DNA from: a virus
Virus record (IMG/VR): IMGVR_UViG_3300023180_000386
Coordinates: 1-24,403 of that record
Length of the DNA: 24,403 nt
Reading direction: 5' to 3' (one strand)
A model generated the notes under the pieces. The model saw nothing but the letters and a program-made list of their open reading frames with translations, ran no database searches and was not told the DNA's origin. This document shows positions 1 to 24,403 of this stretch, one piece after another; position 1 is the first letter of the stretch; the number at the start of each line of letters is the position of its first letter. A program made the position numbers and the translations under genes.

Positions 1-290
1 TCTACTTCATTTGGTTTTAAACGTAGAGCTTCTGCTGATATATCGTTTTTGAATAGAGCAAAGTCTGCTCGTGATTTAACTGCATCCCTACTACTTTCTT
101 GTTCCCATTCTGTATTTCTCAAACTCGTCGCAGCCTCAGCTGCACCACCAAAGAGTTTTGAAAGAGCCTCTGCTTCCTTACCAACACGTGGGTCTACGTA
201 TTCAGGAACAACATAGGTAGAGACGGGAGAGGCTGTAGGGCGTAACTGACGGGTAGGACTCGTCCTATCGACTTGTACTCGCTTAGCCAT
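1..290 (-). CDS. Internal virion protein, gp15-like (N-terminal part only)
   Basis: An open frame starts at ATG 290-288, preceded by AAGGAG four bases upstream, and runs off the left edge of the window without a stop. The visible 96 residues start MAKRVQVDRTSPTRQLRP and are charged and alanine-rich, with no catalytic motif. The call rests on position: it directly follows the gp13- and gp14-like genes, which is where T7 places gp15, an internal core protein ejected with gp14 and gp16 to form the trans-envelope DNA conduit. It could instead be another internal core protein; the fragment is too short to decide. Confidence 0.6.
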   Translation of the reverse strand, partial: MAKRVQVDRTSPTRQLRPTASPVSTYVVPEYVDPRVGKEAEALSKLFGGAAEAATSLRNTEWEQESSRDAVKSRADFALFKNDISAEALRLKPNEV

Positions 291-306
291 ATGTCTCCTT
301 AATTAA

Positions 307-876
307 TTACCAAGAACTCCACATCTTCTTAGCTGTATCTTTGTAACCCCAGTTCTTCTGGCCAGCTGATAATGTAGTGTGGGTGCTAGCGAAGTTAGTA
401 CCAACTCCAACACCAATCTTGCCTAATGACTGTCCAATAGAAGGTGCATAACCTTTTTGAACACTATTTACTCTATTTTTATAACTAGACTGGATACCTG
501 CCTTTTGATCCAAAGACTGTTGTTTCACCATGTCAAAGTTACGGTCAATTGTGTTTTGCTCGACAGCTCCAGTTCTCTGGATATCTCTCAGGAGCGCACT
601 CACTGATCCACCAGAAACATTAGACTCACCTGCGGCAGTCCTAGCTGTACCTTGTTTCTTTAAAGACTCGAGATCTTCTTTCATCTTCTCCGCGTTAGCT
701 GCATCAGCTTCTTGGTCTAGACGTCGATTAACTGCACGATTCTCATCATCTCGAGCTATACGAGCATTACGTGCATTTTCTTTATATCGCTCATTCTGAG
801 CATTAGCTGCTTTAACCTGAGCGTTGTGTTCCATCACACCGCTGGCTACAGTCAGCACTGTTGCTAAATCGCACAT
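307..876 (-). CDS. Internal virion protein, gp14-like
   Basis: 189 aa, close to the 196 aa of T7 gp14, an internal core protein ejected into the host envelope. The start ATG has AGAGGA five bases upstream. The N-terminus (MCDLATVLTVASGVMEHNAQ) is a short hydrophobic stretch. It is followed by a long alanine-, asparagine- and charge-rich helical segment (about residues 20-75) that looks like a coiled coil, then a glycine/serine patch (about 82-92). The C-terminal quarter is glycine-rich and ends in WSSW. No enzyme motif is visible. The gene sits one base from the gp13-like gene and 16 bases before the gp15-like gene, the T7 order 13-14-15. The family call combines position, length and composition. 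Confidence 0.78.
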   Translation of the reverse strand: MCDLATVLTVASGVMEHNAQVKAANAQNERYKENARNARIARDDENRAVNRRLDQEADAANAEKMKEDLESLKKQGTARTAAGESNVSGGSVSALLRDIQRTGAVEQNTIDRNFDMVKQQSLDQKAGIQSSYKNRVNSVQKGYAPSIGQSLGKIGVGVGTNFASTHTTLSAGQKNWGYKDTAKKMWSSW

Positions 877-877
877 A

Positions 878-1336
878 TTAATCCTCTCGAATAATTACAA
901 ATTCTAGGAATGGAGCTGGGTTCTTACCGAAGTTCTCTATTCGTCTTAAAAATTTAAAACCTAACCATTCCAACCATCTAATAGCTTCTTTGTTATCTGC
1001 ATGGACATAATTAAAAAGCATGTACTTTTTAGTGAGTACATCCTCTATCCATTCTTTAGATCCTCTTAGGAATTCTCTAGCAATCTCAGGAAGCTTGTCT
1101 GAGGCTAATAACCAAGGGACACCAATGTTTTCATCAATCTCTCCATAGCCAAACATGCCTATAGGCTGTTCGTCATAGATGATAGTAAACACCTCAACTG
1201 AGTCGCTAAATGAGATGTCTAGTGCTTCCTTAGGCTCCATGCCGTGTGAATGCCAGAGTTCTTTGACATCTCCCGTGCGGATCTGAGAAGCAAGTAAATC
1301 AACATCTTCTTTTTTAGCCGCACGAAAATATGCCAT
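878..1336 (-). CDS. gp13-like virion/assembly protein with GNAT-like sequence
   Basis: 152 aa (T7 gp13 is 138 aa). It starts MAYFRAAKKEDVDLLASQ, and the C-terminal half contains HADNKEAIRWLEWLGFKFL. That pattern (Asn, then Ala-x-x-x-L-x-x-x-GF) resembles the C-terminal motif of GNAT acetyltransferases; phage gp13 proteins are known to look this way. T7 gp13 is needed for assembly or maturation of the internal core rather than for a demonstrated acetylation reaction. AAGGAG lies seven bases before the ATG, inside the end of the tail tubular B gene's intergenic gap. An active acetyltransferase is possible but not shown. Confidence 0.75.
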   Translation of the reverse strand: MAYFRAAKKEDVDLLASQIRTGDVKELWHSHGMEPKEALDISFSDSVEVFTIIYDEQPIGMFGYGEIDENIGVPWLLASDKLPEIAREFLRGSKEWIEDVLTKKYMLFNYVHADNKEAIRWLEWLGFKFLRRIENFGKNPAPFLEFVIIRED

Positions 1337-1339
1337 CTG

Positions 1340-3631
1340 TTATCTCCTTTTCGAGCGTAGTACGAAATACCCTTCCCATTCCGCTGATTGGAATTGACAA
1401 GGTAGATGGGAATCACTAACTAATTCGATTTTTACTTCACTAGCCTTAGCTAGTACTGGAAGTTTAAATGTACCTGTAGCTAGAGGAACTTTACCAAGTA
1501 AGTTGGTACTTGCACCTACTAGACGACCTGTAAAGACAACTTCTGATGAAGTACGTTTAGTGGGGGTGATTACAGCTTTAAAATAACCAGAGTTACTGTA
1601 TACGACACCCATGCGTCGAACTTGTAATCTACCTATAGTGATTGGCTCATTATCTTCTTTTACTACGAGCTCTGAAAATTCATACCTAAATGTAAAAGGT
1701 ATGCCAGCGAATACTGTACGTCCTGCTGTTAACTTAGCACTCACATCAGCTGCTGCAATAATGTCACCTTTATCAGTGATATATGTCAGATTGCTATCTG
1801 TGTATGGGACGGTAGTAGTACCACCGGATGTTAATGTTACACGCCTATCTAAATGACAACTCCAGCCACCATCAGTGATTGCTGTAGCTACATCTTGAGA
1901 TAGGTTGATTGTTTCTAAATAAATACCGTCAGATCTTTCAATTACAATAAAGATGTCTGATTGGTTAAAGTCTACATTTAAGACATCACCATCAAACGTC
2001 CAACGGCTCCATGAGTTCTGAACCTTTTGTTCACCAGTCCAATAATATCTATTGATATAAACTGCTTGAGGATCATCTTCTGTTAATATTAATAATGTAT
2101 CTTCATTAGATGAGGCCACCATTTTGGTAACTTCACCTTCAATATATCTTGGGATATGCGAAGTGATCTCTACAGCATTTGCATTAGATTCTGTGGAATC
2201 CTCAATGAAGTATTCACGTATACCTGACCACTTACCTCTTTGGGTAGGGAAGAATACGAATCTACCTGCTGTTGCTGGTTTAGTTCTAAGAGATGCCTCG
2301 AAGTTAGTAGCAACGTCAATAGACACACTAGCTGGAGTCAATAAGTCTTGAGCTTGTAAATTAAACTGAGTTAGATCTGAGAAGATCAGTAGTGACTTAT
2401 TGAAAGGCACAGCGTGCTTAAGAATCGATACTTGGTTATTAGATACAGCTACATCAATACGAGCTGAGTCTAGTAATGAGAATACCGTTCTTTGGAAAAA
2501 GTTATAGTACTCCCCTGCTTCACTAAAGATGACATTTTCATCACTTAAGAAACCTAAGCGATTCCTGTGTAGGAAGATGTCATTCAGCTTATTATCTATA
2601 AAGCTAGGGAATGGATTTGTGTTGTCATCACCAGCTGCACGATCCTCCCAAGGTGCTTCTTGGAATACAAAGCTACCATTAGTTTGCTTCACTAATTGGT
2701 GAGGCATTGTGGAGGCGTCGATACGAATATCAGCACCTGGCTCTACTACCTCTTTCCACACATATTGGCCTGAGTTAGTAGGATCTTGTAATTCTACATA
2801 GTAGTCATCTTCATCATCATCAGACTGACCTTTGATCATAATAGTGAAACCTAATTCACCTTTATCAGGTAGATCTAAGAAGTCCTTAGTTTGTCCTTTG
2901 AATGCATATAAGAATGTGTCACCGCGTGAGTCAGAAGCTCCAATTTTAAATGTGCCACCATCTGTACGCTTTATGTAGAAAGTTGAATCGTAATCAACAA
3001 TTGTGAAGTAACTAGGTAAGTTGCTGTTTAAAGCATTCTGCAATTGTTGAGAAATATTATCGGTCTTAACACTAGCCTGATTTGATGCAACAGATGAATC
3101 TTGTGTTGTATATGAGGCTGTATAAGATGTTCCATTGTAATAAATTGTTACATTATAAGTTGTTTCATAATCACCTTGCTTACAATAAACAAGGGCTTCA
3201 TCAGGACGAACTGTAGAAGTCGTGGTGTCCTTAAGTACTGTTGTATTTTTATTTACAATAAATGTGTAGTCAGCAATTGATGTTGCTGTTAATTCTTTTG
3301 ATGGGTTTGTCAATCCACTTAAATAAGTTGCAGATCCTGTAACAGTTCTTGCAACACCATCTTGGTCAAACACATAAATATTCGAACTTGTAATTACCAG
3401 TGTATAAAGCTCATCAGCATCACGACGAATAGTGTGTATAAAAGCGTTAGTTGCTGTTCCAGAATTAAGTAGCTTTCCAACATTTACAGTTCCTGGTCTT
3501 TTCTTTAAACCATCAACAACAGTTGATAAGCCATTTTCCTGTACCTCTGCTTGTGTTTTAAGACGTAAAGAAGGTGGCTGCTGTGATACCCCATTAATGA
3601 GATTGGGTATCGATTCTGAAATTAATGGCAT
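1340..3631 (-). CDS. Tail tubular protein B (nozzle), gp12-like
   Basis: 763 aa, similar to T7 gp12 (794 aa), which forms the hexameric nozzle at the end of the short tail and joins tail tubular A to the fibres. The N-terminus (SIPNLINGVSQQPPSLR, residues about 7-23) is the conserved opening of this family, followed by AEVQENGLSTVVDGLKKRPG. Later segments such as HRNRLGFLSDENVIFSE (about 355-371) are also typical of gp12 proteins. It sits between tail tubular A and gp13-like, as in T7. Nine bases separate it from the upstream gene. No disruption is seen, and there are no membrane segments or signal peptide. Confidence 0.95.
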   Translation of the reverse strand: MPLISESIPNLINGVSQQPPSLRLKTQAEVQENGLSTVVDGLKKRPGTVNVGKLLNSGTATNAFIHTIRRDADELYTLVITSSNIYVFDQDGVARTVTGSATYLSGLTNPSKELTATSIADYTFIVNKNTTVLKDTTTSTVRPDEALVYCKQGDYETTYNVTIYYNGTSYTASYTTQDSSVASNQASVKTDNISQQLQNALNSNLPSYFTIVDYDSTFYIKRTDGGTFKIGASDSRGDTFLYAFKGQTKDFLDLPDKGELGFTIMIKGQSDDDEDDYYVELQDPTNSGQYVWKEVVEPGADIRIDASTMPHQLVKQTNGSFVFQEAPWEDRAAGDDNTNPFPSFIDNKLNDIFLHRNRLGFLSDENVIFSEAGEYYNFFQRTVFSLLDSARIDVAVSNNQVSILKHAVPFNKSLLIFSDLTQFNLQAQDLLTPASVSIDVATNFEASLRTKPATAGRFVFFPTQRGKWSGIREYFIEDSTESNANAVEITSHIPRYIEGEVTKMVASSNEDTLLILTEDDPQAVYINRYYWTGEQKVQNSWSRWTFDGDVLNVDFNQSDIFIVIERSDGIYLETINLSQDVATAITDGGWSCHLDRRVTLTSGGTTTVPYTDSNLTYITDKGDIIAAADVSAKLTAGRTVFAGIPFTFRYEFSELVVKEDNEPITIGRLQVRRMGVVYSNSGYFKAVITPTKRTSSEVVFTGRLVGASTNLLGKVPLATGTFKLPVLAKASEVKIELVSDSHLPCQFQSAEWEGYFVLRSKRR

Positions 3632-3640
3632 TGCTCACCT

Positions 3641-4222
3641 CTATAATGTTGTTGTTATATTCCTATCGATGATTCTGTACACATCGTAGTTATCAAATAT
3701 TGAGTAATCTCCTGTATTTGATTCAGCATCTTTAAGCTCAACTAAAGCCAACATTTCATCTTTCTCTTGGAAACCGTGGAGTTCTACAGATCCCACAGCT
3801 CGATCTTGGAAGACTCTTGCTGCCTTAACAGTTACGTAGCGTCTTAATGCTTCTGGAGTGTCTTCAAAAGGAAGAAGAACAACCATATCTACTTCAAGAG
3901 TTTCAGTGATCGTGAATGTATGATTAGTTTTGTTATAAAGTTTCTTTCCTCTTTGGACATAATCTGATTGTGAATACCCGTGTAAATCTACACGTAGGCA
4001 GTCATTAGGAAGGACGATCTCGTTAGAATTGTTTGGAACGACCTTCATTTTAATTTCTGTATTGAAGTGCCAGCCTTGTGACTGAACATCACGGCTGATT
4101 GATTCGAGAATAGTTTCAGCCATCTCAGCGTCTACCAAGCCGGAATTCAAAGAGTTGACTGGCGACTCACCAATACTGCTTAGTATTATGTTTACTGCTT
4201 CTAGTTTTGTAGTTGGAGTCAT
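3641..4222 (-). CDS. Tail tubular protein A (gatekeeper/adaptor), gp11-like
   Basis: 193 aa against 196 aa for T7 gp11, the dodecameric adaptor between portal and nozzle. The N-terminus (TKLEAVNIILSSIGESPVNSL, about residues 5-25) is the family signature of phage tail tubular A proteins: a helical segment followed by SIGE-P-V. A second conserved block, QSQGWHFNTE, lies at about residues 48-57. The gene lies downstream of the capsid gene and its terminator-like hairpin, matching T7, where gene 11 follows gene 10 and the T-phi terminator. Synteny and sequence agree well. Confidence 0.95.
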   Translation of the reverse strand: MTPTTKLEAVNIILSSIGESPVNSLNSGLVDAEMAETILESISRDVQSQGWHFNTEIKMKVVPNNSNEIVLPNDCLRVDLHGYSQSDYVQRGKKLYNKTNHTFTITETLEVDMVVLLPFEDTPEALRRYVTVKAARVFQDRAVGSVELHGFQEKDEMLALVELKDAESNTGDYSIFDNYDVYRIIDRNITTTL

Positions 4223-4232
4223 ATTTACCTCG

Positions 4233-4270
4233 AAAAAAAAGGGAACCCATGCCGAAACACAGGATCCCTT
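4233..4270 (-). terminator. Rho-independent terminator after the major capsid gene
   Basis: On the minus strand, AAGGGATCC (4270-4262) pairs with GGTTCCCTT (4247-4239) with one internal mismatch. A run of eight T residues follows directly. It sits in the 60-base gap between the capsid and tail tubular A genes, the position of the main T-phi terminator of T7 downstream of gene 10. Partial read-through would give excess capsid protein over tail proteins. Confidence 0.85.
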
Positions 4271-4282
4271 AGATTTAATTAG

Positions 4283-5350
4283 TTACGCAGACAATAATGC
4301 GATAGCGCAACCTGGGCGAAGGATGTTGTGACCCATCGCGTATTTTGAAACCATCAATGTACCTTGACGTTCGATTTGGTACTCAGACTCAACACCAAGA
4401 TCCATAAGCTTAACTGTAGCTGCTGCATCAGGAGTGAAGATAAGACCACGAACATCAGAGAAGTCGCCTTTATAAGCGCCAGTACGTGATGTAGTGATTG
4501 GAGACTCATCATTATCAGACAGAGCTGATGATTGATTAGTTGTTGGTAAGTGGTTAGACATCATAATCTTGACGCCACCAACCATAGGTACAACGCCGCC
4601 AGATACTGAACCTGCACCACCAACGTCCCTGTTTAACCAAGTCGCTTTAGTAGTATCAGATACATTTAGCATAGCGTAGTACTGCTCAGGCGGAAGCACA
4701 CATACCGCATTTTCCATAGGTACGTTCTTCTTAGTGAACTCTTCTAATGCTGAGTAGATAGCAGCTGTAATTTTAGCTGGATCTGTAGCATCAGCAGCTG
4801 TAGTACCGATAGTTACGTTATCTGTGTAAGTTTCATCATCAAATGAAGAACCAAGTAGAGCAGCAGCTTTAGCAGCAACGTTAGCGTATGTTAGACCAGA
4901 ACCAACGTCAGCAGCGTTAGACGCGATAGACGCAGCTTTAGCAACGATACGGAAGATGTTACGGTCAGCTTGACGTGCTAATGCAGCACCAGACTCTTTA
5001 GCGTAGATACCACGAACATCGTAGTGATTCATAGCTTCATCAATGTTAGCGATGAAAGTAGGTGAGATTAGTAAGTCATCAACAGTAACGATACGCTCGC
5101 CATGCTTAACTTTACCAGGATCAATCATTGTGCCTGGAGTATGGTATTCAGCAGCCGCATAACCTGTTAGAGGGAATGATGCGCTCTTACCATTTGAAAT
5201 TGTACGTGTGCGGTGCAAAGGCATCGCAATGTTAGTATGTTGGAAAGCAGTTAATACTTCACCAGCATACAGCTTCAGGAACAACGAACGATCGTCGCCT
5301 GTAGCATTTATTTGACCCAAACGTGATGGGTCGTAATTTGGAAGTGCCAT
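4283..5350 (-). CDS. Major capsid protein, gp10-like
   Basis: 355 aa (T7 gp10A is 345 aa), the HK97-fold shell protein of the icosahedral head. The opening DDRSLFLKLYAGEVLTAFQ (about residues 19-37) and the following TRTISNGKSASFPLTG are characteristic of the T7 capsid family. The C-terminus ends in ILRPGCAIALLSA. It has its own 154-base upstream region with a terminator-like hairpin and a leader containing TAAAGG about eight bases before the ATG. A terminator follows, so the gene is transcriptionally isolated like T7 gene 10. No frameshifted long form (gp10B-like) is obvious, because the terminator begins only 13 bases after the stop. Confidence 0.95.
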   Translation of the reverse strand: MALPNYDPSRLGQINATGDDRSLFLKLYAGEVLTAFQHTNIAMPLHRTRTISNGKSASFPLTGYAAAEYHTPGTMIDPGKVKHGERIVTVDDLLISPTFIANIDEAMNHYDVRGIYAKESGAALARQADRNIFRIVAKAASIASNAADVGSGLTYANVAAKAAALLGSSFDDETYTDNVTIGTTAADATDPAKITAAIYSALEEFTKKNVPMENAVCVLPPEQYYAMLNVSDTTKATWLNRDVGGAGSVSGGVVPMVGGVKIMMSNHLPTTNQSSALSDNDESPITTSRTGAYKGDFSDVRGLIFTPDAAATVKLMDLGVESEYQIERQGTLMVSKYAMGHNILRPGCAIALLSA

Positions 5351-5464
5351 ATTATTTACCTTTAAATAAAATTAAAAAAATTGCCTATAACAACCTTCTT
5401 TCTTCCCTTTCTCTAAGATTATCCTCCGCAGAGGGTCAAAGGTAATTGTTCGTAAATATGGTTT
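5351..5464 (-). promoter_or_regulatory. Leader/likely promoter region of the capsid gene
   Basis: This 114-base non-coding stretch lies between the hairpin after the scaffold gene and the capsid start. It is AT-rich near the gene and contains a purine-rich block (AGAGAAAGGGAAGAAAGAAGG on the minus strand), preceded by GGATAATC and a short inverted repeat CCTC-TGCG-GAGG. In T7 the strongest class III promoter is here. I see no match to the T7 promoter consensus, so the polymerase presumably uses a different sequence. The function is inferred from position. Confidence 0.4.
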
Positions 5465-5495
5465 GTTAATAAAGTGGCGTAACCGAAGCTACGCC
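5465..5495 (-). terminator. UUCG-loop hairpin after the scaffold gene, terminator-like
   Basis: On the minus strand, GGCGTAGC-TTCG-GTTACGCC (5495-5476) forms an eight-pair stem (one G-U) with a UUCG tetraloop. ACTTTATTAAC follows, a weak T-rich tail. It lies nine bases past the scaffold stop. The tail is poor for a terminator, so it may instead be a 3'-end stabiliser or RNA-processing site before the capsid message. Confidence 0.6.
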
Positions 5496-5504
5496 GGACA
5501 GGAG

Positions 5505-6260
5505 TTAGATGACGTTGCTGTGGGAAACTTTCCTAGCAACCATCTGCCGAAACGCTGGATCACTCTCGTATCTCGGATCTGACATATCTCGTGTCAATTC
5601 TGCGACAGAGTTGTAGACACCAGCAGATGAACCTGTTGTATCACCGGTGAACAGGTCGGGTTGTACCCCTACATCTGAACGATATCGAGCGTGTAATCCT
5701 TGAATGGCTAATAACGCCGAGTCCATATTGGTAGTATCAAGTGCGTTGTTATAAGCATCGATTTCCCCATCAGAGAGGTTATTTGCTGCCCATTCCATCA
5801 TTTCTTGATACTGGTTTTCGCCACCGACTGAATCAAAAGCGGTAGTACGAATGTCACCCATTAGAGCTTCTTGCCCTTGGATGTATTGATCCACAACTGA
5901 ATGTGGAATTCCTGCCTCTGCAAGAGCTGAGTAGGCTTCATCAGATAGCCCACCTGTTTCAAAGTATTCTTGGGATAAGGCATTAAAGTCGATGCCTTGC
6001 TCATCTAGAAACTCTTCGATTTCTTCTTGTTGTTCTTGCTGAGATTCAATTTCTTCATTGTTGTTAGAACCTAGTTTAGATTCCAACTCTGCATAAGCCT
6101 TTGCCATATCTTCTGGAGAATCAAATTTCTCTGGCAGCCAATCAGGCTTAGCTTCCTGAGGGTTGTCTAACGCCTCAGCTTTATCAACCATTTCTTGTTG
6201 ATATTCTTGAGTCTCCTCGTGCGGAGTCTCGTCACTGTTTAATGTAATAGTATCGGCCAT
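5505..6260 (-). CDS. Capsid assembly (scaffolding) protein, gp9-like
   Basis: 251 aa (T7 gp9 is 307 aa). It is very acidic and glutamine-rich in its first half, with ENNEEIESQQEQQEEIEEFL at about residues 68-92, and predicted helical throughout. Scaffolding proteins of this type co-assemble with the capsid protein and leave the prohead. The segment PEKFDSPEDMAKAYAELESKLG (about 43-64) is a recurrent block in T7-like scaffolds. The start ATG has AGGA six bases upstream. It lies between portal and capsid genes, each boundary marked by a hairpin. No protease domain is present. Confidence 0.93.
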   Translation of the reverse strand: MADTITLNSDETPHEETQEYQQEMVDKAEALDNPQEAKPDWLPEKFDSPEDMAKAYAELESKLGSNNNEEIESQQEQQEEIEEFLDEQGIDFNALSQEYFETGGLSDEAYSALAEAGIPHSVVDQYIQGQEALMGDIRTTAFDSVGGENQYQEMMEWAANNLSDGEIDAYNNALDTTNMDSALLAIQGLHARYRSDVGVQPDLFTGDTTGSSAGVYNSVAELTRDMSDPRYESDPAFRQMVARKVSHSNVI

Positions 6261-6273
6261 AGTTTTCCTGTAA

Positions 6274-6300
6274 TTAAAAAGGGCTACCGAAGTAACCCTT
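6274..6300 (-). terminator. Terminator with UUCG tetraloop after the portal gene
   Basis: On the minus strand, AAGGGTTAC-TTCG-GTAGCCCTT (6300-6279) gives a nine-pair stem with one G-U and a UUCG loop. TTTTTAATTA follows at once. It begins five bases after the portal stop and ends just before the scaffold ribosome site. The stem, stable loop and T-run fit a rho-independent terminator, presumably leaky since no long promoter region follows. Confidence 0.78.
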
Positions 6301-6304
6301 AGTG

Positions 6305-7864
6305 TTATTGAGTAGGTTGCATCTGCTGATCAACAACTCCTTTTGCAACGGCAGGGGTGGCCTTTTGAGCCATTTGAGATATTGCCTCTTGCATCATTTG
6401 AGCTTGTTGAGCTTGAGCAGCTTGCTGTGCTTCCATCTGTTTCTGTTCCATAGACTTAATCAGTCCACGAGTATCAATACCAAGTGATGCACCTAAACGA
6501 TCAATGTAATCGTCAATGTTCATCTCTTTAGCTAATACATCGGCACCTAGTGGTTGTAAGAACTTTAAGAAGGTAGCTAGTTTATTAAGATCTTGTCCTC
6601 TACCCAGAGCTTCAAGACCAGTAATGATTGAAGGCTTAAGAGTATCCTTAGGTAACTTAGGCAGCTTGCCTTGTGACTCTAAGCGATTCATGATTAGTTT
6701 AATCATTGGCATTTGCAGCTCTTGAGACAAGATACTGTAAACACCGCCTAATGCACTTTCTAACTCTTGTGCCATAAATCTGACTTCTTCAGCAGTGACA
6801 CGTTCAGCGTCACGTTGTACTGATGAGTTCAATAAGAAAGCAAATGCTAGACGATCTGTAATTTCTGCAGCAGTCTGTTGTGTAACTCTGAAGTCACCAA
6901 CTTTATTCATCTGTAATACATTTACATCTTCAGCTGTACCCTGGATAAATGCTCCATTGTCAGCCTTAGCTAATGCACTAACTTTAGTTGTACCATTTGG
7001 ACGAACCATAAATAGTACTTTTGAACTTGCTGCTGATCCTTCTACAATTGCTCTGGTGAGTGCCTCCAATGATGAGAGGTCACCATAGAATTCTTCAACG
7101 TAGCCTCTACCATAGTCTTCACCGTCAATACGAATGAAACGTAGTGGAATAAATGGAGACTTATCTTTAGGTAGATCACCTCTAGTAGACTCAACAATTT
7201 CACCACCAACTTCTTGGTAGATATCCCATCTGCCCTCTTTCAAGCAGCAGCGAGTATAGAGATCATAGCTTTTATCTAAACCTTCACCTTTTTCCTGTAA
7301 GACATCTAAGTGTGTCTGTGGGAGTGATCTAGGTGATACTGTTTCTTTGGTAATAACTTCTAGTACATTACCCATCGCATCACGTTTCACTACAAAACGA
7401 TCTAGCCTGAACACACGAATATTCCCATCTTTTGGGATATACATAAGAGCGTTACCAGTAACAATAAGATTTCTTAGTGCTTCATATACTGGAACACGTG
7501 CAGCTGATGTCTCTAATTCAGACATAGCTTGACGCTCTAATTGGGCTAGACCAGCTTCTACAGCACCGACCTTTTCTTGTCCTAATGCAGCCATAGTGGC
7601 GTCATCAATAGTAAGACGGAAGAAAGGACTATTAGGTGGGAGTAAAGCTAGTAGTAATTTAGAAGCCAGGTTGTTAACCCCTCGGGCTCCTACTGATTGA
7701 AAAGGTGTATCAAAGACAGTGTCAGCTGAGTGTCCTTTTTCAGGCACCAGCATTGGTATTGTTAACTTAGCTGATGCACGTGCCCTTGTAAGATATGTTT
7801 CCCTGTGAGCTTCTAATTCGGCATAACGATGAGCAACTGAACTATTCTTATTCAGTTGTTCCAT
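6305..7864 (-). CDS. Portal (head-tail connector) protein, gp8-like
   Basis: 519 aa (T7 gp8 is 536 aa), the dodecameric ring through which DNA is packaged and ejected. Conserved family blocks are visible: RYAELEAHRETYLTRARASAKLTIP (about residues 13-37), NNLASKLLLALLPPNSPFF (about 64-82) and the helical wing region with RDAERVTAEEVRFMAQELESALGG (about 354-377). The C-terminus is a glutamine/alanine-rich helix ending in QQMQPTQ. GAGGA lies about eight bases before the ATG. Position upstream of scaffold and capsid matches T7 order 8-9-10. Confidence 0.95.
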   Translation of the reverse strand: MEQLNKNSSVAHRYAELEAHRETYLTRARASAKLTIPMLVPEKGHSADTVFDTPFQSVGARGVNNLASKLLLALLPPNSPFFRLTIDDATMAALGQEKVGAVEAGLAQLERQAMSELETSAARVPVYEALRNLIVTGNALMYIPKDGNIRVFRLDRFVVKRDAMGNVLEVITKETVSPRSLPQTHLDVLQEKGEGLDKSYDLYTRCCLKEGRWDIYQEVGGEIVESTRGDLPKDKSPFIPLRFIRIDGEDYGRGYVEEFYGDLSSLEALTRAIVEGSAASSKVLFMVRPNGTTKVSALAKADNGAFIQGTAEDVNVLQMNKVGDFRVTQQTAAEITDRLAFAFLLNSSVQRDAERVTAEEVRFMAQELESALGGVYSILSQELQMPMIKLIMNRLESQGKLPKLPKDTLKPSIITGLEALGRGQDLNKLATFLKFLQPLGADVLAKEMNIDDYIDRLGASLGIDTRGLIKSMEQKQMEAQQAAQAQQAQMMQEAISQMAQKATPAVAKGVVDQQMQPTQ

Positions 7865-7869
7865 AGGAT

Positions 7870-8106
7870 TTATCCTCTAATTTTTGGAATGTTTAACCCT
7901 GTAAGACCTGAGCCGCCTACGTTTGCTGAGCCAGGTGATAGTGAAAGGTTAACGCGGAATTTCTTAGATCCAGATGACATACGGCGTCTCTTACGAGCTG
8001 CTGATTCTGCTCCTGATTCTAAGGATGGTTTAACGTCTGCCGCCGGAGCAGCTGCTGGAGCTGGTCTTGGAGTTGGTGGCGGAGGACTTGGTCTGCTCAT
8101 GCACAT
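7870..8106 (-). CDS. Small proline/basic-rich virion protein, gp7.3-like
   Basis: 78 aa from the ATG at 8106 (GAGGA about nine bases upstream); a longer frame to 8133 has no ribosome site. The first third is a proline/alanine tract (SRPSPPPPTPRPAPAAAPA). The middle has a basic patch AARKRRRMSSGSKKFRV, and the end is glycine/serine-rich (GSANVGGSGLTGLNIPK). T7 gp7.3, a small virion protein needed for adsorption and encoded just before the portal, has the same layout: a basic KKSL-type patch and a short glycine-rich end. The call relies on position and architecture rather than on clear identity. It lies one base after the 61-aa ORF and five before the portal gene. Confidence 0.6.
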   Translation of the reverse strand: MCMSRPSPPPPTPRPAPAAAPAADVKPSLESGAESAARKRRRMSSGSKKFRVNLSLSPGSANVGGSGLTGLNIPKIRG

Positions 8107-8107
8107 A

Positions 8108-8293
8108 TCAAATTTCCTCGTTGTATATATCAATCAGATGATCCACAACGCTGCGTTCACCTTGTTTACGTGCCAATTCTTCAATAGTCATAGGCATGCG
8201 ACGAGGTAATACGTCAGGATACATACTGTTTAAATAATCAATTAATTCTTTAGAAAGAGGTGGTTTACCCCTTTTTCCTAATACTTTATTCAT
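8108..8293 (-). CDS. Unknown 61-aa protein
   Basis: I start this at ATG 8293 (MNKVLGKRGKPPLSKELIDY); a longer frame to 8332 would need a TTG inside the end of nrdB. The product is a small mixed-charge, probably helical protein without cysteines, membrane segments or signal peptide. TIEELARKQGERSVVDHLIDIYNEE at the C-terminus looks like two amphipathic helices. The ribosome site is weak (GGAA about eight bases upstream). It links the nucleotide-metabolism block to the virion block, lying 23 bases after nrdB and one base before the gp7.3-like gene. No function can be assigned. Confidence 0.7.
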   Translation of the reverse strand: MNKVLGKRGKPPLSKELIDYLNSMYPDVLPRRMPMTIEELARKQGERSVVDHLIDIYNEEI

Positions 8294-8316
8294 AAAAAGT
8301 TCCGATAACGTCCTTA

Positions 8317-9270
8317 TTAGTCCCAGCCCCAATTATCGCCAACCATTCCAGCTGCGTTGTAATCGGTCACTGTTCCTTCAAAGAAGTTTTTAAATGAGTC
8401 ACCATTGATGATCCAATCTAACCAGGACAAAGGATTATCTTTAACTTTCCAGTTAGATTTAAGACCAAGTTGAATCAATCTACGATCTGCTATGTATCGA
8501 ATATATTGTTTTATTTCTTCTTTGGTGATGCCTTCAATTCCGCCCATAGCAAACGCATGCTCAATAACTTTATCCTCCAGTGCAATGCCATCACGGAACA
8601 TTTGATAGATATCTTTCTTGAAATCATCAGTAACGATTTTATTATGCTCATTACAAAACTCCCTAAATAGTTGAACCATCCCTTCACAATGTGTTGATTC
8701 ATCACGAATAGACCATTCAACAATTTCACACATACCTTTCATCTTTCCGAATCGTTGGTAATTGAGAAGCATTGCAAATGCAGAGAAAAGACTTACACCT
8801 TCGTTAAAGACAGAACGTGCAATCGCTAAAGCAAGAGATGAGTGAGAATGGGCATCACAATTACCCATGAATTCCACTTTGTTTGCTAGCTGCGGGATAT
8901 TTAAAAATGTGCTGTATTCCTTCTCATCGAAACCTAAGGTGTCCACAAGAAGCGAGTAAGCTCTTTGGTGTACAAACTCACGATTAGCGAAACTCGTGAG
9001 CATGGAACGTATTTCATTATTCTTAAACTTCTGGATGTAATACTCTAGGTAGTTAGTACCTACAGCTACATCCGTCTGTGTGAATAGACGTAGAATCTGA
9101 GTAATGTGATTCTTTTCTTGTTTACTTAATACATTACCCTTCCACTGGTTTACATCATCCTGGAGTTTTGCCTCCCATTCTCCCCAGTGGATTTTTTCAT
9201 GATCAATGGATCTCTCGATAGCCCAAGGATAAACAAAAGGTTTATAAACTTTATTTGGTTCTAGAAGCAT
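8317..9270 (-). CDS. nrdB: Ribonucleotide reductase class I beta subunit
   Basis: 317 aa from ATG 9270 (GGAG seven bases upstream, within the preceding gene); a TTG one codon earlier is less likely. The beta subunit houses the di-metal centre and radical that start ribonucleotide reduction by the alpha subunit. All six expected metal ligands are visible with E. coli NrdB spacing: D67, E98, H101, E157, E191 and H194. Y105 (pattern E-x-x-H-x-x-x-Y) matches the radical tyrosine Y122, so a tyrosyl-radical class Ia-type enzyme is expected. The C-terminal GDNWGWD tail resembles the peptide that docks to alpha. Five small genes separate it from nrdA. It overlaps the upstream 56-aa ORF by 20 bases. 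Confidence 0.95.
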   Translation of the reverse strand: MLLEPNKVYKPFVYPWAIERSIDHEKIHWGEWEAKLQDDVNQWKGNVLSKQEKNHITQILRLFTQTDVAVGTNYLEYYIQKFKNNEIRSMLTSFANREFVHQRAYSLLVDTLGFDEKEYSTFLNIPQLANKVEFMGNCDAHSHSSLALAIARSVFNEGVSLFSAFAMLLNYQRFGKMKGMCEIVEWSIRDESTHCEGMVQLFREFCNEHNKIVTDDFKKDIYQMFRDGIALEDKVIEHAFAMGGIEGITKEEIKQYIRYIADRRLIQLGLKSNWKVKDNPLSWLDWIINGDSFKNFFEGTVTDYNAAGMVGDNWGWD

Positions 9271-9421
9271 CAATCATCTCCATGATGGCTTTACCGTTTT
9301 CTACGGCAGTCGCGACGTTAGTACCTTTTGTTAAAATTGCTGCTGTTAAAATAATTTGACCCAGCTTATCTATATCAATGCTTGGTGTTGTTGGTGTCGG
9401 TGTCTTCTTCGTTGCCGCCAT
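9251..9421 (-). CDS. Unknown 56-aa protein
   Basis: Start chosen at ATG 9421, which has AAGGAG upstream; a longer frame to 9481 lacks such a site. The sequence opens with a threonine/proline tract (MAATKKTPTPTTPSIDID), followed by a moderately hydrophobic stretch (LGQIILTAAILTKGTNVATAV) that is marginal as a membrane span. It is nested in a chain of overlaps: 47 bases with the upstream 110-aa gene and 20 bases with nrdB. That suggests translational coupling with nrdB. I recognise no family. Confidence 0.68.
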   Translation of the reverse strand: MAATKKTPTPTTPSIDIDKLGQIILTAAILTKGTNVATAVENGKAIMEMIDASRTK

Positions 9422-9707
9422 TTTCCTGCTCCTTAAATTTATCTTCTTTGTTATCAATCCATCCGTAATGAGATCCGTCATTACCGTTCTGGCCTATGAT
9501 GTCCATACGTTCTTCATTCCACTCTTCTCCATTTAGCTCTGCTCCTTCTTTGAGCTTCGAGTAATAGTCTTGAAGAGCATTTGCTTTAACTGCTTCTGTA
9601 AGTGCTTTGTATTTCTGCTCGATCTCGATTCGTTTCCTCTTCTCAGTCTCATATTTCTTAACCCAAGAGATGTAAGAGTTTTTCTGTAACTCACGCCACG
9701 AGTCCAC
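9375..9707 (-). CDS. Unknown 110-aa charged, coiled-coil-like protein
   Basis: It starts with GTG (9707-9705), preceded by AGAGG about eight bases upstream. The first codon sits against the stop of the upstream gene. Residues about 5-55 are a charged helix (WVKKYETEKRKRIEIEQKYK) likely to form a coiled coil. The tail from residue 60 is very acidic and asparagine-rich. No membrane span, cysteine cluster or catalytic motif is visible. It belongs to the cluster of small genes between nrdA and nrdB; its role is unknown. Confidence 0.7.
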   Translation of the reverse strand: MDSWRELQKNSYISWVKKYETEKRKRIEIEQKYKALTEAVKANALQDYYSKLKEGAELNGEEWNEERMDIIGQNGNDGSHYGWIDNKEDKFKEQENGGNEEDTDTNNTKH

Positions 9708-10033
9708 TAGTTGTACCTCTTGAACCAGATAGGACGTCCATTGCGTTTTATAGTGATGGTCTTACAGAAATGAGTAGCACCGCGCTGCTCTTGTGTTTTG
9801 ACATATAAGTGACAGAGATAGACAGACTTACATCTGAATACCTCTACGCTGTCAGCAGCATTGTTCTTATGAACTTCCATTGTTATATGACTCTTAGGAG
9901 CTGGAAAGTCATAGGGATTAGCTTCAGCTTTCCCAAACAACAAACCTAAGACAACAATGGTTCCAATGATGAACCACTTCTTATTATCTTTTACGTATTC
10001 AATCGCGTTATATAAATCATCCTTACTTAGCAT
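9707..10033 (-). CDS. Unknown exported or membrane-anchored 108-aa protein
   Basis: Start taken at ATG 10033, which has GGAGG upstream; an extension to 10081 would overlap the neighbour without a ribosome site. Residues about 18-33 (WFIIGTIVVLGLLFGK) form a clear hydrophobic segment after a short basic stretch (DNKKW). AEANP follows, and AEA fits a signal-peptidase site. It may thus be a cleaved periplasmic protein of about 70 residues or an N-in anchored protein. The mature part has three cysteines (in FRCKSVYLC and HFCKT) and is basic at the end. It is not a recognisable spanin, holin or SAR endolysin. An envelope role such as superinfection exclusion is speculation. Confidence 0.68.
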   Translation of the reverse strand: MLSKDDLYNAIEYVKDNKKWFIIGTIVVLGLLFGKAEANPYDFPAPKSHITMEVHKNNAADSVEVFRCKSVYLCHLYVKTQEQRGATHFCKTITIKRNGRPIWFKRYN

Positions 10034-10181
10034 ATGCACCTCCAAATCGCATCGGTATTTCTTTACCTTTATCATCAACAATTAATAGCTCTGTATATTC
10101 AACAACTTCAGCATCCTTACCTTTACCGGTTTGGGCGCGTACAACCTGAACATCTTTAACTTGATATTTATTCGTTTTCAT
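10023..10181 (-). CDS. Unknown 52-aa protein
   Basis: ATG 10181 is the likely start (GGAGATAG just upstream); a longer frame to 10211 is less supported. The product (MKTNKYQVKDVQVVRAQTGK...) alternates hydrophobic and charged residues like a small beta-sheet protein, and ends in PMRFGGAYAK. It overlaps the upstream zinc-finger gene by 14 bases and the downstream exported-protein gene by 11, so the set is probably co-translated. No family is recognised. Confidence 0.65.
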   Translation of the reverse strand: MKTNKYQVKDVQVVRAQTGKGKDAEVVEYTELLIVDDKGKEIPMRFGGAYAK

Positions 10182-10368
10182 CTCTATCTCCAAAATCATG
10201 CATCTGTTCAACCATGTCTACGATGGATGACAGACACCATGTGCAAAAAGTAACTGGGCAAATTCCAAAGTGACCTTGGACTCCTCCCTCTTCATCGTCA
10301 TAATCACAGCCACAAATGCTGCAAACGTCTGGTGGCGTAAACGCCTTTTCTATGGCTTCCTTGTCCAT
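10168..10368 (-). CDS. Small cysteine-rich (zinc-ribbon-like) protein
   Basis: 66 aa with a strong AGGAGG ribosome site three bases before the ATG, placed seven bases after nrdA. The cysteines fall in two groups: CSICGC (residues 16-21) and GICPVTFCTWC (about 35-45), giving CxxCxC then C-x5-CxxC. This looks like a treble-clef or zinc-ribbon site. The acidic linker DYDDEEGG lies between. A zinc protein is most likely. A redox role for the CTWC pair next to ribonucleotide reductase is conceivable but lacks a thioredoxin or glutaredoxin fold. The gene is definitely expressed-looking; its function is unknown. Confidence 0.75.
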   Translation of the reverse strand: MDKEAIEKAFTPPDVCSICGCDYDDEEGGVQGHFGICPVTFCTWCLSSIVDMVEQMHDFGDRDENE

Positions 10369-10375
10369 ATTCCTC

Positions 10376-12106
10376 CTATCCGTGACACGCTAAACATTCT
10401 TCAGCATCCTTAAGGGCATGCCTCTCTACCTTCATTCCAACCTTATCTACAGTCTTACCTGAGTTAGTTCGTAGGTAATACAAACCCTTGAGCTTTGAAT
10501 AGAAAGCTCGTAAGTGAACTGAGTTGACGTAAGACTTGTGAGTACCAGCTGGGAAGAAAAGGTTTACACTTTGACCTTGGCATACGTAGTGCTGCCTATC
10601 GGCTGCATGATCTACGATCCAGTGTTGGTCAATTTCGAATGCAGTTTTAAATACATCCTTTTCCCATTCCGAAAGGAAATCTAGGTGTTGTACAGACCCA
10701 TCTGCATTTAAGATCGAGTCCCAGTTTTCTTTTGTGTTTTGCTCATAGGACTCAAGTAAAGATTCAAGGAATCGATTCTTGATGAGATGAGCTCCTGCCC
10801 TCGTGCGATGAGTAAAGCAATTAGACTTAAGGGGCTCAATACTAGGAGAACAGCCACAAATAATGCTGCTATTAGCATTAGGAGCAATGGCAAGAAGGTG
10901 ACTGTTGCGATGGCCTGTACCCACCATGTCAGGGGCTTCACCCCTTTCGGCGGCAAGTAGTTTTGTAGATTCAATAGCTTCATTTTTAATTTCTTTAAAT
11001 ATTTTATTATTAATAGATTTAGCAAGTACTGACTCCCAAGGCACCATTTCTTTCTGTAGGTAACCATGGAAACCCATAGCACCTAGCCCTAGTGCACGTT
11101 CTTGCTCAGCTGAGAATCTAGCCTTCTGAATTTCATCAGGTGCGTGATCGATGAAGAATTGCAGTACGTTATCTAAAAGACGTACGAGATCACGTACTAG
11201 TTCTGTATCCTTCCATTCATCATATTTCTCGATGTTAATCGAAGAAAGGCAGCACACCGCCGTACGTTCCTCGTTTGTAGGTAAGTGGATTTCGTTACAG
11301 AGGTTTGAACCTTTGATCTCCAAACCTTTTTCACGTTGGCATTGCGGAAGGTTTCTATTAGCCTCATCGATAAAGTTAAGATAAGGTGACCCAGTTCTAA
11401 AACGAGTCTCCAACAGTCTTTGCCAAAGATCACGAGCTTTGACTGTGTCCTCAACTTTTCCTGTGTGAGGGCATACAAGGTTCCAATCGGTATCATGTGA
11501 AACAGCCTCCATAAAATCATCGGTGATATTCACCGCATTAAATAAATTAAAACACTTACGATTAGCGTCTCCTCCTGTAGGTAGCTTGAAGTTCATGAAC
11601 TCAACGATGTCTGGATGACTTACGTTTATATAAGCTGCATAACTTCCTTTACGTGTTTTACCTTGTTTGTAAGCAGTCATTTGCGAATCAACCACTTTAA
11701 GGAAAGGAATAGCACCTGGTGATTTATCTGATACACCACGTACGCGGCTCCAATGACCACCTACCCCACCACCTTTAACAGACAACCAAGAGACCTCATT
11801 GTTGTGATTGATAAGGCCATCTAAGGTGTCGTCTACATAAGTTAAGAAACAGCTAATAGGTAGACCTTTAGGTTTCTCATCTTTAAGAGGTGCGTTTGAT
11901 AAGACTGGTGATGCAAACATGAACCAACGTTTAGAAGCATAATCATATATACGTTGTGCAAACTTCTTATCGCCATATGAATAGGCTTGAGCTGCTCTTG
12001 CAAATGCGTCTTGGGGATCTTCGCCTGGACGGCAGTAGTATTCAGTTAATAAGGCTAGTGCTTGGGGTGTGAAACCTTCGTTTCGAGAATAATCAACTTT
12101 GATCAT
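10376..12106 (-). CDS. nrdA: Ribonucleotide reductase class I alpha subunit
   Basis: 576 aa from ATG 12106, which has AGGAGG three bases upstream; a TTG five codons earlier is not preferred. It catalyses reduction of ribonucleotides to deoxyribonucleotides for phage replication. Visible key residues: C86 in PISCFL, N268-C270-E272 in NLCNEIHLP (radical cysteine, base catalysts), C285 in CCLSSIN, Y543/Y544 in LYYLRT (radical transfer), and a C-terminal CLAC pair at 571/574. It is much shorter than E. coli NrdA (761 aa) and begins at the catalytic core, so the N-terminal ATP-cone that gives dATP shut-off is absent. It overlaps the upstream DUF3310 gene by 14 bases. Confidence 0.96.
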   Translation of the reverse strand: MIKVDYSRNEGFTPQALALLTEYYCRPGEDPQDAFARAAQAYSYGDKKFAQRIYDYASKRWFMFASPVLSNAPLKDEKPKGLPISCFLTYVDDTLDGLINHNNEVSWLSVKGGGVGGHWSRVRGVSDKSPGAIPFLKVVDSQMTAYKQGKTRKGSYAAYINVSHPDIVEFMNFKLPTGGDANRKCFNLFNAVNITDDFMEAVSHDTDWNLVCPHTGKVEDTVKARDLWQRLLETRFRTGSPYLNFIDEANRNLPQCQREKGLEIKGSNLCNEIHLPTNEERTAVCCLSSINIEKYDEWKDTELVRDLVRLLDNVLQFFIDHAPDEIQKARFSAEQERALGLGAMGFHGYLQKEMVPWESVLAKSINNKIFKEIKNEAIESTKLLAAERGEAPDMVGTGHRNSHLLAIAPNANSSIICGCSPSIEPLKSNCFTHRTRAGAHLIKNRFLESLLESYEQNTKENWDSILNADGSVQHLDFLSEWEKDVFKTAFEIDQHWIVDHAADRQHYVCQGQSVNLFFPAGTHKSYVNSVHLRAFYSKLKGLYYLRTNSGKTVDKVGMKVERHALKDAEECLACHG

Positions 12107-12299
12107 ATTCCTCCTCTTCAATTAATTTTGTTAAATACCACTGAGCTTTCTTGAGATCCTCAAGACCATTCTTGAACTTGTAGCGAGAGACATACTTAAT
12201 GATGTTTCCCTCTAGGTAGTCCATGTTCTGATCCAAAATGAAATCAATCACTTCAATGTTTCCTTGTTGGTAATGTGTTGGGTTTATTGCATCTGCCAT
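12093..12299 (-). CDS. DUF3310-type small protein
   Basis: 68 aa, starting MADAINPTHYQQGNIEVIDFI. The combination NP-x-HY-x-x-G...E-x-ID, then GNIIKYVSRYKFKNGLEDLKKA and WYLTKLIEE, is the signature of the DUF3310 family. These proteins are often called nucleotide kinase-like in phage genomes, though the biochemical role is unsettled. GGAGAGG lies about seven bases before the ATG. It overlaps the exonuclease gene by 16 bases and nrdA by 14, fitting the nucleotide-metabolism operon. Confidence 0.85.
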   Translation of the reverse strand: MADAINPTHYQQGNIEVIDFILDQNMDYLEGNIIKYVSRYKFKNGLEDLKKAQWYLTKLIEEEEYDQS

Positions 12300-13027
12300 A
12301 ACTTCACCTCTCCTGTTTTAAGGTTGTAGTCACCATCCCTAAGGATTCGTGCCATACGTGCGTTTAGTAATGCGTCACTGGTTGTTAGGCCTGCTTTCTC
12401 AAAAGCACCTACGACTACACCCCAAGCTTTTGTGAAGTCTTTGTCGCAGTTAATACCTGATAACAACTTAGCCGCACTTACCTTGCCTACCTTAGGACAG
12501 CCTTTATAGTTATCTGTAGGATCCCCAGTGAGTGTCTGGGTTAACCAGTTAAGGTTGGCAGTGCGTTTATCAATAGATATGTATTCCTTACTTTCGTAGT
12601 CATACAAAGTGGTCGGTATTGTCTGTAGATCCTTATCAGCTGATACCAATACATACTCATCAGATTTAGATCCTAAGATCCCAAGTACATCGTCAGCTTC
12701 TAGGTTTTCCCAGATGTGTGTTTTATAGTTTTCCTGCACCCATTCTTTAGCAGCTGGGTATGCCATTGGTTTACGTGTACCAATACGATTAGCTTTATAT
12801 TCAGGATTGATATCCTTTCTAAAGTTCTTCATATCAGAGAATGCAAACTCAACCTCATCGATCTGTGAGTTCTTAACTAATGTATGTACATAGTCCTCGA
12901 CAGCAGGACGAATATGATTGAAGTCTGAATACAGCATCCAATGGTCACCGCCGAAGTTGAATTCTTGTTCAGCCGCAGAGGTAGCTCGATATAGAATGAT
13001 GTCGCCATCAATTAATAGTTTCTTCAT
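12284..13027 (-). CDS. 5'-3' exonuclease, gp6-like
   Basis: 247 aa from ATG 13027 (AAGGGA about nine bases upstream); the frame extends to 13099 but that part looks non-coding. T7 gp6 degrades host DNA and removes primers. The N-terminal LLIDGDIILYRAT (D7, D9) is the first metal site of the PIN/FEN fold. YVLVSADKDLQTIP and TQTLTGDPTDNYKGCPKVGKVSAAKLL (about residues 165-191) carry the second acidic cluster and the helix-hairpin-helix DNA-binding motif of FEN-type nucleases. It lies downstream of the polymerase and nuclease-like gene, as gene 6 follows gene 5 in T7. Confidence 0.93.
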   Translation of the reverse strand: MKKLLIDGDIILYRATSAAEQEFNFGGDHWMLYSDFNHIRPAVEDYVHTLVKNSQIDEVEFAFSDMKNFRKDINPEYKANRIGTRKPMAYPAAKEWVQENYKTHIWENLEADDVLGILGSKSDEYVLVSADKDLQTIPTTLYDYESKEYISIDKRTANLNWLTQTLTGDPTDNYKGCPKVGKVSAAKLLSGINCDKDFTKAWGVVVGAFEKAGLTTSDALLNARMARILRDGDYNLKTGEVKLWQMQ

Positions 13028-13040
13028 CGTAGTAGATCCC

Positions 13041-13478
13041 TTAACGTAGCCAATTACACAAAGAAATAGCGTATTCAAGTGGAGCCTTGAACCATTCATT
13101 CTTGCGTTCTAGATGTTTACCAATCTTCTTATGAACACGCTTTTCAGCTCGCAAGCGATCCTTAGTGAACACTCGGTATTCAATTTTGAAATCACGATAA
13201 GGTGAGCTAGTTTGATAAGAAGCTAAACGGTCATCGGCATTTGCTGCCATACCAATCTTGTACCATCCTTCCCAAGCTGGGTTAGACATTACATAGATGT
13301 CGCCGCCTTTATATTTCTCATAAAGCTTTGCGTATTCTTTCTTGGTTTGTTTGAGATCTTCAGATCTATCTACGATGCCCATGGCTTTATAAACGGCTGC
13401 AAAGCCACCAAGTTTGTAGATTTCATGGTAAGGATGTTTTGAATTACCGACGCGGTATCTCTTACCTTCTACGTACAT
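13041..13478 (-). CDS. GIY-YIG/T5orf172-type nuclease-like protein
   Basis: I place the start at ATG 13478 (MYVEGKRYRVGNSKHPYHEI), giving 145 aa and a 28-base gap after the polymerase gene. The open frame reaches 13628 but would overlap the polymerase 3' end by 122 bases without a ribosome site. The C-terminal domain contains GDIYVMSNPAWEGWYKIGMA (about residues 58-77), then DDRLASYQTSSP and RAEKRVHKKIG. This is the GIY-YIG-like pattern of the T5orf172/MUG113 group, with a conserved Arg and a later Glu. It could be a homing-type nuclease or a phage DNA-processing factor. The ribosome site of the chosen start is weak. Confidence 0.75.
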   Translation of the reverse strand: MYVEGKRYRVGNSKHPYHEIYKLGGFAAVYKAMGIVDRSEDLKQTKKEYAKLYEKYKGGDIYVMSNPAWEGWYKIGMAANADDRLASYQTSSPYRDFKIEYRVFTKDRLRAEKRVHKKIGKHLERKNEWFKAPLEYAISLCNWLR

Positions 13479-13506
13479 TCTTGTACGATCTTCTAGGAAT
13501 CTTTTC

Positions 13507-15261
13507 CTAGTGGGTTTCAGCCCAGTTACTTCCGACTTTATATTCACCGTCAAGTGGTAGTCTGAATTTGAAACGTTTTCCAGTGTCCTGGATTGCTTTG
13601 ATTCCGATTTTTGCGATTTGTTCGTCATATCCCTCCTTCACTAAAAGTTGTACTTCATCGTGCACAAACGCTACTTGTTTGTACTTATCTTGAAGACCTG
13701 CTGCTTTAAGCTGTTTGTTGTATTCAACAACCCAAGCTTTACAAAGAATTGCCCCGGTACCCTGTAGTAATACATTCACCGCACTGTGTGCAGAACGTAC
13801 TGGGAATAGTCGCCCATCAAGCCCAGTAAGGAATCCTTTGTCCTTAACCTTTTTCGCGACTGCTTCTCGAAGGTTCTTGATGGCCGGGGTCTTAGCAAGA
13901 AATCTCTCACGAAGCTTTTTTCCTTGTTGTGCAGAGCCACCTACGACTTGACCAATCTTCAAATCACTGGCGCCGTAGAGGAATGCATATATAAAGCGTT
14001 TCGCTAGATCTCGATCAGGTAAACCTGCTGCTAACTGATTTTCTGTATGAATGTCACCTTCCAGGAGAGCCTTGGCATAAGCACCGTCATCCCATATAGC
14101 TGTAAAGTGAGCTAGACATCGAAGCTCGAGTCCAGACATATCCATACCTAATAACTTCCAACCTTTAGGTGCATGAAATAGTTCACGGCATTCATGACCA
14201 TAAGGTGCACCAGTAGATGGCACTTGTCCTACATTAGGATTCTGATGACTGCATCTGGATGTGATTGTTCCCATAGTGGTAACACGTCCATGAATCAGGC
14301 CATCTTTTTCTAATTTGAGCCAAGCTTGTTTTCCTTCAGCTAACTGACCTATACGCTTTTGCAGCAATAGGTATTCTTTTAGTTGAGCAGCTTCTGGAAG
14401 ATCTATGGTGTTAAGCACCTTTTCATCGATCTTAGGTTGATTGCTATTAGTAAATTCTTTTGGTTCCCATCCCATCTCAATTAATTTCTTACAGATGTGA
14501 TGGCGTGAATTAGGGTTAAACGTAACCCACTTAATCTTGGTGTAAGGGGCATCTTGAATTGTGATACCCCTATTTTGTTTCGGCGTGGTTACACCTTTTG
14601 ATTCCCACCAACCGCCAAACTTCTCCTGTAATTGTCTGTCGATTGCTGTAGCTTTGTCCTTGAGCTCTGCATAAAGGAGCATTGCTTTCTCAACATCAAA
14701 CGGGAATCCATTGTCAGTCTGCTCTAGGCATGCTGCATGTATTTGATGTTCTAGTTCTATAGCTTCTTCGCTGTACTCAACCTCTTGCAGCTTCTTATAA
14801 AGCTTGTCAGTAACTTGTACGTCCTGAGTACAATAGTTAAGCATTTCCTGGCTGAACTCAGACCAGTCTGTCTGCTCAGCAAAGTCGCCTTTTAATTCAC
14901 CAAGTCTGATACCCCAGGCTTTAAGACTATGAGATCCGATATTTCTTGCTACAAACTTACCTGCTCTATAGAGATCAAAGTCTCTTTCTTTAAGATCAGA
15001 GAAAATCAATCTAGATACTATTAACGTGTCTGTGATCTTACCTTTGTAGTCAAAGCCATATAGCTGATCCAGTACAGGTAAGTCATAGCCCATAATGTTA
15101 TGACCGATTAATTCATCTGCATCTAATAAGAACTGAACGCCTTCATCTAAGCGATCATTTGCAAATTGGTAAATACTTATATCGTCAGCATCCTTTGCAA
15201 CAATACAGTGCACTTTAGATGCTTCGATACCGTCTGTTTCGATATCAAATATCAATCTCAT
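13507..15261 (-). CDS. DNA polymerase, family A, gp5-like
   Basis: 584 aa (T7 gp5 is 704 aa), the replicative polymerase with 3'-5' proofreading. Exonuclease residues: D6 and E8 in DIETDG, D60 in GHNIMGYD, D147 in YCTQD. Polymerase motifs: A, DMSGLELR (374-381); B, KRFIYAFLYGA with K421 and Y429; C, HDE (534-536). The stretch between GGWWESKG (about 216-223) and FNPNSRHH (248-255) is about 24 residues, where T7 has a long thioredoxin-binding insert; that insert is mostly missing here. GGAGG lies upstream of the ATG. It sits between primase-helicase and exonuclease genes, as in T7. Confidence 0.97.
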   Translation of the reverse strand: MRLIFDIETDGIEASKVHCIVAKDADDISIYQFANDRLDEGVQFLLDADELIGHNIMGYDLPVLDQLYGFDYKGKITDTLIVSRLIFSDLKERDFDLYRAGKFVARNIGSHSLKAWGIRLGELKGDFAEQTDWSEFSQEMLNYCTQDVQVTDKLYKKLQEVEYSEEAIELEHQIHAACLEQTDNGFPFDVEKAMLLYAELKDKATAIDRQLQEKFGGWWESKGVTTPKQNRGITIQDAPYTKIKWVTFNPNSRHHICKKLIEMGWEPKEFTNSNQPKIDEKVLNTIDLPEAAQLKEYLLLQKRIGQLAEGKQAWLKLEKDGLIHGRVTTMGTITSRCSHQNPNVGQVPSTGAPYGHECRELFHAPKGWKLLGMDMSGLELRCLAHFTAIWDDGAYAKALLEGDIHTENQLAAGLPDRDLAKRFIYAFLYGASDLKIGQVVGGSAQQGKKLRERFLAKTPAIKNLREAVAKKVKDKGFLTGLDGRLFPVRSAHSAVNVLLQGTGAILCKAWVVEYNKQLKAAGLQDKYKQVAFVHDEVQLLVKEGYDEQIAKIGIKAIQDTGKRFKFRLPLDGEYKVGSNWAETH

Positions 15262-15282
15262 ATATGTCCTCCGCTAGAGTAA

Positions 15283-15642
15283 CTAATGTATTTTTCTTGG
15301 TTTATCGGGGTCGTCTTCGTTAGGGTCGAAGTCGCTAATGTTGTCCTTGTCACGTAATAATGATTCTTCCCACATGATGCGGAACTCTTCTATCGTGACT
15401 GGGGTATCTTCAGGCTCTAAATTGAATAGCTTTATGTTTTCCATAAAGTCAACATAAGCCTGTCTTAGTGCTTCTTCTGTGTAGATGATCCCGTCTTCTG
15501 ATCCATCCTCGAGTGGGATGATGTTAAAACTCTCCGTCAGTTTGCCCGACGGCGAAGTCGAACGTAGATACGCCCTGATTTCCACCAGCAATTTCTCGCA
15601 AACGTCCAGTTTCTCTTTTATACGCGACAGTTCCTGTGACAC
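15283..15642 (-). CDS. Unknown 119-aa acidic protein overlapping the helicase gene
   Basis: It starts with GTG (15642-15640), with AGGAG six bases upstream, and its first 119 bases lie inside the 3' end of the primase-helicase gene in another frame. Residues about 1-30 (LSRIKEKLDVCEKLLVEIRAYL) look like an amphipathic or coiled-coil helix; the rest is acidic, ending in FDPNEDDPDKPRKIH. No enzymatic motif is seen. Sitting between helicase and polymerase genes, it may be a replication accessory factor, but that is only inference. The good ribosome site and long frame past the helicase stop support it. Confidence 0.75.
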   Translation of the reverse strand: MSQELSRIKEKLDVCEKLLVEIRAYLRSTSPSGKLTESFNIIPLEDGSEDGIIYTEEALRQAYVDFMENIKLFNLEPEDTPVTIEEFRIMWEESLLRDKDNISDFDPNEDDPDKPRKIH

Positions 15643-17167
15643 CTGTTTCTCCTGTATAACGATTCTTCAATACGCGAACCGTTGTGAGATTAGGATCTTC
15701 ACCTTGTTGGTCACGCTCTAGTCCAACTACTGCATCAGATAACTGAGCTATAGCTGCACTACCCCTTAGAGAATTTAAAGAGGTCTCCTGTCCTCTCTCA
15801 TAACCTTTATCACCTTGGGGGCGTCTTAAGTGAGATACCAAAACCATTGCACATTGCAGCTCTTCAGTGAGCGTGCGTAACTTAGTCATGGTGTTATCAA
15901 TTAAGCGGCGTTCATCAGATTCTTCATCCGCTGAAATACCTGAGACCACCATAGAAAGGTGATCCAAGATGATGACGTCGCATTCACAACCTCGGACGAG
16001 GAATCGAATTTTGTCTAGTAGGTTTCCAGATTCAGTTGAGCCCCAATGGTCATAGAGAAAGAGTTGATCTTTCACTGCATCGAATGAATCTTTGTAATTA
16101 TCTATATCAATATCAGGCATCATATGGAGAGGCTCATTTGCATGGATCCCCATAAAACCTAATAGTGTTCTATCGTCTGCTTCCTCGAGGGCGATATAAC
16201 CAACTTTGGTTCCCTCAGTCATAAGCTTGTAGGCTATCTCTCTGCAGAAGGCAGATTTACCAACCCCGCTCCCTGCTGTGATAGTTGTGATCTCACCACG
16301 GCGCATTCCTAGTAACTTCTGGTTCATCCCAGGGAATGGAAACTCCCAGGCTTTCATAACTTTTCTAGCCTTAAGTTTGTCCCACAGATCTGCAGCAGCT
16401 ACGATGCCATCGGGGTGGAATGTTTTGGCATCCCACATAGCTTGTAATAATTCTTTTGTCTTGCCTGCAACAACCATTTCATTCGCGTCCTTCATTTCTA
16501 AAGTAGCGATCTTGGCTCTCTTAGGTGGTAATAGAGCAGCAGACTCCTTAGCTGCAGCACGACCTACTTCGTCGTTATCAAACATAAAGACAATAGTCTC
16601 AAACTTTAATAACCACTCAAGGTTGTTACGTATAGCTTTAGGAGCACCTGCTGCACCATTCGGGACAGATACAACTGGCCACTTGTGGCTCTGTACCTGC
16701 GAAAGTGAAATTGCATCAATCTCACCTTCAGTAATGATGACTTTCTTGCCGCCATCCTTCCAAAGATTCTGTCCAAACAGACGAACTTTTTTTGTTTCGC
16801 CGATAAAGCGAAAGTCTTTATTTGGAAAGCGAATCTTCTGGGCAACAACATCACCGGAATCGTTTGTGTAGTTTGCAATCTGAACAGGCTGTCCGTTCAT
16901 TTCTCCAACTTGGTAATTCCATTTACGAGAGCTCTCTAAAGTAAGAGCACGATTAGGAAGTGCCTTATGGATACCTGAGATCAGACCTGTCTGTGCAGGT
17001 TGCTTAAACTCAACTATTTTGTTCACATCCTCGTCGGATTTATTAAATTGATTACACGAAAAGCAATAACTATGACCGTCATCGTAGACGGCACACGCGT
17101 CACTGCTACCACATTTTTCACACGCTTGATGCGCTATGAATTCTGATTCCGTTGATTGTTCCACCAT
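15524..17167 (-). CDS. DNA primase-helicase, gp4-like
   Basis: 547 aa (T7 gp4A is 566 aa), a bifunctional replisome protein. The N-terminal zinc-binding domain has C16, C19, C35, C38 (CEKC...CFSC). The TOPRIM primase core has EGEIDA from E147 and DND at 197-199. The helicase part has Walker A GSGVGKS (299-305), Walker B VIILDHLS (398-405) and the VSHLRRP block with ETSLNSLRGSAAIAQLSD. The C-terminus ends in acidic GQTDGEF; as in T7, a terminal Phe tail is used to bind the polymerase. The ATG has GGAG only two bases before it, so GTG one codon later may be the real start. It overlaps the amidase gene by 34 bases. Confidence 0.97.
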   Translation of the reverse strand: MVEQSTESEFIAHQACEKCGSSDACAVYDDGHSYCFSCNQFNKSDEDVNKIVEFKQPAQTGLISGIHKALPNRALTLESSRKWNYQVGEMNGQPVQIANYTNDSGDVVAQKIRFPNKDFRFIGETKKVRLFGQNLWKDGGKKVIITEGEIDAISLSQVQSHKWPVVSVPNGAAGAPKAIRNNLEWLLKFETIVFMFDNDEVGRAAAKESAALLPPKRAKIATLEMKDANEMVVAGKTKELLQAMWDAKTFHPDGIVAAADLWDKLKARKVMKAWEFPFPGMNQKLLGMRRGEITTITAGSGVGKSAFCREIAYKLMTEGTKVGYIALEEADDRTLLGFMGIHANEPLHMMPDIDIDNYKDSFDAVKDQLFLYDHWGSTESGNLLDKIRFLVRGCECDVIILDHLSMVVSGISADEESDERRLIDNTMTKLRTLTEELQCAMVLVSHLRRPQGDKGYERGQETSLNSLRGSAAIAQLSDAVVGLERDQQGEDPNLTTVRVLKNRYTGETGVTGTVAYKRETGRLREIAGGNQGVSTFDFAVGQTDGEF

Positions 17168-17568
17168 TTCTCCACATTAAAACTCGGACATGCTTTCTTA
17201 GGATCTAAGTCGGTATGTCCTACAATTGCTGCGTCTGGGTATTTATTAGATAGACCAGTTAGCAACTGATTCAGTGTTGTAAATTGCTCATCAGTAAAAT
17301 TATTTTCAGCAACATTTTCTGCATCGACGCCGCCTATAAGACAAATACCAATTGAGGTATGGTTATGTCCTTTCACATGTGCGCCTACTGCATCTTCCTC
17401 TCGCCCTGTCTCTAAGGTTCCATTGCGTTGAATGACATAGTGGTAGCCAATCTTTAACCAGCCACGCTGCCTATGCCATTGATCAATGTCTCGCTTAGTT
17501 ACTTCCATCGTCGGGGGTGTTGCTGAACAATGAATCACTAATAAGTTCGTTGTGTTTCTTTTGCTCAT
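17134..17568 (-). CDS. N-acetylmuramoyl-L-alanine amidase (T7 lysozyme-like), gp3.5-like
   Basis: 144 aa (T7 lysozyme is 151 aa). It cleaves the amide bond between muramic acid and the peptide, and in T7 also binds and inhibits the phage RNA polymerase. Zinc ligands are visible: H13 in VIHCSAT, H118 in GHTDL and C127 in KACPSF. Catalytic Y42 (GYHYVI) and K125 are present. GWLKIGYHYVIQRNG and NHTSIGICLIGG align by eye with the T7 protein. There is no signal peptide, so a holin outside this window would be needed for lysis. It overlaps endonuclease I by 74 bases and the primase-helicase by 34. Confidence 0.95.
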   Translation of the reverse strand: MSKRNTTNLLVIHCSATPPTMEVTKRDIDQWHRQRGWLKIGYHYVIQRNGTLETGREEDAVGAHVKGHNHTSIGICLIGGVDAENVAENNFTDEQFTTLNQLLTGLSNKYPDAAIVGHTDLDPKKACPSFNVEKWWNNQRNQNS

Positions 17569-17989
17569 TTATCCATGTCTTTGGGATTTTTTCCTGTGCA
17601 AAAGGAAAGTCATACTTTTCGCACCACTGCATATTTGTCATCTTGGATCCTTGTACCTTTCCATCTAACTTCATAAACAACATGCGAATATCTAGATCTG
17701 GATATTGCTCTTTTATAGCTCTCATCTTTCGTTGATCAGCTGAATCTAGATACCCTTTGCATTCGATCACGATCCCATTTTCGAGAACGAAATCAGGCTT
17801 GTATTTGCGAGTCACGGTGTATGGAAGATCTAACTTCTCATACGCGTAACTCACTTCTTGCCTTTTCAAGGAACGAGCAACTCGGGATTCGAACTGCGAC
17901 CTAAAAGTCGTAGTCCTCTTGCCCTGCGGATACTTCCGCTGCTTTAGGTTTCTGCTCGTACTCAAAGCCCTCCTCCTCGTCAAAATCAT
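17495..17989 (-). CDS. Endonuclease I (Holliday-junction resolvase), gp3-like
   Basis: Up to 164 aa; T7 gp3 is 149 aa. It resolves branched DNA and helps degrade host DNA. Catalytic residues match T7 endonuclease I: E34 (SQFESRVARSL), D66 (YKPDFVLENG), E76 and K78 (IVIECKG). Homology begins only around residue 28. ATG 17989 has no ribosome site, whereas TTG 17965 is preceded by AGGAGG at six bases and may be the true start. Either way it overlaps the acidic 3' end of the ssDNA-binding gene (89 or 65 bases) and the amidase gene (74 bases). Confidence 0.92.
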   Translation of the reverse strand: MILTRRRALSTSRNLKQRKYPQGKRTTTFRSQFESRVARSLKRQEVSYAYEKLDLPYTVTRKYKPDFVLENGIVIECKGYLDSADQRKMRAIKEQYPDLDIRMLFMKLDGKVQGSKMTNMQWCEKYDFPFAQEKIPKTWINEQKKHNELISDSLFSNTPDDGSN

Positions 17990-18548
17990 ATGTGCTGTAT
18001 TCTTGTAACTTCATTACTTGAACAGCTTTAAGACGTAGTGAGACGCCGCAAGTTTTGGTACTGCTCATGTAGTATGGGTAAGGCTCGTAGTGAACTACCA
18101 CCTCACTTCCATTTCCTACTTTGAAATCTTTGTTAACAACAACATTGTTATCATCGATGTTAAGGATTGGCTTACCCTTTGAATCCACAACCAACGGACG
18201 TTGTGAATGAGTTCCACCATTCTTTGAGGTAAAGGCTGCTTTCATTTTGAATTTAAAACGTAGCTCGCCTGTCTCATTACCCTCTTCATCTTCGACTTCT
18301 CTAAAGGGCAGTGCAGACAGAGGTTTTTCCTCAGGCATCTTCTTGAACTTTGCTGGGTTCTCTTCAGCTACCTTTGTTCTTTCCTCTTCAACCATGCGTT
18401 CCAAGTCAGCGCAAAGCTCCTGTGTATCTTCATCACCTTCTTTTAGAATCAGATCAATAGAGTAGTCTCCTAATGGATTAAACTTTGTGTCAGGTTCTAC
18501 AACCTTTGCCCACATCGATTTACCACGCGGTGTTTTATTAATCGGCAT
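17901..18548 (-). CDS. Single-stranded DNA-binding protein, gp2.5-like
   Basis: 215 aa (T7 gp2.5 is 232 aa). It coats single strands and coordinates polymerase and primase-helicase. The N-terminal part PRGKSMWAKVVEPDTKFNPLGDYSIDLIL and the central RPLVVDSKGKPI (about residues 117-128) match the OB-fold of the gp2.5 group. The C-terminal 25 residues are strongly acidic and end in EDYDF; the terminal Phe and acidic tail are the partner-binding hallmark of this family. AGGAG lies five bases before the ATG. It sits between a 41-aa ORF and endonuclease I in the T7 order 2.5-3-3.5-4. Confidence 0.93.
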   Translation of the reverse strand: MPINKTPRGKSMWAKVVEPDTKFNPLGDYSIDLILKEGDEDTQELCADLERMVEEERTKVAEENPAKFKKMPEEKPLSALPFREVEDEEGNETGELRFKFKMKAAFTSKNGGTHSQRPLVVDSKGKPILNIDDNNVVVNKDFKVGNGSEVVVHYEPYPYYMSSTKTCGVSLRLKAVQVMKLQEYSTYDFDEEEGFEYEQKPKAAEVSAGQEDYDF

Positions 18549-18559
18549 TTTTACTCCTG

Positions 18560-18685
18560 TTAGTTTTTATAAAAGCTTAGGTCGTAACCTTCAGCTGCCA
18601 CCTCAGCCCACCAATCAACTGGAATTGGTTCATTGAGGTCACTTAAGATTTGTATTAATAAATACTTAAGTGCGATAACGTCCAT
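18560..18685 (-). CDS. Unknown 41-aa protein between RNA polymerase and SSB genes
   Basis: A short frame begins at ATG 18685 with GAGGGGGAA about six bases upstream and ends at TAA 18562-18560, eleven bases before the SSB start. The product begins MDVIALKYLLIQILSDLNEP and contains VDWWAEVAAEGYD. It has a hydrophobic amphipathic first half and an acidic, aromatic second half. It fills an otherwise empty 177-base gap and is the first gene after the phage RNA polymerase, where T7-like phages often encode small host-takeover factors. No family is recognised. Confidence 0.65.
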   Translation of the reverse strand: MDVIALKYLLIQILSDLNEPIPVDWWAEVAAEGYDLSFYKN

Positions 18686-18725
18686 AATTAATTCCCCCTC
18701 GTATTAGTTACTTTTCCGTAGCAAT

Positions 18726-21161
18726 TTAGCTAAAGAAAAACTGGCTCTTTAGTACTTCTTTGAGATCCAGGTCACCTTTCTCAGGGACAGAAGGAACATC
18801 ATCAACAACCTCTTCAGCTTCTTTCTTAAAATCAGAAAGCACATCATTAGCTGTATACATTTCATAAAAAGCTTCACGAATTTTCTCTGCAAGGAATTCA
18901 GTGTCTGCAGCATGTACGCCGTAGCTATCGTGAATCATTGCAAAATCAGTAATACCTTCAGCAACACATTTATTTATTGTGAGTGTCATTGCAGCAGCAT
19001 CCATGCTGTGAACGAAGTTAGGGCTAGAGCCTTGTACAGCACGGCGTCTATCGAGCTTAGTAAAATCAAGCTCATTCACTGTTGGCTTAATCAGTGTGTT
19101 ATCAATATATGTTGTTATTCTTCGTTCTTTCATTGATGGGTATTGCTGCTGAACAACAAAACCTGAAGGCGACGTCCAGATCAGTGGGAGGTTTTCTTCA
19201 GAAACCTTAGCCGCCACTTCCTGGATAAAGTTCATAGCATTCCTTGCGGAAACTACGGTGTCACCAATCGCATCCCAAACAAGTGTTGTAAGGAAATGAG
19301 TTGGTGGAAATAAATCTCGAGGCCAAGGATTAGGATGGCCTCCTTCTAGCTTCTCGACCACATAGTCTTCTATGTATTGACGACAAGAATATTTTTGACC
19401 GCCATACGGTAGAACCATGACAGGTCGTTTAGTTGTTTTTCTAGTTACTCCAAAGTCCAGCCATTCCTGAGCTAGGACATCCCCTTTCTTAGCCATCTCT
19501 TCTAATTTACTAATCACTTTGTCAGCTACCTCTTGATAAATATCTTGTGGTTCTGGGGTTGGTAATAAGTTAGTGGCTTTACCAGCTACTGTATCTCTGA
19601 GTTGAGCTGAGAAATGCTGCAAGCCATTGTTAGATCCATCGAGACCGATAGGTAAAGAAGACATGTAGCCCATGCCCTCCTCCATGAATCCTGCATACTC
19701 AAAACAAAATGCTAAGAACATCCAAGGTTCATCAGCTTCTTGCCACCAGGTATGGTTTAAAGGATCTCCAGCTGAGGCCAGGATCTGCTCTTCATTGTTG
19801 TAGACCCATAGCTCACGAGCATCCAACGATGTTTTGTCATATCCAAATGAATTAGCACCATGAATACAGAGCCATTTAAGAGCTTCAGGAGACTCAATAG
19901 GTTTGCCATCAGCAAACGTTAATAGAGCTTTGGAATACCCAGTTCCCTGAGGTGATAAAAAGCTCACTGTGACGTATTTACGACCTCTGAAGTCACTTTG
20001 ATATGGGTAATAGAAAGCTTCATATTGAGAAAATCTTTCAGCCATCTGTAATGTACGAATGAACTGGATTCTCTTTGAGCTATTTCGCGTATTTGCTTGG
20101 TGAACCTGAGCAGCTTTTGATTTCCACTGCTTGAGAGCTTTCTGCTGAGCTTCATCCATTTCAGACTTCTCCATCCCTGGGAATGGGCTCGGAGGAATCG
20201 GTAAAGCATCCTTTGGTGGAATGCCCTTCCAATCCATACCAGACTCCCAGCAGGATCTCATGACATCTAAGACTCTGTGGTTTACAGCCCAGCGAGTCTT
20301 CTGCAGCGCATTGATAGCTGCATACTCCTCAGGCATATCGTGGTTACGCATCTCTTCTAGATACTTACGGTTGTAAGTCTTGATCATAGGAAGGGGGCGC
20401 ACAAACGCATGGTGATATCCACCACCAGTTGGTTCAGTCCAGTCTTTTGGTGGGATGACACAAGGCAGATAGAAAGGTGATAGTAACTCGCCGCTCTTGT
20501 TAACCTTCTGGATCCAATCAATGGTCTTCTCAGTAGCTATGATGAAAGTCTTACGTTTCTTCCGACCATAGGCGTGAGTTTTAACCTGGACGATTCCAGT
20601 GGTCTGAACCAGGATATCGATGAGCTTGCAGCCAAGATGCATTTTCTCCTGATGAGACCATGGGACATAGTCAATCAGAGCCTTACGATTCATCGTATGG
20701 ATCAGAGCGTATCGTCTGTAGTGTCTGTTGGAGGTTCTCTTGGTGACCTCATTGACGATGGTCTTGAACCAGTGCTTTTCTTTGTCCTCGAAGAGACCAA
20801 ATTTGAACTCATCTTCGACGGCATTTGCGATTGTCATTGCGACATTCGTGAGTGGTAATCTTTTGGAAACCCCGTCCACCACCATCTTCAGGGTTAGGTA
20901 TGAAACTTTCTCAGGATCTACTGAGTTGAGAATAGTTGCAGCTGTTTGGATTTTCCCCGCTCTCCCAGCGAAGGCATGCTGCAAATAGTCGATGATTCCG
21001 TCACTCAGTGCATTGACTGAATGCTTCATCAGGTTGATGCCATAGAGGGTTGTGCTCTCCTGCTTACGCTCCTGAGCTACTCCCACTTCCTTGTAATAAC
21101 GAGACACCGAAGTGTCCTTCATTTCCTTTTCTAACTTACGTTGTTCCTCTACTAAATTCAT
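18726..21161 (-). CDS. Phage single-subunit RNA polymerase, gp1-like
   Basis: 811 aa (T7 RNAP is 883 aa). It transcribes the middle and late phage genes. Catalytic features match T7: D508 in GLDGSNNG (T7 D537), R574/K578/Y586 in VTRKTTKRPVMVLPYGG (T7 K631, Y639), and D745 in IHDSYG (T7 D812). The C-terminal LKSQFFFS corresponds to the T7 foot FAFA. The N-terminal domain is shorter. The start codon lacks a canonical ribosome site and directly follows two TGTGGCGTAAA repeats of the proposed attachment region. A 5-bp stem with UUCG loop lies 45 bases into the gene (21116-21103). Its promoter specificity cannot be read by eye. Confidence 0.97.
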   Translation of the reverse strand: MNLVEEQRKLEKEMKDTSVSRYYKEVGVAQERKQESTTLYGINLMKHSVNALSDGIIDYLQHAFAGRAGKIQTAATILNSVDPEKVSYLTLKMVVDGVSKRLPLTNVAMTIANAVEDEFKFGLFEDKEKHWFKTIVNEVTKRTSNRHYRRYALIHTMNRKALIDYVPWSHQEKMHLGCKLIDILVQTTGIVQVKTHAYGRKKRKTFIIATEKTIDWIQKVNKSGELLSPFYLPCVIPPKDWTEPTGGGYHHAFVRPLPMIKTYNRKYLEEMRNHDMPEEYAAINALQKTRWAVNHRVLDVMRSCWESGMDWKGIPPKDALPIPPSPFPGMEKSEMDEAQQKALKQWKSKAAQVHQANTRNSSKRIQFIRTLQMAERFSQYEAFYYPYQSDFRGRKYVTVSFLSPQGTGYSKALLTFADGKPIESPEALKWLCIHGANSFGYDKTSLDARELWVYNNEEQILASAGDPLNHTWWQEADEPWMFLAFCFEYAGFMEEGMGYMSSLPIGLDGSNNGLQHFSAQLRDTVAGKATNLLPTPEPQDIYQEVADKVISKLEEMAKKGDVLAQEWLDFGVTRKTTKRPVMVLPYGGQKYSCRQYIEDYVVEKLEGGHPNPWPRDLFPPTHFLTTLVWDAIGDTVVSARNAMNFIQEVAAKVSEENLPLIWTSPSGFVVQQQYPSMKERRITTYIDNTLIKPTVNELDFTKLDRRRAVQGSSPNFVHSMDAAAMTLTINKCVAEGITDFAMIHDSYGVHAADTEFLAEKIREAFYEMYTANDVLSDFKKEAEEVVDDVPSVPEKGDLDLKEVLKSQFFFS

Positions 21162-21162
21162 A

Positions 21163-21185
21163 TTTACGCCACAATTTACGCCACA
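21163..21185 (-). repeat. Two direct TGTGGCGTAAA repeats (candidate integrase arm sites)
   Basis: TGTGGCGTAAA occurs twice on the minus strand at 21185-21175 and 21173-21163, spaced 12 bases apart. It ends one base before the RNA polymerase start codon. The 9-base core TGTGGCGTA recurs only in this 290-base region as far as I can see. Direct repeats near one helical turn apart are typical of tyrosine-integrase arm-type or excisionase sites. Confidence 0.75.
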
Positions 21186-21242
21186 AAGGGCAATTTAAAA
21201 GAATCCCTTAAAATACGAATAAACGGACATCCGCTTCAAAGT

Positions 21243-21255
21243 CTTATGAAATAAG
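21243..21255. promoter_or_regulatory. Short perfect inverted repeat upstream of RNA polymerase gene
   Basis: CTTAT-GAA-ATAAG is a 13-base inverted repeat about 82 bases before the polymerase start. On the minus strand a TTGAAG, 18 bases, TATTTT arrangement follows it and could be a weak sigma-70 promoter. Both could serve polymerase expression from the prophage or free genome, but the match quality is low. Confidence 0.25.
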
Positions 21256-21286
21256 GCTAAATTCAATACTTTAGGGGAGTTGATAC

Positions 21287-21295
21287 TGTGGCGTA
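21287..21295 (+). repeat. Inverted copy of the TGTGGCGTA repeat
   Basis: The same nine bases read on the plus strand here, opposite in orientation to the other five copies. It lies eight bases from a 23-base hairpin and 33 bases from the 3' end of the tRNA. A single inverted arm site near the core is consistent with asymmetric P' arm organisation. Confidence 0.65.
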
Positions 21296-21302
21296 TCCAT
21301 TG

Positions 21303-21325
21303 CAATGGGATTTTAAGACCCATTG
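21303..21325 (-). repeat. Hairpin repeating the tRNA anticodon-loop heptamer
   Basis: On the minus strand, CAATGGG-TCTTAAAAT-CCCATTG (21325-21303) is a perfect seven-pair inverted repeat two bases beyond the tRNA CCA end. Its central CTTAAAA is identical to the seven-base anticodon loop of the tRNA, 67 bases away. No T-run follows, so it is unlikely to be a terminator. Confidence 0.7.
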
Positions 21326-21327
21326 TT

Positions 21328-21416
21328 TGGTGCGAGAGGCGGGACTCGAACCCGCAAGCCATTGAAACGGCGCGAGATTTTAAGTCTCGTGTGTATACCA
21401 ATTCCACCACTCTCGC
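21328..21416 (-). tRNA. tRNA-Leu (anticodon TAA)
   Basis: A complete 89-base class II tRNA folds by eye. The acceptor GCGAGAG (21416-21410) pairs with CTCTCGC (21338-21332), followed by discriminator A and encoded CCA. The D stem is GTG/CAC, and the anticodon stem CGAGA/TCTCG carries loop CTTAAAA. The long variable arm GCC...GGC is the leucine hallmark, and the T arm is GCGGG-TTCGAGT-CCCGC. The anticodon TAA (21382-21380) reads UUA/UUG. It lies in the integrase-polymerase intergenic region, is oriented with them, and is probably co-transcribed. It is likely derived from the host integration target. Confidence 0.95.
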
Positions 21417-21420
21417 TGAA

Positions 21421-21452
21421 TACGCCACAGTTTACGCCACAATTACGCCACA
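21421..21452 (-). repeat. Three direct TGTGGCGTA repeats overlapping the integrase 3' end
   Basis: Copies lie at 21452-21444, 21441-21433 and 21429-21421 on the minus strand, spaced 11 and 12 bases. The first encodes the last integrase codons (Val-Ala-stop). The last ends four bases before the tRNA 5' end. Together with the copies on the polymerase side they frame the proposed attP core. Confidence 0.75.
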
Positions 21453-22456
21453 GTCACGCTACCGCTCGATAGAACGGATATTGCGTCAGTCAAATTACTA
21501 GGCGCGAGCTTCGCGTATCTCATAGTAACTTGCAGTGAGCTGTGATTCATAAGCTTCGACACTGTTTGGATCGAAACTCCGCGCTGCACCAATCGTGATG
21601 CAAATGTGTGTCTAAGAGTATGTATGGTTACTGCATGATCATCGATCTGATTGATTTGCAGAGCACGTACAAACTCATAGCGGATCTTTTCATAAGTAAG
21701 TCCTGGAAAGATCTTGCCGTCTCCGAATACCTCCAACCTTTTAGAGATAATCTGAGATACACGTGGCGTTAAAGGAACAACGTGATCCTTATGGTTCTTT
21801 GTATCGTAAAAAGTGACTTGCTTAGGTGTACAAGCATCTCCAGTGAGCTTGAGTGTTTCACCTATACGAGCCCCAGTATCTAATTGGAAGATAACGAGGT
21901 CAGCAATATCATCCCTATCGAGCTGTCGCAGTGTTTTCACAATAGCTTCTTCCTCAGGCAGACTGAGAAAACGCTCTTTGGTGACAGATTCTTTCTGACG
22001 TGGAATGTATGGGAGCTTGTCTAAACGCTCACACTTCCAGGCATATTTAAGAATCTTAGATAAAGCAGCCAATTTACGATTAATGGTGCCGTTTGAATTC
22101 CCTACTTCGTTACGCAGGTGGTTCACAAGATCTTGCACTCTTTCCGTATTAATTACGGATAAGGAACAATCTTTACCAAAAAAATTCATGACCATGTTTG
22201 CATTCTTCATGGCTGAATCTTCAGCTTTGGTACCACGCCACTCAGCGTCATAGGTTTTCTGTAAAGCTGTCTCAAATGTCCACGAGTTAACGCTTGGTTT
22301 ACGTGGCAGATCTGAGCCTGCAGCAAGAGCTAATTTAGTCTCAGCTTCCCACTGAACAGCTTCAGCATAGGTTGGCAATGTCTTACGACGGCGTTTGCCA
22401 GTTTTAGAATCGGTGACATAGGCTTCGAAGCCAGCACCTCTTGGTTTTACACTCAT
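21443..22456 (-). CDS. int: Tyrosine recombinase (phage integrase)
   Basis: 337 aa. It performs site-specific recombination between attP and a host tRNA. The N-terminal segment (about 1-50, GFEAYVTDSKTGKRRRKTLPTY) looks like the arm-binding beta domain. Residues about 60-150 form the helical core-binding domain. The catalytic domain shows R197 (TGARIGE), a Lys near NHKDHVVPLT, H279-x-x-R282 (HTLRHTFASRL), H305 (LMNHSS) and nucleophile Y314 (MRYAKL). Its start overlaps the winged-helix gene stop by four bases (ATGA), and AGGAG lies inside that gene. The 3' end runs into the attP repeats. It appears intact. Confidence 0.96.
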   Translation of the reverse strand: MSVKPRGAGFEAYVTDSKTGKRRRKTLPTYAEAVQWEAETKLALAAGSDLPRKPSVNSWTFETALQKTYDAEWRGTKAEDSAMKNANMVMNFFGKDCSLSVINTERVQDLVNHLRNEVGNSNGTINRKLAALSKILKYAWKCERLDKLPYIPRQKESVTKERFLSLPEEEAIVKTLRQLDRDDIADLVIFQLDTGARIGETLKLTGDACTPKQVTFYDTKNHKDHVVPLTPRVSQIISKRLEVFGDGKIFPGLTYEKIRYEFVRALQINQIDDHAVTIHTLRHTFASRLVQRGVSIQTVSKLMNHSSLQVTMRYAKLAPSNLTDAISVLSSGSVTVA

Positions 22457-22782
22457 AACATCTCCTGTATTTTTCGCATTACGCTTTCCCCCTTTTGGGT
22501 CAGTCTGATTGTCTTACGAACCCGATACATCGGATCCTCTTTAGTTGTGACTAAATTTAAGCCACCCATAGATTTTACCCCAGCTTTTGTAAGCTTTGAG
22601 ACATTTCGTGATGCGGCTGCTCCAGATATATTCAACTGGTCTGCTATATCCTTAATAGAGATGCCTCTCTCGTCGTCCTGGTGCTTGTAAATCAGGAGTA
22701 AAGTCATGATGGTTTGAATTGGCATTTCTGCGTCAAAAGATCGCAAATAATCCAAAGCGTCAAACAATTTATTTTTGAGCAT
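22453..22782 (-). CDS. Winged-helix (MarR-like) DNA-binding regulator
   Basis: 109 aa. DIADQLNISGAAASRNVSKLTKAG (about residues 46-69) is a helix-turn-helix with recognition helix. TTKEDPMYRVRKTIRLTQKG (about 79-98) is the beta wing, followed by a final helix. The layout resembles MarR-type winged helices. It could be a lysogeny repressor or a recombination directionality factor, since it is translationally coupled to the integrase. The ATG has no clear ribosome site and overlaps a 50-aa ORF by 14 bases, so translation may depend on that upstream ORF. A 12-base palindrome sits one base upstream of the start codon. Confidence 0.82.
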   Translation of the reverse strand: MLKNKLFDALDYLRSFDAEMPIQTIMTLLLIYKHQDDERGISIKDIADQLNISGAAASRNVSKLTKAGVKSMGGLNLVTTKEDPMYRVRKTIRLTQKGESVMRKIQEML

Positions 22783-22921
22783 GATTTCTAGAAATTACGA
22801 TAAGAAGTCTAAATAGATGAATGTACGTGTCTACGTAATTATCTCTTAAGACTCGTTCAATGAAACAAGTCGACCCAGTGCTATTTTTCTGAACGACTAA
22901 CTCTATATTACAACATCTCAT
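22769..22921 (-). CDS. Unknown 50-aa ORF upstream of the winged-helix regulator
   Basis: It begins at ATG 22921 with GGAGGAG immediately upstream (about five bases spacing) and stops at TAA 22771-22769, inside the regulator gene. The product opens MRCCNIELVVQKNSTGST and has a hydrophobic C-terminal part (YIHLFRLLIVISRN) that might associate with the membrane. Because the regulator lacks its own ribosome site, this ORF may act as a coupling leader peptide. Codon and composition evidence is weak for so short a frame; the ribosome site is the main support. Confidence 0.5.
   Translation of the reverse strand: MRCCNIELVVQKNSTGSTCFIERVLRDNYVDTYIHLFRLLIVISRNHAQK
22784..22795. promoter_or_regulatory. 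Perfect palindrome at the regulator start, possible operator
   Basis: ATTTCTAGAAAT is a 12-base perfect palindrome beginning two bases before the regulator ATG. A DNA-binding dimer could use it for autoregulation. Chance occurrence in AT-rich sequence is not excluded. Confidence 0.3.
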
Positions 22922-23132
22922 AGCTCCTCCGACACTGTAATTTACTCTCTCTCCTCTAATTGCTACGATAAAGTAACTATTTTAGAAATGCAATTAAATG
23001 TGGGCATGTATTTATCGCAATTTGTTATGTGTTTATAAGAAATACACATAAGATTTATGTTCATTTTCGAAAACTTCCGCCTACACCATGATAGTAACCT
23101 CCCCCTGGATCGTGGCCTGCGTTGGGCATATG
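22922..23132 (-). promoter_or_regulatory. AT-rich control region before the regulator-integrase-polymerase genes
   Basis: About 210 bases without a convincing gene, directly downstream of a strong terminator. Transcription of the regulator, integrase, tRNA and RNA polymerase must therefore start here or read through. Candidate host promoter elements on the minus strand include TATAAA at 23038-23033 and the TTGCGA (17 bases) TTAATT arrangement; none is a strong consensus match. It contains the inverted repeats described separately. Confidence 0.5.
23025..23060. promoter_or_regulatory. Clustered inverted repeats TTATGTGT/ACACATAA, candidate operator
   Basis: TTATGTGT (23025-23032) and ACACATAA (23044-23051) form an eight-base inverted repeat with an 11-base spacer containing TATAA. 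The second arm is reused in a tighter palindrome ACATAA-GAT-TTATGT (23046-23060). Three related half-sites around a possible -10 element look like a repressor operator. Confidence 0.5.
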
Positions 23133-23179
23133 AAAAAATACGGGCAGGGAAATAGAGGAGAAACGAAAACCTGCCCGTA
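23133..23179 (-). terminator. Strong rho-independent terminator closing the early block
   Basis: On the minus strand, TACGGGCAGG (23179-23170) pairs perfectly with CCTGCCCGTA (23148-23139) around a 21-base loop. Six T residues follow. It lies nine bases after the 33-aa ORF and separates the early small genes from the regulator-integrase-polymerase block. Confidence 0.9.
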
Positions 23180-23187
23180 AACGCTAG

Positions 23188-23289
23188 TTATTTTTTACGT
23201 ATGTTTTCCCATAGTATATTGAGTAGAAAAACTACGAGATATATACAAACTATAACTAGCTGCCAATCAATGCTCGAGGTAGCTGACAT
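23188..23289 (-). CDS. 33-aa single-span membrane miniprotein
   Basis: ATG 23289 is preceded by AAGGAGGT with five bases spacing, an essentially full complement of the 16S anti-Shine-Dalgarno sequence. The product starts MSATSSIDWQ, has a strongly hydrophobic stretch LVIVCIYLVVFLLNILW (about residues 11-27), and ends in ENIRKK and TAA 23190-23188. This is the layout of a small inner-membrane peptide with a cytoplasmic basic end. It overlaps the GP88-like gene by 23 bases in another frame, and a strong terminator follows at once. A holin-like, toxic or superinfection-exclusion role is possible; none is shown. Confidence 0.72.
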   Translation of the reverse strand: MSATSSIDWQLVIVCIYLVVFLLNILWENIRKK

Positions 23290-23923
23290 TCGCTACCTCC
23301 TTATCCCAGCAGGCACGGCAAGTGCCGCACTGGTTGCCTTGTTTTGGCGCAGGACATAAGTGGCCTGCAGCATTGAGAGGTGTGGTAACAACACTTGATG
23401 TGTTGTAGTTGGTGTTTGTTAAGCATACGTCTATTTTACCAGACGAAATTCTGATAGTTAGGTTATCTGGGATAATAGATGATTGTTGATATTGCTTAAC
23501 AAGAATACGTTCTTCGGTTGGTAGCCAGAACTGCACGTCAGGTAAGTTGCGTGCAACTTGGCAGATGTTGTCAAGATGATTGAGATCTTGAATGTCACCA
23601 ACATCGTGCCAACGGAAGTGTGTGTCTTTGGTCTTGGCTATGAGATAAGTCATAGCACTGACCCACTGTGGATGGTCGAGAGACAGATAACGTTTCATAA
23701 GTGCTGTTTGCACATTCTTGAAACGGTAACGACCTTTCATACCGTAACAGTTGTAACAAGGTGTACCAGGTATTTTGGCAAGCTTGCTACCTGTTTTGCA
23801 TTTGGATGCGGGTATCGAATAGCCATGCCCAGGCATTTTGCCGGGCTTGGATAAAGTATGGCAGATAGACTCCGCCATAGCTTTGTTAGTGATAGTTTGA
23901 TTACGTATTATTAAATCCTGCAT
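23267..23923 (-). CDS. GP88-like cysteine-rich phage protein
   Basis: 218 aa with AGGAG eight bases before the ATG. Features recall the phage/actinophage GP88 family: an N-terminal cysteine block ending PCYNCYGMKGRYRF (C56, C59), a central FRWHDVGDIQDLNHLDNI (about residues 103-120), QFWLPTEE (131-138), and a C-terminal cysteine cluster with C190, C199, C202 and C205 (CGTCRACW). The clustered cysteines suggest a metal or iron-sulfur site. The biochemical function of the family is unknown. It lies among early small genes and its last codons overlap the 33-aa membrane ORF. Confidence 0.75.
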   Translation of the reverse strand: MQDLIIRNQTITNKAMAESICHTLSKPGKMPGHGYSIPASKCKTGSKLAKIPGTPCYNCYGMKGRYRFKNVQTALMKRYLSLDHPQWVSAMTYLIAKTKDTHFRWHDVGDIQDLNHLDNICQVARNLPDVQFWLPTEERILVKQYQQSSIIPDNLTIRISSGKIDVCLTNTNYNTSSVVTTPLNAAGHLCPAPKQGNQCGTCRACWDKEVANVSYLEH

Positions 23924-23944
23924 AGTAATTACTCCTGTATCGTA

Positions 23945-24193
23945 TCAATTGAGACCATAAAAAGAACCAACACGTTTGTTAACTGAACTCCAGTAATCAG
24001 CGGTGTGGTTGTAGTTATTGAAGGCAGCAACCTCATCGGGAAAGCCTTTAGCAAGTAACCGACGGTTACCAGTGTCAGCATGCAGGATAGCTGCAGCTAA
24101 TTTACCTTTGAATGAATTGGGATCTAAGCGATTCCAGTACCAGTCAAACAATAGTTTTTCTGCAGGTGTAGGTGTATCGGTTTTAGTTGTCAT
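23945..24193 (-). CDS. Unknown 82-aa early protein
   Basis: ATG 24193 has AAGGAG at a good distance, whereas an upstream extension to 24226 has none, so the shorter 82-aa form is chosen. After a threonine-rich start (MTTKTDTPTPAEKLLFDWYW) the protein is mixed alpha-type with many aromatic residues (NNYNHTADYWSS) and ends in VGSFYGLN. No membrane span or cysteines. It overlaps the upstream 58-aa ORF by 11 bases and lies 21 bases before the GP88-like gene. I recognise no family. Confidence 0.75.
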   Translation of the reverse strand: MTTKTDTPTPAEKLLFDWYWNRLDPNSFKGKLAAAILHADTGNRRLLAKGFPDEVAAFNNYNHTADYWSSVNKRVGSFYGLN

Positions 24194-24359
24194 TGTTGCG
24201 CTCCTTAAGTTTGTGATCGATGTCATTGAATATGCAGTGCCAAGTTGAGTCGGCTAGATCTTCTGAGTTGATAGTCATGTAAAGAGCTTGGTCTATACCC
24301 TGCCCCTTGATAGTAAGTACGAAGTTGTCGATTGCGTAATCGTGCGGCATATTAAGCAT
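24183..24359 (-). CDS. Unknown 58-aa early protein
   Basis: It begins at ATG 24359 with GGAGGG six bases upstream and ends at TAA 24185-24183. The product starts MLNMPHDYAIDNFVLTIKGQ and continues with ADSTWHCIFNDIDHKLKE. It looks like a small folded beta/alpha protein, with no membrane segment. It overlaps the genes on both sides by about ten bases, as expected for tightly packed early phage genes. No function can be given. Confidence 0.68.
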   Translation of the reverse strand: MLNMPHDYAIDNFVLTIKGQGIDQALYMTINSEDLADSTWHCIFNDIDHKLKERNNDN

Positions 24360-24403
24360 TGTTTACCCTCCATTTGAATTCGCCACGGCAGATGCTGTTG
24401 ATA
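24352..24403 (-). CDS. C-terminal fragment of an upstream early gene
   Basis: Reading in from the right edge, a frame encodes INSICRGEFKWRVNNA and stops at TAA 24354-24352, overlapping the start of the 58-aa ORF by eight bases. The overlap style matches the neighbours, but only 16 residues are visible. Another frame is possible, so the call is tentative. Confidence 0.4.
   Translation of the reverse strand, partial: INSICRGEFKWRVNNA

Follow-up and report, generated by a model that had tools for sequence, protein, structure and literature searches.

A 24,403-base IMG/VR virus fragment with a T7-like phage protein set (the whole stretch that was analyzed, termed the window) probably carries the lysogeny module and the attP of a temperate T7-like phage that uses tRNA-dependent lysogeny. 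The best explanation for the window, to which we assign a probability of roughly three in four, is integration at a core that copies the anticodon loop of tRNA-Leu, by which the RNA polymerase (RNAP) gene and the marR-int-tRNA genes are moved to opposite ends of the prophage. The split, the core, the cut host tRNA, the replacement tRNA and a terminator-like hairpin are all present in relatives; for the window itself we infer the same recombination, the identity of the host tRNA and every regulatory consequence. T7-like phages have long been regarded as strictly lytic, and the analysis bears on how they can be temperate. It offers precise candidate attachment cores and a reason for the recurrence of tRNA-Leu beside the integrase. 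It also states a physical rule, by which RNAP stands behind a cut host tRNA at one end of the prophage and integrase at the opposite end, so that control of a T7-type polymerase in lysogens becomes open to test.

The lysogeny module of the window

The window contains an Autographiviridae (T7-like) gene set, with a single-subunit T7-type RNAP, a T7-type SSB, endonuclease I and amidase. Contigs L005-L007 are 99.2-99.9% identical to it across the overlap, and L005 encodes a T7-type terminase. All isolate phages are remote, with top polymerase matches 36-42% identical, and DNA matches in the phage collection were short and mostly to tRNA. The nearest relatives (RNAP 54-56% identical) have been seen in phage form only, and the integrated relatives are far from the window (RNAP 33-41% identical). 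Locating the prophage in host genomes succeeded for relatives, but no integrated copy of the window phage itself was found. Similarity of the tRNA was not informative as to the host; the top match, 84%, is located in the relative phage L027 itself.

The genes on the minus strand run in the order marR-type regulator, tyrosine integrase, complete tRNA-Leu(UAA) and T7-type RNAP (Table 1). Gene calls, ARAGORN and Rfam bear out the order of integrase, tRNA and RNAP given in the original prediction. The integrase residues R197, K220, H279, R282, H305 and Y314 are invariant in the integrase alignment. A large control region had been placed upstream of the integrase; it exists, but it precedes the marR-type gene, and it holds a strong terminator hairpin (-17.4 kcal/mol, z -5.4). 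No cI-like repressor gene is present in the window, as had been noted, nor in the near-identical L005, which reaches upstream via the early region to the terminase gene, so that a hidden cI-like repressor past the window edge was rejected. Given that the tRNA lies on the marR-int strand with no terminator between, the tRNA, integrase and regulator of the window may share a transcript.

Table 1. Positions of the features of the lysogeny module in the window.
Feature	Position	Strand	Evidence and remarks
Long non-coding control region upstream of marR	22783-23266	-	Holds terminator hairpin 23130-23185
marR-type winged-helix regulator, 109 aa	22453-22782	-	4-bp overlap with integrase start; Pfam HTH_24 and MarR_2 above cut-offs; PHROG 9665 transcriptional regulator 1.4e-23
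Tyrosine integrase, 337 aa	21443-22456	-	PF00589 3.2e-19; PHROG integrase 1.9e-58
Three direct TGTGGCGTA copies, integrase side, before tRNA	21421-21452	-	21444-21452, 21433-21441, 21421-21429; probable integrase arm-type sites
Complete phage-borne tRNA-Leu (anticodon UAA)	21328-21416	-	ARAGORN; Rfam RF00005 60.1 bits; proposed replacement for disrupted host tRNA
Proposed attP core CAATGGGT-CTTAAAA-TCCCATTG	21303-21325	-	Anticodon-loop copy in inverted repeat; overlap CTTAAAA at 21311-21317
One inverted TGTGGCGTA copy adjoining core, RNAP side, after tRNA	21287-21295	+	Exact-repeat search
Weak hairpin between core and RNAP, poor terminator candidate	21205-21245	-	41-nt fold -10 kcal/mol, z -1.95; scan p=0.26
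Two direct TGTGGCGTA copies touching RNAP start codon	21165-21185	-	21177-21185, 21165-21173; exact-repeat search
T7-type single-subunit RNAP, 811 aa	18726-21161	-	PF00940 2.2e-104; PHROG 414 1e-270

Candidate attachment core and arm-type sites

A second copy of the tRNA anticodon loop is found within a 7-bp inverted repeat, 11 nt downstream of the complete tRNA and ahead of RNAP. The same loop copy occurs +11 to +24 nt past the tRNA in L008, L023, L027, L028 and L038; the chance of a copy within 150 nt is 0.008-0.04 for each, and L008 and L023 are close kin and not independent. The central GGGTCTTAAAATCCC of the window core is identical to the core worked out for the prophage of Rhodopseudomonas palustris, and within the window tRNA-Leu(UAA) is paired with a UAA-type candidate core. 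In the isolates LUZ100 and RHEph21 a tRNA-Leu, candidate core and terminator occupy corresponding positions, the LUZ100 candidate core being CTTAAAA at 3918. These sequence matches suggest that the attachment core is probably the second loop copy, rather than the tRNA itself, where the original prediction had put attP. As the second copy is downstream of the complete tRNA, a crossover there would keep tRNA and integrase together.

There are six exact copies of TGTGGCGTA within 21165-21452 and none elsewhere in the 24.4 kb, which is more than expected by chance. Relatives have similar repeats on both flanks. By its sequence arrangement the array resembles the arm-type sites of an integrase, and this is its probable nature. 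Two of the copies touch the start codon of RNAP, and the RNAP-side repeat is also present in L028, L038, LUZ100 and RHEph21. Integrase bound there could repress RNAP, tying integration competence to RNAP silence. Yet arm-type sites are expected for recombination alone, while binding and repression are both hypothetical, and we consider such a roadblock improbable.

Separation of RNAP and integrase in integrated relatives

Bacterial genomes were scanned with an RNAP alignment, giving 65 loci, and an integrase alignment was run against 25 of the genomes with RNAP loci. The Pelagibacter single-cell loci L066-L085 were outside the follow-up. In 13 integrated loci with flanking host contig (L031, L032, L034, L039, L043, L046, L047, L048, L049, L058, L060, L083 and L086) the integrase shares contig and strand with RNAP and lies 35-42 kb downstream of it. 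The phage-form contigs L027, L028 and L038 have integrase, tRNA and RNAP adjacent. The location of RNAP and integrase at opposite prophage ends, on the same strand and ~40 kb apart, is real in the relatives, and the predicted physical effect of integration on the two genes is seen. Direct repeats at both prophage ends confirm the att sites in several relatives. An integrase is likewise distant in L035 and L036, but on contigs that break off on either side and could be circles that were opened; the L053 prophage is a shortened remnant.

The host tRNA is cut and replaced in eight relatives

In eight prophages (L031, L032, L043, L046, L048, L049, L058 and L086) a tRNA-Leu is cut: its 5' part, up to the anticodon loop, stands at the start of the RNAP end, and its 3' part is found at the end with the integrase. 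When a script joined the flanks again, a perfect tRNA-Leu (UAA or UAG) resulted in all eight. The contiguous core match is about 7-15 bp, and the host tRNA is left unrebuilt upon integration. Each of these prophages has a separate complete phage tRNA-Leu that is 74-90% identical to the host gene, and the isotype and anticodon of the phage tRNA agree with those of the cut host tRNA in 8/8. No remaining tRNA-Leu with the anticodon of the cut gene was found in the six genomes checked, where the other tRNA-Leu genes carry different anticodons. When rejoined, the R. palustris host tRNA has matches only in its own two halves, in the phage tRNA and in a single tRNA-Leu of different anticodon.

In some other relatives a tRNA is rebuilt, with either the 5' part shared (L053/L099 and L047/L103) or the 3' part, over 60 bp (L034/L093). 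Such cases speak for canonical integration, i.e. a crossover within the complete phage tRNA-Leu (21378-21384) with the halves swapped and a functional tRNA rebuilt, as does the attP of cyanophages, which matches the first half of tRNA-Leu (PMC8776855). However, in the window an entire tRNA is followed by a second copy of the loop, set in an inverted repeat; relatives arranged in this way recombine at the second copy, and HTVC109P, which shares a 5' half, has that half only and lacks a complete tRNA. A crossover within the complete tRNA is therefore disfavored, and for the window we judge it unlikely. The T7-like cyanophages P-SSP7 and S-TIP37 do have attP downstream of int at tRNA-Leu, and their integration was shown by PCR, but their attP is the first tRNA half only and no stable lysogeny was found (PMC8776855); the window has a complete tRNA with a separate core after it. 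An antisense tRNA of the LUZ100 type was also considered as the att site and rejected, since in L031/L092 and L049/L096 this tRNA remains intact at the end that carries the integrase.

Sequences upstream of RNAP

In 12 prophages the truncated 5' half of the host tRNA-Leu reads toward RNAP on the same strand, 0.2-2.6 kb upstream. It had been predicted that integration detaches the polymerase from its control region. RNAP does lose marR-int as its upstream region, but since it is placed behind the host tRNA 5' half on the same strand, RNAP is not simply disconnected in lysogens but reconnected. As read from the sequences, integration is an exchange of what stands upstream of RNAP.

Given that integration removes the 3' end of the host tRNA gene, a new stop signal would be useful. 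Of 26 regions scanned, 15 have a terminator-like hairpin past the core at p<=0.05 each in comparison with shuffles, LUZ100 and several prophages among them; in 14 of the 15 it reaches -6.8 kcal/mol or stronger. A strong terminator is missing in the window, L008, L043 and L046. Between integrase and RNAP of the window there is no convincing terminator, the top hairpin having -2.9 kcal/mol (p=0.26), so the claim of a terminator-free stretch is upheld for the window but does not extend to most relatives. With a strong terminator after the core in most of them, insulation by the terminator, and not loss of a promoter alone, may quiet RNAP. In 15 of 16 regions, the window included, no sigma-70-like promoter between core and RNAP scored above shuffles, L031 being the exception; both the terminator and the promoter scan are crude, and the latter relies on an E. 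coli-like model. For the window this agrees with the original prediction, against which a promoter between tRNA and polymerase start would have counted. A search ahead of the window RNAP yielded neither an operator nor a phage-promoter motif; the single candidate motif, in two copies, was matched in 7/100 shuffles and rejected.

The original prediction went further, proposing that integration alone shuts RNAP off by detaching the marR-int operon and that excision turns it on. The split in 13 prophages, an RNAP without a recognizable host promoter and the int-RNAP unit of the window, uninterrupted by a strong terminator, are in keeping with this. Yet a prophage RNAP behind the 5' half of host tRNA-Leu on the same strand is transcribable if there is no terminator, the conserved terminators of relatives would also restrict int-RNAP coupling in the free form, and the timing of the decision cannot hang on integration alone. 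We regard a switch of this kind as doubtful.

A MarR-type protein might instead repress RNAP at a phage promoter immediately ahead of the gene, with read-through of a terminator past the integrase setting basal RNAP; the split would result only from the position of attP and have no regulatory role. This is a strong contender, a little short of evenly balanced. In the model published for LUZ100, as given in the parts of that account covered here, marR-int is cotranscribed from P3, a strong terminator T4 follows int and a phage promoter phi1 precedes RNAP; transcripts from P3 mostly stop at T4 and few continue, and the MarR-type protein decides, together with terminator read-through (PMC10134795). 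The window has a LUZ100-like marR-int pair upstream of RNAP, with only a weak terminator after int. But binding by MarR is hypothetical in LUZ100 too, the window RNAP lacks a detected phage-promoter motif or operator ahead of it, and the model is silent on how RNAP starts from a prophage with P3 some 40 kb away. Repression by MarR according to the published model is at least as likely as rearrangement to decide between lysis and lysogeny. On the sequence, RNAP silence could come from a terminator, MarR repression, integrase binding or a changed neighborhood.

A proposed mechanism for integration of the window phage

In the tRNA-dependent integration that we favor, integrase would bind the repeated arm-type sites on both flanks of the core. 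Its target would be a host tRNA-Leu(UAA): recombination between the 7-bp overlap CTTAAAA and the anticodon loop of this tRNA would split the host gene, leaving the 5' half upstream of RNAP and the 3' half at the end with the integrase, and the phage tRNA would substitute for the host tRNA. RNAP would thereby go to one end of the prophage and marR-int-tRNA to the other. Host transcription of the free genome would reach RNAP solely via run-on from marR-int-tRNA. In the prophage the marR-int source would be ~40 kb off, and host transcription of RNAP could come only from the host tRNA promoter. Given that there is no recognizable host promoter at RNAP, read-through and the MarR-type regulator probably gate it. 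Integration might itself be part of the lysogeny decision, the source of RNAP transcription being swapped across a terminator gate and lysogen survival needing the phage tRNA on the marR-int side, but we think this rather unlikely. If true, a single recombination event would link the repressor to the supply of tRNA and to the silence of the polymerase.

Relation to known systems

tRNA-dependent lysogeny was defined in actinobacteriophages (Fionnbharth, LeBron and Gaia; mycobacteriophages) (PMC10865867). The relatives studied here resemble these in having a tyrosine integrase, which the window also encodes, a short core in a host tRNA that is left unrebuilt, and a cognate phage tRNA (PMC10865867). 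They differ in being T7-like podoviruses of mainly Gram-negative hosts, with the crossover in the anticodon loop and attP directly before the phage RNAP gene, and the tRNA requirement is putative. In the Lo5R7ANS-like T7-like prophages of Sinorhizobium meliloti AK21 and RU11/001, tRNA-Leu(UAG) is inactivated centrally and replaced by a prophage tRNA-Leu(UAG), as in the relatives here; the parts of that account covered contain no treatment of a polymerase-integrase split, a terminator or gene control (PMC11476347). In view of these two reports the kind of lysogeny is already known. Its extension across temperate T7-like phages was not found in the literature covered; the publication with the greatest likelihood of overlap, on T7-like phages that are temperate (Virology 2022), lies outside it. 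Nor did that literature contain the attP cores proposed for the window and for LUZ100, or the rule that RNAP comes to lie behind a cut host tRNA with a terminator in between. We therefore claim novelty for the extension, the cores and the rule of RNAP position with caution. The T7-like phages would add one more family to the question of how far tRNA-dependent lysogeny reaches beyond actinobacteriophages (PMC10865867).

The Pseudomonas phage LUZ100 shares with the window a marR-int operon with RNAP next downstream and a tRNA-Leu(UAA), and has a terminator between int and RNAP; in the portion of its description covered, the tRNA is antisense and sits between marR and int, and no attP is reported (PMC10134795). 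The two phages are 38% identical in int and 42% in RNAP. LUZ100 carries lysogeny genes, yet no stable lysogens were obtained. In integration-dependent immunity, too, integration alters the connections of a regulatory gene; there, as cited in the part of PMC10865867 covered, the repressor gene itself is restructured, whereas marR, int and RNAP all stay intact here. The marR reading frame of the window is whole, and the candidate core is intergenic.

Candidate and occupied attachment sites in related phages

Coordinates of the features are collected in the table. Pseudomonas phage LUZ100 has its own tRNA-Leu(UAA) as well as a candidate attP core, and tRNA-dependent lysogeny at a host tRNA-Leu(UAA) is therefore predicted from its sequence. 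In the marine phage contigs L010-L022 the integrase gene is followed by tRNA-Leu(CAA) and then a CAA-type anticodon stem-loop mimic (CGGATTCAAAATCCG), an arrangement that suggests the same strategy, here at tRNA-Leu(CAA).

In Rhizobium phage RHEph21 the tRNA-Leu(UAG) is antisense and close to marR and the integrase gene. A strong, terminator-like hairpin lies ahead of its RNA polymerase gene.

The integrated prophage L083 (Comamonadaceae) occupies a tRNA-Cys gene on the strand opposite to the RNA polymerase gene, which leaves the two genes in divergent orientation at this locus.

Control region and other genes of the window

In the window, TTACTATCANGGNGNAGG is present twice and is possibly a phage promoter, with 7 of 100 shuffled sequences holding as many copies. 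The inverted repeat ahead of marR is a possible operator. The phage also encodes both ribonucleotide reductase subunits.

Coordinates of features in the window and related loci
Feature	Locus	Position	Remarks
Candidate attP core CAACAGACTTAAAAGGTCTTG	LUZ100 (L002)	3906-3938	Directly ahead of mapped terminator T4 (PMC10134795)
tRNA-Leu(UAG)	RHEph21 (L123)	1487-1571	
Candidate UAG-type core GTAGATTTAGGTTGTACC	RHEph21 (L123)	about 2714-2731	
Occupied tRNA-Cys	L083	9527-9600	
TTACTATCANGGNGNAGG	Window	23080-23097, 24299-24316	Minus strand
TTATGTGT-N11-ACACATAA	Window	23025-23051	Upstream of marR
Ribonucleotide reductase, small subunit	Window	8320-9273	
Ribonucleotide reductase, large subunit	Window	10379-12121	
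GP88-family gene (PF17338)	Window	23270-23923	Adjoins lysogeny control region, upstream side
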